The notes under the pieces were generated by a model. It saw only the letters and a list, made by a program, of their open reading frames with translations. It ran no database searches and was not told where the DNA came from. The translations under genes were made by a program, and so were the position numbers. This document shows positions 1-64,000 of a stretch of DNA of 64,000 bases, in pieces. The stretch lies in NCBI GenBank assembly GCA_001899585.1, contig MKWE01000051.1, forward strand, positions 202,991 to 266,990, written 5' to 3'. Source of the DNA: Rhodospirillales bacterium 70-18 (GTDB lineage Bacteria; Pseudomonadota; Alphaproteobacteria; Acetobacterales; Acetobacteraceae). Numbering within the stretch: the stretch's first letter is position 1; the number at the start of each line of letters is the position of its first letter.

Positions 1-447
1 CTGTCCGAGCCGCTGGTGGTGCACGGCATCGGCGATATCGAGGCGCGCATCGTCCGCGGCCTGGCCGAGGTGGCGCTGCCGCCCACCATCCGCTTCCGCT
101 ACCCGCACCAGCTCTCCGGCGGCCAGCGCCAGCGCGTCGCCATCGCCCGCGCCCTGATGGCCGAGCCGGAGGTGCTGCTGCTCGACGAGCCGACCAGCGC
201 GCTCGATGTCTCGGTGCAGGCCGAGGTGCTCAACCTGCTGTCCGACATCCAGGCCCGGCGCGGCCTCACCTACGTCATGGTCAGCCACAACCTCGCCGTG
301 GTCGCCCATCTCTGCGCCATGGTCGGCGTGATGCAGGGCGGCGAGATGGTGGAGATGATCAGCGCCGACGACCTGCGCGCCGGCCGCACCAAGCACCCGC
401 ACACCACCGAGTTGCGCACCCTCTCCACCGAGCTGGAAGAGGCCTAG
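1..447 (+). CDS. Oligopeptide/dipeptide ABC transporter ATP-binding protein, C-terminal part
   Basis: Nucleotide-binding subunit of an importer of the Opp/Dpp type; it would hydrolyse ATP on the cytoplasmic face to drive peptide uptake. Only the last 148 residues are in the window and the reading frame is open to base 1, so Walker A lies outside. Visible are the signature LSGGQRQR, Walker [12 protein letters not shown] with the D-loop, and the switch histidine in MVSHN. The tail contains KHPHT, a common feature of the oligopeptide-specific C-terminal region. The stop is followed after 3 bp by the start of a CocE-type hydrolase, so the two are probably co-transcribed. The family call is secure; the exact substrate is not. 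A family 5 binding protein lies far away at 61934-63460 and need not belong to it. Confidence 0.93.
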
Positions 448-450
448 CCC

Positions 451-2277
451 ATGTCCGGCTCCAACACCCGCGCCGCCGGCACCGCGATGGTGCCGGCGCG
501 CGACGGTGTGCGGCTGGCCACCGACATCCACCTCCCCGACGGCCCTGGCCCCTTTCCCGTGGTGCTGGAGCGCACCCCCTACGGCCGCGCCGAACCCAGC
601 CGCAGCGAGCGCACCGCCGCCGACCCCACGCCCGCCAGCCGCTCCGAGCTTGCCCGCGTCTTCACCGCGCGCGGCTACGCCGTGGTGTTCCAGGACAATC
701 GCGGCCGCCACGGCAGCGAGGGCCGCTTCGTCAAATACCTCTCCGACGGCCAGGACGGCCTGGACACCTGCGCCTGGATCACCGCCCAGCCCTGGTGCGA
801 CGGCCGGATATGCACCATGGGCCTGTCCTACGCCGCCCACACCCAGGCCGCGCTGGGCTGCCTCGACCCGCCCGGCCTTGTGGCGCAGGTGCTGGACTCG
901 GGCGGCTTCTGCAACGCCTGGCAGGGCGGCATCCGCCAGTTCGGCGCCTTCGAGCTCAAACAGGCCACCTGGGCGCACAAACAGGCGCTGCTCAGCCCGG
1001 AGGCGCAGGCCGACCCGGTGCTGCACGCCGCCCTGGCCGCCGAGGACATCCGCGACTGGTTCACCCGCCTGCCCTGGCATCCGGGCCACTCGCCGCTGCG
1101 CCACCACGCCGACTACGAGGCCTACCTGTTCGACCAGTGGCGCCACGGCACGTTCGACGGCTTCTGGCAGCAGCTCGGCATCTACGCGCAAGGCTGGCAC
1201 AACCGCTACAGCCGCGCCGACTGCGTGCACATGTCCTCCTGGTTCGACCCCTACCCGCTCACCGCCACCGGCAACTACATCGGCCTCAAGCGCGCCGGCC
1301 GCGGCCCCCAGCGCCTCATCCTCGGCCCCTGGACGCATGGCGACCGCAGCGCCACCTGCTTCGGCGATGTCGAGTTCGGGCCGGACGCCACCGTCGATTC
1401 CTGGGCCGGCGACTGGCGCCAGTACCGCCTCCGCCATTTCGACCACGCCATCAACGGCACCCCCAACCCCGAGCCGGCGGTGCGCGTGTTCGTCATGGGC
1501 GGAGGCAGCGGGCGCCGCAACGCCGCCGGCCGGCTGGAACATGGCGGAAGCTGGCTCAGCCTGGCCGACTGGCCGCCGCCGGGGGCCGCCTTCATCCCCT
1601 GGCACCTGCACGGCGACGGCACGCTGGCCCCGGCCCCGCCCGCCGAAGGCGCCGCCCCGCTCGCCTATGATTTCGACCCCGCCCACCCCGTTCCCACCAT
1701 CGGCGGCAACCTCACCAGCCTGGAGCCGGTGGCCCGCGGCGGCGCCTGGAACCAGGTCGAATCCCCGGAATTCTTCGGCTGCGCGCCCCCGTTCCTGCCG
1801 CTGGCCTCGCGCGCCGACGTGCTCGCCTTCCAGACCGCTCCTCTCGCCGCCCCGCTGCGCGTGGTCGGCCCCATCGAGGCCGAACTCTGGGTCGCCACCG
1901 ACGGGCCGGACACCGATTTCACCGCCAAGCTGATCGACGTGCATCCCCCCAGCGCCGACTATCCCGGCGGCTACGCCATGCTGCTGACCGACGGCATCTG
2001 CCGCCTGCGCTACGCCGAAAACCCCGCCGCCCCGCGCCTGCGCGCGGCGGGCGAGGTGGTGCGCATCACCCTCACCCTGTTCCCCACCGCCAACCTGTTC
2101 CTGCCCGGCCACCGCATCCGGCTGGACATCTCCTCCTCCAACTTCCCGAAATTCGACGTGAACCCGAACACCGGCGAACCCGAGGGCGCCGCCCGCCGCC
2201 GCCGCATCGCGGTCAACACCGTGTTCGTCGATGCCGCCCGGCCCAGCCGGGTGGTGCTGCCCATCCTGCCGCTCTGA
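451..2277 (+). CDS. CocE/NonD family hydrolase (X-Pro dipeptidyl-peptidase-like)
   Basis: A 608-aa serine hydrolase of the CocE/NonD family (Peptidase S15 fold followed by a C-terminal galactose-binding-like jelly roll). Such enzymes cleave acyl esters or X-Pro peptides; the substrate here is unknown. The nucleophile elbow is GLSYA around Ser126. Likely acid and base partners are the Asp in SSWFDPY (about residue 268) and the His in GPWTHGD (about residue 296). The C-terminal half has the usual family strings such as FTAKLIDVHPP and RLDISSSNFPKFD. No signal peptide is seen, so it is probably cytoplasmic. It starts 3 bp after the ABC ATPase stop, which suggests it acts on a compound imported by that transporter (inference). 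The length is normal for the family. Confidence 0.9.
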   Translation: MSGSNTRAAGTAMVPARDGVRLATDIHLPDGPGPFPVVLERTPYGRAEPSRSERTAADPTPASRSELARVFTARGYAVVFQDNRGRHGSEGRFVKYLSDGQDGLDTCAWITAQPWCDGRICTMGLSYAAHTQAALGCLDPPGLVAQVLDSGGFCNAWQGGIRQFGAFELKQATWAHKQALLSPEAQADPVLHAALAAEDIRDWFTRLPWHPGHSPLRHHADYEAYLFDQWRHGTFDGFWQQLGIYAQGWHNRYSRADCVHMSSWFDPYPLTATGNYIGLKRAGRGPQRLILGPWTHGDRSATCFGDVEFGPDATVDSWAGDWRQYRLRHFDHAINGTPNPEPAVRVFVMGGGSGRRNAAGRLEHGGSWLSLADWPPPGAAFIPWHLHGDGTLAPAPPAEGAAPLAYDFDPAHPVPTIGGNLTSLEPVARGGAWNQVESPEFFGCAPPFLPLASRADVLAFQTAPLAAPLRVVGPIEAELWVATDGPDTDFTAKLIDVHPPSADYPGGYAMLLTDGICRLRYAENPAAPRLRAAGEVVRITLTLFPTANLFLPGHRIRLDISSSNFPKFDVNPNTGEPEGAARRRRIAVNTVFVDAARPSRVVLPILPL

Positions 2278-2305
2278 CCATCCTGCCGCCCTGAAAGGCC
2301 ACCCC

Positions 2306-2920
2306 ATGCCCCAGCCCGACCACATCTCCGCCCTCGGCGTGCCAGACCCGGCGACGCTGGACGAGGATCTCCAGGTCATCTGGGCCAAGTGCATGGAAAA
2401 GCTGGGCTTCGTCCCCGGCGTCTATTCCGCCTACAGCCTGAAGCCGAAGCGCCTGCGCAACTTCATGGCGATGTTTGGCGAGGTGATGTTCGCCGAATCC
2501 GCGCTCTCCAAGCTGGAGCGCGAGATGATCGCCGTCGTCGTCTCCTCGGCCAACCGCTGCTACTACTGCCTGGTCGCCCACGGCGCCGAGGTCCGCCGCC
2601 TGTCCGGCGACCCGGAACTGGGCGAGATGATGGCCCTCAACTACCGCGTCGCCCAACTGGTGCCCCGCCAGCGCGCCATGCTGGATTATGCCTGGAAGCT
2701 CACCACCACCCCCTGGCTGATCGACGAGGCCGACCGCGAGGCCCTGCGCGCCCAGGGCTTCGAGAATGGCGACATCTTCGACATTTCGGAGACGGTCGGC
2801 TTCTACAACCTGTCCAACCGCATGGCCGCGGCGACCGACATGATGCCGAACTGCGAATACCACCGCAGCGACCGGGGCGAGCCGTTCGTGCCGCCGGCGC
2901 CGAAGGCGAAGCGATCGTAG
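2306..2920 (+). CDS. AhpD-like / carboxymuconolactone decarboxylase family protein (peroxidase-related)
   Basis: A 204-aa protein of the AhpD-like fold. The redox-type motif CYYCLVAH gives the CxxC pair plus His expected of alkylhydroperoxidase-type members, so a thiol peroxidase or related role is likely. The frame is open upstream to 2231, but I chose ATG 2306 because it follows the CocE stop by 28 bp and begins the conserved part (MPQPDHISALG). It is the last gene of the ABC ATPase-CocE set and is followed directly by AT-rich palindromic repeat A. The physiological substrate cannot be read from the sequence. Confidence 0.85.
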   Translation: MPQPDHISALGVPDPATLDEDLQVIWAKCMEKLGFVPGVYSAYSLKPKRLRNFMAMFGEVMFAESALSKLEREMIAVVVSSANRCYYCLVAHGAEVRRLSGDPELGEMMALNYRVAQLVPRQRAMLDYAWKLTTTPWLIDEADREALRAQGFENGDIFDISETVGFYNLSNRMAAATDMMPNCEYHRSDRGEPFVPPAPKAKRS

Positions 2921-2928
2921 ATATTCAG

Positions 2929-3050
2929 GAAAGGAGTTCTTTTTTGGAAAAAAGAACCAAAAAACTTTTATTCGCTTAATTACTATTACCAATCAAAACG
3001 AATAAAGTTTTTTTGCTTCTTTTTGTTCACAAAAAGAAGCCTTCCTTCCC
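2929..3050. repeat. AT-rich composite palindromic repeat, copy A
   Basis: A non-coding block very different in composition from its surroundings. In order it holds: a perfect 10-bp hairpin (GTTCTTTTTT at 2936-2945 with AAAAAAGAAC at 2948-2957), an arm AAAAAACTTTTATTCG (2959-2974), a 24-nt spacer, the opposing arm CGAATAAAGTTTTTTT (2999-3014), and a second perfect 11-bp hairpin (GCTTCTTTTTG at 3015-3025 with CAAAAAGAAGC at 3030-3040). It lies between convergent genes and is the reverse-complement orientation of copies C and D. It probably acts as a bidirectional terminator and may be a MITE-like or REP-like element. Confidence 0.85.
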
Positions 3051-3058
3051 CCTGAACC

Positions 3059-3091
3059 AAAAAAAGAGGCCCCGGTTCGCACCAGGGCCTC
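3059..3091 (-). terminator. Rho-independent terminator of the Bax-inhibitor-1 gene
   Basis: Read on the minus strand, GAGGCCC (3091-3085) pairs with GGGCCTC (3072-3066), with an internal extra GGT/ACC pairing and a tetraloop, and is followed by seven T (A3059-3065 on the plus strand). It starts 26 bp after the stop of the minus-strand gene at 3118. Confidence 0.85.
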
Positions 3092-3117
3092 GCATCCTTC
3101 GCCGAGTCGGCGCCGGT

Positions 3118-3897
3118 TCAGTTGTTGCTGCTGCGGTTGCCCAGCAGTTGCAGCAGCAGCATGAACAGGTTGATGAAGTTCAGCAGCAGTTGCAGGCTGT
3201 CGAACACGCTGCGCTTGGCGGCGACGTCCGGGCCGTAGGCATACACATACTGCACGTAGTCGGCCTTGATCCGCTGCGTGTCGTAGGCGGTCAGGCCCAC
3301 GAACACCAGCACGCCGATCACGCTGATGGCGAACTGCAACCCGGAACTGCCCAGGAACATGTTCACCAGGCTGGCGATGATGATGCCGAACAGGCCCATC
3401 ATCAGGAAGCTGCCCATCTTTGTCAGGTCGGAGCGGGTGGTGTAGCCGTACAGGCTCATCGCGCCGAACGTGGCCGCGGTGATGAAGAACACCCGCACGA
3501 TCGAGGCATGGGTGTAGATCATGAAGATGTTCGTCAGGCTGGCGCCCATCGCCACGCAGAAGCCCCAGAACAGCGCCTGCACCACCGGGGTGGAGAGCTT
3601 GTTCACGCCGACGCTCATCACCAGCACGAACACCAGCGGAGCGAACATGGCGAGGTAGGCCAGCGCGCTCGGGCCGCGGAACAGGCCGGCGGCGGTCTGG
3701 TGCACCGGGTAGAACAGGTCGAAGATGGCGGGCACGCTGGCGATGCCGTAGGCCACGATGCCGGTCAGCACCAGCCCCGAGGTCATCCAGTTGTAGACGC
3801 GCAGCATGTATGCCCGCAGGCCGGCGTCCATGACCGCGGCGGACTCGGCCGCGCGGGTGGCGCCGGGATAGGTCCGATAGTCGGGACTTAAGGCCAT
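3118..3897 (-). CDS. Bax inhibitor-1/YccA family membrane protein
   Basis: A 259-aa inner-membrane protein of the BI-1/YccA family with about seven hydrophobic helices and a short polar tail (GNRSSNN). Family members are pH-sensitive calcium-leak channels, or modulators of FtsH as with E. coli YccA. The frame is open to 3942, but ATG 3897 is preferred: it has GGAAGGAAAG upstream and the protein then starts MALSPDYRTYPG, typical of alphaproteobacterial homologues. It is a single-gene unit with a candidate promoter at 3940-3968 and a clear terminator at 3059-3091. It converges on the AhpD-like gene, with repeat A between. Confidence 0.92.
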   Translation of the reverse strand: MALSPDYRTYPGATRAAESAAVMDAGLRAYMLRVYNWMTSGLVLTGIVAYGIASVPAIFDLFYPVHQTAAGLFRGPSALAYLAMFAPLVFVLVMSVGVNKLSTPVVQALFWGFCVAMGASLTNIFMIYTHASIVRVFFITAATFGAMSLYGYTTRSDLTKMGSFLMMGLFGIIIASLVNMFLGSSGLQFAISVIGVLVFVGLTAYDTQRIKADYVQYVYAYGPDVAAKRSVFDSLQLLLNFINLFMLLLQLLGNRSSNN

Positions 3898-3939
3898 GTG
3901 TTTCTCTTTCCTTCCAGGCGAGCTTGCCTGCTTGGGGCT

Positions 3940-3968
3940 CATTTTGGACGCGCGCCCGGCGGTTTCAA
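3940..3968 (-). promoter_or_regulatory. Candidate promoter of the Bax-inhibitor-1 gene
   Basis: On the minus strand TTGAAA (3968-3963) and AAAATG (3945-3940) are separated by exactly 17 bp, 43 bp before the chosen start. The -10 match is modest, so this is a plausible sigma-70-type promoter only. Confidence 0.35.
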
Positions 3969-4017
3969 CAAAATTCGCCGTAATGTCCTGCGCGTTGCAT
4001 TTCCTCGGTGTTTGTCT

Positions 4018-6552
4018 TCATTCGTTACGCAGCAACGGCGCCGCTTTCGCCCGCAGGGCCGCTTCTGTCCCAGCATAACCGAACACCAGCATCAGCGCCA
4101 CGCAGGACAGCACCACCACCGCCAGCGTGCCGGGCAGGAACGCCCAGTCCGCGTGCATCACCAGCACCAGCACCGCCCAGCTCGCCGCCGTGCCCACCAG
4201 GGCGGCGATCAGCCCGGCCACGGCGCCCAGCACGCCGAACTCCACCAGCCAGGCGGCGCGGATCTGCGCGCGGGTGGCGCCCAGCGTCTTCAGGATCACC
4301 GCCTCGCGGATGCGCCGCCGCTGCCCGGCCGCCACCGCCCCCGCCAGCACCAGCGCGCCGGCCGCCAGCGTCAGCGAGCCGGTGGCCGCCAGCGCCGCCG
4401 AAAGCTGCCCCAGCAGGTCGGCCACCGCCCGCAGCACATCGGCCACCCGGATGCCCGAGACGTTCGGCAGCGCGTCGGTCACCAGGCGCAGCAGCCGCGC
4501 CTGCGCCGCCTCGCCGGCCTGTCCCGTGCCGGCCACCCGGACCGTGGCGATATGCGTGTGCGGCGCCTGCGCCAGCAGGCCGGGGCTGGCCACCATGGTG
4601 AAGTTGATGCCCAGCGTGCGCCAGTTGATGTCGCGCAGGCTGGCCACCTTCAGGTCGATGTCGCGCCCCAGCACGTTCACCCGGATGGTGTCGCCCACCT
4701 TCACCCCCCAGCCGCGCGCCAGGGCGGCGTCGAACGAGACCAGCGGCGGCCCGGCATAGTCGGCCGGCCACCACTGCCCGGCCACCAGCCGCGTATCGGC
4801 CGGCATGGCGGCGGCATAGGTCAGCCCGCGATCGCCGCGCAGCGCCCAGGCGGTGTCCGGCGTCGCCGCCACCCGTTCCACCGGCACGCCGGCCACCGAG
4901 ACGATGCGCGCCCGCAGGCTCGGCACCTCCTGCATGTCGGCCACCGATTTGTCGGCCGCCAGTATATGCCGGAAGCGCGGCATCTGGCTGTTCTGGATGT
5001 CGATGAAGAAAAAGCTCGGCGCCTGCGCCGGCAGCTGCTCCAGCACCTGGCGGCGCACATTGGCCTGGATCAGCGCCACCGCCGCCAGGGTGGACAGCCC
5101 GATGCCCAGGCTGACCAGCAGCAGCGGCGTCGCAGCCCCCGGCCGGTGCAGGTTGGCCAGTCCCAGCCGCAGCCACACCCGGCGCGGATGGCCCAGCCGG
5201 GCGGCGGCCATCAGCAGCCAGCCGCCGAGGCGGAACAGCGCCAGCGTGCCGATCGCCGCCACGCAGAACCACAGCGCGAAGCCGCGTTCGGGGGCGGCGG
5301 CCACGGTCAGCCCCACCAGGGAGGCGGCCAGCGCCGCGTTGGCCGCCAGCAACCACCAGGGCGGGCGCGCCCGCGCCGGCAGCAGCGCGTCGCGGAACAG
5401 CGCCGCCCCCGGAATGCGCATCGCCCGCCCCAGCGGCCACAGCGCGAAGGCGGCCGCCGTCAGCAGGCCGTACAGCGCCGCCAGCGCCAGCGGGGCCGGG
5501 AACACGCCGACCACCGGCGGCACCGGCAGCACGTCGCGCAGCAGCCCGAAGGCCGCCAGCGGCAGCGCCGCCCCCGCCACCAGCCCCAGCAGCACGCCCA
5601 GCGAGGCCAGCGCCATCACCTGGATCAGCGCCACCGCGAACACCATCGCCGCCGAAGCGCCCAGGCAGCGCAGCGTGGCGATGGTGCGCGCCCGCGCCTC
5701 CAGCCAGGCCCGCACCCCGTTGGCCACGCCGATGCCGCCCACCAGCAGCGAAGTCAGGCCCACCAGGGTCATGAACAGGCTGGTGCGGTCGATGAACTGC
5801 TTCACCGCCGGCGCCGCCTCGGCGGACTGGCGGATGCGCCAGCCCTGCTCGCCGAACTGCCGCCGCAGCGCGCTCACCAGCGCCGCCGCGTCGGCGCCCG
5901 GCGGCAGCACCGCGCGCAGCCGGTAGCTGGCGATCGCCCCTGGCTGCAACAGCGCGGTGGCCGGCAGCGCCGCCGCCGCCACCATGGCGCGCAACCCGAA
6001 GATCGAGGGGCTGGACACCCGGTCCGGCTCGCCCGTCAGCACGCCGCGCAGCACCACCGGCGCGCTGCCCAGCTTCAGCACGTCGCCCACCCGCACGCCC
6101 AGCCGGTCCAGCAGCACCGGCTCCACCAGCAGGCCGAAGCCTTGCGGGCTCCCGGCCAGCGCGGCGGCCAGCGGCTGCGGCGGCGCCACCTCGGCCGTGC
6201 CGAGCAGCGGCCACGCCCCGTCCACCGCCTTCAGTTCCACCAGCACCCGCCCGCCGGAGGGCGCCACCAGCATGGAGCGCAGCGTCACCACATGCGACAG
6301 CCGCGCGCCGCGCGCCGCCAGCCAGGCGTCCAGCGCGGAGGGCAGCGCCTGGTTGCCGCCGCTCACCTCGATATCGCCGCCCAGGATGCGCGCGCCGTCC
6401 TGCGCCAGCCCGCGCGCCACGCCCTCGCGCAGCGTGCCGACGGCGGCGATCGCGGCCACCCCCAGGGCGAGGCAGGCCAGCACGATGCGCAGCCCGGCCA
6501 GCCCGCCGCGCAGCTCCCGCCGCGCCAGCCGGAAGGCGAGGGGCAGCCTCAT
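4018..6552 (-). CDS. FtsX-like ABC transporter permease (YbbP/LolC-E type)
   Basis: An 844-aa permease with the layout of the YbbP group: an N-terminal helix, a large periplasmic MacB-type domain, several central helices, a second periplasmic domain and a C-terminal set of three helices (two FtsX domains). These permeases with their cognate ATPase extrude lipids, lipoproteins or hydrophobic compounds from the inner membrane. The start ATG 6552 overlaps the stop of the ATPase gene in an ATGA arrangement, which decides the start and implies translational coupling. A much longer frame runs through upstream DNA on the same strand, but that part is not real coding. Its neighbour beyond the ATPase is a divergent TesA-like esterase, the same arrangement as tesA with ybbA-ybbP in E. 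coli. Confidence 0.9.
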   Translation of the reverse strand: MRLPLAFRLARRELRGGLAGLRIVLACLALGVAAIAAVGTLREGVARGLAQDGARILGGDIEVSGGNQALPSALDAWLAARGARLSHVVTLRSMLVAPSGGRVLVELKAVDGAWPLLGTAEVAPPQPLAAALAGSPQGFGLLVEPVLLDRLGVRVGDVLKLGSAPVVLRGVLTGEPDRVSSPSIFGLRAMVAAAALPATALLQPGAIASYRLRAVLPPGADAAALVSALRRQFGEQGWRIRQSAEAAPAVKQFIDRTSLFMTLVGLTSLLVGGIGVANGVRAWLEARARTIATLRCLGASAAMVFAVALIQVMALASLGVLLGLVAGAALPLAAFGLLRDVLPVPPVVGVFPAPLALAALYGLLTAAAFALWPLGRAMRIPGAALFRDALLPARARPPWWLLAANAALAASLVGLTVAAAPERGFALWFCVAAIGTLALFRLGGWLLMAAARLGHPRRVWLRLGLANLHRPGAATPLLLVSLGIGLSTLAAVALIQANVRRQVLEQLPAQAPSFFFIDIQNSQMPRFRHILAADKSVADMQEVPSLRARIVSVAGVPVERVAATPDTAWALRGDRGLTYAAAMPADTRLVAGQWWPADYAGPPLVSFDAALARGWGVKVGDTIRVNVLGRDIDLKVASLRDINWRTLGINFTMVASPGLLAQAPHTHIATVRVAGTGQAGEAAQARLLRLVTDALPNVSGIRVADVLRAVADLLGQLSAALAATGSLTLAAGALVLAGAVAAGQRRRIREAVILKTLGATRAQIRAAWLVEFGVLGAVAGLIAALVGTAASWAVLVLVMHADWAFLPGTLAVVVLSCVALMLVFGYAGTEAALRAKAAPLLRNE

Positions 6553-7262
6553 GCGGCGATGCGGCCGTCGGCGATATGCACGATGCGTTCGCACCGCCCG
6601 GCCAGCGCCGCGTCGTGGGTGATCAGCAGCAGCGTGGTGCCGTGGCTGGCCCGCAGTTCGAACAGCAGGTCCATCACCGCCTCGCCGGTGGCGCGGTCCA
6701 GGTTGCCGGTCGGCTCGTCGGCCAGCAGCAGGCGCGGCGCCGGGGCGAAGGCGCGGGCCAGCGCCACGCGCTGCTGCTCGCCGCCCGACAGCTGCCCGGG
6801 CAGATGGGTCAGCCGGTGCCCCAGCCCCACCGCGCGCAGGCTCGCCTCCGCGCGGTCCAGCGCGTCGCCCAGCCCGGCCAGCTCCAGCGGAATCGCCACG
6901 TTCTCCAGCGCCGTCATGGTCGGGATCAGGTGGAAGGCCTGGAACACGATGCCCACCTGGTCGCGCCGCAGCCGCGCCAGCGCGTCCTCGTCCAGCGCCG
7001 TGATCTCCCGCCCCGCCAGCCGCACGCTGCCGCCGCTGGCCCGCTCCAGCCCCGCCAGCACCATCAGCAGGCTGGTCTTGCCGGAGCCGGACGGCCCGAC
7101 GATGCCGATGGCGGCGCCGGACTGTACGTCCATGTCGATGCCGCGCAGGATGTTGACCGGCCCGGCGGCGGAGGGCACGGTCAGGGTCAGGCCGCGCACC
7201 TCCACCAGCGGGGGCGCAACCGGGTTCGCGGCGAGTGCTGGAGAGACGGCGATGGCATCCAT
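6549..7262 (-). CDS. ABC transporter ATP-binding protein (YbbA/LolD type)
   Basis: ATPase partner of the FtsX permease that follows it. Walker A is GPSGSGKTS, the signature LSGGEQQRVALARA, Walker B LLLADEPTGNLD and the switch His is in LITHD, the full set for the MacB/LolD subfamily. The start is uncertain. The frame is open to ATG 7331, but ATG 7262 (MDAIAVSPALAA) keeps the whole recognisable domain and reduces the clash with the divergent esterase gene, whose start is at 7252. Even so the two genes overlap by 11 bp head to head, so each promoter must lie in the other's coding region. The transported substrate is unknown. Confidence 0.88.
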   Translation of the reverse strand: MDAIAVSPALAANPVAPPLVEVRGLTLTVPSAAGPVNILRGIDMDVQSGAAIGIVGPSGSGKTSLLMVLAGLERASGGSVRLAGREITALDEDALARLRRDQVGIVFQAFHLIPTMTALENVAIPLELAGLGDALDRAEASLRAVGLGHRLTHLPGQLSGGEQQRVALARAFAPAPRLLLADEPTGNLDRATGEAVMDLLFELRASHGTTLLLITHDAALAGRCERIVHIADGRIAA

Positions 7263-7911
7263 GGCCACAGGATATGGCCCGCCCGCATGGTTGCGCAAAG
7301 CCGCCATCGCATTGGCTTGCCTTATTTTCATCTGCCCACCCGCCAGCGCCGCGCCGCTGCGCCTGCTGGTGCTGGGCGATTCGCTCGGCGCCGGCTACGG
7401 GCTGGCGCACGCGGACGCCTTCCAAAGCCAGCTCGCCGCCGCGCTGCGGGCGCGCGGGCATGACGTGGCGATACTGGACGGCGCGGTCTCCGGCGACACC
7501 ACCGCCGGCGGGCGGGCGCGGCTGGACTGGGCGCTGGCCGATGGCGCCGACGCGGCGATCGTGGAGCTTGGCGGCAATGACGGCCTGCGCGGCATCGACC
7601 CGAAAGATACCGAGGCCAACCTGACCGCCATCCTCGACACGCTGCAAGCCAGGCATATCAAGGTGTTGCTGTCGGGCATGTACGCCCCCCCCAATCTGGG
7701 CGAGGACTATGGCGCTGCCTTCCGCGCGGTGTTCGCACGGCTGGGCAAGCGGCCGGGCGTGCTGTTCGACCCGTTTTTCCTGCAAGGCGTGGCCGGCGAC
7801 CCGGCATTGAACCAGGCCGACCACATCCATCCCAACCCCGAGGGCGTGCGCCGCATCGTCGCCCGGCTGCTGCCGCTGGTGGAGCGGCTGCTGGGAGAGG
7901 TGGCGCCATGA
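7252..7911 (+). CDS. tesA: Secreted GDSL esterase / acyl-CoA thioesterase I-like (TesA family)
   Basis: A 219-aa SGNH hydrolase. An N-terminal signal peptide with a hydrophobic core ends at ASA before APLRLL, so the enzyme should be periplasmic. Block I is LGDSLGAGYG with nucleophile Ser44, block III is GGNDGLRG (oxyanion Asn), and block V DHIHPN supplies the Asp and His. This is the classic TesA/arylesterase layout, acting on acyl-CoA, acyl esters or lysophospholipids. ATG 7252 is chosen because GGAGAGA precedes it by 5 nt. It is divergent from the ybbA-ybbP-like exporter, as in E. coli, and its stop overlaps the start of thpR (ATGA). Confidence 0.93.
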   Translation: MASMATGYGPPAWLRKAAIALACLIFICPPASAAPLRLLVLGDSLGAGYGLAHADAFQSQLAAALRARGHDVAILDGAVSGDTTAGGRARLDWALADGADAAIVELGGNDGLRGIDPKDTEANLTAILDTLQARHIKVLLSGMYAPPNLGEDYGAAFRAVFARLGKRPGVLFDPFFLQGVAGDPALNQADHIHPNPEGVRRIVARLLPLVERLLGEVAP

Positions 7912-8441
7912 GGCTGTTTGTCGGGCTGGACCTGCCTTGGGAATTAAAACAACAGCTTGCGCGGCTGGTCGGCGGGCTGCCGGGGGCGCGCTGGGTGCCG
8001 CCGGACAATTACCACCTGACCTTGCGCTTCATCGGCGAGGTGCCGCCGCACCGCGCGGAGGAGTTGGACCTGGCCCTGGCGGCGCTGCGTGGGCGGGGGT
8101 TCACGCTGTCGCTGGCCGGGGTGGGCACCTTCGCCAAGGCGGGCAAGGCGGTGTCGCTGTGGGTGGGGGCGGAGCGGAATCCGTCGCTGGACCACCTGCA
8201 CGGCAAGATCGAAACCGCCCTCCAGCGGGCCGGATTACCCCCCGAAAAACGGCGATTCGCACCGCATATAACGCTCGCCAGGCTCGAAAATGTGCCCCAG
8301 GAGCGCCTGGTTTCCTATGTTCAGGCGCATAATCTGTTCCGCGCCGCCCCCTTGGAGGTGGCGCATTTCACCCTGTTCAGCTCCCTGCTGGGCAAGGAGG
8401 CCAGCGTTTATACCCCCGAGGTCGAGTACGAACTCGGATAA
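7908..8441 (+). CDS. thpR: RNA 2',3'-cyclic phosphodiesterase
   Basis: A 177-aa 2H phosphoesterase (LigT/ThpR family) that opens 2',3'-cyclic phosphates on RNA ends and can ligate tRNA half-molecules in vitro. The two catalytic signatures are HLTL (36-39) and HITL (120-123) at the expected spacing. ATG 7908 overlaps the tesA stop by 4 bp. The length is normal. It is followed after 4 bp by the uracil-DNA glycosylase gene, so tesA, thpR and the glycosylase look like one transcript. Confidence 0.93.
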   Translation: MRLFVGLDLPWELKQQLARLVGGLPGARWVPPDNYHLTLRFIGEVPPHRAEELDLALAALRGRGFTLSLAGVGTFAKAGKAVSLWVGAERNPSLDHLHGKIETALQRAGLPPEKRRFAPHITLARLENVPQERLVSYVQAHNLFRAAPLEVAHFTLFSSLLGKEASVYTPEVEYELG

Positions 8442-8445
8442 GGTT

Positions 8446-9030
8446 ATGGGTCATCATAATTCATTGTCGAACGAAGTCGCCGCCGCCCGCGCCTGCACCT
8501 TGTGCGCCGAGCGGCTGCCGCTGGGGCCGCGTCCGGTGCTGCGCGCCTCGGCCACGGCGCGGCTGCTGATTATCGGGCAGGCGCCCGGCACCAGGGTGCA
8601 TGCCACCGGCATTCCGTGGAACGACCCTTCCGGCGTGCGGCTGCGCGAATGGATGGGGGTGGCGCCGGCGCAGTTCTACGACGAGGCGCGCATCGCCATC
8701 CTGCCGATGGGGCTGTGCTACCCGGGCCGGCTGCCGCGCGGCGGGGACGCGCCGCCGGACCCGGCCTGCGCGCCGCTGTGGCATCCGCGCCTGCGGCCGC
8801 TGATGCGCGAGATCCGGCTGACGCTGCTGGTGGGCAGCTACGCTTTGGGGGGTGGGCCGATGACGCCGCGGGTGATGGACTGGCGGCGCGACTTGCCGGC
8901 GGTGCTGCCGCTGCCGCATCCGTCCTGGCGGACACTGGCCTGGGAAAGGCGCCATCCGTGGTTCCGGGAAGAACTCCTCCCGGAACTACGGCGGCTCGTT
9001 GCCGAAATTCTCGGCACGCCAAACGAATAA
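8446..9030 (+). CDS. Uracil-DNA glycosylase family protein
   Basis: A 194-aa member of the uracil-DNA glycosylase superfamily. The first active-site motif is GQAPG (44-48), followed by HATGIPWNDPSGVRLREWMG, and the second conserved motif LPHPSWRT lies near the C-terminus. An N-terminal CTLC pair (C17, C20) is present, but I cannot say whether it binds a metal or cluster. It should excise uracil or a related base from DNA. The frame is open upstream, but ATG 8446 directly after the thpR stop gives the expected length. The last codons and the stop (AAC GAA TAA) lie inside AT-rich repeat B, so the repeat supplies the end of the protein. Confidence 0.86.
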   Translation: MGHHNSLSNEVAAARACTLCAERLPLGPRPVLRASATARLLIIGQAPGTRVHATGIPWNDPSGVRLREWMGVAPAQFYDEARIAILPMGLCYPGRLPRGGDAPPDPACAPLWHPRLRPLMREIRLTLLVGSYALGGGPMTPRVMDWRRDLPAVLPLPHPSWRTLAWERRHPWFREELLPELRRLVAEILGTPNE

Positions 9031-9109
9031 AAGTTTTTTGGTTCTTTTTTTCAAAAAAGAGCAACCTTCTTTGTTTGAAAACAAAGAAGCAAAAAAAATT
9101 TATTCGTTT
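9021..9109. repeat. AT-rich composite palindromic repeat, copy B (permuted)
   Basis: The arms AAACGAATAAAAGTTTTTT (9021-9039) and AAAAAAAATTTATTCGTTT (9091-9109) are inverted and lie at the outside of the block. Inside are a GTTC-type hairpin with a degraded right arm (9040-9066) and a perfect 11-bp hairpin CTTCTTTGTTT/AAACAAAGAAG (9066-9076 and 9079-9089). Relative to copies A, C and D the parts are circularly permuted: the arms point outward and the hairpins inward. It separates convergent genes and overlaps the 3' end of the glycosylase gene, whose TAA is part of the arm. Confidence 0.85.
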
Positions 9110-9113
9110 CTTC

Positions 9114-9434
9114 TTATTTTACTGGCGAGAACGCGGTGGGGGCGATGATGCGGTTTTCCATTTCCAGGAGCACGTCGGCTTCGGCGACCGCGCTGAGATA
9201 GGCGCCCCAGGCCGGGTCGGCGGCCATCGCCTTACGGCGCTGCTCGCGGTCGCCCTGGTCGGCATAGCCCCACATATGGACCACGCGGTTCAGCGGGCCT
9301 TCGACGGTGGTGTACCAGCCGAGGCAGTTGCCGAGGTATTTCTGCTGCAGCGGCCAGGCCTTCTCCTCGTAGATTTTCACGAAGGTGGCCATTTTGTTGG
9401 GCTTGCAGGTGTAGATGCGCAGGTCGACGATCAT
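9114..9434 (-). CDS. NIPSNAP family protein
   Basis: A 106-aa ferredoxin-like (dimeric alpha-beta barrel) protein of the NIPSNAP family; the N-terminus [15 protein letters not shown] and the central [14 protein letters not shown] are typical. The biochemical role is unknown; small bacterial members are often found near catabolic enzymes. ATG 9434 is chosen over an upstream in-frame codon because GGAAGGA precedes it by 6 nt. The stop lies 5 bp from repeat B. A palindrome (9451-9467) sits just upstream of the ribosome-binding site. Confidence 0.85.
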
Positions 9435-9450
9435 GGGGTTTCCTTCCATC

Positions 9451-9467
9451 GGCCGGACGGTCCGGCC
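9451..9467. promoter_or_regulatory. 17-bp perfect palindrome between the NIPSNAP gene and phnC
   Basis: GGCCGGAC (9451-9458), one central G, then GTCCGGCC (9460-9467). It lies in the divergent intergenic region, 17 bp before the NIPSNAP start and 84 bp before phnC. It could be an operator or an RNA hairpin; GC-rich DNA makes chance palindromes more likely. Confidence 0.35.
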
Positions 9468-9550
9468 CGGCCGGCACGCTACCCCGGCCGCCGCGCCGGC
9501 CCAAGCCCCCCGCGCTTGCGGCGGCGGCCCCGGCGCGGGAAGCTGGCGGG

Positions 9551-10327
9551 ATGAACGAGCCGGTGCTGCACCTTCGCGGGCTGACCCGCCGCTTCGGCGC
9601 CAAGGTGGCGGTGGATGACGTGACTTTGGACATCCCGTCCGGCCAGATGGTCGGCATCATCGGCCCCTCCGGCGCCGGCAAGTCCACGCTGCTGCGCATG
9701 GTCAACCGGCTGCTGGCGCCGAGCGCCGGCAGCATCCGCTTCGGCGAGCTGGAGGTGACCGCGCTGTCCGGCCGGGCGCTGCGCGACTGGCGGACGCGCT
9801 GCGCGATGATCTTCCAGCAGTTCAACCTGATCCCGCGCCTGGACGTGCTGACCAACGTGCTGATGGGCCGGCTGAACCACCGCCCGGTGCTGACCAGCCT
9901 GCTGGGCCTGTTCAGCGCCGCCGAGCGGGCGATGGCCCTGCAGGCGCTGGAACGCTTCGACCTCGCCGACGTGGCGCTGGTCCGTGCCGGGCGCATCTCC
10001 GGCGGGCAGCAGCAGCGCGTGGCGATCTGCCGGGCGCTGCTGCAGGAGCCGCGGCTGATGCTGGCCGACGAGCCGGTGGCCAGCCTGGACCCGCGCAACG
10101 CCAAGGTGGTGATGGACGCGCTGCGCCGGATCAACCGCGAGGACGGGCTGACGGTGCTGTGCAACCTGCACGACCTGGACGTCGCGCGCGACTATTGCGA
10201 CCGCATCGTGGCGATGCGCGAGGGCCGCATCGTGTTCGACGGCCGGCCTGATACGCTAACCGAGGCGCGGGTGCGCGGCATCTACGGCGCGGACCATGGT
10301 GCCGGGACGGAACCGGCCTTGACATGA
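9551..10327 (+). CDS. phnC: Phosphonate-type ABC transporter ATP-binding protein
   Basis: A 258-aa ATPase of the PhnC family that energises uptake of phosphonates, phosphite or related organophosphorus compounds. Walker A is GPSGAGKST (38-46), the signature [14 protein letters not shown], Walker [14 protein letters not shown], and the switch His is in CNLHDLD, which is characteristic of PhnC rather than other importers. ATG 9551 starts the operon phnC-phnD-phnE1-phnE2. No C-P lyase (phnG-M), phosphonatase or phosphite dehydrogenase gene is in the window, so the real ligand cannot be fixed from context. Confidence 0.93.
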
Positions 10328-10382
10328 TGCGGCCCCGGATGGGCACGCTCCCAGCTCGGTCGCGCCAAGCCAGGAGGTTGCC

Positions 10383-11360
10383 ATGCCGACACGCCGCATT
10401 CTGCTCGCCGCCACGGGCCTGATGCTCGCCGGGGCCGCCCAGACCGATGACGCCCGGGCCGATGACACCCGCGACATGCCCGCGCCGGGCCGCCGGGCCT
10501 GGGCCGCCCAGGTGCCGGTGATCCGCATCGGCCTGCTGGGCGGCGAGAACGACACCGACCGGCTGGCCCGCTATGGCGGCTACCAGAAGCTGCTGGAGGA
10601 CACCTTCAAGGTGCCGGTGAAGCTGGTGTTGGCGGCCGATTATGCCGGCGTGATCCAGGGCTTCGCGGCCGGGCAGCTCGAAGCCTCGTATATGAGCCCG
10701 ACCGCCTATGCCGGGGCCTGGATGGAAAGCAAGGGCAACGTGATCCCGCTGCTGACCACGCAGGAGAAGGATGGCAGCACCAGCTACATCGCGGTGATGT
10801 ATGTGCGCGCCGATTCCGGCATCACCACGCTGGCGCAGATGAAGGGGCGGTCGCTGGCCTGGTCGGACCCAAACAGCGCCTCCGGCTACCTGATCCCGCG
10901 CGCCGAGTTCCGCGCCGCCGGGATCGACCCGGAGCCGGGGAAATTCTTCGGGCGCACCGGCTTTGCCGGCGGGCACGAGCAGGCGGTGGTGGCGGTGCTG
11001 GGGCGGCAATACGATGCCGGGGTCACCTGGACCTCTGGCCTGGGCGACGAGGCGGCGGGGTTCACCCGCGGCACTCTGCGCATCATGTCCGACAAGAAGC
11101 TGCTGAACATGAAGGACCTGCGGATCATCTGGAAGTCCCGGCCGATCCTGAACGGGCCGTTCGTGGTGCGCGCCGACACGCCGGCGGCGTTCCGTGCCGA
11201 CATGCTGGCGCTGCACCGGGCGATACCGGTGCACTACCCGGACATCTACCACGCGGTGGACATGGGCTCGGGGATGGACTGGGTGCCGGTGACGCATGCC
11301 GACTACCAGGTGTTCATCGATATCCGCAAGGCCGAGGCGGCGGCGCGGCGGGCCAGGTGA
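10383..11360 (+). CDS. phnD: Phosphonate-type ABC transporter periplasmic substrate-binding protein
   Basis: A 325-aa periplasmic binding protein. A signal peptide of about 25 residues ends near DDARA. The PhnD-family core is clear: GLLGGENDTDRL, then GYQKLLEDTFKVPVKL, ADYAGVIQGFAAGQLE, and the ligand-loop region YMSPTAYAGAW. It should capture phosphonate, phosphite or a similar anion for PhnC/PhnE. AGGAGG precedes ATG 10383. It lies 55 bp after phnC. It is followed not by phnE1 directly but by AT-rich repeat C, so distal expression may be uncoupled from phnCD. Confidence 0.92.
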   Translation: MPTRRILLAATGLMLAGAAQTDDARADDTRDMPAPGRRAWAAQVPVIRIGLLGGENDTDRLARYGGYQKLLEDTFKVPVKLVLAADYAGVIQGFAAGQLEASYMSPTAYAGAWMESKGNVIPLLTTQEKDGSTSYIAVMYVRADSGITTLAQMKGRSLAWSDPNSASGYLIPRAEFRAAGIDPEPGKFFGRTGFAGGHEQAVVAVLGRQYDAGVTWTSGLGDEAAGFTRGTLRIMSDKKLLNMKDLRIIWKSRPILNGPFVVRADTPAAFRADMLALHRAIPVHYPDIYHAVDMGSGMDWVPVTHADYQVFIDIRKAEAAARRAR

Positions 11361-11487
11361 AGGGAAGTCTTCTTTTTGTGAACAAAAAGAAGCAAAAAAA
11401 CTTTGTTCGCTGGGGACCCGGCCCGGACTGGGGGACCCCAGCGAACAAAGTTTTTTTGGTTCTTTTTTTCAAAAAAGAACCCCTTCC
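11361..11487. repeat. AT-rich composite palindromic repeat, copy C, inside the phn operon
   Basis: Order: hairpin CTTCTTTTTG/CAAAAAGAAG (11369-11378 and 11383-11392), then a perfect 22-bp inverted repeat whose left arm runs 11394-11415 (seven A, CTTTGTTCGC, TGGG plus G) and right arm 11436-11457, then hairpin GGTTCTTTTTT/AAAAAAGAACC (11458-11468 and 11471-11481). The central stem has a GC-rich tip and is flanked by A7 and T7, the form of a bidirectional intrinsic terminator. It starts directly after the phnD stop and ends at the presumed TTG start of phnE1. Confidence 0.88.
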
Positions 11488-12354
11488 TTGACCCCTCCCT
11501 TCGAAACCGCTTGGCAGATCCGCCGCCGCGCGAGGCTGCTGGCCGGCCTCGGCTGGGGCGGCGTGTTGCTGGCCTGCTTGCTGCTGTCGGCCTGGGTGTC
11601 GGAAGCCTATCCGGCGGCGCTGCTGGCCGGGCTGCCGCGTGTGGGCGAGTATTTCGCCAAGCTGGTGCCGACGCTGCACTGGGCGACGCTGTTCGGTGGC
11701 ACCAAGGCCGAGGGGTCGCTGGCGTACTGGTTCTACCGGCTGGATTCCTGGGCGTGGCTGCTGTTCGAGACCAGCCAGATGGCGGCGCTGGCGACGCTGG
11801 GGGGCGCGGTGGGCGGGCTGCTGCTGTGCTTTCCGGCGGCGGCCAACCTGGCGCCGAACCGGGCGGTGTACCTGCTGTGCCGGCGGCTGCTGGAGTTGTT
11901 CCGCTCGGTGCCGGACCTGGTCTATGCGCTGATCCTGGTGTGGGCGTTCGGCGTCGGCCCGCTGGCCGGCATCCTGGCGATCGGGCTGCACACGGTGGGC
12001 GCCACCGGCAAGCTGTTCGCCGAGGTGGTGGAGAATGCCGACATGCAGCCCTGGGAGGGGGTGCGGGCGGCGGGCGGCACCTGGCTGCACGGGGTGCGCT
12101 TCGCCATCCTGCCGCAGGTGCTGCCGAATTTCCTCAGCTACACGCTGCTGCGCTTCGAGATCAACGTGCGCGGGGCGACGGTGATCGGCTTCGTCGGCGC
12201 GGGGGGCATCGGGCAGGAGCTGTACCAGGTGATCAGCTTCAACTACTACGAGGAGATCAGCGCCATCGTGCTGCTGATCGTGCTGGTGGTGGCGGCGATC
12301 GACCTGGCCAGCGAACGGCTGCGCGGCTGGGCGGCCGGCCAGGGGACGCCATGA
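11488..12354 (+). CDS. phnE: Phosphonate-type ABC transporter permease 1
   Basis: A 288-aa membrane permease of the PhnE family with about six helices and the EAA-type coupling region ENADMQPWEGVRAAGG. The PhnE signatures VPDLVYALILVWAFGVGPLAG and NFLSYTLLRFEINVR are visible as overlapping segments. The start is a problem: there is no in-frame ATG or GTG between phnD and the first helix. TTG 11488 (giving MTPPFETAWQIRRR) is the best candidate and sits exactly at the end of repeat C, without a convincing ribosome-binding site. The repeat may have replaced the original start region. The stop overlaps the start of phnE2 (ATGA). It should form a heterodimeric channel with the second permease. Confidence 0.85.
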   Translation: MTPPFETAWQIRRRARLLAGLGWGGVLLACLLLSAWVSEAYPAALLAGLPRVGEYFAKLVPTLHWATLFGGTKAEGSLAYWFYRLDSWAWLLFETSQMAALATLGGAVGGLLLCFPAAANLAPNRAVYLLCRRLLELFRSVPDLVYALILVWAFGVGPLAGILAIGLHTVGATGKLFAEVVENADMQPWEGVRAAGGTWLHGVRFAILPQVLPNFLSYTLLRFEINVRGATVIGFVGAGGIGQELYQVISFNYYEEISAIVLLIVLVVAAIDLASERLRGWAAGQGTP

Positions 12355-13190
12355 GCACCGAGCGCATCGCCGCCGCGGAGGTGGCACGATGGCGGGCGCG
12401 GCTGCCGCGCGCCTTCGCCCCCGCACCCGCTGTGCGGGTGGCGCGGGTGCTGGCCTGGGCGGCGTTCCTGGGCTGGCTGGGCGCGGTGCTGTGGTGGTTC
12501 GACATCACGCCCGCGCGGCTGTGGCGCGGGCTGTCCGGGCTGTTCACCATCATCCGGCTGATGATCCCGCCCAGCCCGGGCGCGCAATGGGCGGACATAT
12601 TGAAAGGGCTGGCGCAGAGCGTGGCGATGGCCTTCCTGGGCAGCTTCGCCGCCATGGTGCTGGCGGTGCCGCTGGGCTTTCTGGGCGCGCGCAACGTGGT
12701 GGTGAACCTGCTGGCGCATTTCTCGATCCGGCGGGTGTTCGACGGGCTGCGCGGCATGGACCAGCTGATCTGGGCGCTGGCCTTCGTGCGGGCGGTGGGG
12801 CTGGGGCCGCTGGCCGGGGTGCTGGCGATCATGGCCGCCGAGGTGGCGGTGCTGGCCAAGCTGTTCGCCGAGGCGATCGAGAACGCCGACCCCGGGCAGG
12901 GCGAGGCGGTGGTGGCGGTGGGGGGCCACCCGCTGCTGCGGCTGCGCTACGGGCTGCTGCCGCAGGTGCTGCCGGTGATGCTGGCGCAGTTCCTGTATGC
13001 GGTGGAGAGCAACACCCGCAGCGCCAGCATCCTGGGGGTGGTGGGCGCCGGCGGGATCGGGCTGCAGATCGCCGAGCGGATCAAGGTACGCTATTGGGAC
13101 GAGGTGCTGTTCATCATCCTGCTGATCCTGGCGATGGTGGCGGCGATCGATTTCATCTCGGCGCGGATTCGGCGGCGGTTGATCGGGTAG
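12351..13190 (+). CDS. phnE: Phosphonate-type ABC transporter permease 2
   Basis: A 279-aa PhnE-family permease and paralogue of the preceding gene. The coupling region is ENADPGQGEAVVAVGG and the family motifs MDQLIWALAFVRAVGLGP and ESNTRSASILGVVGAGGIGL are present. ATG 12351 overlaps the stop of phnE1, so it is translationally coupled. Two PhnE proteins with one PhnC and one PhnD is a known arrangement of this transporter type. It ends 44 bp before the convergent end of the kdp operon. Confidence 0.92.
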   Translation: MSTERIAAAEVARWRARLPRAFAPAPAVRVARVLAWAAFLGWLGAVLWWFDITPARLWRGLSGLFTIIRLMIPPSPGAQWADILKGLAQSVAMAFLGSFAAMVLAVPLGFLGARNVVVNLLAHFSIRRVFDGLRGMDQLIWALAFVRAVGLGPLAGVLAIMAAEVAVLAKLFAEAIENADPGQGEAVVAVGGHPLLRLRYGLLPQVLPVMLAQFLYAVESNTRSASILGVVGAGGIGLQIAERIKVRYWDEVLFIILLILAMVAAIDFISARIRRRLIG

Positions 13191-13234
13191 GGGGGCGAGG
13201 CATCGCCTTCATGTCTCATGCTGGATCCTCATGC

Positions 13235-13654
13235 TCATGCCGCCAGGAGGGCCGCGATCTCGGCGGGGGTGGCGGCGCCGCGGAGGGCGGCGACGGTGGC
13301 GGGGTCGCGCAGGCGGCGGGAGGCGGCGGCCAGGATGGCCAGGTGGCGGGCGTGGTCGCCGGGGGGGCTCACCAGCAGGAACACCAGATCGACCGGCCGC
13401 GCGTCGATGGCGTCGAAGGGCACCGGGCGGTCCAGCCGGGCGAAGAAGCTGGCCGGGTCGGCCAGCCCCGGCAGGCGGGCATGCGGCACCGCGATGCCGC
13501 CGCCGGTGCCGGTGGAGCCCAGCGCCTCGCGCGCCGCCAGCAGGCGGGCGAGGGTGCCGGCATCGGCGCCGAGGATGGTGGCGGCCCGGCGCGCAAGTTC
13601 GGCGAGCAGCGCGCCCTTGTCGGCGGCGCGGATGCCGGTGAGCACCACGGTCAT
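13235..13654 (-). CDS. PTS EIIA-type (PtsN-like) protein, last gene of the kdp operon
   Basis: A 139-aa EIIA domain of the fructose/nitrogen type (PTS_EIIA_2). The phospho-accepting histidine is His58 in GGGIAVPHAR, with the conserved LGSTGTGGG before it. It has no EIIB or EIIC partner nearby, so it is regulatory rather than sugar-transporting. Its ATG overlaps the kdpE stop (ATGA), making it the last gene of the kdp transcript. In E. coli, unphosphorylated EIIA-Ntr binds the KdpD kinase and raises kdp expression. A dedicated EIIA encoded with kdpDE would fit the same role here (inference). Confidence 0.88.
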   Translation of the reverse strand: MTVVLTGIRAADKGALLAELARRAATILGADAGTLARLLAAREALGSTGTGGGIAVPHARLPGLADPASFFARLDRPVPFDAIDARPVDLVFLLVSPPGDHARHLAILAAASRRLRDPATVAALRGAATPAEIAALLAA

Positions 13655-14349
13655 GCCTCGGGCCCTTCCTGCACGGCCAGCCGGTAGCCGACGCCGGTTT
13701 CGGTGAGGATGTGGCGCGGGCGCTCGGGGTCGGCCTCGATCTTCTGGCGGATCTGGCGGACATAGACGCGCAACTGCTGCACGTCGCCGGACGCGCCCCA
13801 GAGCTTGGCCAGCACCATGCGGTGGGTGAGCACCTTGCCGGCATGGGCGACCAGCAGGGTGAGGATGTCGTATTCGCGCGGCGAGAGGTGAACCTCGGCC
13901 TCGCCCAGCTTCACGACGCGGCGCACCAGGTCCACGCTGAGGTCGCCGCTGCGGAACAGCGGCGGCGTGTGGTCGGCCTGCAGGCGGTGGCGCAGGGCGG
14001 CGCGCAGGCGGGCCATCAGCTCGGCGATGCCGAAGGGCTTGGTGACGTAGTCGTCCGCGCCGAGGTCCAGCGCCGCCACCTTGCCGCCCTCGGCCTCGCG
14101 CGAGGAGAGCACCACGATGGGCACGGCGGAGATGGCGCGCAGGCGGCGGATGACCTCCAGCCCGTCGAGATCGGGCAGGCCGAGGTCCAGCACCACGATG
14201 TCGGCCGCGGCGGCGCGGGCGAGGGCCTCGGCGCCGGTGGCGGCCTCCTCGGTGCGGTAGCCCTCGGCGCGCAGGCTGGTGCGCAGCAGGCGGCGGATGG
14301 CCGGCTCGTCATCGACGATCAGCACGCAAGGGGGGAGGGGCTGGCTCAT
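13651..14349 (-). CDS. kdpE: KdpE response regulator of potassium transport
   Basis: A 232-aa OmpR/PhoB-type response regulator. Receiver domain 1-120 has the acidic pair D13/D14, the phospho-acceptor D55 in VVLDLGLPD and the Lys of DDYVTKPFG. The winged-helix DNA-binding domain at about 130-225 has LSPREYDILTLL, VLAKLWG and TETGVGYRL. It is phosphorylated by KdpD and activates the kdp operon under low potassium or high osmolarity. ATG 14349 overlaps the kdpD stop and its own stop overlaps the EIIA gene start, both ATGA. Confidence 0.95.
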   Translation of the reverse strand: MSQPLPPCVLIVDDEPAIRRLLRTSLRAEGYRTEEAATGAEALARAAAADIVVLDLGLPDLDGLEVIRRLRAISAVPIVVLSSREAEGGKVAALDLGADDYVTKPFGIAELMARLRAALRHRLQADHTPPLFRSGDLSVDLVRRVVKLGEAEVHLSPREYDILTLLVAHAGKVLTHRMVLAKLWGASGDVQQLRVYVRQIRQKIEADPERPRHILTETGVGYRLAVQEGPEA

Positions 14350-17072
14350 GCGGGGGGTGGTCCGGAGGGGAGGGTGATGGTGAAGGCGGCGCCGCCAGTG
14401 GAGTGGTTGGCAGTAGGCCGGTTGGCGGCCTCGATCCGCCCGCCCATGGCGGCCAGGAAGCCGCGGCAGATCGCCAGGCCCAGGCCGGTGCCGGCGGGGC
14501 GGCCATCGGCGGTGCCAGCCGCAGGGGTGGCGGTGGGGGCGCGGTGGAAGGCGTCGAACACGCGGGGGAGGTCGGCCGGCGGGATGCCGGGGCCTTCGTC
14601 GAGCAGGCGCAGCACCACGGCGTCGCCCTCGCGGCGGGCCTGGATGGTGATCTCGGTGCCGGCGGGGGCGTATTTAGCGGCGTTGTCGAGCAGGTTGAAC
14701 AGCACCTGCTCGAACAGCACCGGGTCCAGCAGGGGCAGCGGCAGGCCGGGGGCGATGTCGAGCCGGACGCGGTGGCCGGCGAGGATGTCGGCGGCGCGGG
14801 CGAGGGCGCTGCCGACCGCCTCGCCGATGTCCACCGCCTCGCGCGCGGGGGCGATGGCGCCGGCTTCGATGCGGGTCATGTCCAGCAGGTTGGCGACGAA
14901 GCGGCCGAGGCGGGCGGATTCGGCGACGACGGTGCCGAGCAGGTCGCGCCGCGCCTCGGCGGGCAGGGCGGCGTCGTACGCCTGCAGGGTCTCGGCGGCG
15001 CCGCGGATGGCCGCCAGCGGGGTGCGCAGGTCGTGCGAGACGGAGGTGAGGAGGGCGGCGCGCAGGCGGTCGGCCTCGGCCTGCATGCGGACGCGGTCGA
15101 GGTCCTCAACCAGTTGCACGCGCTCGATCGAGACGGCGGCCTGGTCGGCCAGGGCGTCCAGCAGGCGGTGCTGGTCGGGGGTCAACGGCGGTCCGTCGCG
15201 GTCCAGGCCGAGCACGCCGAGGCTGCCGCGGCCGGTGCGCAGCGGCAGGAACAGGCGGCGCGCGCCGGGCAGGGTGTCCGAGCCGCTGCCGGCCGGGCGG
15301 TCGTGCTGCCAGCACCATTGCGCGGCGGCGAGGTCGGCCTCGTCCAGTGCGTCCTCCGGCGGGTAGCCGGCGCGAGGGGTGACGCGGCTGCGGTCCTCCT
15401 CAGGCAGCAGCACGATCACCCGCAGCTTCAGCATGGCGGCGATCTGGTAGGCGGTGGCCCAGAGCAGGTCGTCCAGCGAGCCGATGCCGGCGAGCTTGCG
15501 GCTGAAGCCGTAGAGGTCCTCGGTGGTGCGGGCGCGCTGGCGGGCGGCCAGGGCCTGGGCGCGCATGGCGGCCGCGAGGTTGCTGGCCAGCACGGCGGTG
15601 ACGGCGAAGAAGAACAGCGCCACCACGTTCTCGGGGGCGGCGATGGTGAAGGTGTAGAGCGGCGGCAGGAACAGGAAGTTGTAGGCCAGCACGCTGAGCA
15701 GGCAGGCGAACAGCGAGGGCGCCAGGCCGCCGATGATGGCGGTGGCCAGCACCGCGGTCAGGAAGGCCAGCGCGATGTTGCCCACCGCCAGCACCTGTTG
15801 CAGCGCCTCGCCGGCCAGGGTGGCGGCGGCCACCAGCAGCACCGCCGCCGCGTAGGGCCGCGCCGAGAGGGGCGCGCGCGGCGTTGGGCGGTCCTGCGAC
15901 GGCGCGGCCGGGCTGGCGGGGGCGACATGCACCGGCAGGTCGCCGGCGGCCTCCACCACCGCCTTGGCGACCGAGCTGCGCCAGGGCCGCCACCAGGGGC
16001 GCGGGCCGGGGTTGCCGAGCACGATCTGGGTGGCGTTGTGCTCGCGCGCATAGGCCAGGATGTCGGCGGCGACCTGGCGGCCGGGGATGGTCACCGCCTC
16101 CGCCCCCAGCGTCTGGGCCAGGCGCAGGCAGGCGGCGATGCGGTCGCGCTCGGCCTCCGGGGCGCGGCCGGCCCAGGCGATGGGGGTGGCGGCGGTTTCC
16201 ACATGCAGCGCCGTCCAGGGGGCGCGCAGCCGGTCGGCCAGGCGGCGGCCGTAGCGCACCAGCGCCTCGCCGGCGCCGCCGCGGGTGACGCAGACCAGCA
16301 CGCGCTCGCCGGCGGCCCAGGGGCCCTGGATGGCGTGGGCCTGCATGTGGTCCAGCAGTTGCGCGTCCACGCGCTGGGCAGTGCGGCGCAGGGCGAGTTC
16401 GCGCAGGGCGGTGAGGTTGCCCACAGAGAAGTAGTTGGCCAGCGCCCGGCTGGCGGTTTTGGGCAGGTAGATGCGGCCCTCGCGCAGGCGTTGCAGGAGG
16501 TCTTCCGGGGTGAGGTCGATCAGCTCGATCTCGTCGGCGCGGTCGATGATGCCGTCGGGCACCGTCTCGCGCACGCGGATGCGGGTGATGCCGGCGACCA
16601 CGTCGTTGAGGCTTTCGACGTGCTGGATGTTCAGCGTGGTCCAGACATCGATGCCGGCGTCCAGCAGCTCGGCCACGTCCATGTGGCGCTTGGGGTGGCG
16701 GCTGCCGGGGGCGTTGGTGTGGGCCAGTTCATCCACCAGCACCAGGGCCGGGCGGCGGGCCAGGATGGCATCGAGGTCCATCTCGTCCAGCGCGTGGCCG
16801 CTATGGGCGACGTGGCGGCGGGGGATCGCCTCCAGCCCCTCGGTGAGGGCGGCGGTCTCGGCGCGGCCGTGGGTTTCCACCACGCCGATCACCACGTCGC
16901 CATTCCCCGGGCTGCCCTCGCGCCGGCGGGCCTGGGCGGCGGCGAGCATCGCCCAGGTCTTGCCGACGCCGGGGGCGGCGCCGAGGAATATCTTCAGCCG
17001 GCCGCGCCTGCCCTCCCGCGCCGCCTGCTTCAGCAGCGCCTCGGGGGAGGGACGGCCATAGCGTTCGGCCAT
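14346..17072 (-). CDS. kdpD: KdpD sensor histidine kinase
   Basis: A 908-aa sensor kinase with the full KdpD layout: N-terminal KdpD domain (about 20-230) with Walker A GAAPGVGKT (31-39) and VLVDELAHTNAPGSRHPKRH; a universal-stress-type domain (about 255-385); a DUF4118 region of four helices (about 405-500); a GAF-like domain (about 525-650); HisKA with His680 in SHDLRTPLAAI; and the HATPase with LLDNAAKYAP and DEGPGIP. It senses potassium and turgor and phosphorylates KdpE. ATG 17072 lies 3 bp after the kdpC stop. The gene is unbroken and of normal length. Confidence 0.96.
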   Translation of the reverse strand: MAERYGRPSPEALLKQAAREGRRGRLKIFLGAAPGVGKTWAMLAAAQARRREGSPGNGDVVIGVVETHGRAETAALTEGLEAIPRRHVAHSGHALDEMDLDAILARRPALVLVDELAHTNAPGSRHPKRHMDVAELLDAGIDVWTTLNIQHVESLNDVVAGITRIRVRETVPDGIIDRADEIELIDLTPEDLLQRLREGRIYLPKTASRALANYFSVGNLTALRELALRRTAQRVDAQLLDHMQAHAIQGPWAAGERVLVCVTRGGAGEALVRYGRRLADRLRAPWTALHVETAATPIAWAGRAPEAERDRIAACLRLAQTLGAEAVTIPGRQVAADILAYAREHNATQIVLGNPGPRPWWRPWRSSVAKAVVEAAGDLPVHVAPASPAAPSQDRPTPRAPLSARPYAAAVLLVAAATLAGEALQQVLAVGNIALAFLTAVLATAIIGGLAPSLFACLLSVLAYNFLFLPPLYTFTIAAPENVVALFFFAVTAVLASNLAAAMRAQALAARQRARTTEDLYGFSRKLAGIGSLDDLLWATAYQIAAMLKLRVIVLLPEEDRSRVTPRAGYPPEDALDEADLAAAQWCWQHDRPAGSGSDTLPGARRLFLPLRTGRGSLGVLGLDRDGPPLTPDQHRLLDALADQAAVSIERVQLVEDLDRVRMQAEADRLRAALLTSVSHDLRTPLAAIRGAAETLQAYDAALPAEARRDLLGTVVAESARLGRFVANLLDMTRIEAGAIAPAREAVDIGEAVGSALARAADILAGHRVRLDIAPGLPLPLLDPVLFEQVLFNLLDNAAKYAPAGTEITIQARREGDAVVLRLLDEGPGIPPADLPRVFDAFHRAPTATPAAGTADGRPAGTGLGLAICRGFLAAMGGRIEAANRPTANHSTGGAAFTITLPSGPPPA

Positions 17073-17075
17073 GTG

Positions 17076-17696
17076 CTATCCGCCGGCCGCGTGGTCGAGG
17101 GCGAGGTTCAGCGCCAGCACGTTGACGCGCGGCTCGCCGTAGAGGCCGAACAGCGCGCCCTTGGCGAGGCGTTCCACCAGGGCGCGCACCTCAGCTTCGG
17201 GCAGGCCGCGCACGCGGGCGATCCGGGGCACCTGGAACAGCGCCGCCGCCGGCGAGATGTCCGGGTCCAGCCCGCTGCCGGAGGCGGTCACCAGGTCGCC
17301 GGGGATGGGCATGACGGCGCGCACGGCCTCGGGGTTGTCGGCGCGCAGCCGGGCGATGTCGGCGGAGACGCGGTCCACCAGCGCCTTGGAGGTGGGGCCG
17401 AGGTTGGAGCCGCTGGAGTTGGCGGCGTTGTACGGCGCGGCCACCGTCTTGCTGGCGTCGTTCGGGTCGGGCGCGCTGGTGGCCGAGGGGCGGCCGTGGA
17501 AGTATTTCGCGGCGGTGAAGTCCTGGCCGATCAGCCGCGAGCCGACCACGTGGCCGCCCTGGATGACGAGGCTGCCATTGGCCTGGTCGGGGAACAGCGC
17601 CTGGGCGATGCCGGTCATCGCCAGCGGATAGGCCAGGCCGGTGAGCACGGTCATCACCACGACCATCATCACGGCGGGGCGGATATGGGTGAGCAT
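17076..17696 (-). CDS. kdpC: KdpC, potassium-transporting ATPase subunit C
   Basis: A 206-aa subunit with one N-terminal transmembrane helix and a periplasmic domain; it links KdpA and KdpB in the high-affinity K+ pump. Family strings include VGSRLIGQDF, YFHGRPSAT, NLGPTSKAL, SGSGLDPDIS and EPRVNVLALNLALD. ATG 17696 is 73 bp after kdpB. That gap shows no recognisable gene. Operon order and length are standard. Confidence 0.95.
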   Translation of the reverse strand: MLTHIRPAVMMVVVMTVLTGLAYPLAMTGIAQALFPDQANGSLVIQGGHVVGSRLIGQDFTAAKYFHGRPSATSAPDPNDASKTVAAPYNAANSSGSNLGPTSKALVDRVSADIARLRADNPEAVRAVMPIPGDLVTASGSGLDPDISPAAALFQVPRIARVRGLPEAEVRALVERLAKGALFGLYGEPRVNVLALNLALDHAAGG

Positions 17697-17769
17697 CGGG
17701 GGTATCCTTATCGCGAAGCCGAAGGGAAGAACAGGAAGGCCGGGCGCCGCCCCGCCTTGCTCGCCGCCG

Positions 17770-19830
17770 TCATGCCAGCCTCAGCGCGCTGACCAGCATG
17801 TCGATCAGCTTGATGCCGGCGAACGGCGCGGCCAGCCCGCCCAAGCCGTAGACCAGCAGGTTGCGCCGCAGCAGCGCCGCCGCGCCCACCGGGCGGTAGC
17901 GCACGCCGCGCAGCGCCAGCGGGATCAGCGCCACGATGACCAGCGCGTTGAAGATGATCGCCGAGAGGATGGCACTTTGCGGCGTGGCCAGCCGCATCAC
18001 GTTCAGCGCGCCGAGCTGCGGGTAGAAGGCCAGGAACATCGCCGGGATGATGGCGAAATACTTGGCGACATCGTTGGCGATGGAGAAGGTGGTGAGCGCG
18101 CCGCGGGTCATCAGCAGCTGCTTGCCGATCTCCACCACCTCGATCAGCTTGGTGGGGTCGCTGTCCAGGTCCACCATGTTGCCGGCCTCGCGGGCGGCGA
18201 CGGTGCCGGTGTTCATGGCCACGCCGACATCGGCCTGGGCCAGCGCGGGCGCGTCGTTGGTGCCGTCGCCGCACATCGCCACCAGCTTGCCCTGCGCCTG
18301 CTCCTGGCGGATCAGCGCCAGCTTGGCCTCGGGCGTGGCCTGGGCGAGGAAGTCGTCCACCCCGGCCTCGGCGGCGATGGCGGCGGCCGTGTTGGGGTTG
18401 TCGCCGGTGATCATCACGGTGCGGATGCCCATGCGGCGCAGCTCGGCGAAGCGCTCGCGGATGCCGCCCTTGACGATATCCTTGAGGTGGATGACGCCGA
18501 GCAGGGTGGCACCCTCGGAGACCGCGAGCGGGGTGCCGCCGGCCTTGCCGATGCGCTCGGCGATGGCGGCGGCCTCGCGCGCCGCCTCGGGGCTGTGGCC
18601 GTCCAGCGCGCGGACATGCGCCAGCACCGCGTCCACCGCGCCCTTGCGGATGAGGCGGCCGGGCAGGTCCACGCCGCTCATGCGCGTCTGCGCGGTGAAG
18701 CCGATGAAGCGGGCCTCGGGCGCGGAGGGGGTGCGCAGGCCGTACCGCTCCTTGGCCAGCACGACGATCGAGCGGCCCTCGGGGGTTTCGTCGGCCAGCG
18801 AGGAGAGCTGCGCGGCCTCGGCCAGGGCGGCCTCGGCGATGCCGGCCAGCGGCAGGAACTCGCTGGCCTGGCGGTTGCCCAGGGTGATGGTACCGGTCTT
18901 GTCCAGCAGCAGCGTGTCCACATCGCCGGCCGCCTCCACCGCGCGGCCGGACATGGCCAGCACGTTGAAGCGGACCAGCCGGTCCATGCCGGCGATGCCG
19001 ATGGCCGAGAGCAGCGCGCCGATGGTGGTGGGGATCAGGGTGACGAACAGCGCCACCAGCACCAGCACGCTCAGCGAGCCGCCGGCATAAGCGGCGAAGG
19101 CGGGGATGGTGGCCACCGCCAGCACGAAGATCAGCGTCATGCCGGCCAGCAGGATGTTCAGCGCGATCTCGTTGGGGGTTTTCTGGCGCGAGGCGCCTTC
19201 CACCAGGGCGATCATGCGGTCCAGGAAGGTGCTGCCCTCGGCGGCGGTGATGCGCACGCGGATGACGTCGGAGACCACCTGGGTGCCGCCGGTCACCGCC
19301 GAGCGGTCGCCGCCGGCCTCGCGGATGACCGGGGCGGATTCGCCGGTGATCGCCGCCTCGTTGACGGCGGCGACGCCCTCGATCACCTCGCCGTCGCTGG
19401 GGATGATGGCGCCGGCGGCCACCACCACCACGTCGCCCGGCCGCAATGCCGCGGCCGACACCGTCTCGGTGCCGCCGTCGGGGCGCAGGCGCTCGGCCAT
19501 GGTGTCGCTGCGGGCGCGGCGCAGACTGGCGGCCTGGGCCTTGCCGCGGCCTTCGGCCACCGCCTCGGCGAAGGTCGCGAACAGCAGGGTGAACCAGAGC
19601 CAGAGGTTGATCTGGATGGCGAAGCCGGGATGCGGCCGGCCCTCCAGCAGGTCGCGCAGCAGCAGGATGGTGGTCAGCGTGGTGACGATCTCGACGACGA
19701 ACATCACCGGGTTGCGCCACATCAGCCGCGGGTCGAGCTTGCGGAAGGCCTGGCCGAGGGCCGGCAGCAGGATGGCGGGGTCGAGCATCGCCGAGGGCTG
19801 GCGGCCGTCGGCACGGGTTGCGGTGGTCAT
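17770..19830 (-). CDS. kdpB: KdpB, potassium-transporting P-type ATPase catalytic subunit
   Basis: A 686-aa P-type ATPase. The phosphorylated aspartate is D310 in [13 protein letters not shown], the actuator motif is TGES (162-165), and the hinge [14 protein letters not shown] is intact. Short TM segments flank the A, P and N domains, as expected for this class. It hydrolyses ATP to drive K+ transfer through KdpA. The TGES serine is the site of inhibitory phosphorylation in the E. coli enzyme and is conserved here. ATG 19830 lies 19 bp after the kdpA stop. Confidence 0.96.
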
Positions 19831-19849
19831 GTGAATGCTTTCCGTTGGC

Positions 19850-21559
19850 TCAGAACAACGTGCCGGCGTGCATCGCGAGATGCTCGACCACGGGTCCGAG
19901 GGCCAGGGCAGGGAAGAAGGTGAGGCCGCCGACGATCAGGATCACGCCGATCACCAGGCCCGCGAACAGCCCGCCATCGGTGGGGAAGGTGCCGGAGGAG
20001 GCGGGGACGGTCTTTTTCGCTGCCAGGCTGCCGGCGATGGCCAGCGCCGGGATGATGACGAAGAAGCGCCCCACCATCATCGCGATGCCGAGCGTGGTGT
20101 TCCAGAACGGCACGTTGGCGGACAGGCCGGCGAAGGCGCTGCCGTTGTTGCCGGCGGCCGAGGTGTAGGCATACAGCGCCTCGGAGAAGCCATGCGGCCC
20201 GGCATTGGCCAGCGCCCCGGTGCCCACCGGCAGCACCACGGCCAGCGCGGTGAAGCCAAGGATGACCAGCGGCAGGCAGAGCACGGCGAGCATGGTCATC
20301 TTGACCTCGCGCGCCTCGATCTTCTTGCCGAGATATTCCGGCGTTCGCCCGACCATCAGCCCGGCGACGAACACCGCGATGATGGCAAACAGCAGGAAGC
20401 CGTAGAGGCCGGAGCCGACGCCGCCATAGATGATCTCGCCCAGCATGATGTTGACCATCGGCACCATGCCGCCGAGCGGCATGAAGCTGTCATGCATGGC
20501 GTTGACGGCGCCGCAGGAGGCATCGGTGGTGATGGTGGCGAACAGCGCGCTGGCGGCGATGCCGAAGCGCACCTCCTTGCCTTCCATGTTGCCCATCGCG
20601 GGGTCCATGCCGGCGGCGACCAGGGCCGGGTTGGCCTGGGACTCGGCATTGTAGAGCACCGCCGTGCCGACCAGGAACAGCAGGCCCATGGCGGCGAACA
20701 CCGCCCAGCCCTGCTTCTCCTGACCGACCATGCGGCCGAACATGTTGGTCAGCGCCGCGCCGAGCGAGAAGATGCACAGCATCTGCACCAGGTTGGCCAG
20801 CGCGGTCGGGTTCTCGAACGGATGCGCGGAGTTGGCGTTGAAGAAGCCGCCGCCATTGGTGCCGAGCATCTTGATCGCCTCCTGCGAGGCGACCGGGCCG
20901 ATGGCGATGGACTGGTGGGCGCCCTGCAGAGTGGTGGCGTCGATGAAGCCGCCGAGGGTCTGCGGCACGCCCTGCCAGACGAAGAACAGCGCGACGAGGA
21001 TGCTGACCGGCAGCAGCACGTACAGCGTGAGGCGGGTGAGATCGACCCAGTAATTGCCGATCGAGCTGGCCGAACGCCGGGCGAAGCCGCGCACGAAGGC
21101 CACCGCGATGGCGATGCCGGCGGCCGCCGAGAGGAAGTTCTGCACCGTCAGCCCGGCCATCTGCACCAGGTTGCTCATGGTGGTCTCGCCGCCATAGCTC
21201 TGCCAGTTGGTGTTGGTCAGGAAACTGACGGCGGTGTTGTAGGCGAGGTCCGGGCCGACGGCCGCCTGGCCGGCGGGGTTGAAGGGCAGCAGGTCCTGCA
21301 CCCGCAGCAGCAGGTAGAGCGCCAGGAAACAGGCAGCCTTGAAGGCCAGCATGCCGACCGCATAGCCGGCCCAGCCCTGCTCGGCGCGCTCATCGACGCC
21401 GCAAACGGCATAGACGGCGCGCTCCAGCGGGCGCAGCACGGGCGTGAGGAAGGTGCGCTCGCCCTGCATGACGCGGGTGAGGTAGCCGCCCAGCGGGCGG
21501 GTGAGGGCGACGATGAGGGCGCTGTACAGCGCGATCTGGGCCCAGCCGTTCACGGTCAT
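19850..21559 (-). CDS. kdpA: KdpA, potassium-binding and translocating subunit
   Basis: A 569-aa membrane subunit related to K+ channels, with about ten helices. The four selectivity-filter regions are visible as [41 protein letters not shown] and [12 protein letters not shown]. It selects and passes K+ in the KdpFABC complex. The frame is open to 21589, but ATG 21559 ([11 protein letters not shown]) is chosen because it follows the kdpF stop by one base and begins the conserved first helix. Confidence 0.95.
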
Positions 21560-21560
21560 C

Positions 21561-21650
21561 TCAGAACCGCTCCGGCCGGACCAGGGCATAGACCAGGTAG
21601 GCGAATATGCCGGCGGTGACGACGGCCCCGAGCACGAGATCGAGGGTCAT
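21561..21650 (-). CDS. kdpF: KdpF, small stabilising subunit of the Kdp ATPase
   Basis: A 29-aa single-helix protein beginning [11 protein letters not shown] and ending YALVRPERF, the exact KdpF pattern (helix followed by a short RPE-R-F tail). It stabilises the KdpABC complex in the membrane. It lies one base before kdpA and 6 bp after the leader ORF. I found it by reading the minus strand upstream of kdpA; its size explains why automated calling can miss it. Confidence 0.92.
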
Positions 21651-21656
21651 GGCGGC

Positions 21657-21740
21657 CTACAGCCGCTCACAGAGCAGGACATAGCCGATGCATGCGGCGA
21701 ATCCGCCGATGCCAAGGGCCAGGAAGACGAGGTCGAACAT
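21657..21740 (-). CDS. 27-aa single-helix leader ORF of the kdp operon
   Basis: Encodes MFDLVFLALGIGGFAACIGY then VLLCERL: one predicted transmembrane helix with an acidic start and a CERL tail. AAGGAG lies 9 nt before ATG 21740, and kdpF begins 6 bp after its stop, so it is spaced like a real operon gene. From memory, small ORFs ending in C-D/E-R-L occur ahead of kdpF in other bacteria; I cannot verify this here. It may be an extra small subunit or a regulatory leader peptide. Its ribosome-binding site is inside a hairpin (21741-21773). Confidence 0.7.
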   Translation of the reverse strand: MFDLVFLALGIGGFAACIGYVLLCERL

Positions 21741-21773
21741 GCTGGCGCGCTCCTTGCAGCAGGAGGCGCCAGC
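21741..21773 (-). promoter_or_regulatory. Hairpin hiding the ribosome-binding site of the kdp leader ORF
   Basis: On the minus strand GCTGGCGC (21773-21766) pairs with GCGCCAGC (21748-21741), and inside it CTCCT (21765-21761) pairs with AGGAG (21754-21750), leaving a 6-nt loop and one bulged base. The AGGAG is the Shine-Dalgarno sequence of the 27-aa ORF, whose ATG begins at the next base. Translation of the first kdp cistron is therefore probably gated by RNA folding. Confidence 0.65.
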
Positions 21774-21785
21774 ATGCCCGGCAGG

Positions 21786-21836
21786 ACATAGGGATTCGAT
21801 ACGGTGGCGGCGGCCCGCCTATAGGAATCCCATAGG
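21786..21836. promoter_or_regulatory. Two related partial palindromes upstream of kdp, candidate KdpE operators
   Basis: CCTATAGGAATCCCATAGG (21818-21836) is a 19-bp palindrome with 16 of 18 paired positions. A second, inverted relative of it, around GGGATTCGATACGG (21791-21804) with ATA before it, lies with its core 27 bp away. The pair is 50-100 bp upstream of the first kdp start, the right place for activator binding. Assignment to KdpE is inference from position only. Confidence 0.45.
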
Positions 21837-21844
21837 TGCCGGGA

Positions 21845-22444
21845 TCAGCCGGCGGGCGGCATCGTCCGGGCCAGCGGCGGCAGGGCCACGACCCTGGCGT
21901 ACCAGGCGTCCAGCTTCGGGTGGCCAGGGCGCCACGGCTCGTTGGCGAAGCGGAAATCCAGGTAGCCGAGCGCGCAGGCGATGGCGATCTCGCCGATGGT
22001 GGCAAGCGCCCCGAGCGTGCCGGCCTCGGCCTCCAGCGCGTCGATGGCGCGCGCCACCTTGCCGCGCTGCAGGTCGATATAGCCGGCGCGGCCCTCGTCC
22101 TGCGGCAGGGCGATCTCGCGGCGGCGCGGCTGGCTCGCGTCCATGATGCCGTCGCCCAGCGCCTGCTGGCGCAGCGCGGTCCAGCGGGCGGGGCCGGGCG
22201 GTGGGAACAGCTTCGGCGCGTCGCCCAGACTGTCGAGGTATTCGCAGATCACCGGGCTGTCGTAGAGCGCCACGCCGTCGTCGGTGAGCAGCGTGGGCAC
22301 CTTGGAGAGCGGGTTGACCGGGGTGAGCGCCGGGTCGGTGGTGGGCACGCTCCAGGCCTCGATGCGGCCGTCGATGCCGCGGGCGATGGCGCAGGCCATG
22401 ACCTTGCGGACATAGGGGCTGGCGGCGGAATAGGCGATCTTCAT
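21845..22444 (-). CDS. Glutathione S-transferase family protein
   Basis: A 199-aa GST with an N-terminal thioredoxin-like domain (about 1-78: MKIAYSAASPYVRKVMAC, then NPLSKVPTLLTDDG with the cis-Pro, and YDSPVICEYLD with the glutathione-binding Asp/Ser) and a helical C-terminal domain. Ser9/Ser10 in AASPYVRK is the candidate catalytic position. It probably conjugates or reduces electrophiles with glutathione in the cytoplasm. ATG 22444 has GGAGG upstream. It is oriented like kdp but separated from it by the kdp control region. Confidence 0.92.
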   Translation of the reverse strand: MKIAYSAASPYVRKVMACAIARGIDGRIEAWSVPTTDPALTPVNPLSKVPTLLTDDGVALYDSPVICEYLDSLGDAPKLFPPPGPARWTALRQQALGDGIMDASQPRRREIALPQDEGRAGYIDLQRGKVARAIDALEAEAGTLGALATIGEIAIACALGYLDFRFANEPWRPGHPKLDAWYARVVALPPLARTMPPAG

Positions 22445-22585
22445 GGCGATCCTCCGGTTGCGCGACAATGCGGGCGCGGACTGTGCGGCGGCGCGGTGGG
22501 CGCGGCAAGCCGGGGCGGGGCGGTTGCGCGGCGGCGCGATCTGGCGATGATGGCGCAACGACACCGCACAGGGGAGGCCAGTCCG

Positions 22586-23164
22586 ATGAGCAGCGCCGAC
22601 GCGAACCGCGTGATCCTGACCGGGGAGAACCCGTTCATCCGGCTCAGCGCCACGGACGGGGGCGATTTCACCAGCAATGCCAGCTTCTGGCGCATCGTGC
22701 TGTCGCCGGCCGGGGCGGGGCATGTGCTGTATCTCAAAAGCGAGCTGACCGGCGGCGCCTGGCGCATCTATTCGGACAACATCGCCATGGCGCGCTGGCT
22801 GCAAGCCACGGTGCAGGGGATGCTGAACGGCGAGCTGGCCGACCAGGCGATCCCGGTGACCGACGCGCAGTTCAGCCGCACCGGCGATGCGCGCGATTTC
22901 TGGACCGAGCGGGTGGACACCAGCGAGGAGGAGATCGCGCTGACCTGGTACCGCATCGGCGACCCGCTGCTGCTGCACACCCAGCCCTTCGAGGACCCGG
23001 CGCGGCGATACGGCCTGTGCACGGTGCTGATCCCGGCGCTGGGGGCGCGGCTGACGCGCAACGGGGTGCAGGCGGCCGGCCAGGCTTGGCCGCGCGAGCG
23101 CGAGGGGCGGCCGTTCAGCACCTGCGCGCTGGCCTTCTCGGAAAGCTGGACCGAGCGGCGTTAG
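22586..23164 (+). CDS. Conserved-looking protein of unknown function
   Basis: A 192-aa soluble protein that I do not recognise. ATG 22586 has GGGGAGG 9 nt upstream. It has no signal peptide or membrane helix. The sequence has alternating hydrophobic stretches (HVLYLKSEL, IALTWYRIGDPLLLH, YGLCTVLIPALGARL) that suggest a beta-rich fold, plus a single CTVL cysteine and an aromatic/acidic mix. It is divergent from the GST gene and only about 70 bp before an MFS transporter on the same strand, so it may share a promoter with it. No function is proposed. Confidence 0.75.
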   Translation: MSSADANRVILTGENPFIRLSATDGGDFTSNASFWRIVLSPAGAGHVLYLKSELTGGAWRIYSDNIAMARWLQATVQGMLNGELADQAIPVTDAQFSRTGDARDFWTERVDTSEEEIALTWYRIGDPLLLHTQPFEDPARRYGLCTVLIPALGARLTRNGVQAAGQAWPREREGRPFSTCALAFSESWTERR

Positions 23165-23231
23165 GGCCCTGGCACAGCCGGCGGGCGAGGGGCGGATCGG
23201 CGGGCCGGCGGAGCGGCGCATCCTGCTGTGG

Positions 23232-24389
23232 ATGTGCCTGCTGGCGGCGGTGAACCAGCTTGGCTTCGGCGCGGTGGTGCCGGTGCTGCCGCTGTATGCG
23301 CGCTCGTTCGGCGTCTCCACCTCGGCGATCGGGCTGTCGATCGGGGTGTACGGGCTGGCGCGGATGCTGGTCTCGGCGCCGGCGGCGCAGATCTCCGACC
23401 GGCTGGGGCGGCGGCACGCGCTGGCGCTGGGCGGGCTGGTGACGGCGCTGGGCAATCTGTGGTGCGGGCTGGCGGGCAGCTACCCGGAATTCGTGCTGGC
23501 GCGCTTCCTGGCCGGGGCCGGCGCGGGGCTGATCGTGACCACCGGGCAGATCGTGCTGGCCGACATCACCACGCCGGAGCGGCGCGGGCGGGTGATGGCG
23601 ATCTACCAGGGGGTGTTCATCTTCGCCGCCGGCATCGGCCCGCTGCCGGGCGGGCTTCTGGCGGAATATGGCGGGCTGGCGGCGCCGTTCGCGGCCTATT
23701 CGGTGGCCGGCGTGCTGGCCGGGGTGCTGGCCTGGGCGGCGGTGGGCGAAACCCGCGAGGCCGGGGGCGGCGCGCATGCCGCGTCCCGGCCGTCGCTGGC
23801 CAGCCAGGTGCGGGTGCTGGCCGGCCACCGGGGGTTCGCGCTGGTCTGCCTGGTGTCGCTGGTCAATGCCGCGGCGCGTACCGGCGGGCTGTTCAACATT
23901 GTGCCGCTGGTGGGCAGCGGGCTGGGGCTGACGGTGGCGGCAATCGGCTTCGCCATGGCGATGGGCAGCGTGATGGGGCTGCTGGTGGCCTATCCCTCGG
24001 GCATGCTGGTGGACCATTTTGGGCGCAAGGCGGTGATCGCGCCGGCCACCGTGATTACCGGCGCGTCGATGCTGCTGTTCTGCGTCGCCCCCTCGTTCGC
24101 CTGGTTCGTCGCCGCCAGCCTGGTCTGGGGGGTGGCCAGCGGCATCGGCGGCGCGGCGCCGGCCACCTACGCGGCCGATTCGGCGCCGCGCGGCATGAAC
24201 GCCACCACCATGAGCATGTTCCGCATGGTCGGCGACGCCGGCTATGTCGCGGGGCCGCTGGTGCTGGGGCTGGCGGCCGATCTCTACGGCGCGCAGGCGG
24301 CGCTGATCGGGGTGGCGGCGCTGCTGGCGGCCACCGGCGCCGGCTTCGCGGCGCTGGCGCCGGAGACCTATCGCGGCCGAGGGCGCTAG
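23232..24389 (+). CDS. MFS transporter (drug/metabolite efflux type)
   Basis: A 385-aa major facilitator with about 12 helices. The loop 2-3 motif is DRLGRRHALALGG and motif C-like glycines lie in GPLPGGLLAEYGG, suggesting an antiporter-type exporter. The second half repeats the loop motif as DHFGRKAVIAP. The frame stays open upstream without a normal start: a CTG at 23169 would add about 21 polar residues (AQPAGEGRIGGPAERR-like) before the first helix, whereas ATG 23232 cuts close to helix 1. The substrate is unknown. It follows the unknown gene on the same strand. Confidence 0.88.
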   Translation: MCLLAAVNQLGFGAVVPVLPLYARSFGVSTSAIGLSIGVYGLARMLVSAPAAQISDRLGRRHALALGGLVTALGNLWCGLAGSYPEFVLARFLAGAGAGLIVTTGQIVLADITTPERRGRVMAIYQGVFIFAAGIGPLPGGLLAEYGGLAAPFAAYSVAGVLAGVLAWAAVGETREAGGGAHAASRPSLASQVRVLAGHRGFALVCLVSLVNAAARTGGLFNIVPLVGSGLGLTVAAIGFAMAMGSVMGLLVAYPSGMLVDHFGRKAVIAPATVITGASMLLFCVAPSFAWFVAASLVWGVASGIGGAAPATYAADSAPRGMNATTMSMFRMVGDAGYVAGPLVLGLAADLYGAQAALIGVAALLAATGAGFAALAPETYRGRGR

Positions 24390-24532
24390 CCGCGCGCGCC
24401 GCACGCAGGCCCGCGTGGATTCCGCGCCATCGCCGCCGAAATCCGCGGTTTCCGGGCAGGACCACCCTCGCCGCGGCGCTGGCATGACGGATGCATTGCC
24501 CCCGAACAGGCGTTCACCGACGAGAGACCCGC

Positions 24533-25891
24533 ATGCAAACCGCGCGCATCATCTGCCCCAACGGCCATCTGGGCTTCGCTCCTCTGAAGCCGGAAAGCTT
24601 CGCCCTGGGCGTGGCCGCCGGCCCGGACTTCATCGCCGCCGACTCCGGCAGCGACGATGTGGGCCCCGGCCCGCTCGGCTCGGACACCAGCACCAGCCCG
24701 CTGGCCTGGCAGACCCACGACCTGGAGGCGATGCTCCTGGCCGCCCGCGCCCGCGGCGTGCCGATGATGATCGGCTCGGCCGGGGACACCGGCACCAACA
24801 GCCGGGTGGACCTGTACGTGGGCATCATCAAGGAGCTGGCCCGCAAGCATAAGCTGCCGAAATTCCGCCTCGGCTATTTCTATTCGGAGGTCGATCGCGA
24901 GGTGCTCCGCGCCGCCATCCGCTCCGACGAGCCGATCGAGGGGCTGGAGGGGCGCGGCGTGCTGACCGAGTCCGAGCTGGACGCCACCAGCCGCGTGGTC
25001 GCCATGGCCGGGGTGCACCCGTTCATGGCGCTGCTGGACCAGGGGGCGGACGTGATCATCGGCGGGCGCAGCAGCGACAGCGCCATCTTCGCCGCCGCCG
25101 CCCTGCATCGCGGCCATTCGGAGGGCCTGTCCTACTACCTGGGCAAGGTGCTGGAATGCGCCTCGTTCTGCGCCGAGCCGTATGGCGGCAAGGAGACGGT
25201 GCTGGGCGAGATCGTCGATGGCGGCGTGCACGTGACCGCCATGCACCCCAACCAGCGCTGCACCATCGCCTCGGTGGCCGGGCACGCCATGTACGAACGC
25301 TCCAACCCGTACTACGAATTCGTCGCCGGCGGCATGCTGGACATGAGCCAGTGCCACTACGAGCAGATCTCCGAAAAGACCACCCGCGTCACCGGCCCCC
25401 GCTTCGTGCCGGCCGGGCGGGTGCGGGTGAAGCTGGAGGGTGCCGCCAAGATCGGCGAGCGCTATGTCGGCCTGGCCGCGGTGCGCGACCCCTACACCAT
25501 CGCCCATATCGACGCGGTGATCGGCTGGGCCCGCCAGCAGGTGCGCGACCGCTTCGGCGAGACCGGCTACGAGCTGCACTACACCGTCTATGGCCGCGAC
25601 GGCGTGATGGGGCCGCTGGAGCCGGTGAAGACCCCGGCGCACGAGCTGTGCATCATGGTGCAGGCGGTCGCTCCCACCAAGGAGATGGCCGAGGAGCTGT
25701 GCATCACCGGCACCCGGCAGATGTTCTACGCCCGCCTGCCGGACGTGAAGGGCACCGCCGGCTCGGTCGCCTTCGCGCTGGACGAGGTGCTGCCGGCCAG
25801 CGCCGCCTATCGCTGGAGCGTCAACCACACGCTGGCGGTGGACGACCCGCTGGCGCTGTTCCCGCTGCACCTGTGCGACGCCGGCATCTGA
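24533..25891 (+). CDS. AtuA family protein (acyclic terpene utilisation, DUF1446)
   Basis: A 452-aa protein of the AtuA/DUF1446 family. AtuA is needed for citronellol/geraniol breakdown in Pseudomonas, but the biochemical step is not established and many relatives lie in unrelated acyl-CoA contexts. Family strings include GPDFIAADSGSDDVGPG, MIGSAGDTGTN, GADVIIGGRSSDSAIFAAA and the C-terminal MFYARLPDVKGTAGSVAF. ATG 24533 is used, discarding an upstream in-frame extension with no similarity. It is followed 10 bp later by a DUF4387 gene, its usual partner. The other atu genes (acyl-CoA dehydrogenases, carboxylase) are absent here. Confidence 0.88.
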   Translation: MQTARIICPNGHLGFAPLKPESFALGVAAGPDFIAADSGSDDVGPGPLGSDTSTSPLAWQTHDLEAMLLAARARGVPMMIGSAGDTGTNSRVDLYVGIIKELARKHKLPKFRLGYFYSEVDREVLRAAIRSDEPIEGLEGRGVLTESELDATSRVVAMAGVHPFMALLDQGADVIIGGRSSDSAIFAAAALHRGHSEGLSYYLGKVLECASFCAEPYGGKETVLGEIVDGGVHVTAMHPNQRCTIASVAGHAMYERSNPYYEFVAGGMLDMSQCHYEQISEKTTRVTGPRFVPAGRVRVKLEGAAKIGERYVGLAAVRDPYTIAHIDAVIGWARQQVRDRFGETGYELHYTVYGRDGVMGPLEPVKTPAHELCIMVQAVAPTKEMAEELCITGTRQMFYARLPDVKGTAGSVAFALDEVLPASAAYRWSVNHTLAVDDPLALFPLHLCDAGI

Positions 25892-25901
25892 GGATCACGC
25901 C

Positions 25902-26252
25902 ATGCAGACCCTGAAGCTCAGCGAGCTGGCCAAGACCATCCGCAGCAAGAACGCCGGCGTGGACCGGATCACCTTCGACATCATCTTCCGCGACGCCCGC
26001 ACCTACGAGGCGGTGCGCCGCAGCGGCGCGCTGTCGCGCGAGGCGGTGCTGGCGCTGTACGGACTGCCGGAATCGCGCCTGACCGATTTCGTGGAGTTCG
26101 AGCCTGCGCTGGCGATCAAGTTCACCATCGCCCGCCTGCGCCCCAGCGGCAGCCCGGGCGACCCGGACATCTTCGGCGCCCAGCAATACGCGCCGCTGCT
26201 GGACGTGCTGGTGAACCTGCCGGACAACGAGGCGATCCAACCCGCCGCTTGA
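25902..26252 (+). CDS. DUF4387 family protein, partner of AtuA-like protein
   Basis: A 116-aa small protein starting MQTLKLSELAKTIRSKNAG, followed by ITFDIIFRD and ending in an FTIARLRPSGSPGDPD segment, the DUF4387 pattern. It is nearly always encoded next to or fused with AtuA-type proteins, which suggests a two-subunit enzyme, though no activity is known. It begins 10 bp after the AtuA-like stop and is likely co-transcribed and perhaps co-folded. Confidence 0.85.
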   Translation: MQTLKLSELAKTIRSKNAGVDRITFDIIFRDARTYEAVRRSGALSREAVLALYGLPESRLTDFVEFEPALAIKFTIARLRPSGSPGDPDIFGAQQYAPLLDVLVNLPDNEAIQPAA

Positions 26253-26307
26253 CCTCGCGGCGGGGGGGCGGTTCTCTCCGGCGGCGCACACCGCCGGGGA
26301 GGCCCCA

Positions 26308-28110
26308 ATGACCGAGACCGCCGCACTCAGCTATCCGGACGGCAAGATCCGCGCGATCCTGCAGCGCGTGCAGACCATCGCCATGGTGGGCGCCTCGTCC
26401 AACTGGAACCGGCCCAGCTACTTCGTGATGAAGTACTTGCAGTCGAAGGGCTACCGGGTGATCCCGGTCAACCCCGGCACCGCCGGCCAGACCCTGCTGG
26501 GCGAGACCGTCTACGCCAGCCTGCGCGACATTCCCGACGCGGTGGACATGGTGGACATCTTCCGCGCCCCCGCCCAGGTGCCGCCGATCGTGGAGGACGC
26601 GATCGCCATCGGCGCCAAGGTGGTGTGGATGCAGCTTGGCGTGCGCCACGACGCGGCCGCCATCCGCGCCGAGGAAGCCGGGCTGGACGTGGTGATGGAC
26701 CGCTGCCCGAAGATCGAATATGGCCGCCTGGGCGGCGAGCTCTCGCGCGGGGGCGTCAATTCCGGCCTGATCCGCAACCGCGCCGCCGAGCCGCCCACCG
26801 CGCGGCGCGACAAGCCCCGCCCCGCCCCCGGCCGCGCCGCCAGCTATGGCTTCGAGACCTTGGCCATCCATGCCGGCGCCGCGCCGGACGCGGCCACCGG
26901 CGCGCGCATCACGCCGATCTACCAGACCACGTCCTACGTGTTCGACGACGTGGACCACGCCGCCTCGCTGTTCAACCTGCATGATTTCGGCCATGTCTAC
27001 ACCCGCCTGTCCAACCCCACCGTGGCGGTGCTGGAGGAGCGGGTGGCCAGCCTGGAGGGCGGCCGCGCCGCCGTCGCCGCTGCCTCCGGCCATGCCGCGC
27101 AGTTCCTGGCGTTCTTCACCCTGCTCTCCCCGGGCGACGAGTTCGTGGCCAGCCGCAACCTCTACGGCGGCTCGCTGACGCAGTTTTCCCAGTCGTTCAG
27201 GAAGCTGGGCTGGACCTGCCATTTCGTCGACCCCACCGACCCGGAGAATTTCCGCCGCGCGCTCACCCCGCGCTGCAAGGCGATTTTCGTGGAAAGCCTG
27301 GCCAATCCGGGCGGCGTGGTGGTGGATTTGCAGGCGATCGCCGACGTGGCGCACGCCGCCGGCATCCCGTTGATCGTCGACAACACCCTGGCCAGCCCCT
27401 ATCTGTGCCGCCCGTTCGAGCATGGGGCCGACATCGTCACCCATTCGATGACCAAGTTCCTCGGCGGCCATGGCAATTCGCTGGGCGGCGTAGTGGTGGA
27501 GTCCGGCAAGTTCGACTGGTCCAAAAACGGCCTGTTTCCGGGCATGAGCGAGCCGGAACCGGCCTATCACGGCCTCAAATTCCACGAAAACTTCGGCGAT
27601 TTCGCCTTCACCACCAAGGCGCGCGCGGTCGCGCTGCGCGATTTCGGCCCGACCCTGGCGCCGATGAACGCCTTCCTGATCCTGACCGGCATCGAGACCC
27701 TGCCGCTGCGCATGGAGCGGCACGTGGCCAACGCGCAGAAGGTGGCGGAGTTCCTGGCCGGCGACCCTCGCGTCGCCTGGGTCTCCTACGCGGGGCTGCC
27801 GGACAGCCCGTACCATGCACTGGCAAAGCGCTACATGCCGAAGGGCGCCGGCTCGGTGTTCACCTTCGGGGTCAAGGGCGGTTTCGCGGCCGGCACGAGG
27901 CTGGTGGAATCCGTCCGCCTGTTCTCCCACCTGGCCAATGTCGGCGACACCCGCAGCCTGGTGCTGCACCCGGCGTCGACCACCCACCGCCAGCTGACCG
28001 ACGAGCAGCAGATCGCCGCCGGGGCGGGGCCGGACGTGGTGCGGCTGTCGATCGGGCTGGAGAGCGCGGAGGATCTGATCCGCGATCTGGATGAGGCGCT
28101 GGCGGTGTAA
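26308..28110 (+). CDS. Fusion of a CoA-binding domain protein with O-acetylhomoserine sulfhydrylase (MetY-like)
   Basis: A 600-aa two-part protein. Residues about 15-150 form a CoA-binding (YccU-type Rossmann) domain with TIAMVGASSNWNRPSYFV, VIPVNPG and MDRCPKIEY. After a Pro/Arg-rich linker (about 155-178) comes a complete Cys/Met-metabolism PLP enzyme: GFETLAIHAG, YTRLSNPT, PLIVDNT (D358) and the PLP lysine K383 in THSMTKFLGGHG. The second part should make homocysteine from O-acetylhomoserine and sulfide. The join is in one uninterrupted frame and no internal start fits a separate metY gene. The two activities are more often encoded by separate adjacent genes (recall, not checked). A role of the CoA-binding part in binding a cofactor or sensing acetyl-CoA is inference. 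Confidence 0.9.
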   Translation: MTETAALSYPDGKIRAILQRVQTIAMVGASSNWNRPSYFVMKYLQSKGYRVIPVNPGTAGQTLLGETVYASLRDIPDAVDMVDIFRAPAQVPPIVEDAIAIGAKVVWMQLGVRHDAAAIRAEEAGLDVVMDRCPKIEYGRLGGELSRGGVNSGLIRNRAAEPPTARRDKPRPAPGRAASYGFETLAIHAGAAPDAATGARITPIYQTTSYVFDDVDHAASLFNLHDFGHVYTRLSNPTVAVLEERVASLEGGRAAVAAASGHAAQFLAFFTLLSPGDEFVASRNLYGGSLTQFSQSFRKLGWTCHFVDPTDPENFRRALTPRCKAIFVESLANPGGVVVDLQAIADVAHAAGIPLIVDNTLASPYLCRPFEHGADIVTHSMTKFLGGHGNSLGGVVVESGKFDWSKNGLFPGMSEPEPAYHGLKFHENFGDFAFTTKARAVALRDFGPTLAPMNAFLILTGIETLPLRMERHVANAQKVAEFLAGDPRVAWVSYAGLPDSPYHALAKRYMPKGAGSVFTFGVKGGFAAGTRLVESVRLFSHLANVGDTRSLVLHPASTTHRQLTDEQQIAAGAGPDVVRLSIGLESAEDLIRDLDEALAV

Positions 28111-28226
28111 GAAAGGAAGTCTTCTTTTTGTGAAGAAAAAAAAGCAAAAAAACTTTATTCGTTTAGGCAGAGGCTCAAACGAATAAAATTTTTTTGGTTC
28201 TTTTTTCCAAAAAAGAACCCCTTACT
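28111..28226. repeat. AT-rich composite palindromic repeat, copy D
   Basis: Same order and orientation as copy C: a partly decayed CTTCTTTTTG hairpin (28121-28144), arm AAAAAAACTTTATTCGTTT (28146-28164), a 12-nt spacer, arm AAACGAATAAAATTTTTTT (28177-28195), then a perfect 11-bp hairpin GGTTCTTTTTT/AAAAAAGAACC (28196-28206 and 28209-28219). It lies between convergent genes. Its terminal CCCCTTACTT contains the stop codon of the cupin gene. Probable bidirectional terminator. Confidence 0.86.
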
Positions 28227-28746
28227 TCGCCTGCCTCGCCTTCCGTGCCCGCACCTCATCCGGCATCCCGTCATGCTCGCCCATCTCCCGTGCCGGCGGG
28301 TTCTCCCACCAGTCCTGGCGCAGCGGTTTGCGGTCCGGGTTGCGCGGATAGGAGATTCGGTTCTCCGGCTTGGCGGTTTCACCGACCACCAGCAGCCGCA
28401 CCTCCGCCTCGCTGTTGTTGATGAAGGTGTGGGCGATGCCGGTGCCGGCCGGGAAGCCCACGCCGTCGCCGGGCCGCAGCCGATGCAGGTGGCCGTCCAG
28501 CCACACATCGGGCGTGCCCTCGATCACGTAGACGAACTCCTCCTCGGCACTCTCGGCGTGGGGGAAGGAGGTGCGCCGCCCGGGCGGCAGGCGCTCGTGA
28601 TGGATGCCCAGGCGCGTCAGCCCGAAATGCCGGGCGAACGGCGCCCCGATGCTCAGCAACTCGTCGTCGCCCTTGTAATGGCTGTTATCCGGCCCTTCGA
28701 TCCGCGTCCAGTGGGCGATGCAGGACGGACGATCCATCGGCGCCAT
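28222..28746 (-). CDS. Cupin domain protein
   Basis: A 174-aa single-domain cupin. The two cupin motifs are HAESAEEEFVYVIEGTPDVWL (read in overlapping parts as SAEEEFVYVIEG and TPDVWLDG) and PGDGVGFPAGTGIAHTFIN. Glu and His positions suit metal binding, although the first motif lacks the usual double His. The function could be sugar- or acid-related or regulatory; nothing nearby fixes it. ATG 28746 has GGGAG upstream. The C-terminal stop lies in repeat D. It is divergent from asnB. Confidence 0.85.
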   Translation of the reverse strand: MAPMDRPSCIAHWTRIEGPDNSHYKGDDELLSIGAPFARHFGLTRLGIHHERLPPGRRTSFPHAESAEEEFVYVIEGTPDVWLDGHLHRLRPGDGVGFPAGTGIAHTFINNSEAEVRLLVVGETAKPENRISYPRNPDRKPLRQDWWENPPAREMGEHDGMPDEVRARKARQAK

Positions 28747-28888
28747 GTCGGTCTCCCTGCAAAATGTTACCGCGCGATGCTAGCCCGGCGCCGGCCATCG
28801 GCGCCACCATGGCATCGCGCCGCTTCCCGTCGGGGCGGCGAGTGGGTTATTCAGGATGCCCCGCGCCGGCGCGGGGCAGGAGAGGACC

Positions 28889-30820
28889 ATGTGCGGGCTC
28901 GCAGGCATCTTTCACCAGGCGGACCAGCGGCCGATCGACAGCGCGGCCCTGCACCGTATGACCGCGGCGCTGGCCCATCGCGGCCCGGACGGCGACGGCT
29001 TTTATATCGAGCCGGGGGTCGGGCTGGGCCATCGCAGGCTGGCGATCATCGATCCCACCGGCGGCGAGCAGCCGATGTACAACGAAGACCGGTCGGTGGT
29101 GATCGTCTTCAACGGCATGATCTATAATTTCCAGTCGCTGTTCCCCCGCCTGCGCGAGGCCGGCCACGTCTTCCGCACCAAATGCGACACCGAGGCGATC
29201 ATCCACGCCTGGGAGGAATGGGGGCCGGATTGCGTGGGGCACCTCAACGGCATGTTCGCCTTCGCCATCTGGGACCGCAACCGCGAAACGCTGTTCCTGG
29301 CGCGCGACCGGCTGGGCAAGAAGCCGCTGCATTACGCCCATACCGCCGATGGCAGCCTGGTGTTCGCCTCCGAGCTGGGGGCGCTGGCCGGCGTGCCGGG
29401 ACTGGCGCGGCGGATCGATCCGCTGGCGGTGGATGACTATTTCACCTTCGGCTACGTGCCCGACCCGGCCACCATCTACACCGCCATCCGCAAGCTGCCG
29501 GCCGCCCATACGCTGCTGCTGCGCCGCGGCGGGCCGGTGGAGGCGCCGCGCCGCTACTGGGCGCCGCAGACCGCCACCCACAAGATCGGCGAGGCGGAGG
29601 CGGCGCGCGAGCTGGTCACCCGCCTGGGCGCCTGCGTGGGCGAACGGCTGGTGGCCGACGTGCCGCTGGGCGCGTTCCTGTCCGGCGGGCTGGATTCCTC
29701 GGCCGTGGTGGCGCTCGCCGCCGGGCTGCGTACCTCGCCGCTCGATACGTTCACCATCGGCTTCGAGGGCGAGCAGAACGAAACCCCCTACGCCGAGCAG
29801 GTCGCCACCCGCTACGCCACCAACCAGCACAGCGACACCACGACGCTGGACTACATCGCCGCCGCCGCCGCGCAGGGCCGCATCTACGGCGAGCCGTTCG
29901 GCGACCATTCCTCGGTGCCCACGCTCGCCGTCTGCGCGCTGGCCCATCGCTACGCCAAGGTGGCGGTGTCGGGCGATGGCGGCGACGAGGTGTTCGCCGG
30001 CTATCGCCGCTACCAGTGGCACCGGATGACCGAAGGCGTGCGCGCCTGGCTGCCGGCCGGGGTGCGCCGCCACGCGCTGGGGCAGCTCGCGCGCGCCTAT
30101 CCCAAGATGGACTGGGCGCCGCGCTGGCTGCGCGCCAAGTACACCCTGACCGAACTGAGCCTGGACAGCGCGCTGGGCTATATCCGCATGGTGACCAAGC
30201 TGCACCACGACCAGCGGCGCGCGCTGTTCGCCCCGGCGCTGGCGGCCGGGCTGGACGGCTACGACCCCGGTGCCCGCATCGCCGCGCTGATGGAGGAATC
30301 CGGCAGCGAGGACCCGCTGGTGCAGGCGCAATACGCCGACATCAATACCTACCTGGTGGGCGATATCCTGACCAAGGTGGACCGCGCCTCGATGGCCAAC
30401 TCGCTGGAGGTGCGGGCGCCGCTGCTGGATGCCGGCATGGTGGACTGGGGGCTGGGCCTGCCCGCCGGCCTCAAGCTGCGCGGGACGGAGGGCAAATACA
30501 TCTTCAAGCGCGCCATGGAGCCGTACCTGCCGCGCGAGATCCTGTATCGCCGCAAGCAGGGCTTCGCGACCACGCTGGCCCCGGTGCTGCGCCAGGGCAC
30601 CGCACGGGTGCGCGCGGCGCTGCTGGGTCCGGCGATGCTGGACAGCGGGTTGTTCCGGGCCGACACCATCGCCGGCCTGATCGACGCGCATGACGCCGGC
30701 CGGGCCGACCACAGCCAGGCCTTGTGGCAACTGCTGGTGTTCGCCGGCTTCCTGGCGGGCGACACCGCCACCGCGACCGGTGGGCCGCCGGCGATGGCAT
30801 CCGCCGGCCGCGGCGATTGA
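28889..30820 (+). CDS. asnB: Asparagine synthase (glutamine-hydrolysing), AsnB-like
   Basis: A 643-aa class II glutamine amidotransferase plus synthetase. The N-terminal nucleophile Cys follows the start Met (MCGLAGIFHQ), with AHRGPDGDG and the glutaminase RLAIIDPTGGEQP. The synthetase has the PPi loop SGGLDSS and later SGDGGDEVFAGY. ATG 28889 is preferred over the open frame upstream because Cys2 must be exposed and GGAGAGG precedes it. It converts Asp plus Gln to Asn plus Glu, or amidates a sugar or peptide. Position at the head of a flippase/glycosyltransferase cluster suggests amidation of a surface polymer (inference). Its stop overlaps a TTG start of the flippase gene. Confidence 0.92.
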   Translation: MCGLAGIFHQADQRPIDSAALHRMTAALAHRGPDGDGFYIEPGVGLGHRRLAIIDPTGGEQPMYNEDRSVVIVFNGMIYNFQSLFPRLREAGHVFRTKCDTEAIIHAWEEWGPDCVGHLNGMFAFAIWDRNRETLFLARDRLGKKPLHYAHTADGSLVFASELGALAGVPGLARRIDPLAVDDYFTFGYVPDPATIYTAIRKLPAAHTLLLRRGGPVEAPRRYWAPQTATHKIGEAEAARELVTRLGACVGERLVADVPLGAFLSGGLDSSAVVALAAGLRTSPLDTFTIGFEGEQNETPYAEQVATRYATNQHSDTTTLDYIAAAAAQGRIYGEPFGDHSSVPTLAVCALAHRYAKVAVSGDGGDEVFAGYRRYQWHRMTEGVRAWLPAGVRRHALGQLARAYPKMDWAPRWLRAKYTLTELSLDSALGYIRMVTKLHHDQRRALFAPALAAGLDGYDPGARIAALMEESGSEDPLVQAQYADINTYLVGDILTKVDRASMANSLEVRAPLLDAGMVDWGLGLPAGLKLRGTEGKYIFKRAMEPYLPREILYRRKQGFATTLAPVLRQGTARVRAALLGPAMLDSGLFRADTIAGLIDAHDAGRADHSQALWQLLVFAGFLAGDTATATGGPPAMASAGRGD

Positions 30821-32403
30821 GTTCCACCGCGTTGCCGCCGGAGCCCGGGGCCGCGCCGCCCCCCGTCGTGCCGCCCCCCGTCGCACCGCCCTCCGTTGTG
30901 CCGAGGGGGGGCGGGAAGGCGACCGAGGCGATCCTCGCCAAGACCGCCCGCGGCGCCGGCTGGGTGGTGGGCTGGCGGCTGTCCAGCCGGCTACTCGGCT
31001 TCGTCAGCACGCTGCTGCTGGCGCGCATCCTCACGCCGAGCGATTTCGGCGTGGTCGCAATCGCCATGAGCTTCGTACAGGCCATCGAGACGTTGTCCTT
31101 CCTCGGCGTCGAGGAGGCGCTGGTGCGCGAGAAGGCGCCGAGCCGGGCGATGTACGACACCGGCTTCACCCTCAACGTCATCCGCAACGTGACGATGGCG
31201 CTGCTGCTGTGCGCCGGCGCCATCCCCTCGGCGCAGTTCTTCGCCGAGCCGCGGCTGGCCAATGTGCTGTTCGCGCTGGCCGCCGGCGTGGCGGCGATCG
31301 GCTTCGTCAACATCGGCACGGTGGAATACCGGCGGGACTTCGCCTTCGTGATGGAATTCCGCATGCAGATCCTGCCGCGGCTGATCAGCGTGGCGCTGAT
31401 GCTGGTGGTGGCGTTCGGGCTGCGCAGCTATTGGGCGCTGGTGGTCGGCGTGGTCTCCATGCGGGTGACGGCCGTGATGGCGAGCTACATGATGCACCCC
31501 TACCGGCCGCGCCTGTCGCTGCGGGTGTGGCGCTCGCTGCTCGGCTATTCGCTGTGGACCTGGGCGCAGACCACGGCGGTGGTGGTGCGCGACCGCAGCA
31601 ACATGTTCATCATCGGCCGGCTGCTCGGGCCGCAATTCGTCGGCATCTATTCGGTCGGCGCCGATATCGCGCTGATGCCGAGCACCGAGCTGGTGGCGCC
31701 GCTGGCGCGCGTCGCCTTCTCCGGCTTCGCGGCCAACCGCAACGGCGAGGGCGACGCGGCGCATACCTATCTGCGCGTGGTCGCCAGCATGGCGCTGCTG
31801 ACCATGCCGATGGGCTTCGGCCTGTCGCTGACCGCCGACGCCGTGGTGCGCCTGGCCTTCGGCCCGGGCTGGGAGGCCGCGATCCCGGTGATGCGCGTGC
31901 TGGGGGTGACCGGGGCGGTGATGGTGTGCGCCTATCTGGGCTCCACCCTGTTCTTCGCGCACTCGCAGATGTCGACCTGCTTCAAGGTGACCTGCGCGGC
32001 GGCGCTGGCGCGCATGGCGCTGCTGGTCGTGCTGATCCCGATCTACGGCCTGACCGGGGCGGCGCTGGCGACGGCCGCCTCGCTGGCGGTGGAGACGCTG
32101 TGCTACGTGGTGCTGATCGCCCGCCATTACGGGCTGCCCCCCTCGGCCCTGCTGCGCGAAACCTGGCGCTGTTTCGCGGCGACCGGCGCGATGGCGGCGG
32201 TGCTGTGGGCTGCCGGCCTGGGCTGGACGCCGGCCGTCGGCAGCTTCAGCGTGGTGGCGACCAGGCTGGCGGCGGCGGTGGCGCTGGGGGCCGTGGTCTA
32301 TTGCGCGGTCCTGCTTGGCACCTGGCTGGCCTCCGGGCGGCCGGCGGGGGCGGAGGCGGATTGGCTGCGCGTGGTGCGCCGCGCCGTGCCCGGCCGGGCC
32401 TAG
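30817..32403 (+). CDS. Lipopolysaccharide/O-antigen flippase-like polysaccharide transporter (Wzx/MOP family)
   Basis: A 528-aa multi-helix membrane protein of the MOP superfamily polysaccharide branch. After a Pro-rich N-terminal tail (about 1-35) come KTARGAGWVVGWRLSSRLLG and LARILTPSDFGVVAIA, the classical start of Wzx-type flippases, then about 12-14 helices. It should move lipid-linked oligosaccharides across the inner membrane. TTG 30817 overlaps the asnB stop (TTGA), implying coupling; an internal GTG near 30898 is the alternative. It is followed by a glycosyltransferase after 4 bp. The polymer made is unknown. Confidence 0.88.
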   Translation: MSSTALPPEPGAAPPPVVPPPVAPPSVVPRGGGKATEAILAKTARGAGWVVGWRLSSRLLGFVSTLLLARILTPSDFGVVAIAMSFVQAIETLSFLGVEEALVREKAPSRAMYDTGFTLNVIRNVTMALLLCAGAIPSAQFFAEPRLANVLFALAAGVAAIGFVNIGTVEYRRDFAFVMEFRMQILPRLISVALMLVVAFGLRSYWALVVGVVSMRVTAVMASYMMHPYRPRLSLRVWRSLLGYSLWTWAQTTAVVVRDRSNMFIIGRLLGPQFVGIYSVGADIALMPSTELVAPLARVAFSGFAANRNGEGDAAHTYLRVVASMALLTMPMGFGLSLTADAVVRLAFGPGWEAAIPVMRVLGVTGAVMVCAYLGSTLFFAHSQMSTCFKVTCAAALARMALLVVLIPIYGLTGAALATAASLAVETLCYVVLIARHYGLPPSALLRETWRCFAATGAMAAVLWAAGLGWTPAVGSFSVVATRLAAAVALGAVVYCAVLLGTWLASGRPAGAEADWLRVVRRAVPGRA

Positions 32404-32407
32404 CCGC

Positions 32408-33496
32408 ATGCAGGCCGCGCCGCCGCTGCTGCTCAGCGTGTTCTCCAGCTTCACCATGGGCGGGGCACAGAGCCGTTTCATCACCCTGGCCAATCATTTC
32501 GGGCCCGCCTTCCGCCACGCCATCATCGCCATGGACGGCAAGCTGGACGCGCGCAGCCGGCTGGAGTCCGGGCTGGAGCCGCACTTCCCGGCGGTGGAGA
32601 TCCGCAAGGGCGACACGCTGGGCAATGTCCGCCGCTTCCGCCGCCTGCTGCGCGCGCTGCGGCCGGACGTGCTGGTGACCTACAACTGGGGCACCATCGA
32701 GTGGGCGCTGGCCAATGTGCTGCCTTTGGCCCGCCACATCCATATCGAGGACGGCTTCGGGCCCGAGGAGCGCGACATCCAGTTGCCGCGCCGCGTGCTG
32801 GCGCGCCGGCTGCTGCTGCGGCGCAGCACGGTGGTGCTGCCGTCGCGCACGCTGCTGGCCATCGCCACCGGCATCTGGAAGCTGAACCCGCGGCGGCTGC
32901 GCTACATCCCCAACGGCATCGACCTCGACGGCTTCGGCGCGCCGCCCGCCGCGCGCCTGGACCCGACACCGGTGATCGGCACCGTCGCGGCGCTGCGGCC
33001 GGAAAAGAACCTGGCCCGCCTGCTGCGCGCCTTCCGCATCGCCTCCGAACGCCATCCGGCGCGGCTGGTGGTGGCGGGCGACGGGCCGGAGCGCCCGGCG
33101 CTGGCGGCGCTGGCGGCCGAGCTGGGCATTGCCGGCCGCGTGGAGTTCACCGGCTATATCGCCCGCCCGCAGTCGCTGTACGGCGGCTTCGACATCGTCG
33201 CGCTGTCGTCGGACACCGAGCAGATGCCGATGGCGGTGCTGGAAGGGATGGCGGCGCGCCTGCCGGTGGCCGCCACCGATGTCGGCGACATCCGCGCCAT
33301 GCTGGCCGCGCCGAACGCCCCCTTTCTGGTGCCGCGCGACGATGCCGCCCTGGCCGGCGCCCTGGCCACCCTGCTCGGCGACGCCGCGCTGCGCCGCAGC
33401 CTCGGCGAGGCCAACCGCGCCAAGGCCGAGCGCGACTATGCCCAGGCGACGATGTTCGCGGCCTACGACGCGCTGTTCCGCGGCACCGCCGGATGA
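32408..33496 (+). CDS. Family 4 glycosyltransferase
   Basis: A 362-aa GT-B glycosyltransferase. The N-terminal acceptor domain starts with LLLSVFSSFTMGGAQSRF (glycine-rich loop), and the C-terminal donor domain has VIGTVAALRPEKNLARLL, VVAGDGPERPAL and the E-x7-E-type segment SDTEQMPMAVLEGMAARLP. This supports a retaining, nucleotide-sugar-dependent enzyme of family GT4. ATG 32408 is chosen because it lies just after the flippase stop. It acts on the cytoplasmic face of the membrane. Its stop overlaps the start of the following MFS gene (ATGA). The sugar is not predictable. Confidence 0.9.
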   Translation: MQAAPPLLLSVFSSFTMGGAQSRFITLANHFGPAFRHAIIAMDGKLDARSRLESGLEPHFPAVEIRKGDTLGNVRRFRRLLRALRPDVLVTYNWGTIEWALANVLPLARHIHIEDGFGPEERDIQLPRRVLARRLLLRRSTVVLPSRTLLAIATGIWKLNPRRLRYIPNGIDLDGFGAPPAARLDPTPVIGTVAALRPEKNLARLLRAFRIASERHPARLVVAGDGPERPALAALAAELGIAGRVEFTGYIARPQSLYGGFDIVALSSDTEQMPMAVLEGMAARLPVAATDVGDIRAMLAAPNAPFLVPRDDAALAGALATLLGDAALRRSLGEANRAKAERDYAQATMFAAYDALFRGTAG

Positions 33497-34755
33497 GCGG
33501 GCCTGGCTGGACGGACTCCCGCCTGTGGTTCATGGGCGCGTTCGGCTTCCTCTCCGGCCTGGCGCTGCCGCTGTCCGGCTTCACGCTGACCCAGTGGCTG
33601 GCCGAGGGCGGCGTTTCGCTGGCGGCGATCGGGCTGACCGCCAATATCGGCCTGGCCTATACGCTGAAATTCCTCTGGGCCCCGCTGCTGGACCAGACGC
33701 CGCCGCTGCCCCGGCTGGGCCGCCGGCGCGGCTGGCTGGTGCTGATCCAGCCGCTGCTGGCGCTGGCCGTGGTGGCGCTAGCGCTCGGCGACCCTTCGGT
33801 ACGCCCGCTGCCCACCTTCGCCGCCGCCGCCGCCATTGCCTTCCTCTCCGCCAGCCAGGACGTGGCGATCGACGCCTGGCGGATCGAGACCTTCGCACCG
33901 GCGCAGCAGGGCGCGGCGCTGGCCGCGTATGTCATGGGCTACCGCATCGCCATGCTGACCGCCGGCGCCGGGGTGATCGCCGCCGCCGGGCCGCTGGGCT
34001 GGCACGCGGCACTGCTCGGCATCGCCGCCCTGTTCGCGCTTGGCCTGCTTGTGACCCTGGCCGCCCCCGAGCCGCCCCGCCCGGCCGCCGCTTCCTCCAT
34101 CGCCGGGCTGGCCGCGCGGGTGGCCGAGGCGGTGGGGGCCCCGCTGCGCGACTTCCTCTCCCGCCCCGGCGCCTGGACCGTGCTCGGCTATGTCGCGCTG
34201 TTCTACCTGGACGAGGCGCTGGCCGGGAAAATGCTGGCGCCGCTGTATCGCCACCTGGGCTTCGACCGCGCCACCGTGGCACTCGCCACCGGCCCGCTCG
34301 CGCTGGCCGCGACCATGTCCGGCTACGCGGTCGGCGGCTTCCTGGTCGGCCGCCTGGGCATGAAGCGCGCGCTGATCGCCACCGGCTTCATCCAGATGGG
34401 CTTCATGGCGATGTATGTGCTGCTGACCCGCATGCCGGGCAGCTACCCGATGCTCTACACCACGGTGATCGCCGAGGCGTTCGTGCAGTCCATGGCCGTG
34501 GCGGCCTTCGTCGCCTACCTGTCCTCGCTCTGCGCGCTGCGCTTCACCGCGACGCAGTACGCGCTGCTGAGCTCGGTGGCGGCGCTGGCCTCGCACACCG
34601 TCGGCGGCCTGTCCGGCTTCGCGGCGCAGGCGCTGGGCTGGACGGCGTTCTATGCGGTGGCGATGTTCTCCGCCGTGCCCTCGATGCTGCTGATGCTGCG
34701 CATCCTGCGGCGGTTTCCCGAGCCGGTGGCGGAGACCAAAGGGGCGGGCGCATGA
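33493..34755 (+). CDS. AmpG-like MFS transporter
   Basis: A 420-aa major facilitator with 12 predicted helices. The segment ASQDVAIDAWRIETFAP matches the AmpG signature (QDVAxDA-R-E), and FLWAPLLDQTPPLPRLGRRR fits the same family, which imports anhydro-muropeptides for peptidoglycan recycling. ATG 33493 overlaps the preceding glycosyltransferase stop by 4 bp, so it belongs to the same transcript. A peptidoglycan-fragment permease inside a polysaccharide cluster is unusual; it might carry another glycoconjugate fragment. The family assignment is good, the ligand uncertain. Confidence 0.85.
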   Translation: MSGPGWTDSRLWFMGAFGFLSGLALPLSGFTLTQWLAEGGVSLAAIGLTANIGLAYTLKFLWAPLLDQTPPLPRLGRRRGWLVLIQPLLALAVVALALGDPSVRPLPTFAAAAAIAFLSASQDVAIDAWRIETFAPAQQGAALAAYVMGYRIAMLTAGAGVIAAAGPLGWHAALLGIAALFALGLLVTLAAPEPPRPAAASSIAGLAARVAEAVGAPLRDFLSRPGAWTVLGYVALFYLDEALAGKMLAPLYRHLGFDRATVALATGPLALAATMSGYAVGGFLVGRLGMKRALIATGFIQMGFMAMYVLLTRMPGSYPMLYTTVIAEAFVQSMAVAAFVAYLSSLCALRFTATQYALLSSVAALASHTVGGLSGFAAQALGWTAFYAVAMFSAVPSMLLMLRILRRFPEPVAETKGAGA

Positions 34756-34805
34756 CCGGGCCAGGGGCCGAGCCCGGCCTTCCTTTCCGCGCCTGACGGC
34801 CGACC

Positions 34806-35573
34806 ATGGACGAACTCGCATTCCACCGCGCCCTGTTCCGCCCCGGCACGCTCGTCGATGCCGGCGCGCATGACGGCGCGCTGACCCTGCCGCTGGCCGC
34901 TCTGCCGGGTGCGCGCGTGCTGGCGTTCGAGCCGCTGCCGCAGGCCTTCGCCCGGCTGACCGCCGCCCTCCGCGCGGCATATGGCGGCGCCGTTCCGCCG
35001 CAGGTGGAACTGTACCCGCAGGCATTGGGGGCGGCCGCCGGGCGGATGGCGCTGAGCGTTCCGGTGGTCGGCGGCGTCGCGCAGGAGCAATGGGCCTCGC
35101 TGGCCAAGGACTACCAAGCCATTCGTGCCGCCGACCCGCGGGTGGAGGCGATCCGGCGCGTGGAGGTGGAGGTGCTGGCGCTGGACAGCCTGGCGCTGCC
35201 GGACGTGACGGCGATCAAGGTGGATGTGGAGGGGGCGGAGGCGGAGATGCTGCTGGGGGCGGCCGACACGCTGCGCCGCTGCCGCCCGGTGCTGTCGGTC
35301 GAGATCGAGGAGCGTCACCGCGCCGGCAGCACGCGCGAGGTGCCGCGCCTGCTGGCCGGGCTGGGCTATCGGGGCTTTTTCGAACTGGATGGGGCCTGGC
35401 ACGACATCGCCGCCTTCGACGCGGGCACGATGCAGCGCGCCTCGCCCTCGCCGGCCAGCTTCGAGGCGTCGGACCCCTATGTGTTCGTGTTCTTCTTCGT
35501 GCCGCCGGAGCGGGTGGCCGAGTTGGCCACCCTCGCCCGCCTCGACGCGCCGCCCGGTCTGCGGCCATACTGA
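34806..35573 (+). CDS. FkbM family SAM-dependent methyltransferase
   Basis: A 255-aa Rossmann-fold methyltransferase. The SAM site is LVDAGAHDGALTLPLA with the acidic residue in VLAFEPLPQAF, and the FkbM post-motif is AIKVDVEGAEAEMLLGA followed by PVLSVEIEERH. Such enzymes O-methylate sugars or polyketides. It lies 50 bp downstream of the AmpG-like gene on the same strand and could decorate the polymer of this cluster. It is followed by the SapC gene after 32 bp. Confidence 0.88.
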   Translation: MDELAFHRALFRPGTLVDAGAHDGALTLPLAALPGARVLAFEPLPQAFARLTAALRAAYGGAVPPQVELYPQALGAAAGRMALSVPVVGGVAQEQWASLAKDYQAIRAADPRVEAIRRVEVEVLALDSLALPDVTAIKVDVEGAEAEMLLGAADTLRRCRPVLSVEIEERHRAGSTREVPRLLAGLGYRGFFELDGAWHDIAAFDAGTMQRASPSPASFEASDPYVFVFFFVPPERVAELATLARLDAPPGLRPY

Positions 35574-35605
35574 ACCCCCGACGCTCCACACCAGGAAGGC
35601 CGCCG

Positions 35606-36385
35606 ATGTCCGACACGCCAGCCGCACCCGCCCCCGCATCGGCCCCGCTGCCACAATTCTACCACCGCGTCGTCGGCGTGAACCCGGCGCTGCATGGCGG
35701 GCTGCGGCTGGATCGCTCGGTGGGCTATGCTTTCGCGGCACGGGCGCAGTCGGTGCCGCTGGGGCTGGGGGAGTTCGACGTTACCTCCCGCCACTACCCG
35801 ATCCTGTTCACCACCGGGGCGCACCCGGCGCCGGTGGCGCTGCTGGGGCTGAACGAGGTGGGCAACCTGTTCGTGCTGCCCGATGGCGGCTGGCGGCCGG
35901 ACACCTACATCCCGGCCTATATCCGCGCCTTTCCGTTCATTTTCGTCGAGGATGAGACCGCCCGCACCACCTATGTCGGCATGGAGGAAACCGCGGCGTG
36001 CCTGCGCCGCGACACCGGGACCGCGCTGTTCGAGGACGGGCAGCCGACGCCGGCGCTGAACGAGGCGGTGAAGTTCTGCTCCGCCTACCGCGACAACCTC
36101 ACCGCCTCCAACGCGCTCGGCCGGGCACTGGCCGATGCCGGCGTGCTGCAGGAGGAGGAAGCGACGGTGAACTTCACCACCGGCGGGTCGGCGCGGGTGC
36201 GCGGCTTCCAGGTGGTCAAGCCCGAGAAGCTGGACGCGGTGTCCGACGAAACCTTCCTGGACTGGCGCCGGCGCGGCTGGATCGCGGCGATCTATGCCCA
36301 CCTGCATTCGGCCGGGCAATGGGGCAGGCTGATCGACTTGGCGGCGGTCGCCGGCGTGCGGCAGGAGGCGGTGGGCCACGCCTGA
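35606..36385 (+). CDS. SapC family protein
   Basis: A 259-aa SapC-like protein. The family is named after a Campylobacter S-layer-associated gene, but its function in alphaproteobacteria is not defined. Typical strings are RHYPILFTTGAHPAPVALLG, NLFVLPDGGWRPDTYIP and a C-terminal SDETFLDWRRRGWIAAIYAH. No signal peptide is present. ATG 35606 has AGGAAGG upstream. It is the last gene of the plus-strand cluster beginning with asnB and converges on a DedA gene after 23 bp, a gap with no visible terminator. Confidence 0.86.
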   Translation: MSDTPAAPAPASAPLPQFYHRVVGVNPALHGGLRLDRSVGYAFAARAQSVPLGLGEFDVTSRHYPILFTTGAHPAPVALLGLNEVGNLFVLPDGGWRPDTYIPAYIRAFPFIFVEDETARTTYVGMEETAACLRRDTGTALFEDGQPTPALNEAVKFCSAYRDNLTASNALGRALADAGVLQEEEATVNFTTGGSARVRGFQVVKPEKLDAVSDETFLDWRRRGWIAAIYAHLHSAGQWGRLIDLAAVAGVRQEAVGHA

Positions 36386-36408
36386 GGCACGCGCCCGCCC
36401 ACCCGCCC

Positions 36409-36942
36409 TTACCGTCCCGCCGACCCAAAGCCCATCACGGCGCCCAGCACCCCCAGGCCGAGCATCCCCGGCGCCAGGATGCCGGCGGCCCACAGCATGG
36501 CGGAGGTGAGGTTCGCGATCTGGAACTGCCACAGGGCCATGGCGCACATGCCGGCCACCAGCGGCACCACCGCGCGCATCGGGCCGAAGAAGCGGCCGAG
36601 GAAGATGCTTGCCACGCCCCACCGGCGGAAGAACGCATGGCCGCGCGGCAGCAAGGCGGGGTAGCGCGACAGCGGCCAGATCAGCCCCACCTTGTCGTGC
36701 AGCCGCGCCCCGATCCAGTAGGACAGGGTATCGCCAGCCGCGGCCCCCAGTGCGGCCGCCAGCCAGACCGGCCAGAAGCCGATGCCGGCCGCGCCCATCG
36801 CGCCGCCGAGCGCCAGCAGGATCACGGTTGCCGGCAGCAGCAGCGAGACGAACGCCACCGACTCGCCAAAGGCCAGCAGGAACACCACCGCCGGCGCCCA
36901 GGCGGTATGCGCCTCGATGAAGGCGAGGGTAGCGGCAATCAC
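36409..36942 (-). CDS. DedA family (VTT domain) membrane protein
   Basis: A 177-aa inner-membrane protein. The DedA pattern is clear: an N-terminal re-entrant helix with FGESVAFVSLLLPATVIL, then GDTLSYWIGARLHDKVG and FLGRFFGPMRAVVPLVAGM with the essential-type Arg residues. Family members flip undecaprenyl phosphate or phospholipids. The start is GTG 36942; no ATG is suitably placed. It lies between the SapC gene (convergent) and the nitronate monooxygenase gene (same strand, 46 bp upstream). Confidence 0.9.
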   Translation of the reverse strand: MIAATLAFIEAHTAWAPAVVFLLAFGESVAFVSLLLPATVILLALGGAMGAAGIGFWPVWLAAALGAAAGDTLSYWIGARLHDKVGLIWPLSRYPALLPRGHAFFRRWGVASIFLGRFFGPMRAVVPLVAGMCAMALWQFQIANLTSAMLWAAGILAPGMLGLGVLGAVMGFGSAGR

Positions 36943-36988
36943 GTGGCCGCGCCGCCCTAGGCGATCATGCTTTAGTGACCGGCACGCT

Positions 36989-38401
36989 TCAGCGGCCGGT
37001 TAGGATGCGTTCGACCAGTTGGCGCACGGTCGGGATGAAGCCGTTGCCGTAGAATGGGTCGGTGGCGAAGCGGAAAGCGTTGTGACCGCTGAACATCAGG
37101 TTGTTCTCCACCGCCGATTCCTGGTCGGACTCATGGGCGATGTCCTGCAGCGTCTTCTGGATGCAGAAGCTGCGCGGGTCGGCTTTCTTGCCATTGCTGT
37201 AGTCGGGCTCATGGTGCGCCCAGTTGGAGAAGCGGCACTGGCTGAGGCAGCCCATGCAGGCCACCTGGTCGTCCTGGATTTCTTGCGCCGATTGCGGGGT
37301 GACGAAGATCAGCGTGGAGTCGGGGGTGCGCAGCGCCTCGGTGAAACCCTGGGCCGCCCAGCCCTGGGCGCGCGCCAGATCGGTGGGGGTGAGGTAGACG
37401 ATGCGCCGGCGCGGGCCGACGCCGTATTCGGCCTGATGCTCGCCGACCGGCTCGCTGGCGAAGGCCACCTGGCGGTCGTTGCGGTCGCGCAGTTCCTTGA
37501 TGAAGTTGTTGTTCACCGCCGAGGAATAGAAACCGGTCGGGCTGAAGCGGTTGAGGAAGACATCGCCCTCCTTCAGCGTCAGCAGGCGGCGCTTCCAGGC
37601 GTCGCCGATGGGGCTTTCCTTGGTCAGCAGCGGGCGGGTGCCGAACTGGAAGGCGATCGGGCCCAGTTCGGGGTTGTCGATCCAGCCCTCCCACTCCTCC
37701 AACCACCAGACGCCGCCGGCCATGATGATCGGGGTTTCGCCCAGGCCGAACTCGCGCATCAGCTTGCGCAGCGCCAGCACGCGCGGGAACGGGTCTTCCG
37801 GCTTGGTCGGGTCCTCGCTGTTGGACAGGCCGTTATGGCCGCCGGCCAGCCACGGGTCCTCGTAGACCACGCCGCCCAGCAGGTTGGCGGCCTTGTGGTA
37901 GGCGCGCTTCCACAGCGCCCCGAAGGCGCGGGCGGAGGAGACGATGGGGTAGTAGTGGACGTTGAACCGCGCGGCGATGTCGGACAGGCGATAGGGCATG
38001 CCGGCGCCGCAGGTGATGCCGTGGATCAGGCCCTTGGCGCCTTCCAGCACGCCGGTCGCGACGCGCTCCGCCCCGCCCATCTCCCACAGGATATTGGCGT
38101 GGATGCGCCCGCGGCCGCCGGAAATCTCGTGGGCATGCTGCGCCTGCGCGATGCCGCCGCTGATGCCGTAGGCCACCAGCTCCTCATGCCGCTCGCGGCG
38201 CGTCTTGCCGTGATAGATCTGGCGGATGACCTTGCCGTCGGCATCGTAGGCGTCGGCGTTGACCGCGCTGAACGTGCCCGCGCCGCCGCCCGCGGCCCAA
38301 TGGCCCGCGGTGGTGCCATTGGAAATGGCGACGCCCTTGCCGCCCTCGACCAGGGGCAGGACGTCGACGCCGCCCATACGGATCGCGTTGATCGCCTTCA
38401 T
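36989..38401 (-). CDS. Nitronate monooxygenase / 2-nitropropane dioxygenase family FMN protein
   Basis: A 470-aa TIM-barrel flavoprotein of the NMO/PfaD-like group. Glycine-rich FMN-contact regions include VAISNGTTAGHWAAGGG, ITCGAGMPYRLSD, TPIIMAGGVWWLEEW and IAFQFGTRPLLT. The C-terminal half has an unusual Cys cluster, ACMGCLSQCRFSNWA, not found in simple nitronate monooxygenases; it could bind metal or an Fe-S cluster. The substrate is unknown. ATG 38401 is used. It lies 157 bp downstream of pnp on the same strand, with a strong hairpin between, so it is probably separately terminated. Confidence 0.85.
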   Translation of the reverse strand: MKAINAIRMGGVDVLPLVEGGKGVAISNGTTAGHWAAGGGAGTFSAVNADAYDADGKVIRQIYHGKTRRERHEELVAYGISGGIAQAQHAHEISGGRGRIHANILWEMGGAERVATGVLEGAKGLIHGITCGAGMPYRLSDIAARFNVHYYPIVSSARAFGALWKRAYHKAANLLGGVVYEDPWLAGGHNGLSNSEDPTKPEDPFPRVLALRKLMREFGLGETPIIMAGGVWWLEEWEGWIDNPELGPIAFQFGTRPLLTKESPIGDAWKRRLLTLKEGDVFLNRFSPTGFYSSAVNNNFIKELRDRNDRQVAFASEPVGEHQAEYGVGPRRRIVYLTPTDLARAQGWAAQGFTEALRTPDSTLIFVTPQSAQEIQDDQVACMGCLSQCRFSNWAHHEPDYSNGKKADPRSFCIQKTLQDIAHESDQESAVENNLMFSGHNAFRFATDPFYGNGFIPTVRQLVERILTGR

Positions 38402-38516
38402 CGTCCGGTTTGCCTCGTTTCCCTGATAGCTGGCGTTGCGACGGCACAGGCCGCGCCATCCATCGACCGTTTAGCCCGCTGCCTGTGGCCGCGCCATTGT
38501 AGAATCACGGCTTGGC

Positions 38517-38553
38517 GCCGGCCACCCGCCCCCATCGGGGACGGGTGGCCGGC
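38517..38553 (-). terminator. Strong hairpin after pnp
   Basis: GCCGGCCACCCG (38517-38528) and CGGGTGGCCGGC (38542-38553) form a perfect 12-bp stem, extended by CCCC/GGGG around an ATC loop. It starts 6 bp after the pnp stop. There is no T-run on either side, so it may be a Rho-dependent end or a 3' stabilising structure rather than a classical terminator. Confidence 0.6.
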
Positions 38554-38558
38554 CCGGA

Positions 38559-40745
38559 TCACTCGGCGGCCGACTCGGAGTGGCGCTCGCGGCCCCGGCC
38601 TTCGCGGCCGCCCTCGTCGCGGCCGCCCTTCGGGCCGACCTTGTCGCTGATGTCCTCGCCGGTGGCCTGGTCGACCACACGCATGGACAGCTTCACCTTG
38701 CCGCGGTCATCGAAGCCCAGCACCTTCACCCGCACGGCATCGCCCACATTGACCACGTCGGTGGTCTTGTTGACGCGGCCCTGCTGCAGTTCGCTGATAT
38801 GCACCAGGCCGTCGCGCGAGCCGAGGAAGTTCACGAAGGCGCCGAAATCGGCGGTCTTCACGACCTTGCCCAGGTAGACCACGCCGATTTCCGGCTCGGC
38901 CACGATGCCGCGGATCTTGTCGATCGCGGCCTGTGTCTTGTCGGCGTCGGCGGAGGCGATCTTGATGGTGCCGTCGTCATCGATGTCGATCTTGCAGCCG
39001 GTCTGCTCGACGATCTCGCGGATCACCTTGCCGCCGGTGCCGATGACTTCGCGGATCTTCTCCTTGGGCACGGTGATGATGGTGATGCGCGGCGCGGTGG
39101 CCGCCACATCGTCGCGCGCGCCGACCAGCGCACGGGCCATCTCGCCCAGGATGTGCATCCGCCCGTCACGCGCCTGGCCCAGGGCCACTTCCATGATCGC
39201 AGGCGTGATGGAGGTGATCTTGATGTCCATCTGCAGGCTGGTTACGCCCACTTCGGTGCCGGCGACCTTGAAGTCCATGTCGCCGAGGAAATCCTCGTCG
39301 CCCAGGATGTCGGACAGCACCGCGAAGCCGCGATCTTCCTTGATGAGGCCCATGGCGATGCCCGCCACCGGGCGCTTCAGCGGCACGCCGGCATCCATCA
39401 GCGCCAGCGAGGTGCCGCAGACGGTCGCCATCGACGAGGAGCCGTTGCTCTCGGTGATCTCGCTGACCACGCGCATGGTGTACGGGAACTTGTCCTTGGC
39501 CGGCAGCAGCGGGTGCAGCGCGCGCCAGGCGAGCTTGCCGTGGCCGATCTCGCGGCGGCCCGGGCTGCCCATGCGGCCGGCCTCGCCCACCGAGTAGGGA
39601 GGGAAGTTGTAGTGCAGCATGAAGTGCTCGCGGTACTCGCCCTCAAGCGCGTCGATGATCTGCTCGTCCTGGCCGGTGCCGAGGGTCGCGACGCACAGCG
39701 CCTGCGTCTCGCCGCGGGTGAACAGGGCCGAGCCGTGCGCGCGCGGCAGCACGCCCACTTCGGCGACGATCGGGCGCACGGTCTTGGTGTCGCGGCCGTC
39801 GATGCGCAGGCCGGTGTCCAGGATGGCGTTGCGGACGATGTCGGCCTCAAGCTCCTTGAACAGGCCCTTGGCCTTGTCGGCCTCCAGTCCCTCGGCGGTC
39901 AGTTCGGCATTGGCGGCCTTCTTGGCGGCCGAGACCAGCTCCTGACGGACCTGTTTCAGCGGCTCCTTGTAGGCGGCGGTGATGCCGGCGCGGGCCAGCG
40001 CGTCCACGCGGGCGGCCAGGGCCTTCTCCTCGTCGCTCTTCTCCGGCAGCGCCCAGGGCTCCTTGGCGGCAACCTCGGCCAGTTCGATGATCGCCTGGAT
40101 CACTGGCTGGAAGGCGGCATGGCCGAAGTTCACGGCGCCGAGCATCACGTCCTCGGGCAGTTCCTGCGCCTCGGACTCCACCATCAGCACGCCTTCGATG
40201 GTGCCGGCCATCACCAGGTCGAGCGTGCTGTTGGCGAGTTGCGCGGCGGTGGGGTTCAGCACATAGGCGCCGTCGATCACGCCCACGCGGGCGGCGGCGA
40301 CCGGGCCGAAGAAGGGGATGCCGGACAGGGTGAGGGCGGCCGAGCAGCCGACCATGGCGACCACATCGGGGTCGTTCTCCAGGTCATGGCTCAGCACGGT
40401 GGCGATCACCTGGACCTCGTTGCGGAACCCCTTGGGGAACAGCGGGCGGATCGGGCGGTCGATCAGGCGGGAGGTGAGCACCTCCTTCTCGGTCGGGCGG
40501 CCTTCGCGCTTGAAGAAACCGCCGGGAATCTTGCCGGCGGCGAAGGTCTTTTCCTGGTAGTTCACGGTCAGCGGGAAGAAATCCTGGCCGGGCTTGGCGG
40601 TGCGGGCGCCGACCGCCGTGCACAGCACGATGGTGTCGCCGTAGCTGACCAGCACGGCGCCATCGGCCTGGCGGGCGATCTTGCCGGTTTCGAGGACGAG
40701 CTTGCGCCCGCCCCAGTCGAGTTCCTTGCGGAAATAATTGAACAT
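38559..40745 (-). CDS. pnp: Polynucleotide phosphorylase
   Basis: A 728-aa PNPase that degrades RNA 3' to 5' with phosphate and is part of the degradosome. Two RNase PH domains flank a helical domain. The first has [20 protein letters not shown] and [20 protein letters not shown], the second [13 protein letters not shown] and [17 protein letters not shown]. They are followed by the KH motif [14 protein letters not shown] and an S1 domain ([20 protein letters not shown]). The C-terminal tail is Gly/Arg-rich and acidic. ATG 40745 starts the conserved [15 protein letters not shown]; the open frame upstream is not similar to anything. It lies downstream of rpsO, the usual pair. Confidence 0.97.
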
Positions 40746-41101
40746 CGCGTCTTTGTCCCTCTCGGTGGCCCGCGCGGCGGAGGTCAGGACGGCGATCCGA
40801 AATTCCGGGTCGGGAGACGGCGTCTCGGGCGGCATGGGGCGGTCTGCATCGCTGCAACCGCGTGGCGGGGCGTTATCCGGCGCCGGTGCCGGTATCGGCT
40901 CGTCCGCGACCATGTGGCCGGAGGCGCCGCCGGTTCGCCCGCAAGCGGGGTGCCGGATCGGCCATCTATCGATCCGCCGCGCGAGGCGGCGTCCGGGGCC
41001 GTTGCCCCGGGGTCGGCTTGGCCCCACGCCACCATGGCGCGGGGATGCGCCGACGCCCTCCCATATGGGGACGGCGCCGGCGGTCGCAAAGCCGGAGCCT
41101 G
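40746..41101 (-). other. rpsO-pnp intercistronic region, no gene
   Basis: A 356-bp gap on the minus strand. The pnp frame is open upstream to 41027, but that stretch looks non-coding. I see several short GC-rich stem-loops: CCGGGGC/GCCCCGG with a 4-nt loop at 40993-41010, and CCCGC/GCGGG at 40938-40949. In E. coli the same region carries the pnp promoter and an RNase III-cleaved hairpin used for autoregulation; a similar role is likely but not shown. Confidence 0.6.
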
Positions 41102-41371
41102 CTAGCGGCGCAGGCCCAGGCGCGCGATCAGAGCCTCGTAACGGCCCTGGTCCTTCTTCTTGACGTAGTCCAGCAGGCGACGGCGGCGGCCGACCAGCAT
41201 CAGCAGGCCGCGGCGGCTGTGGAAGTCCTTCGCGTGCGTCTTGAGGTGCTCGGTCAGGTTGCCGATCCGTTCGGACAGCAGCGCCACCTGAACCTCGGGG
41301 CTGCCGGTGTCGGCCGGCTTGGTGGCATGCTCGGCAATCAGCGCCGTACGGCGCTCGGCGGTAATCGACAT
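41102..41371 (-). CDS. rpsO: 30S ribosomal protein S15
   Basis: An 89-aa S15, starting [19 protein letters not shown], with [20 protein letters not shown] and [19 protein letters not shown], essentially full consensus. It binds 16S rRNA in the central domain. AGGAG precedes ATG 41371 by 9 nt. It lies 49 bp downstream of truB and upstream of pnp, the standard order. Confidence 0.98.
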
Positions 41372-41420
41372 CGGGGATACTCCTGAAAAAAGGTTGAAAG
41401 GACCGCGTGGGTCCGGCTGG

Positions 41421-42347
41421 CTACAGGAGCCGTTCGGGTTTCAGCCAGCCATCTTCCAGCCGGCACAGCCCGAGCACGCGGGCCCCCGCCATGGCGCGGG
41501 CCAATCCGCCGTCGGGATTGGCCGCCCGTGGAATGCGCCCCATCAGATCGACCAGACTTATTGCCTGTCCGTTCTTGAGGGCGAAGGCTTCCGCCTCGGT
41601 CAGGGCCAGCGCCGGGATGTCGGCCAGCGCGGTCGCGACCGGAAGCAGGAAGTCCGGGGAAGTCGGCGGGGTATCCTCCGCCCGCTGTAATTTGTCCAGA
41701 GGAATCGCCTGCGCCTCGGTGAACGGGCCGACGCGCAGCCGGCGCAGGGCGGCGACATGGCCGACCGTGCCGCAGGCCAGCGCCAGGTCGCGCGCCAGGC
41801 TGCGCATGTAGACGCCCTTGCCGGACTGCACTTCAAAGATGGCCGTATCGGCGTCCGGGCGCTCGACAAGTTCGAAACGATCGACCCGAGCGGGTCGGGC
41901 CTCCAGCACCGGGGCGCGGCCCTCGCGCGCCATGTCGTAGGCGCGCTCGCCGGCCACCTTGATGGCCGAGAACACCGGCGGCACCTGCATGATGTCGCCG
42001 GTGAAGGCGGGCAGGGCGGCGCGAAGCTGCTCGTCGGTGGGGCGCACGTCGCTGGTGGCGGTCACCTGGCCGTCAGCGTCGTCGGTGTCGCGCGCCTCGC
42101 CGATGCGCAGGGTGAAGCGGTACAGCTTGGTGCCGTCCATGATGTAGGGCACGGTCTTGGTGGCCGCCCCGAAGGCGACCGGCAGCAGGCCGGTGGCCAG
42201 CGGATCGAGCGTGCCGCCGTGGCCGGCCTTTTGCGCGTCGAACCAGCGACGGACGCGGTTGACGACATCGGTGCTGGTCAGGCCCTGCGGCTTGTCCACG
42301 ATCAACCAGCCGTCCAGGGGACGGCCGCGAGGCTTGCGGTGGCGCAT
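41421..42347 (-). CDS. truB: tRNA pseudouridine(55) synthase
   Basis: A 308-aa pseudouridine synthase that modifies U55 of the tRNA T-loop. The catalytic aspartate is D48 in [13 protein letters not shown]. Other TruB motifs are [31 protein letters not shown] and [18 protein letters not shown], with a C-terminal PUA-like part. ATG 42347 starts [14 protein letters not shown]; an alternative ATG at 42383 would overlap rbfA by 23 bp. It follows rbfA by 13 bp in the nusA-infB operon. Confidence 0.94.
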
Positions 42348-42360
42348 CTTCAATCCGGAT

Positions 42361-42849
42361 TCAGGTGTTGGGTTCGTCGTCATCCGGCGCCGGGTGCGGC
42401 GCCAGGTCGCGCGCCACTTCTGGCGCGCGCAACAGCTCGTCCACATGCATCGCGTAGTCGATGCTGGTGTCGGCCTGGAAGGACAGGTCGGGGGCGACGC
42501 GCAGCCGCAATTCCTTGGCCACCTGGGCGCGCAGGAACGGCGCCGCGCGGCGCAGCGCCGGCAGCTTGGCGGCGATGTCAGAGCGGCCGAGGCGCGTCAC
42601 GAAGGCCGTGGCGCGCTTCAGGTCGGGGCCGATGCGCACCTCGGTGACGGTGACGTTCACATCGGATAGGTCGGGGTCGCGAATTTCGCCGCGAAGGAAC
42701 ACGCCGGACAGCACGTGGCGGATTTCCTCCGCCACGCGCAACTGGCGCTGCGAGGGCGGCCGGGCGCCGACATGCGTCTTGCCGCCCGGCTTGCCGCCAC
42801 TCTTGCCCCCGGCCTTGCCGCGCCCCGCGGGTGAAGCGGTCTGCTTCAC
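42361..42849 (-). CDS. rbfA: 30S ribosome-binding factor A
   Basis: A 162-aa RbfA that assists late 30S assembly and 16S 5'-end processing. The KH-type core runs from [16 protein letters not shown] through [19 protein letters not shown] to [14 protein letters not shown]. The N-terminus carries a Gly/Lys tail with GGK repeats ([14 protein letters not shown]), probably RNA-binding. The start is GTG 42849, overlapping the infB stop as GTGA, which is the best evidence for it; an upstream open stretch in the same frame is inside infB. The C-terminus is acidic (PDDDEPNT). Confidence 0.93.
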
Positions 42850-45491
42850 CCCGGCACCATCTCGACCTCGAAGCACTCCACGACATCGCCTTCGCGCAGG
42901 TCGTTGAAGTTGGCGAAGGACAGGCCGCACTCGTAGCCGCGCGCCACTTCGCGCACATCGTCCTTGAAGCGCTTCAGCTGGGTCAACTCGCCGCTGTGCA
43001 CCACCACGCCGTCGCGCAGCAGGCGCACGCCGGCGCCGCGCTTCACCACGCCCTCGGTGATCATGCAGCCCGCGACCTTGCCGGTCTTGGTGATGTCGAA
43101 CACCTTGCGCACCTCGGCATAGCCCAGGAACTTCTCGCGCGCCTTGGGGGCGACCTTGCCCTTGACCAGCTTTTCGATGTCGTCCGCCACATCGTAGATG
43201 ATGCTGTAGTAGCGGATATCCACGCCCTCGCGCTGGGCCAGCTCACGCGCCTGGCTGGTGGCGCGCACGTTGAAGGCGACGATCACCGCGCCCGACGCCT
43301 TGGCCAGCTGCACGTCGCTCTCGGTGATCTGGCCGACCGCGGCGTTCAGCACGCGCACGCGCACTTCCTCATGCGCGAGCTTCAGCACGGTGGCCTGGAT
43401 GGCCTCGCTGCTGCCCTGCATGTCGGCCTTGATGACGATCGCCACCTCTTTCTGCGCGCCGGCCTGGATGCGGGCCAGCATCTCGTCCAGCGTGCCGCGC
43501 GCCGCGGCGGTGACGCCGGCGGCCTTATCGCGCAGCTTGCGCTGGCGGAACTCGCTGATCTCGCGCGCCCGGCCCTCGTTCTCCACCGCCACGAACGGCT
43601 CGCCCGCGGTCGGCACGCCAGCCAGGCCAAGGATTTCCACCGGCGCGGACGGGCCGGCTTCCTTGATCTGCTGGCCCTTGCCGTCCAGCATGGCGCGCAC
43701 ACGGCCCCATTCGGCGCCGGCCACCACGATGTCGCCCTGCCGCAGCGTGCCCTTCTGCACCAGCACGGTGGCCACCGGCCCACGTCCACGATCCAGCCGG
43801 CTCTCGATCACCGAGCCTTCGGCCGCCCGATCCGGGTTGGCCTTCAGGTCGAGAATCTCGGCCTGCAGCAGGATCGCCTCCTCCAGCTTGTCCAGGCCGG
43901 TCCGCTTGGTGGCGGAAACCTCCACGTCCTGGGTTTCGCCGCCCATCTCCTCCACCACGATCTCGTGGCTGAGCAGCTCCTGGCGCACCCGGTCGGGGTT
44001 GGCGTCGGCCTTGTCCATCTTGTTGATGGCCACGATGATCGGCGCGCCGGCGGCCTTGGCGTGCTTGATCGCCTCGATCGTCTGCGGCATCACGCCGTCA
44101 TCGGCGGCCACCACCAGCACCACGATGTCGGTCACGCTGGCGCCACGCATACGCATGGCGGTGAATGCCTCGTGGCCCGGCGTATCGACGAAGGTGATCG
44201 CCGCCCCGGAGGGCAGCTTCACCTGGTAGGCGCCGATATGCTGGGTGATGCCACCGGCCTCGCCGGCCGCCACGTCGGTCGCCCGCAGCGCGTCCAGCAG
44301 GCTGGTCTTGCCGTGGTCGACATGGCCCATCACGGTGACGACGGGCGGTCGCGGCAGCAGCTCCATATCCTCGTCGACCGCGCCATCCAGCCCGATCTCC
44401 ACGTCATCTTCGGAGACGCGTTTCACCCGGTGCCCGAACTCCTGCACCACCAGCTCGGCGGTGTCGGCGTCCAGGCTCTGGGTGACGGTGGCCATCACGC
44501 CCATCCGCATCAGCGCCTTGATCACGTCCGGGGTTCGGGCGGCCATACGATTGGCCAGTTCTTGGACGGTGATCGCGTCCGGCAGCACAACCTCTCGCAC
44601 GACTTTCACCTGATCGGAGCGCAACCGCTCCAGTTCCGCCTGACGGCGCTCGCGATCGCGCTGGCGACGCACCGAGGCAAGGCTGCGGACACGATCGTCC
44701 TCCCCCTCGATGGCGGCCTGCACGTCGATCCGACCCGCGCGGCGGCGGTCGTCGGGGGCTTTCTTGGGGGCCGAGACCGGGGGCTTGCGCGCCGGCACCG
44801 CGGTTCCGGGGCGGCGGGGGCGGGATTCCTCCTCGTCCTCGCCGGCCCGCGCGGGGCGCAGCCGCAGCGTCTCGGCGGGCACGCTCGGGGCCGCCGCCGG
44901 AGCGGCCGGCGCCGGACGGGCCGGACGACGCGCCTCGTCGGTCTGGCGGGCCACCGGGGTGGCCACGCGCGCGGCGGCCTCGGCGGCCTCGGCGGCCTTG
45001 CGGTCCGCTTCCTCGACGCGGGCACGGGCCTCGCTCTCGATCTTCTGGCGCGCCTCTTCCTCGGCGGCCTTGCGGGCCTCCTCCTCGCGGCGGCGGGCCT
45101 CCTCGGCGGCGGAGAGGATGGAAATCTTCTCCTGCTCGCGGCGCTCGGCCTCGCGGCGCGCGTTCTCACGGCGCTGCTCCTCCAGCACGCGGGCACGCAC
45201 GGCCAATTCGGTCGCGGTCAGCGCGCGGCCGGCACCGGCCGGCGGGCGCGAGGGCGGGGCCGCCGGGCGCGGCACCGCACCGCTGCCCGTGGGCGGCAGC
45301 GGGGGGGCGACGGCCGGGACAGGCGCGCCGGTACGCTTCTTGCGCACCTCGACCTGCACCACCTTCGACCGCCCGTGGCTGAAACTCTGTCGCACGGATC
45401 CGGCATCCACGGTACGGCCGAGTTCCATGCGGCCCGCGGGTCGCAGAGAAAGCCGGCCCTTGCCCGCGTCCTGATCGTTGCCTTCGCTCAT
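42846..45491 (-). CDS. infB: Translation initiation factor IF-2
   Basis: An 881-aa IF-2 GTPase that places fMet-tRNA on the 30S subunit. The N-terminus is long, charged and Ala/Glu/Arg-rich (about 90-260, likely coiled coil). The IF2N-like region follows at about 300-355. The G domain starts at G1 GHVDHGKT (389-396) and has DTPGHEAF and NKMDKADA. Domains II-IV follow with [18 protein letters not shown] 45491 is 15 bp after the RnpM gene stop. The stop overlaps the rbfA GTG start. Confidence 0.97.
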
Positions 45492-45506
45492 CTACCCGCC
45501 TGCACC

Positions 45507-46223
45507 TTACTTCCCGTCCGGCCGAGCCGGAGGTCCAACCCTGCCGGCGGCGCCGGCGGGGGAATTCCTGTCGCGACGGCCTGCACCGGGGATGCCGGGG
45601 CCTGCCGCCGTCGTCTTCGTCACCTCATCCGCGGGCATGCGCAAGCCCGCCAGCCGTGTCGCCTCGCTGGCCAGCCGTTCGGCCAGCCGCCCCGGCGCCA
45701 CCGCCACATGCACCACGTGGTCGCGCCCGAAGATCGCCCCCAGGGCGGCGCCATCCAACGGCGCCACCACCGGTATCCGCACGCCGCCGACAAACCGCGC
45801 CCGCTCGTCCGGACTGCCGTCGCTGGCCTGCACCACCAGGGCGGCACGGCCGCCCGCCAGCCATTCCCGCGCCTTGGCGAAGCCGCAAACGGCCTGCCCC
45901 GCGCGACGGGCAAGCCCCAAAGTATCGCCGATCCGACGCGCCAGCGCCGCTTGCAGACCGGACGCAAGATCGGGGGGTACCGTCACCGGGCCGCGGGCCG
46001 CTCTGGCGAACGCGCCCCGGATGCGAGCGGTTTCTACCACATCCCCCCGCGCGCTCAACCAGATTCCCCGTCCGGGCAGGTTTGCGGCCAGGTCGGGCAC
46101 GACGATACGATCCGGCGACACCACGAAGCGGATCATCCGCTCCTTGGGCAGCCGCTCGCGGGTGACCACGCAGCGCCGCAACGGGCCGGTTTCCGGCCCA
46201 TCGTCCTCGTCCTCACCGGCCAC
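45507..46223 (-). CDS. RnpM/YlxR domain fused to an L7Ae/YlxQ-like RNA-binding domain
   Basis: A 238-aa protein with an N-terminal DUF448/YlxR domain (about 15-80; RRCVVTRERLPKERMIRFVV and LPGRGIWLS) and a C-terminal L7Ae-like domain (about 90-195; RRAGQAVCGFAKAREWLAGG). In Firmicutes YlxR and YlxQ are separate nusA-infB genes; YlxR has been linked to RNase P modulation. The fused form is usual for alphaproteobacteria. The start is GTG 46223 with a nearby GAGG; the frame stays open up to the nusA stop with no better start. Its place between nusA and infB is standard. Confidence 0.9.
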   Translation of the reverse strand: MAGEDEDDGPETGPLRRCVVTRERLPKERMIRFVVSPDRIVVPDLAANLPGRGIWLSARGDVVETARIRGAFARAARGPVTVPPDLASGLQAALARRIGDTLGLARRAGQAVCGFAKAREWLAGGRAALVVQASDGSPDERARFVGGVRIPVVAPLDGAALGAIFGRDHVVHVAVAPGRLAERLASEATRLAGLRMPADEVTKTTAAGPGIPGAGRRDRNSPAGAAGRVGPPARPDGK

Positions 46224-46323
46224 ATCCTCAAGATGGGTGGCCTCGGGCGGCGTCGCAATGGGCTGCGCCTTGTCGGACGGGCGATCGGCGGGCTGGAGAT
46301 CGGGGGGGCAGGGCGCGGTGGGG

Positions 46324-47913
46324 TCAGTCGTGGCCGGCCTCCTCGGCGTCGCCCGCCGCTTCCTCGCCCGCCACCTCGTCCGTCGTCTCGCCAGCAGCCT
46401 CGTCGCCAGCAGCCTCGTCGTCGAACCAGTGCGCGCGGGCGGCCATGATCACGTCGTTGGCGGTGCCCTCGTCCATCGCCGCCTCGCCGACGATCTCCAC
46501 AAGCTCGTCGCTGGCCAGGTCGGCCAGGTCGTCGAGCGTCTTCACGCCCTTCTCGCCCAGCGCCACCAGCATCGCCGGCGTCAGCGTCTCGATGGCGGCC
46601 ACATCGTCGGTCACGCCCAGCGCCACGCGGCGCTCGCTCAGCTCGTTGTCGCGCTTGGACAGGAACGATTCGGCGCGGCGGATCAGCTCCTCGCCCACCG
46701 TCTCGTCGAAGCCCTCGATGCTGGCGACCTCGTCAAGCGGGGTGTAGGCCAACTCCTCAATGGTGTTGAAGCCTTCCTGCACCAGCAGCCCGGCGATCAC
46801 GTCATCCACGTCCAGCGCTTCCACGAACAGGCCGGTGCGGCGGCGGAATTCCTCCTGCCGGCGCTCGCTCTCCTCGGCTTCGGTGAGGATATCGATGTCC
46901 CAGCGGGTGAGTTGGCTGGCCAGCCGCACATTCTGGCCACGCCGGCCGATCGCCAGCGAAAGCTGATCGTCGGGCACCACCACCTCGCAGCGGCCGGCAT
47001 CCTCGTCCAGCACCACCTTGGTCACCTCGGCCGGGGCCAGGGCGTTCACCACGAAGGTGGCCAGGTTGGGCGACCAGGGGATGATGTCGATCTTCTCGCC
47101 TTGCAACTCCTGCACCACCGCCTGCACGCGCGAGCCGCGCATGCCGACGCAGGCGCCGACCGGGTCGATGGAGGCATCGCGCGAGATCACCGCCATCTTG
47201 GCGCGGCTGCCCGGGTCGCGCGCCACCGCCTTGATCTCGATGATGCCATCATAGATTTCCGGCACTTCCTGCGCGAACAGTTTGGCCAGGAAGCCGGGAT
47301 GGGTGCGGCTGAGGAAAATCTGCGGGCCGCGCGGCTCCTCGCGCACGTCGTAGATGTACGAACGCACGCGGTCGCCGTTGCGGAAGCTTTCGCGCGGAAT
47401 CAGCTCGTCGCGGCGCAGCAGCGCCTCGGCGCGCCCGATCTCGATCATCAGGTTGCCGTATTCGGTGCGCTTGACCACGCCGTTGACGATCTCGCCCACG
47501 CGGTCCTTGAACTCGTCATACTGGCGCTTGCGCTCGTATTCGCGCACCCGCTGCACGATAACCTGCTTGGCGGTCTGGGCGGCGATGCGGCCGAAATCGA
47601 TCGGCGGCAGCGGATCGACCAGATGGTCGCCCACCCCCTTCTCGGGCGCGAACTTGCGCGAGATGGCGACCGGGATCTGCGTCTCCTCGTTCTCCACCGT
47701 CTCGACGATCTCGGTCCAGCGCGACAGGCGCACATCGCCGGTCTTGCGGTCGATGGTGGCGCGGATGTCCTTCTCATGGCCGTACTTGGCGCGGCCGGCC
47801 TTCTGGATGGCCTGCTCCATCGCCTCCAGCACTTCCTCGCGGTCGATGGATTTCTCCCGCGCGACAGCGTCGGCGACCAGCAGCAGTTCGGGGCGGGCGA
47901 TGGCGGTGTCCAT
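46324..47913 (-). CDS. nusA: Transcription termination/antitermination protein NusA
   Basis: A 529-aa NusA. N-terminal polymerase-binding domain (about 1-125), S1 domain (about 135-200), two KH domains (about 205-345; [22 protein letters not shown], in parts, and [16 protein letters not shown]), and two C-terminal helix-hairpin-helix repeats (about 360-500). The tail is acidic and Ala-rich. It binds RNA polymerase to modulate pausing, termination and antitermination. ATG 47913 lies 43 bp after the rimP stop. Confidence 0.97.
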
Positions 47914-47956
47914 GGACGAGACCTTTCTCTGGGTCCGGGTCAGGCAAAGAAGGGGG

Positions 47957-48493
47957 TCAGTTGGGCGGCGGCGGCACGGCGGTCGCCGCGATCAGCGCGT
48001 CGGTCAGCACCAGCTTGGCGCGGCGGATATCGGAGAATGGCAAGGCGACTTCCTGGCCGTCGTCCAGGCGCATGCGCACCGTGTCGCCCTCGGCGCCCAG
48101 GGCGATGCCGGAGAAGCGGCGGCGGCCATCGATCGGCAGGTTGGTTTCGGCCCGCGCCAGATGGCCGGCGAAGCGGTTCCAGTCGCGGCGGCGCGTCAGC
48201 GGGCGGTCGATCCCGGCGGAACTGACCTCCAGCGTCCAGGCGCCGGGGATCGGGTCGTTCACATCCAGCACGGCGCCGAGCGCGCGGCTGATCGCCTCGC
48301 AATCCTCCACCGCGATCATCGCGCCGTCGGCACGGTCGGCCATGACCTGCACGGTCGGCCGCTCGCGGCCCAGCACGGCGACGCGCACCAGCTCGTACCC
48401 CATGTCGGCGAGCGTCGGCGCGACCGTGTCGGCGATGCGCGCCTCCAGGCCGGTGTGGATGGGCAGGTCGGTGGTGGACAGATCAGGCCCCAA
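47957..48493 (-). CDS. rimP: Ribosome maturation factor RimP
   Basis: A 178-aa RimP that helps 30S assembly. Conserved strings are [26 protein letters not shown] (seen in parts), [24 protein letters not shown]-like [15 protein letters not shown] and the C-terminal SH3-type domain with [12 protein letters not shown]. The start appears to be TTG 48493; the next in-frame ATG would remove conserved residues. No clear ribosome-binding site precedes it, because a terminator hairpin with six T ends 3 nt upstream. It is the first gene of the nusA-infB operon. Confidence 0.92.
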
Positions 48494-48496
48494 AGC

Positions 48497-48522
48497 AAAA
48501 AAGGCGGCCGGTTAAGGCCACC
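48497..48522 (-). terminator. Intrinsic terminator directly in front of rimP (candidate attenuator)
   Basis: On the minus strand GGTGGCC (48522-48516), loop TTAACC, then GGCCGCC (48509-48503) pair over 7 bp with one G-U, followed by six T (48502-48497). The upstream gene is divergent, so this terminator can only act on transcripts entering rimP. A second hairpin, GCCCCG/CGGGGC, lies further upstream at 48563-48576. Confidence 0.7.
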
Positions 48523-48650
48523 CCCCGTAACGGATCGGAAGATGTCGAAGGACTGTCATGTAGCCCCGTGCGGGGCCGTTGGCAAGTACAAGCGCGCCGA
48601 GCGACCGGATAGGCTGGGCAGACGCGGCGGAATGCCGCTAGAAAGTCGGA

Positions 48651-49763
48651 ATGAACCAGCTCCCGGCCCTGGCGCACGCCACCGCACCGCAGCTCTGCGT
48701 GGTCATCCCCGTGCTGAACGAGCGCGACAACATCGCCCCGCTGGTGGCCCGGCTCAACGAAGTGCTGGCCGGCATCGCGTGGGAAGCGATCTTCGTCGAC
48801 GACGACTCCACCGACGGCACGCGCGAGGCGGTGCGGGCGGTGGCGCAGGCCGACCCGCGCGTGCGCCTGCTGCACCGGATCGGCCGGCGCGGCCTCTCCT
48901 CGGCCTTCATCGAGGGGGCGCAGGCCAGCCTCGCCCCCTATATCGCCGCCATGGACGGCGACATGCAGCACGACGAGACGCTGCTGCCGCACATGCTGGC
49001 GGCGCTGCGCGACGACGGCTACGAACTCGCCATCGGCAGCCGCTACGTCGCCGGCGGCGGGGTGGGCGACTGGGACGCCACGCGCGCCGGGCTTTCCACC
49101 CTGGCCACCCGCGTCTCGCAGGTCGTCCTGCGCGTTCAGCTGTCGGACCCGATGAGCGGCTTCTTCATGATCCGCCGCGAGACCTTCGACCGCGCCGCGC
49201 GCCGCCTCTCGGCGATGGGCTTCAAGATCCTGCTGGACATCGTCGCCTCGCTGCCCAGCCCGCCGCGCCTGACGGAGCTACCCTACAAGTTCCGCTCGCG
49301 CGTGCATGGCGACAGCAAGATGGATGCCGGCGTGCTGCGCGACTACGCGCTGCTGCTGCTGGACAAGCTGGTCGGCCATATCGTGCCGGTCCGCTTCGTG
49401 CTGTTCGCCGGCGTCGGCCTGCTTGGCATCGCCGCCCACCTGCTGGTGCTGCGCATCGGCCTGCTGGCCGGGCTGGACTTCGCCGAGGCGCAGAGCGTCG
49501 CCACCGGTGTCGCCATCGTCGGCAATTTCGTGCTGAACAATTTGTTTACCTTCCGCGACCGTCGTCTGCGCGGCTGGCGCTTCCTGCGCGGGCTGGTGAC
49601 GTTCGCGCTGATCTGCAGCGTGGGCGCAGTGGGTAACCTCAGCGTATCGATCTTCCTGTTTGGCCCCGGCCATTCGTCCTGGTGGGTGGCGGGGCTGGCG
49701 GGCGCGGCGATGAGTCTGGTGTGGAACTACGCGGCGAGTTCGGTGCTGACCTGGCGGAAATAG
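48651..49763 (+). CDS. GT2 glycosyltransferase fused to a GtrA domain
   Basis: A 370-aa protein with a DPM1-like family 2 glycosyltransferase (about 15-235): CVVIPVLNERDNIAPLV, FVDDDSTDGTRE, AAMDGDMQHDE as the DxD-type region, and GSRYVAGGGVGDWDATR. It is followed by a GtrA domain of four helices (about 245-368) with VGNFVLNNLFTFRDRR. It should transfer a sugar to polyprenyl phosphate and aid its flipping for cell-envelope glycan modification. ATG 48651 is divergent from rimP. It is a single plus-strand gene inserted between trmB/sel1 and rimP, which are neighbours in related genomes as far as I recall. Confidence 0.92.
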   Translation: MNQLPALAHATAPQLCVVIPVLNERDNIAPLVARLNEVLAGIAWEAIFVDDDSTDGTREAVRAVAQADPRVRLLHRIGRRGLSSAFIEGAQASLAPYIAAMDGDMQHDETLLPHMLAALRDDGYELAIGSRYVAGGGVGDWDATRAGLSTLATRVSQVVLRVQLSDPMSGFFMIRRETFDRAARRLSAMGFKILLDIVASLPSPPRLTELPYKFRSRVHGDSKMDAGVLRDYALLLLDKLVGHIVPVRFVLFAGVGLLGIAAHLLVLRIGLLAGLDFAEAQSVATGVAIVGNFVLNNLFTFRDRRLRGWRFLRGLVTFALICSVGAVGNLSVSIFLFGPGHSSWWVAGLAGAAMSLVWNYAASSVLTWRK

Positions 49764-49779
49764 CCAACGCTTCGCGGCA

Positions 49780-50505
49780 TCACGACACAAGCGGCCGGCA
49801 GTAGCGGCTATGGCCGGCCGGCGGTTCATCCGGTTCCAGCGTCATCCGGGTGGCGTCGTCGAATGGGTGCGGCCAGACGCCATGTATGCCCATGCGCGCA
49901 AGCTGGGCCTGCGCGGCCCCGCTGCCCAGTTCCGCCGCGCGGCGCAACCATGCGATCCTCGATTTCTGGCCGTTCTCCAGCAATGACAGACCCAGGTTGA
50001 CCATGCTGTTGCTATGCCCGGCCTCCGCCGCCTGCCGCCATAGCGAATGCGCTTCCGATAGATCCCGCGCCGCACCTTCCCCGGCCGCGAACAGCAGGCC
50101 GAGGTTGTTCATCGCGCGCGGATTTCCCCGTTCTATCGCCCGGCAATACCAATATACCGCGGTCTCGATATCGCGTGGCACCAGGGTGTTGCCATACTCG
50201 TAGTTGTAGCCAATCGCATTCATCGTCTCGCCGTCGCCGCGCTCGGCTGCGGCACGATACAGCCGTAATGCTTCGGCTCGATCTGGCTTGACGCCCTGGC
50301 CACGCACATAAAGATAGCCAAGATTGACTTGCGCCTGCGGGTCGCCCCGTTAGGCCGTCGCACCGAGCAGCGCGAACGCAGCCGCATAATGCCCGGCGTT
50401 GTACGCGTTTATTCCGCTGATCAGGTCCGGGTCCGGCGACGGCCCGGCCGACATCAGCACAACCGCGATCGCCGCGGCGCAAAGCGCCCCTGCGCCGCCG
50501 GTCAT
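49780..50505 (-). pseudogene. Sel1-repeat protein gene broken by an in-frame TAA
   Basis: ATG 50505 overlaps the trmB stop (ATGA) and encodes a signal-peptide-like start ([18 protein letters not shown]), then INAYNAGHYAAAFALLGATA and a TAA (50352-50350). The same frame continues without shift as RGDPQAQVNLGYLYVRGQG and at least three Sel1 repeats (AEALRLYRAAAERGDGETMN, TAVYWYCRAIERGNPRAMNN, HSLWRQAAEAGHSNSMVNLG) to 49780. One substitution (CAA to TAA) explains it. A GTG at 50307 could in theory restart translation. Codons such as TTA, CAA and TAT are commoner here than in the neighbours. A sequencing error is the alternative. Confidence 0.8.
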
Positions 50506-51203
50506 CGGCGGGTCGCCGTCCAGTACAAGGGCCTCCGCCCCGCCGCCAAAGCCTTTGCTTCGTAGCGCGTCGGCGGCCATCCCTCCGGCCGCGTGATCGC
50601 CGGCGGCGGCACATCGAACAGGCTTTGCGCCGCCAGCACATCGGCCACCCAGGCCTGATAGGTCGGGTCGTCGCTGGCGATCCGCCACAGCGCGCCGGGC
50701 TTCAGCACCCGCGCAAGCTCCGGCAGCAGCGCCGGATGCACGAAGCGGCGCTTGGCGTGGCGGGTCTTTGGCCAGGGATCGGGGAACATCAGGAACAGCC
50801 GGTCCAGGCTGCCATCCGGCAGGGCCCGCAGCAGGTCGCGCGCGTCATCGTCCCACAGCAGCAGGTTGCCGGGCAGCGGCGCCGTCGCCTCGCCGCCCTC
50901 GGGCACCAGCCGGCCGAGCAGCGAGCACAGCCCGTTCTCGAACACCTCGCAGGCGATCAGCCCGGCATCCGGGTTGGCTGCGGCCAGTGCCAGCGCGTGC
51001 TCGCCGCCGCCGAACCCCACTTCCAGCCATAGCGCGGCCGGGGGTACGGGGAACGCGGCCAGCGGATCGCCCGCATGTTCGGCCGGAAAGCGCAGCCGGG
51101 GCAGCGTCACGTCCAGCAAAAGCTGCTGGCGCGGGCGCAGCGGATGGCTCCGCTGCCGCCCGTACAGCCGATCCGGCGGCGGCTTGAGCGGCGCGCCGCT
51201 CAG
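50502..51203 (-). CDS. trmB: tRNA (guanine-N7)-methyltransferase
   Basis: SAM-dependent enzyme making m7G46 in tRNA. The SAM motif is [16 protein letters not shown], the tRNA-binding/active-site region [19 protein letters not shown], and the C-terminal [15 protein letters not shown]. The start is uncertain. The nearest normal start is TTG 51119 (205 aa), but the frame continues upstream with [18 protein letters not shown], which resembles the conserved TrmB N-terminus (RLYGRRRGRPLR). The only place to begin there is CTG 51203, which overlaps the metK stop as CTGA. I give the longer form (233 aa). It is followed by the broken Sel1 gene. Confidence 0.9.
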
Positions 51204-52387
51204 CGGTTGAACGCCGCCTTCAGGGCCGGCACCAGGTCGGTCTTTTCCCAGGTGAACGTGCCCTTCTCCTCGTCCGGGTCGCGGCCGAAATGGCCATAGG
51301 CCGAGGTGACGGCATAGATCGGGCGGTTCAGGTGCAGGTGCTCGCGGATGCCGCGCGGCGTGAGGTTCATCAGCTCGCGCAGCGTCGCCTCCAGCTTGCC
51401 TTCCTGCACGTCATGGCCGGTGCCATGCAGGTCCACGTACAGCGACAGCGGGTGGGACACGCCGATCGCGTAGCTGATCTGCAGCGTGCACTTTTCCGCG
51501 AGGCCCGCGGCCACCACGTTCTTGGCCAGGTAGCGGCAGGCATAGGCGGCCGAACGGTCCACCTTGGTGGGGTCCTTGCCGCTGAACGCGCCGCCGCCAT
51601 GCGGCGCCGCGCCGCCATAGGTGTCCACGATGATCTTGCGCCCGGTCAGGCCGCAATCGCCGTCCGGGCCGCCGATCACGAACTTGCCGGTCGGGTTGAT
51701 GTAGATCTCGTTCTCCGGCGGCATCCAGCCGGCCGGCAGGCTGCTTTCGATCAGCGGCAGCAGCATCGCCTTGATCTGCGGCTGCTCCAGCGCCTCCTCA
51801 TGCTGGGTGGACACCACCACGGAGGTGGCGCCGACCGGCTTGCCGTCCACATAGCGCAGCGTGACCTGGCTCTTGGCGTCGGGCAGCAGGCCGGCCACCG
51901 AGACGTCGTTGTTACGGCGCAGTTCGCTGATGCGGCGCAACACCAGATGTGCGTAGTACAGCGGCGCCGGCATCAGCGAGGGGGTTTCGGTGCAGGCGTA
52001 ACCGAACATGATACCCTGGTCGCCGGCGCCCTCGTCCTTGTTGCCGGCCGAGTCCACGCCCTGCGCGATGTCCGAGGACTGCGCGTGCAGGTGCACCTCC
52101 ACCTTGGCGTTCTTCCAGGAGAAGCCCTCCTGGTCGTATCCGATGTCGTGCACCGCCATGCGCGCCAGATGCGCCAGATGGTCATGCGTCACCGTGTCGG
52201 GCCCGCGCGTCTCGCCGGCCAGCACGATGCGGTTGGTGGTCACCAGCGTCTCGCAGGCCACGCGCGAATACGGGTCGGCGGCCAGGAATGCATCCAGCAC
52301 CGTATCGCTGATGCGATCGGCTACCTTGTCCGGATGCCCCTCCGAAACCGACTCGGAGGTAAACAGAAATTCGCCCTTGTCGCGCAT
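51200..52387 (-). CDS. metK: S-adenosylmethionine synthase
   Basis: A 395-aa MetK that makes SAM from methionine and ATP. Conserved strings include [35 protein letters not shown], the Mg/K-site region and [22 protein letters not shown] 52387 is the natural start. A candidate promoter lies at 52459-52487. I looked for a SAM riboswitch in the about 70-nt leader and saw none. It is followed by trmB with overlapping codons. Confidence 0.97.
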
Positions 52388-52458
52388 GTACAGTTCCCGA
52401 TGGCGGAGAGTGGCTGGGATCGAAACGAACTCACCCCGGCGAAATTCTGGGGCAGGGG

Positions 52459-52487
52459 TGTTTGGCCGAAAGGGGGGCGGGGGTCAA
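52459..52487 (-). promoter_or_regulatory. Candidate metK promoter
   Basis: On the minus strand TTGACC (52487-52482) and CAAACA (52464-52459) are 17 bp apart, about 72 bp before the metK ATG and just inside the dapB-metK gap. The -35 is good, the -10 weak. Confidence 0.4.
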
Positions 52488-52497
52488 GCATCGCACG

Positions 52498-53268
52498 TCA
52501 GGCGCCGGACATGCCCAGCACGTCCAGCATGCCGTACAGCCCGGCCGGCTTGCCCCGCACCCAAGCGGCGGCGCGGATCGCCCCGGTGGCGAAGGCGCGG
52601 CGGTCGAAGGCGCGATGGCTCAGCGCGATGTGCTCGTTGGCGGCGGCGAACAGCACCGTGTGCTCACCTACCACCTGGCCGCCGCGCAGGGCGGCGAAAC
52701 CGATGGCGCCGGTCTTGCGCGCGCCGGTATGGCCGTCGCGCCCGCTCTCGGTCACGTCCTCCAGCCGCACGCCGCGGCCCTTGGCCACCGCCCGGCCCAG
52801 GCCGACCGCGGTGCCGGAGGGCGCGTCCACCTTCTGGCGGTGGTGCATCTCGACGATCTCGGCGTCGTAGCTCTCCGCCGGCAGGGCGGCGCCCAGCTTC
52901 TCGGCCAGCGCCATCAGCAGCGTCACACCAGGGGAATAATTGGGCGCATACACCACGGCGGTGCGCCGCCCGGCCGCCGCCACCGCCGCCTCCTGGCCCG
53001 CATCCAGCCCGGTGGTGCCCAGCACCCAGCAGCAGCCGGCATCGGCGATCGCCTGGGCGTGGGCGACCGCGGTGCTGGCATGGGTGAAGTCCACCACCAC
53101 GTCGCTCGCCGCCGCCAGTGCGGCGATATCGGGGAACAGCACATGCCCGGCGGGCGACGCCGCGCGGCCGATCCCGCCGACCAGTTTCAGCCCGGCGGCT
53201 GCGACCTCCTCGGCCAGCAACTGCCCCATGCGGCCGGCGATGCCGGCGATCCCGATGCCCTTGTTCAT
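52498..53268 (-). CDS. dapB: 4-hydroxy-tetrahydrodipicolinate reductase
   Basis: A 256-aa DapB of the lysine/diaminopimelate pathway, using NAD(P)H. The nucleotide-binding start is GIGIAGIAGRMGQLLAE. The catalytic region is AEIVEMHHRQKVDAPSGTA, with the His pair and the Lys of the E-x-HHx-K-DAPSGTA signature. GARKTGAIGFAALRGG and VVGEHTVLF are also standard. ATG 53268 lies 55 bp after the dnaJ stop on the same strand. The gene is intact. Confidence 0.96.
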   Translation of the reverse strand: MNKGIGIAGIAGRMGQLLAEEVAAAGLKLVGGIGRAASPAGHVLFPDIAALAAASDVVVDFTHASTAVAHAQAIADAGCCWVLGTTGLDAGQEAAVAAAGRRTAVVYAPNYSPGVTLLMALAEKLGAALPAESYDAEIVEMHHRQKVDAPSGTAVGLGRAVAKGRGVRLEDVTESGRDGHTGARKTGAIGFAALRGGQVVGEHTVLFAAANEHIALSHRAFDRRAFATGAIRAAAWVRGKPAGLYGMLDVLGMSGA

Positions 53269-53323
53269 CCGGCGATCCTGTCGCCCGGCCGGGAGCGGCG
53301 CAAGAGGGGGTGCCCGCCCTGCC

Positions 53324-54463
53324 TCAGCTTCTGCCCGAACTGTCGAAGAATTCCCGCACTTTGGCGAAGAATCCCTCGGATTCTGGGCTGCCTTTGGCGT
53401 GATTCTTACCCTCGGTCTCGAACTCCTCCAGCAGTTCGCGCTGCCGGCGGGTGAGGTGCTGCGGCGTCTCCACCGCGACCTGAATGAACATGTCGCCGCG
53501 CTGGGCGCTGCGCAGCACCGAGAACCCTTTGCCGCGCAGGCGGAACTGCTCGCCGGTCTGGGTGCCGGCCGGGATCTTCACCCGCGCCTTGCTGCCGTCG
53601 ATCGCCGGCACCTCCACCTCGCCGCCCAGCGCCGCCTGGGTCATGCGCAGCGGCACGCGGCAGAACACGTTGGCGCCGTCGCGCTGGAAGATCTCGTGCG
53701 GACGGATCGAGACATGCACATACAGGTCGCCCGGCGGCGCACCGGGGCCGCCGGCCTCGCCCTCGCCCTGCAGGCGGATGCGGGTGCCGTCCTCGACGCC
53801 GGCCGGAATGGCGACCTGCAGGCTGCGCTCGCGCTGCACCGTGCCGGCGCCGCGGCAGATGCGGCAGGGGTTGCGGATGGTCCGCCCGGCGCCGCCGCAG
53901 GTGGGGCAGGTCCGCTCGATCAGGAAGAAGCCCTGCTGCGCCCGCACCTTGCCGCTGCCCTGGCAGGTGGCGCAGGTGTCGGCCGTGCGCTCCTTGCCCT
54001 CCGAGCCGGTGCCGGCGCAGGCTTCGCAGGCCACCCGGGTCGGCACGCGCAACTGCACCTTGGTGCCGGCGAAAGCCTCAGTCAGCTCGATCTCCACGCC
54101 GGCGCGGATGTCGTTGCCGCCGCGCGGACCGCCGCGACCGCGCCCGCCCATGAAGTCGCCGAACATCTGGTCGAAGATGTCGCCCAGCCCGGCGCCGCCG
54201 CCGGAGAAATCGAACCCGCCCGCGCCCTGCCCGCCATTCTCGAACGCGGCGTGGCCGAAGCGGTCATAGGCGGCGCGCTTCTGCTCGTCCTTGAGGATGT
54301 CGTATGCCTCGTTCAGCTCCTTGAACCGCGCCTCGGCCGTCTTGTCGCCGGGGTTGCGGTCGGGGTGGAGCTGCATCGCCAGCTTGCGATACGACTTCTT
54401 CATGTCGTCGGCGCTGGCGTCGCGCGCCACGCCCAGCGTGGCGTAATAGTCCTGCTTAGCCAT
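53324..54463 (-). CDS. dnaJ: Chaperone protein DnaJ
   Basis: A 379-aa type I J-protein that stimulates DnaK ATPase and binds unfolded clients. The J domain has HPD at 33-35, followed by a Gly/Phe-rich linker ([14 protein letters not shown]). The zinc-finger domain has four CxxCxGxG repeats ([32 protein letters not shown]), then the two C-terminal beta domains. GAGAGG precedes ATG 54463. It lies 119 bp after dnaK with a hairpin in the gap. Confidence 0.97.
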
Positions 54464-54518
54464 CTCAGCCCTCTCAGGTGGCGCTGACCATCACGCCAGG
54501 CGGCGTGCCGACCACAGA

Positions 54519-54553
54519 GTCGCGCCCGCCTTCATGCGAAGCGCGGGCGCGAC
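54519..54553 (-). other. dnaK-dnaJ intercistronic hairpin
   Basis: GTCGCGCCCGC (54519-54529) and GCGGGCGCGAC (54543-54553) form a perfect 11-bp stem, extended by CTTC/GAAG around an ATGC loop with one bulge. A second small stem CACGCC/GGCGTG lies at 54492-54507. There is no T-run, so it is more likely an RNA-processing or stability element than a terminator. Confidence 0.55.
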
Positions 54554-54582
54554 CGGGTCTCAGTGTTTCGCCCGAAGCAGTC

Positions 54583-56520
<1,938 letters not shown>

Positions 56521-56592
56521 ATCAGTCTCCTTGTTAGCGGATCCGGGGCAGCCCGTGGCACCGCCCCCATCCCCATGATTGATACGTCCCGG

Positions 56593-56621
56593 ATGTATTC
56601 ACACGACGGCCCCGGGGCAAG
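56593..56621 (-). promoter_or_regulatory. Candidate dnaK promoter
   Basis: On the minus strand CTTGCC (56621-56616) and ATACAT (56598-56593) are 17 bp apart, 73 bp before the dnaK start. The CTTG-type -35 would suit a heat-shock (RpoH) or housekeeping promoter; the match is partial. Confidence 0.35.
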
Positions 56622-56654
56622 GCCGGTTTGCGCAATTTTTGGGCAGACGGACGA

Positions 56655-57326
56655 TTATGCCGTGGTATCCAGCCGCGGGCCGGCCGCTCCGGGCAATTCC
56701 GGCGCCGGCTGCTTGCTCACCACCACCATGGCCGGGCGCAGCAGCCGTCCGTTCAGCGTCCAGCTCTGGGTCCAGGCCTGCAGCACCGTGCCGGGCGGGT
56801 GCTCGGCGCTCTCGTGCTCGGCCATCGCCTGGTGCAGGTTGGGGTCGAAGACCGCCCCGGTGGGGTCCTGGCAGACGATGCCGTTGCGCTCCATCAGCGC
56901 CACGAAGCTGCGCTCGATGCCCTGGAAGCCCTCGCGCAGGCGGCCGACGATCTCCGGCTCGCCGTCGGCGGCGGGGGGGATGGAGTCCAGGCCGCGCTTG
57001 AGGTTCTCGGCCGCCTCCACCACGTCGCGGGCAAATTTCTGCACGGCGAATTGCCGGGCCTCCTCCACGTCGCGGCGGGCGCGGGCGCGCACATTGGCCA
57101 TCTCGGCCTCCGAGCGCATCCAGCGGTCGCGCATTTCCGCCAGTTCGCCTTCCAGCGTGGCGATGCGGGCGCTGGCCGCCTGCATCAGCGCGTCCGGCGC
57201 AAGCTGCGGGTCGTTCGGGTCCATCGACGGCTCGGCGGGCGTTTCCATTGCGGGCTCCGTAGGCACGGCGCCGGGCGCGGCCAGGTCGGCCGAGGGGTCG
57301 GTCGGGGTGCTGTTCTGCGTGCTCAT
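56655..57326 (-). CDS. grpE: GrpE nucleotide exchange factor
   Basis: A 223-aa GrpE that releases ADP from DnaK. The acidic, Pro-rich N-terminal tail (about 1-45) is followed by a long coiled-coil helix (about 48-110; ARIATLEGELAEMRDRWMR and ANVRARARRDVEEARQFAV). The C-terminal beta domain has PNLHQAMAEHES, GTVLQAW and GRLLRPAMVVVSK. It lies downstream of hrcA and 134 bp upstream of dnaK. Normal length. Confidence 0.95.
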   Translation of the reverse strand: MSTQNSTPTDPSADLAAPGAVPTEPAMETPAEPSMDPNDPQLAPDALMQAASARIATLEGELAEMRDRWMRSEAEMANVRARARRDVEEARQFAVQKFARDVVEAAENLKRGLDSIPPAADGEPEIVGRLREGFQGIERSFVALMERNGIVCQDPTGAVFDPNLHQAMAEHESAEHPPGTVLQAWTQSWTLNGRLLRPAMVVVSKQPAPELPGAAGPRLDTTA

Positions 57327-57416
57327 GGGCGTTCAGTTAGTCGGGCGCGCGGCCGCAGACAAGACGTTGCGGCGACAAACCCCGTGCGCGGCGGGCAAGG
57401 CTGCCCATGGGCGTGG

Positions 57417-57562
57417 CAGTATTATACTGGCCGGCTGCGTGATTGACCGGTCGGGGGAAGCAAGGCTGGGCGCCGCCCAGACCCGCCAGGGGCCGAGCCC
57501 CTGGACCTCGAAATTTTAAAATATAATGATTCCAATATAGTGAGGTCCAGGAGCTCGGCCCC
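57417..57562 (-). promoter_or_regulatory. hrcA-grpE gap with a 21-bp inverted repeat and a palindromic -10 element
   Basis: A 21-bp inverted repeat with one mismatch (57489-57509 and 57542-57562; arms begin GGGGCCGAGC and end CTGGACCTC) encloses a 32-nt AT-rich loop. Next to it is CTGGGCG/CGCCCAG (57466-57480). Closer to grpE is the perfect 13-bp palindrome CAGTAT-T-ATACTG (57417-57429), which contains TATAAT on the minus strand, 95 bp before the grpE start. No CIRCE sequence is present. Confidence 0.55.
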
Positions 57563-57603
57563 CCGCTGCTTCCTCGATGGGTCGATCATTCCGCCGACCG
57601 CCG

Positions 57604-58692
57604 TTACCCCAGCAGCCGGCCGATCACCCGCGCCGTATAATCCACCACCGGGATGATACGGCCGTAATTGATCCGGGTCGGCCCGATCACGCCGATCGCG
57701 CCCACGATCCGGTTGGCCTCGTTGCGCGCGGGTGCGACCACCATCGACACGCCGGAGGCGCCGAACAGCCCGCTCTCCGAGCCGATGAAGATCCGCACCC
57801 CCTCGCTGCCTTCGGCGAGGTCCAGCAGGCGCAGCATGGTCTCCTGCGTCTCCAGCCGCTCGAACAGCGTCTGGATCGCGGCGAGGCGCTCGATTTGCGT
57901 CACATCGGCCAGCAGCCGGGCCTGGCCGCGCACGATCAGGCTGCCGCCGCGGCCCTCGCTGGTCCAAGTGGCGAGGCCGGCGGCGACCACCTGGGAGGTC
58001 AGCGCGTCGAGCTGGGTCTGGTTGGCGGCCAGTTCCTCGGCGACGACGCGGCGCAATTCCGCCAGCGGCCGCCCGGCCAGCCGCGCGTTCAGGTAGTTGC
58101 CGGCCTGCTGCAGCGCCGAGGCGGGCACGCCAGGCGGGATGTCCAGCACCCGGTTCTCCACATGGCCGTCAGCGTTGACCAGGATGACCAAGGCGCGGCC
58201 GGTGCCGAGCGGGACGAATTCGATATGCTTCAGCGCGCCGTCGCTTTTCGGGGCGAGCACCAGGCCGGCGGCGGCCGAAAGGCCGGAGAGCATGGTGGAG
58301 GCCTCGGCCAGCGTGTCTTCCAGGCTGCGGCCGGAGGCGGCGAGCGAGGCGGCGATGGCATCGCGGTCGTCGTCCGACAGCTCGCCGAATTGCAGCAGCC
58401 CGTCGACGAACAGACGCAGGCCGAGATCGGTGGGCAGGCGGCCGGCCGAGGTGTGCGGCGCGAACAGCAGCCCCGCCTCGGTCAGGTCGGCCATCACGTT
58501 GCGGATGGTCGCCGGCGACACGTTCATCGGCAGCCGGCGCGACAGCGTGCGGCTGCCCACCGGCTCGCCGGTCTCCACATACTGCTCGACGATCTCGCGC
58601 AGCACGGCGGCCGAACGCGCGTCCAACCCACCCGGCAACGGCGCGTGGCGCTGGCCGGGGCGGGGTGGAGGGGGAGTCAGCGGATGATCCAT
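57604..58692 (-). CDS. hrcA: Heat-inducible transcription repressor HrcA
   Basis: A 362-aa HrcA repressor, which binds CIRCE operators in front of heat-shock genes such as groESL. The N-terminal winged helix has [20 protein letters not shown], then [17 protein letters not shown] and [18 protein letters not shown]. The C-terminal GAF-like domain ends [21 protein letters not shown] 58692 (MDHPLTPPP) is preferred to an upstream open stretch. It is upstream of grpE, as in most alphaproteobacteria, but not directly divergent from rph because a dehydrogenase gene lies between. Confidence 0.95.
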
Positions 58693-58759
58693 TGCCTTAC
58701 ATCGTGACAGAGTTTCCCTCACTTGGGAAACGCCGCGCACGGGTCAACCGCTGCCAAGA

Positions 58760-59722
58760 TCACCCCGCCAGAATGCGCTCCACCGCCATCTGCACCTCGA
58801 ACGCCTCCTGCAAGGTCGCCAGATGGTGCGGCTGGCCGGCGGTCATGCGCGCCACACCTTCCAACTGGCGCTTCAGCACCACGGGTCGCATCCGCTCGTT
58901 CGGCATCGCCGCCGGGTCGGGCTGCCAGGTGCCGTCGGGCAACTGGCGCTCGGCCACCGACCAGTCGCGCAGGCGGATGGCGCCGGCCTCGCCGGTCAGC
59001 GCCCAGGTGTTGTGGTCGTCCTTGTCGGTGGTGCCGACGCCGCCGGACAGGCTCACCGGCAGGCCGCCTGCCTCCAGCGTGGCGCTGATCGCCCGCTCGC
59101 TGCGCCCCGCCTCGGGGAAGCTCGCCTCGCGCGCCAGCAGCGTCATCGGCCCGCACAACCGCCGCGTGAGGAACAGGAAATGCGAGACCACCTCGCGGGT
59201 GAAGCCGCCCTGCGCCCGCCCGTCCAGCCAGCCCACCGCGTCGCGCTGCCACGAGCGCGGCCAGTTGGCGAAGGCGACCTCGATCGCCAGGCTGCGTGGC
59301 GCCCCGATCAGCCCGGCATCGAGCCAGCCGCGCAGGGTGGCGACGGCCAGCGAGGAGGCCATGGGGAAGTTCACCGCGGCGCGCGCACCGGCATGCGCCG
59401 CCACGAAGCCGGAGGCGGCGGCCACGTCCACCGCCAGCGGCTTCTCGCAGAACACCGCCTTGCCGGCCGCCAGCGCCCGCGCCGCGTGCTCCAGGTGGGT
59501 GGCCGGGGGGGAGGCGACGTAGACGCAATCGGCCGCCGCGATCAGTGCCTCCGGCGTGGCGGCGTGCGGGATGGCCGGCAGTTCGGCGCCCATGCGCGCC
59601 ATCGCCCCGGCGGCGGGGTCCCAGATGCCGCTGACGCGCACGCTGTCCGCCGCCTGGTCGAGCGCCGCGCGCGCCATGCGCTCGCCCATGATGCCCGCGC
59701 CGATGATACCGAGAGTGATCAT
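58760..59722 (-). CDS. Gfo/Idh/MocA family oxidoreductase
   Basis: A 320-aa NAD(P)-dependent dehydrogenase. The Rossmann motif is [18 protein letters not shown], followed by the family signatures [17 protein letters not shown] and [14 protein letters not shown] with the catalytic Lys. The C-terminal alpha/beta domain includes [17 protein letters not shown]. Substrates in the family are sugars, inositols and related polyols; none is indicated here. GGAGGACGG precedes ATG 59722. It lies between hrcA (same strand) and rph (divergent), a position usually empty in this order of bacteria. Confidence 0.9.
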
Positions 59723-59809
59723 ACCGTCCTCCGTTCGAATCGGCGCGCACTCTTGCGGAAGCGGCCGGCGGACGCCATAGCGAGGGCCAATCAATCAGAC
59801 GGATTTCCG

Positions 59810-60526
59810 ATGCGCCCCTCCGGCCGTGCCCCCGACGCCCTGCGCGATGTCTCCATCACCACCGGCTTCTCCCACCACGCCGAAGGTTCGTGCCTCATCC
59901 GCATGGGCGGCACCGAGGTGCTGTGCGCGGCCAGCGTGGAATCCCGCGTGCCGCCGTTCATGCGCAATTCCGGCCTGGGCTGGGTCACCGCCGAATACGG
60001 CATGCTGCCCCGCGCCACCCACACCCGCGGCGACCGCGAGGCCGCGCGCGGCAAACAGTCTGGCCGCACGCAGGAGATCCAGCGGCTGATCGGCCGCTCG
60101 CTGCGCGCCGTGGTGGACCGCGCGGCGCTCGGCGAGATGACCATCACGCTGGACTGCGACGTGCTGAACGCCGATGGCGGCACCCGCTGCGCCAGCATCA
60201 CCGGCGCCTGGGTGGCGCTGAACCTGGCGCTGCGCCATCTGGTGAAGATGAACGTCATCAAGACCATCCCGCTGATCGGCCAGGTGGCCGCGGTGTCCTG
60301 CGGCCTGGTGGAGGGCGCGGCCGTGCTCGACCTCGACTACCAGGAGGACAGCAGCGCCGAGGCGGACGCCAATTTCGTGCTGACCGACGGCGGCATCGTC
60401 GAAATCCAGGCCACCGCCGAGAAAACCGCGTTCGGCGAGCCGCAGTTCCACGAGCTGCTGGCGCTGGCCAAGCTCGGCGCCGGCCGGCTGTTCGAGATCC
60501 AGCGCGCGGCGGTCGAGGCGGCGTGA
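59810..60526 (+). CDS. rph: Ribonuclease PH
   Basis: A 238-aa phosphorolytic 3'-exonuclease that trims tRNA precursors. It starts [20 protein letters not shown], then [20 protein letters not shown], the phosphate-site Arg in [15 protein letters not shown], and [14 protein letters not shown]-like [21 protein letters not shown] 59810 is divergent from the dehydrogenase gene. The stop and the rdgB start share one base (TGATG). All active-site positions that I can check are present. Confidence 0.97.
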
Positions 60527-61125
60527 TGCCCCGCCGCCTGCCCGCCGGCGCCAGGCTGGTGCTGGCCACCCACAACCCGGGCAAGCTGCGCGAGATCGCC
60601 GCCATGCTGGCGCCGCACGGGGTGGAGGTGGTCTCGGCCGGCGCGCTCGGCCTGCCGGAGCCGGAGGAGACCGAGCCGGACTTCATCGGCAATGCGCGGC
60701 TGAAGGCGCTGGCGGCGGCCACCGCCAGCGGCCTGCCGGCGCTGGCCGACGACAGCGGCTTCTGCGTGGCCGCCCTGGGCGGCGCGCCGGGCGTGCTGTC
60801 CGCCCGCTGGGCCGGCCCGTCCAAGGATTTCGCCGCCGCCATGGCCCGCGTGCACGCCGAGAGCGCCGGCAACCCCGACCGGCATGCCTGGTTCATGTGC
60901 GTCCTCTGCCTCGCCTGGCCCGACGGCCATGCCGACTGCTTCGAGGGCCGGGTCGATGGCGCCATGGTCTGGCCGCCGCGCGGCGGCCAGGGCTTCGGCT
61001 ACGACCCGATCTTCGTCCCGGCGGGCGGGCGGGAGACCTATGGCGAGATGGACCAGCAGGCCAAGCACGCCACCAGCCACCGCGCCCGCGCCTTCGCCGC
61101 GCTGCTGGACGCATGCTTCGGCTGA
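60526..61125 (+). CDS. rdgB: Non-canonical purine NTP pyrophosphatase (ITPase)
   Basis: A 199-aa Ham1/RdgB enzyme that removes ITP, dITP and XTP. The substrate loop is [16 protein letters not shown], then [24 protein letters not shown] (in parts ADDSGFCV and GVLSARWAG) and [15 protein letters not shown], all diagnostic. ATG 60526 overlaps the rph stop by one base. Its end overlaps the next gene by 13 bp. Confidence 0.96.
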
Positions 61126-61856
61126 TCGCCCTGCTGCTGCTGCTCGCCGCCCCGGCCGCCGCGGGGGCGCCGGCGGCCGCGCCGTTCCACCCCTCCCCCG
61201 CCTTCACGCCCGCCGGCCCCGCCGCCGCGCGCGGCGCGCTGGTCTGGCTGCACGGCGCCTACGACACCGACCAGTTCCCCACCCCGCCGCCCGAGCAGGG
61301 CTGGGTCCGCCACATGGCGGCACTCGGCTACGACATCTGGCGGTTCGACCGCACCCCCGACCACGACCCGCTGGACCCGGGGGGTGCCGCGCTGCTGCGC
61401 GGGCTGGCGGCGCTGCGGGCCGACGGCTACCGCCGCGTGGTGGTGGCCGGGCATTCGCGCGGCGCCTTCATCGGTCTGGCCGCCCTCGCCCGGCCGGACC
61501 TCGCCGACGCGGTGGCCGCGATCTCCCCGGCCGCCCATGGCACCGACCCCGCACGCCGGCCGGCGGCGGTCGCCGCCTTCGCCGCCCGCATGGCGGCAAT
61601 CCCGCCCGAGCCCGCCCACCCCGCCCGCTTCGCCTTCGCCACCCTGCGCGGCGACCCGCTGGAGCCGGGGGCGGACCAGCGCCTCGCCCTGGTCCGCGCG
61701 GCGGCTGCCCGCACCGGTCTGCGCCTGCTGCTGATCGACCGCCCGGCCGACCCGGTCGGCCACATGGGCGGCTACGAGCCGGCCTTCGACGCCAGGTTCG
61801 GCGCCTGCCTCGCGGCATTTCTTGACGGAACTGGAAATAATTGCCCAGGCGGATAA
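61113..61856 (+). CDS. Secreted alpha/beta-fold hydrolase
   Basis: A 247-aa hydrolase with a signal peptide ([18 protein letters not shown]). The oxyanion region is LVWLHGAYD, the nucleophile elbow GHSRG with Ser115, and a likely catalytic His is H217 in DPVGHMGG. It is probably an esterase or lipase-like enzyme exported to the periplasm; the substrate is unknown. ATG 61113 lies inside the end of rdgB and gives a complete signal peptide, which supports this start. In many relatives the gene after rdgB is hemW; that is not the case here. Confidence 0.86.
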
Positions 61857-61933
61857 TACGCCTGATGGTATGGACGCATCCCCGGCATGCGATAGTCTCA
61901 TGGCAGACTCGCATGTTTTGAAGGAGCGCCCCC

Positions 61934-63460
61934 ATGCCCGCCGCGCATCGCCTGCGAACATCCGCCCTCGCCGCCGCCGGCCTGCTGGCCGGCCTGGCCG
62001 CCACCCCCGCGCCCGCGCAGACGCTGAAGATCGCGCTCCGCCAGGACGCCGACATCCTCGACCCGACGTTGGCCCGCACCTATATCGGCCGCATCGTGTT
62101 CGCCGGCCTGTGCGACAAGCTGTTCGACATCGACGCCAACCTCAACGTCGTCCCGCAGCTCGCCACCGGCTACAAATGGGACAACCCGACCACGATGACC
62201 ATCACGCTGCGCCAGGGCGTGACCTTCCAGGACGGCGAGAAGATGGACGCCGCCGCCGTCGCCTACAGCCTGGACCGCCACCGCACCATGCAGGGCAGCT
62301 TCCGCCGCGGCGAATTGTCGCCGGTGCAGTCGGTCGAGGTGGTCGACCCGCTCACCGTCCGGCTGCACCTGAAATCGCCCTACTCGCCGCTGATCTACCA
62401 GCTGACCGACCGTTCCGGCATGGTCCTGGCGCCCGACGTGGCCAAGAAGGAGGGCAAGGATTTCGGCCTGCACCCGGTCTGCGCCGGCCCGTTCAGCTTC
62501 CATGAGCGGGTGGCCCAGGACCATGTGACGCTCGACCGCTTCCCCGGCTACTGGAACGCCAAGGACATCCATTTCGACCATGTGACCTACGTCGTCCTGC
62601 CCGACAGCTCGGTGCGCCTGGCCAACCTGCAATCCGGCACCGTGGACATGGCCGAGCAGGTGGTGCCCAGCGATGTCGCCGCAGTGAAGGCCGACCCGAA
62701 GCTGGAGGTGGTGGCCGGCGACGGCCTCGGCTACGCCGGCATCGCCATCAACCTGGCCAACGGCAAGCGCGCCGACACCCCGATGGGCCATGACTGGCGG
62801 GTGCGCAAGGCGTTCGAACTCTCGATCGACCGCAACGCGCTGATCCAGGTGGTGTACAACGGCATGTTCACCGCCACCGCGCAGGGCGTCGCCGCCAACT
62901 CGCCCTATCACGACGCCGGGCTGAAGCCGCCGGGGCGCGATATCGCCCGCGCCAAGGCGCTGCTGAAAGAGGCCGGGGTGACCACGCCCTACACGCTGGA
63001 ACTGACCGCGCCCAACCAGCCGGACGTGGCGCAGACCGCCGAGGTGATCCAGTCGATGGCCAAGGATGCCGGGTTCGACATCAAGATCCGGCTGATGGAA
63101 TTCGCCTCCTCGCTGAAGGCCGAAGTGGCCGGCGACTACGAGACCTACCTGATCGGCTGGTCCGGCCGCGCGGACCCGGACGGCAACGTCTATGGCGGCT
63201 TCCACAGCGGCGGGCCGTTCAACACCTCCCACTATCTCAACAAGGATATGGACGCACTGCTCGACAAGGCCCGCGCGGTGTCGGACGTGGCGGAACGCAA
63301 GGCGCTGTATTCCAAGGTGTTCCGGCTGGCCGAGAACGAGCTGCCCTACATGTATCTCTGGACCACGCGCAACGTCATGGGGCTGAACCGCAAGGTGCAG
63401 GGCTTCGTGATGGTGCCGGACGGGATGATCCGCCTGCAGGGCATGCATTTCGCCCAGTAG
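61934..63460 (+). CDS. ABC transporter substrate-binding protein, family 5 (peptide type)
   Basis: A 508-aa periplasmic binding protein. The signal peptide is cleaved after TPAPA. The SBP_bac_5 signatures are LATGYKWDNPTTMTITLRQG, VTFQDGEKMDAAAVAYSLDR and the late VRKAFELSIDRNALIQVVYNG. It should bind di/oligopeptides or a similar solute such as an opine or glutathione. AAGGAG lies 8 nt before ATG 61934. No permease or ATPase genes follow in the window, so it is either an orphan binding protein or works with a transporter encoded elsewhere. Confidence 0.93.
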   Translation: MPAAHRLRTSALAAAGLLAGLAATPAPAQTLKIALRQDADILDPTLARTYIGRIVFAGLCDKLFDIDANLNVVPQLATGYKWDNPTTMTITLRQGVTFQDGEKMDAAAVAYSLDRHRTMQGSFRRGELSPVQSVEVVDPLTVRLHLKSPYSPLIYQLTDRSGMVLAPDVAKKEGKDFGLHPVCAGPFSFHERVAQDHVTLDRFPGYWNAKDIHFDHVTYVVLPDSSVRLANLQSGTVDMAEQVVPSDVAAVKADPKLEVVAGDGLGYAGIAINLANGKRADTPMGHDWRVRKAFELSIDRNALIQVVYNGMFTATAQGVAANSPYHDAGLKPPGRDIARAKALLKEAGVTTPYTLELTAPNQPDVAQTAEVIQSMAKDAGFDIKIRLMEFASSLKAEVAGDYETYLIGWSGRADPDGNVYGGFHSGGPFNTSHYLNKDMDALLDKARAVSDVAERKALYSKVFRLAENELPYMYLWTTRNVMGLNRKVQGFVMVPDGMIRLQGMHFAQ

Positions 63461-63483
63461 CGTCGGACGAAGAACCACATGGA

Positions 63484-63532
63484 GGCGGGGAGAAGAAAGG
63501 GAGAGCAAGGCGTTACCTGACTTCTCCCCGCC
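63484..63532. terminator. Inverted repeat between convergent genes
   Basis: GGCGGGGAGAAG (63484-63495) and CTTCTCCCCGCC (63521-63532) form a perfect 12-bp stem with a 25-nt loop, 23 bp after the binding-protein stop. It has no T-run. It probably marks the ends of both convergent transcripts. Confidence 0.55.
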
Positions 63533-63590
63533 GCCCCCTCCCCGCCGTCCCGTCTCGTCGTGAAATCGCTTCCTGGCGACAGGCCGCCGC

Positions 63591-64000
63591 TCAGCCGTCC
63601 TGGCGGATATCCGCCACCACCGCGCCGGTGATGCGCGCCAGTTCCCCAGCCTCGCTGCGGAACACATGGCTTGGCGAGCCGGCGGCCGCCCAGATCGGGT
63701 GCAGGTCCAGCAGGTCGCGGTCGAACACCAGCAGCGGCGCGCCGCCATCCTGGGCCGCGTGCCCCAGCGGCGCCACGCCGCCGATGGCGAAGCCGGTGGC
63801 CGCGCGCACCCAGTCGGCATCGGCGCGCCCCACCGTCACGCCGAGGGCGGCGGCGACCTTGCGCGCATCCACCCGGTTGGCGCCGGAGGCGATCACCACC
63901 ACGGCGCGTCCGTCCCCGCCGCGAAACACGATCGATTTGGCGATCTGCGCCACCGTGCAGCCGATCGCCGCGGCGGCGTCGGCGGCGGTGCGGGTGCCAG
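63591..64000 (-). CDS. YbaK/aminoacyl-tRNA deacylase domain protein, 5' end beyond the window
   Basis: At least 136 residues of a YbaK/ProX-type editing domain, which hydrolyses mischarged aminoacyl-tRNA (for example Cys-tRNA-Pro). Visible are AAAIGCTVAQIAKSIVFRG, VVVIASGANRVDARKVAAAL and TGFAIGGVAPLGH, with the Lys of the active site in AKSIVF. The frame is open to the window edge, so the true start is outside; an internal GTG at 63953 is not a natural start because conserved residues precede it. Confidence 0.88.
   Translation of the reverse strand, partial: GTRTAADAAAAIGCTVAQIAKSIVFRGGDGRAVVVIASGANRVDARKVAAALGVTVGRADADWVRAATGFAIGGVAPLGHAAQDGGAPLLVFDRDLLDLHPIWAAAGSPSHVFRSEAGELARITGAVVADIRQDG

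Follow-up and report, generated by a model that had tools for sequence, protein, structure and literature searches.

A terminator-like repeat in the phnD-phnE1 overlap of an Acetobacteraceae importer operon leaves both genes intact and may favour binding protein over permease

The window, i.e. the whole stretch of 64,000 nt analysed here, carries an operon that encodes an ATPase, a substrate-binding protein (SBP), and two PhnE permeases in the order expected for a phnCDE1E2 importer (Table 1). An earlier note on this DNA had described phnC, phnD, phnE1, and phnE2 as co-directional, which the coordinates and NCBIfam matches confirmed; phnE1 and phnE2 overlap by 4 nt (ATGA). The imported substrate may be phosphonate or another phosphorus oxyanion, because PhnD scored 212 bits against the strict PhnD model TIGR03431, under its cut-off of 261. 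Identities to the nearest relative (L033, whose phnD-phnE1 junction sequence equals that of the named Limobrevibacterium locus L180) were 74% for PhnD, 80% for PhnE1, and 79% for PhnE2. Thus, both permeases are intact and conserved no less than PhnD, with no sign of decay, and on these grounds they are probably expressed.

Table 1 Features of the phn operon and of the repeat at the phnD-phnE1 junction (positions in the window).
Feature	Position	Strand	Basis or remark
phnC, phosphonate ABC transporter ATPase	9551..10327	+	TIGR02315, 316 bits (cut-off 266)
phnD, phosphonate-type SBP	10383..11360	+	PF12974 and TIGR01098 above cut-off
phnD stop TGA	11358-11360	+	Context GTGA, the overlap form that serves as phnE1 start in empty-site relatives
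Composite palindromic repeat, 127 nt	11361..11487		Left edge AGGGAAG, right edge CTTCC/T; sequence, RNA fold, genome count
Left outer hairpin CTTCTTTTTGTGAACAAAAAGAAG, AT-rich	11369..11392		Sequence and repeat copies
Core unit resembling a bidirectional terminator (A7, 19-bp stem, T7)	11394..11457		Mirrored on the minus strand
Core stem arms CTTTGTTCGCTGGGGACCC/GGGACCCCAGCGAACAAAG	11401-11419 and 11432-11450		Sequence
T7 tract after the core stem	11451-11457		Sequence
Right outer hairpin GGTTCTTTTTTTCAAAAAAGAACC, AT-rich	11458..11481		Sequence and repeat copies
TTG, most likely PhnE1 start codon	11488-11490	+	Column shared with the starts of repeat-free L035 (TTG) and L053 (ATG)
phnE1, permease	11488..12354	+	TIGR01097, 256 bits (cut-off 217)
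phnE2, permease	12351..13190	+	TIGR01097, 248 bits (passes the NCBIfam cut-off)

The gap between phnD and phnE1 is filled by a terminator-like repeat, as the note had stated. It is a 127-nt palindrome with a 19-bp stem and T7 on both strands. The RNA fold of the repeat had a predicted energy of -72.3 kcal/mol (z = -8.55), which was reached by 0 of 200 shuffled sequences, and the minus-strand fold was similarly strong (z = -7.1). The anatomy is that of an intrinsic (Rho-independent) terminator, in which a G+C-rich stem is followed at once by a T-tract, on either strand. Among 67 complete copies of the repeat, the core hairpin of the phn copy was the most stable (-52.7 kcal/mol; median -30.5). 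A search of the gap for sigma-70 promoters found none. Rfam matches all stayed below threshold (models of miRNAs and of hairpins in plastid 3'-UTRs) and were put down to chance resemblance among AT-rich stems.

Downstream of the phnD stop, the TTG at 11488 is the sole usual in-frame start ahead of the first PhnE1 helix. Its predicted Shine-Dalgarno pairing (-1.5 kcal/mol) is weaker than that of about 89% of the predicted genes and lies within the range of random positions, in agreement with the note's view of a single TTG candidate at the repeat end without a clear ribosome-binding site. The accompanying statement that no in-frame ATG or GTG precedes the first helix holds for the gap but not beyond it; the PhnE1 frame is stop-free across the repeat and reaches back into phnD as far as an in-frame ATG at 11296. 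That ATG was rejected as the start, as it lies within phnD, would add a peptide encoded by the repeat, and is not matched by any start in relatives. A TTG without Shine-Dalgarno pairing behind a strong terminator could be read as damage, i.e. the insertion removed the proper start of PhnE1 and the two permeases are poorly or not expressed. We consider this reading most improbable in view of the intact, conserved permeases, of several genes in the same genome that likewise start at a repeat edge without a Shine-Dalgarno sequence, and of a relative (L035/L179) that has the same TTG start and no repeat.

Indeed, comparison of the junction in relatives indicated that repeat-free loci often start phnE1 within the phnD stop. 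The overlap is TTGA in L035/L179 and L051/L183, ATGA in L053, L205, and L210, and GTGA in L031, L041/L177, and L050/L190, where the GTG lies a few codons from the start column of the window. In L035/L179, the TTG (CCTTGA) occupies the same column as the window TTG, with M-T-E-A-V-E against M-T-P-P-F-E, and in L053 an ATG occupies that column. In the repeat-free loci L007 and L010, no in-frame ATG, GTG, or TTG was found before the first PhnE1 helix, and the frame reaches a CTG that overlaps the phnD stop (CTGA), which suggests a CTG start. The lack of ATG or GTG is therefore not due to the repeat, since repeat-free relatives use TTG or CTG-only contexts. These results contradict the proposal in the note that the insertion displaced or removed the original PhnE1 start; a repeat-free relative with the same TTG start, as seen in L035/L179, is what the note itself had named as refuting it.

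Two states of the junction were also observed within the genus g21, namely an empty one in L051 and a filled one in L044, with TTGAGCGC kept on the far side of the L044 element. Because L044 keeps this sequence and repeat-free relatives use overlapping starts, the junction comparison indicates that what the insertion cost is the 4-nt stop/start overlap and any translational coupling, not the start codon. The phnD gene of the window has GTGA at its end, and a second TGA stands directly behind the repeat (11489-11491, within TTGACC). The simplest history suggested by this arrangement is insertion into an NTGA overlap, after which the base before the second TGA would come from the repeat edge; the TGA on both sides of the copy is a possible 3-bp target duplication.

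The repeat is dispersed in the genome. The two arm patterns gave 121 and 125 matches (246 in total) in 5.05 Mb, corresponding to about 120 copies, whereas the reversed control pattern gave 0. We took a census of 60 stretches (about 1.2 Mb), picked for holding repeat arms, plus the window, with genes called by a home-made codon-usage gene finder, and obtained the 67 complete copies mentioned above. Their edges read AAGGAAG/CTTCCTT and mostly lie no more than a few bases from a stop codon. According to the orientation of the flanking genes, 45 of 65 classified copies were co-directional, 19 convergent, and only 1 divergent, while the divergent share among long gaps of this DNA was 28% (106 of 377; P = 1.6e-7). 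The family also occurs in the genera g5 and g21 and is absent from g91; no description of it was found in the literature searched. A further copy in the window is inside-out (9020-9106, right arm then left arm). The TAA stop (9028-9030) of a plus-strand gene at 8464-9030 falls in its first bases, and this gene is convergent with a NIPSNAP-family gene at 9114-9449 on the minus strand.

Some copies lie within operons of core enzymes. In the same genome, the repeat splits sucA|sucB|lpd, hisA|hisF, and addB|addA; copies were seen at both junctions of the sucA-sucB-lpd-like operon (L117 11378-11452 and 12819-12884, contig C5) and inside the addB-addA-like (L156 9760-9821) and hisA-hisF-like (L140 10929-11024) pairs. 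The repeat is thus not always a full block, and some genes downstream of a copy must be reached by read-through or have promoters of their own. A copy by itself shows neither that unequal expression was selected nor that termination is strong. Copies were also found within transporter gene pairs, namely SBP_bac_5|permease (L167 6774-6855), permease|ATPase (L142 7021-7081), and permease|permease (L152 10017-10091). The annotated co-directional pairs did not support the idea that the repeat favours SBP|permease junctions in this genome; only the phn copy and that at L167 6774 had such a placement among co-directional copies with annotated flanks.

We also examined the starts that follow the repeat. 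In the genome, 27 genes start less than 30 nt behind a copy; their Shine-Dalgarno pairing was -3.29 kcal/mol against -5.71 kcal/mol (P = 7e-5) and did not exceed the random level. The window TTG is thus one of a class. Retention of the ancestral Shine-Dalgarno sequence on the far side of tight copies was a trend only (P = 0.12, n = 8). Annotators should be aware that starts at repeat edges can be rare codons without a Shine-Dalgarno sequence and are easily miscalled. Such starts would also fit a model in which the folded repeat juxtaposes the phnD stop and the PhnE1 TTG, so that reinitiation by ribosomes or 30S subunits would preserve part of the coupling. The predicted fold does place stop and start 2 steps apart instead of 128 nt; however, 17 of 100 shuffled inserts brought them equally close, the first two bases of the TTG are themselves part of the paired stem base, and the corresponding path in filled-site relatives ranged from 3 to 32 steps. 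Reinitiation across the hairpin is accordingly regarded as very unlikely.

Subsequently, the position of such repeats was compared among 98 Acetobacteraceae-centred loci. Strong-folding, repeat-like palindromes were present in the phnD-phnE1 gap of L001 (the window), L044, L036, L039, L043, L083, L089, L012, and L013; in L049 and L004 they lie directly upstream of phnE1, on contigs that do not reach phnD. Counted by genus, this amounts to about 7 gains at phnD-phnE1 (6 without L004), 1 at phnE1-phnE2 (L044), and 0 at phnC-phnD. With an equal chance over the three junctions, 7 of 8 gains at phnD-phnE1 gives P = 0.003, a value that overstates the case as the loci are not independent. The fewer gains at phnE1-phnE2 may reflect tolerance rather than preference, because the two genes overlap in most loci and leave less room for insertion. 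The repeats at phnD-phnE1 belong to several families, at least two of which (that of the window and that of genus g34) are genome-wide. In g34, a distinct GC-rich composite palindromic family (AGGCCAGGGGCTTTGCCCCTGGACCC...), with 19-55 matches per genome, occupies the same junction in four relatives (L036, L039, L043, and L049), whereas L045 is empty. In L044/L189 (G231), AT-rich repeat copies were observed at both phnD-phnE1 and phnE1-phnE2.

Loci outside Acetobacteraceae, mostly from Hyphomicrobiales (Xanthobacter, Kaistia, Aquabacter, Methylocystis, and others), were analysed as well. In these other alphaproteobacterial families, a long gap separates phnD from phnE1, with a median of 129 nt. 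A strong GC hairpin (at least 9 G-C pairs, at most 110 nt from the phnD stop) was found at phnD-phnE1 in 25 of 50 loci, as compared with 0 of 41 at phnC-phnD and 0 of 50 at phnE1-phnE2; for a stem with a T-rich tail, the numbers were 19 of 50, 0 of 41, and 0 of 50, respectively. Shuffling gave an expectation of less than 1 for these measures. The P values of the contrast between junctions (1e-6 to 1e-9) are too optimistic because the species are related, but the contrast itself is obvious. In Kaistia granuli, for example, the junction reads TGA...GGCGGCCGG TGAT CCGGCCGCC TTTTT.

These data bear on a rival explanation, namely that the repeat is a neutral passenger that settles behind stop codons where it is tolerated and that transcription mostly passes through the phn copy or the effect there is negligible, with no ratio control selected. 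Such a passenger would be in keeping with about 120 copies in the genome and with the 45 of 65 classified copies between co-directional genes, including core enzymes expected to be made in step. It accounts less well for the repeated gains at phnD-phnE1 but not at the two other junctions, for the dedicated hairpins at this place in other families, and for the phn copy having the strongest core hairpin sampled. We therefore hold this explanation to be possible but doubtful.

Hairpins at the corresponding place have been described in other importer operons. In ABC-importer operons of cellulolytic Clostridia, stem-loops behind 5' SBP genes act as internal intrinsic terminators that set the ratio of SBP to translocator, with measured termination efficiencies of 21-96%, the highest being those with poly(U) tails (Wu et al. 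2022, PMC9045158). The phn copy resembles them in having a stem-loop and U-tract, with the U-tract paired, behind the SBP gene and before the permease genes, in an intergenic region of more than 50 bp. Internal terminators were defined there as stem-loops below -10 kcal/mol that directly follow the 5' SBP gene and precede those of the translocator (PMC9045158), and the core at phn has -52.7 kcal/mol. The phn operon differs in that the ATPase gene phnC precedes phnD and in that its hairpin is a copy of a dispersed repeat replacing a stop/start overlap, while the clostridial terminators were not described as repeat copies (PMC9045158); at the phn hairpin, termination is predicted from the sequence.

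In decay-regulated ABC operons of Escherichia coli, including malEFG, the SBP segment of the mRNA is stabilised, usually with stable hairpins at its 3' end (PMC5927463; for hairpin-stabilised segments such as that of malEFG, Newbury et al. 1987 as cited there). The phn operon shares with malEFG a palindrome that separates the binding-protein gene from the genes of the permeases and, presumably, an excess of the SBP. Unlike malEFG, to which it has no known sequence relation, the phn copy has AT-rich outer hairpins and T-tracts that indicate termination besides protection.

The malE-malF hairpins are REP sequences. Our repeat is like REP, BIME, and REPIN elements in being abundant and mostly intergenic, in occurring in convergent and co-directional contexts, and in having paired hairpins (PMC3733652, PMC3116915). 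It is unlike them in its length of about 127 nt with a terminator core, in its edges, and in the absence of a resident RAYT. On inspection of the edges of the 67 copies, the GTAG or CGTC tag that marks one end of the 20-40 bp REP/REPIN palindromes (PMC3733652) was not found. A search for the Y1/RAYT transposase (PF01797) gave 0 matches in the draft genome (98.7% complete) and was positive in control genomes, and a REPIN/RAYT origin was rejected on this ground. As to MITE-like traits, the repeat has short imperfect inverted edges, and TGA flanks the phn copy on both sides; other copies had no uniform duplication.

Taken together, the explanation that we favour, with moderate confidence, is that the repeat was inserted in the phnD/phnE1 overlap with both genes left intact and that binding protein is likely made in large excess over permease. 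A repeat that is abundant in Acetobacteraceae, has the anatomy of a bidirectional terminator, and is usually found behind stop codons would have entered the NTGA of phnD/phnE1. Comparison with relatives shows that phnD kept its TGA, and phnE1 the ancestral position of its start, now a TTG, and the anatomy shows that the 4-nt overlap and any coupling were abolished. Transcripts from the phnC-phnD side would then be partly terminated or processed at the hairpin, which would also protect the phnD 3' end and the phnC-phnD mRNA; we infer partial termination and protection from the published mechanism, the poly(U)-hairpin anatomy, and the most stable core of the 67. Together with the weak TTG start, the hairpin would result in much more binding protein than PhnE1-PhnE2. 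The phn copy would thus be a repeat-derived counterpart of internal terminators found at this junction in numerous operons for ABC importers, phn among them. The splits of sucA|sucB|lpd, hisA|hisF, and addB|addA count against this explanation, and so does the second phn operon of the same genome (G000 C56), which showed no hairpin beyond base composition (z = 0.13). Hence, the control of stoichiometry between binding protein and channel that the note had raised is plausible and is backed indirectly by the comparisons among loci and by published precedent, but it is not proven, because the same repeat sits in operons for which no such ratio is expected.

A broader idea, which we regard as quite unlikely, is that mobile terminator repeats of several families serve as exchangeable 'ratio parts' in Acetobacteraceae. 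They would enter stop/start overlaps with both frames surviving, and the downstream gene, deprived of its Shine-Dalgarno sequence, would depend on read-through and hairpin-bridged reinitiation, with a heritable step-down of expression.

ABC importers generally have more binding protein than channel, and among the known causes are hairpins that follow the SBP gene. The locus and its relatives present the states before and after the gain of such a hairpin within single genera (L051 against L044; L045 against L036, L039, and L043). Dispersed repeats of several families can thus supply hairpins at the SBP junction, and the origin of internal operon terminators becomes a testable comparison.
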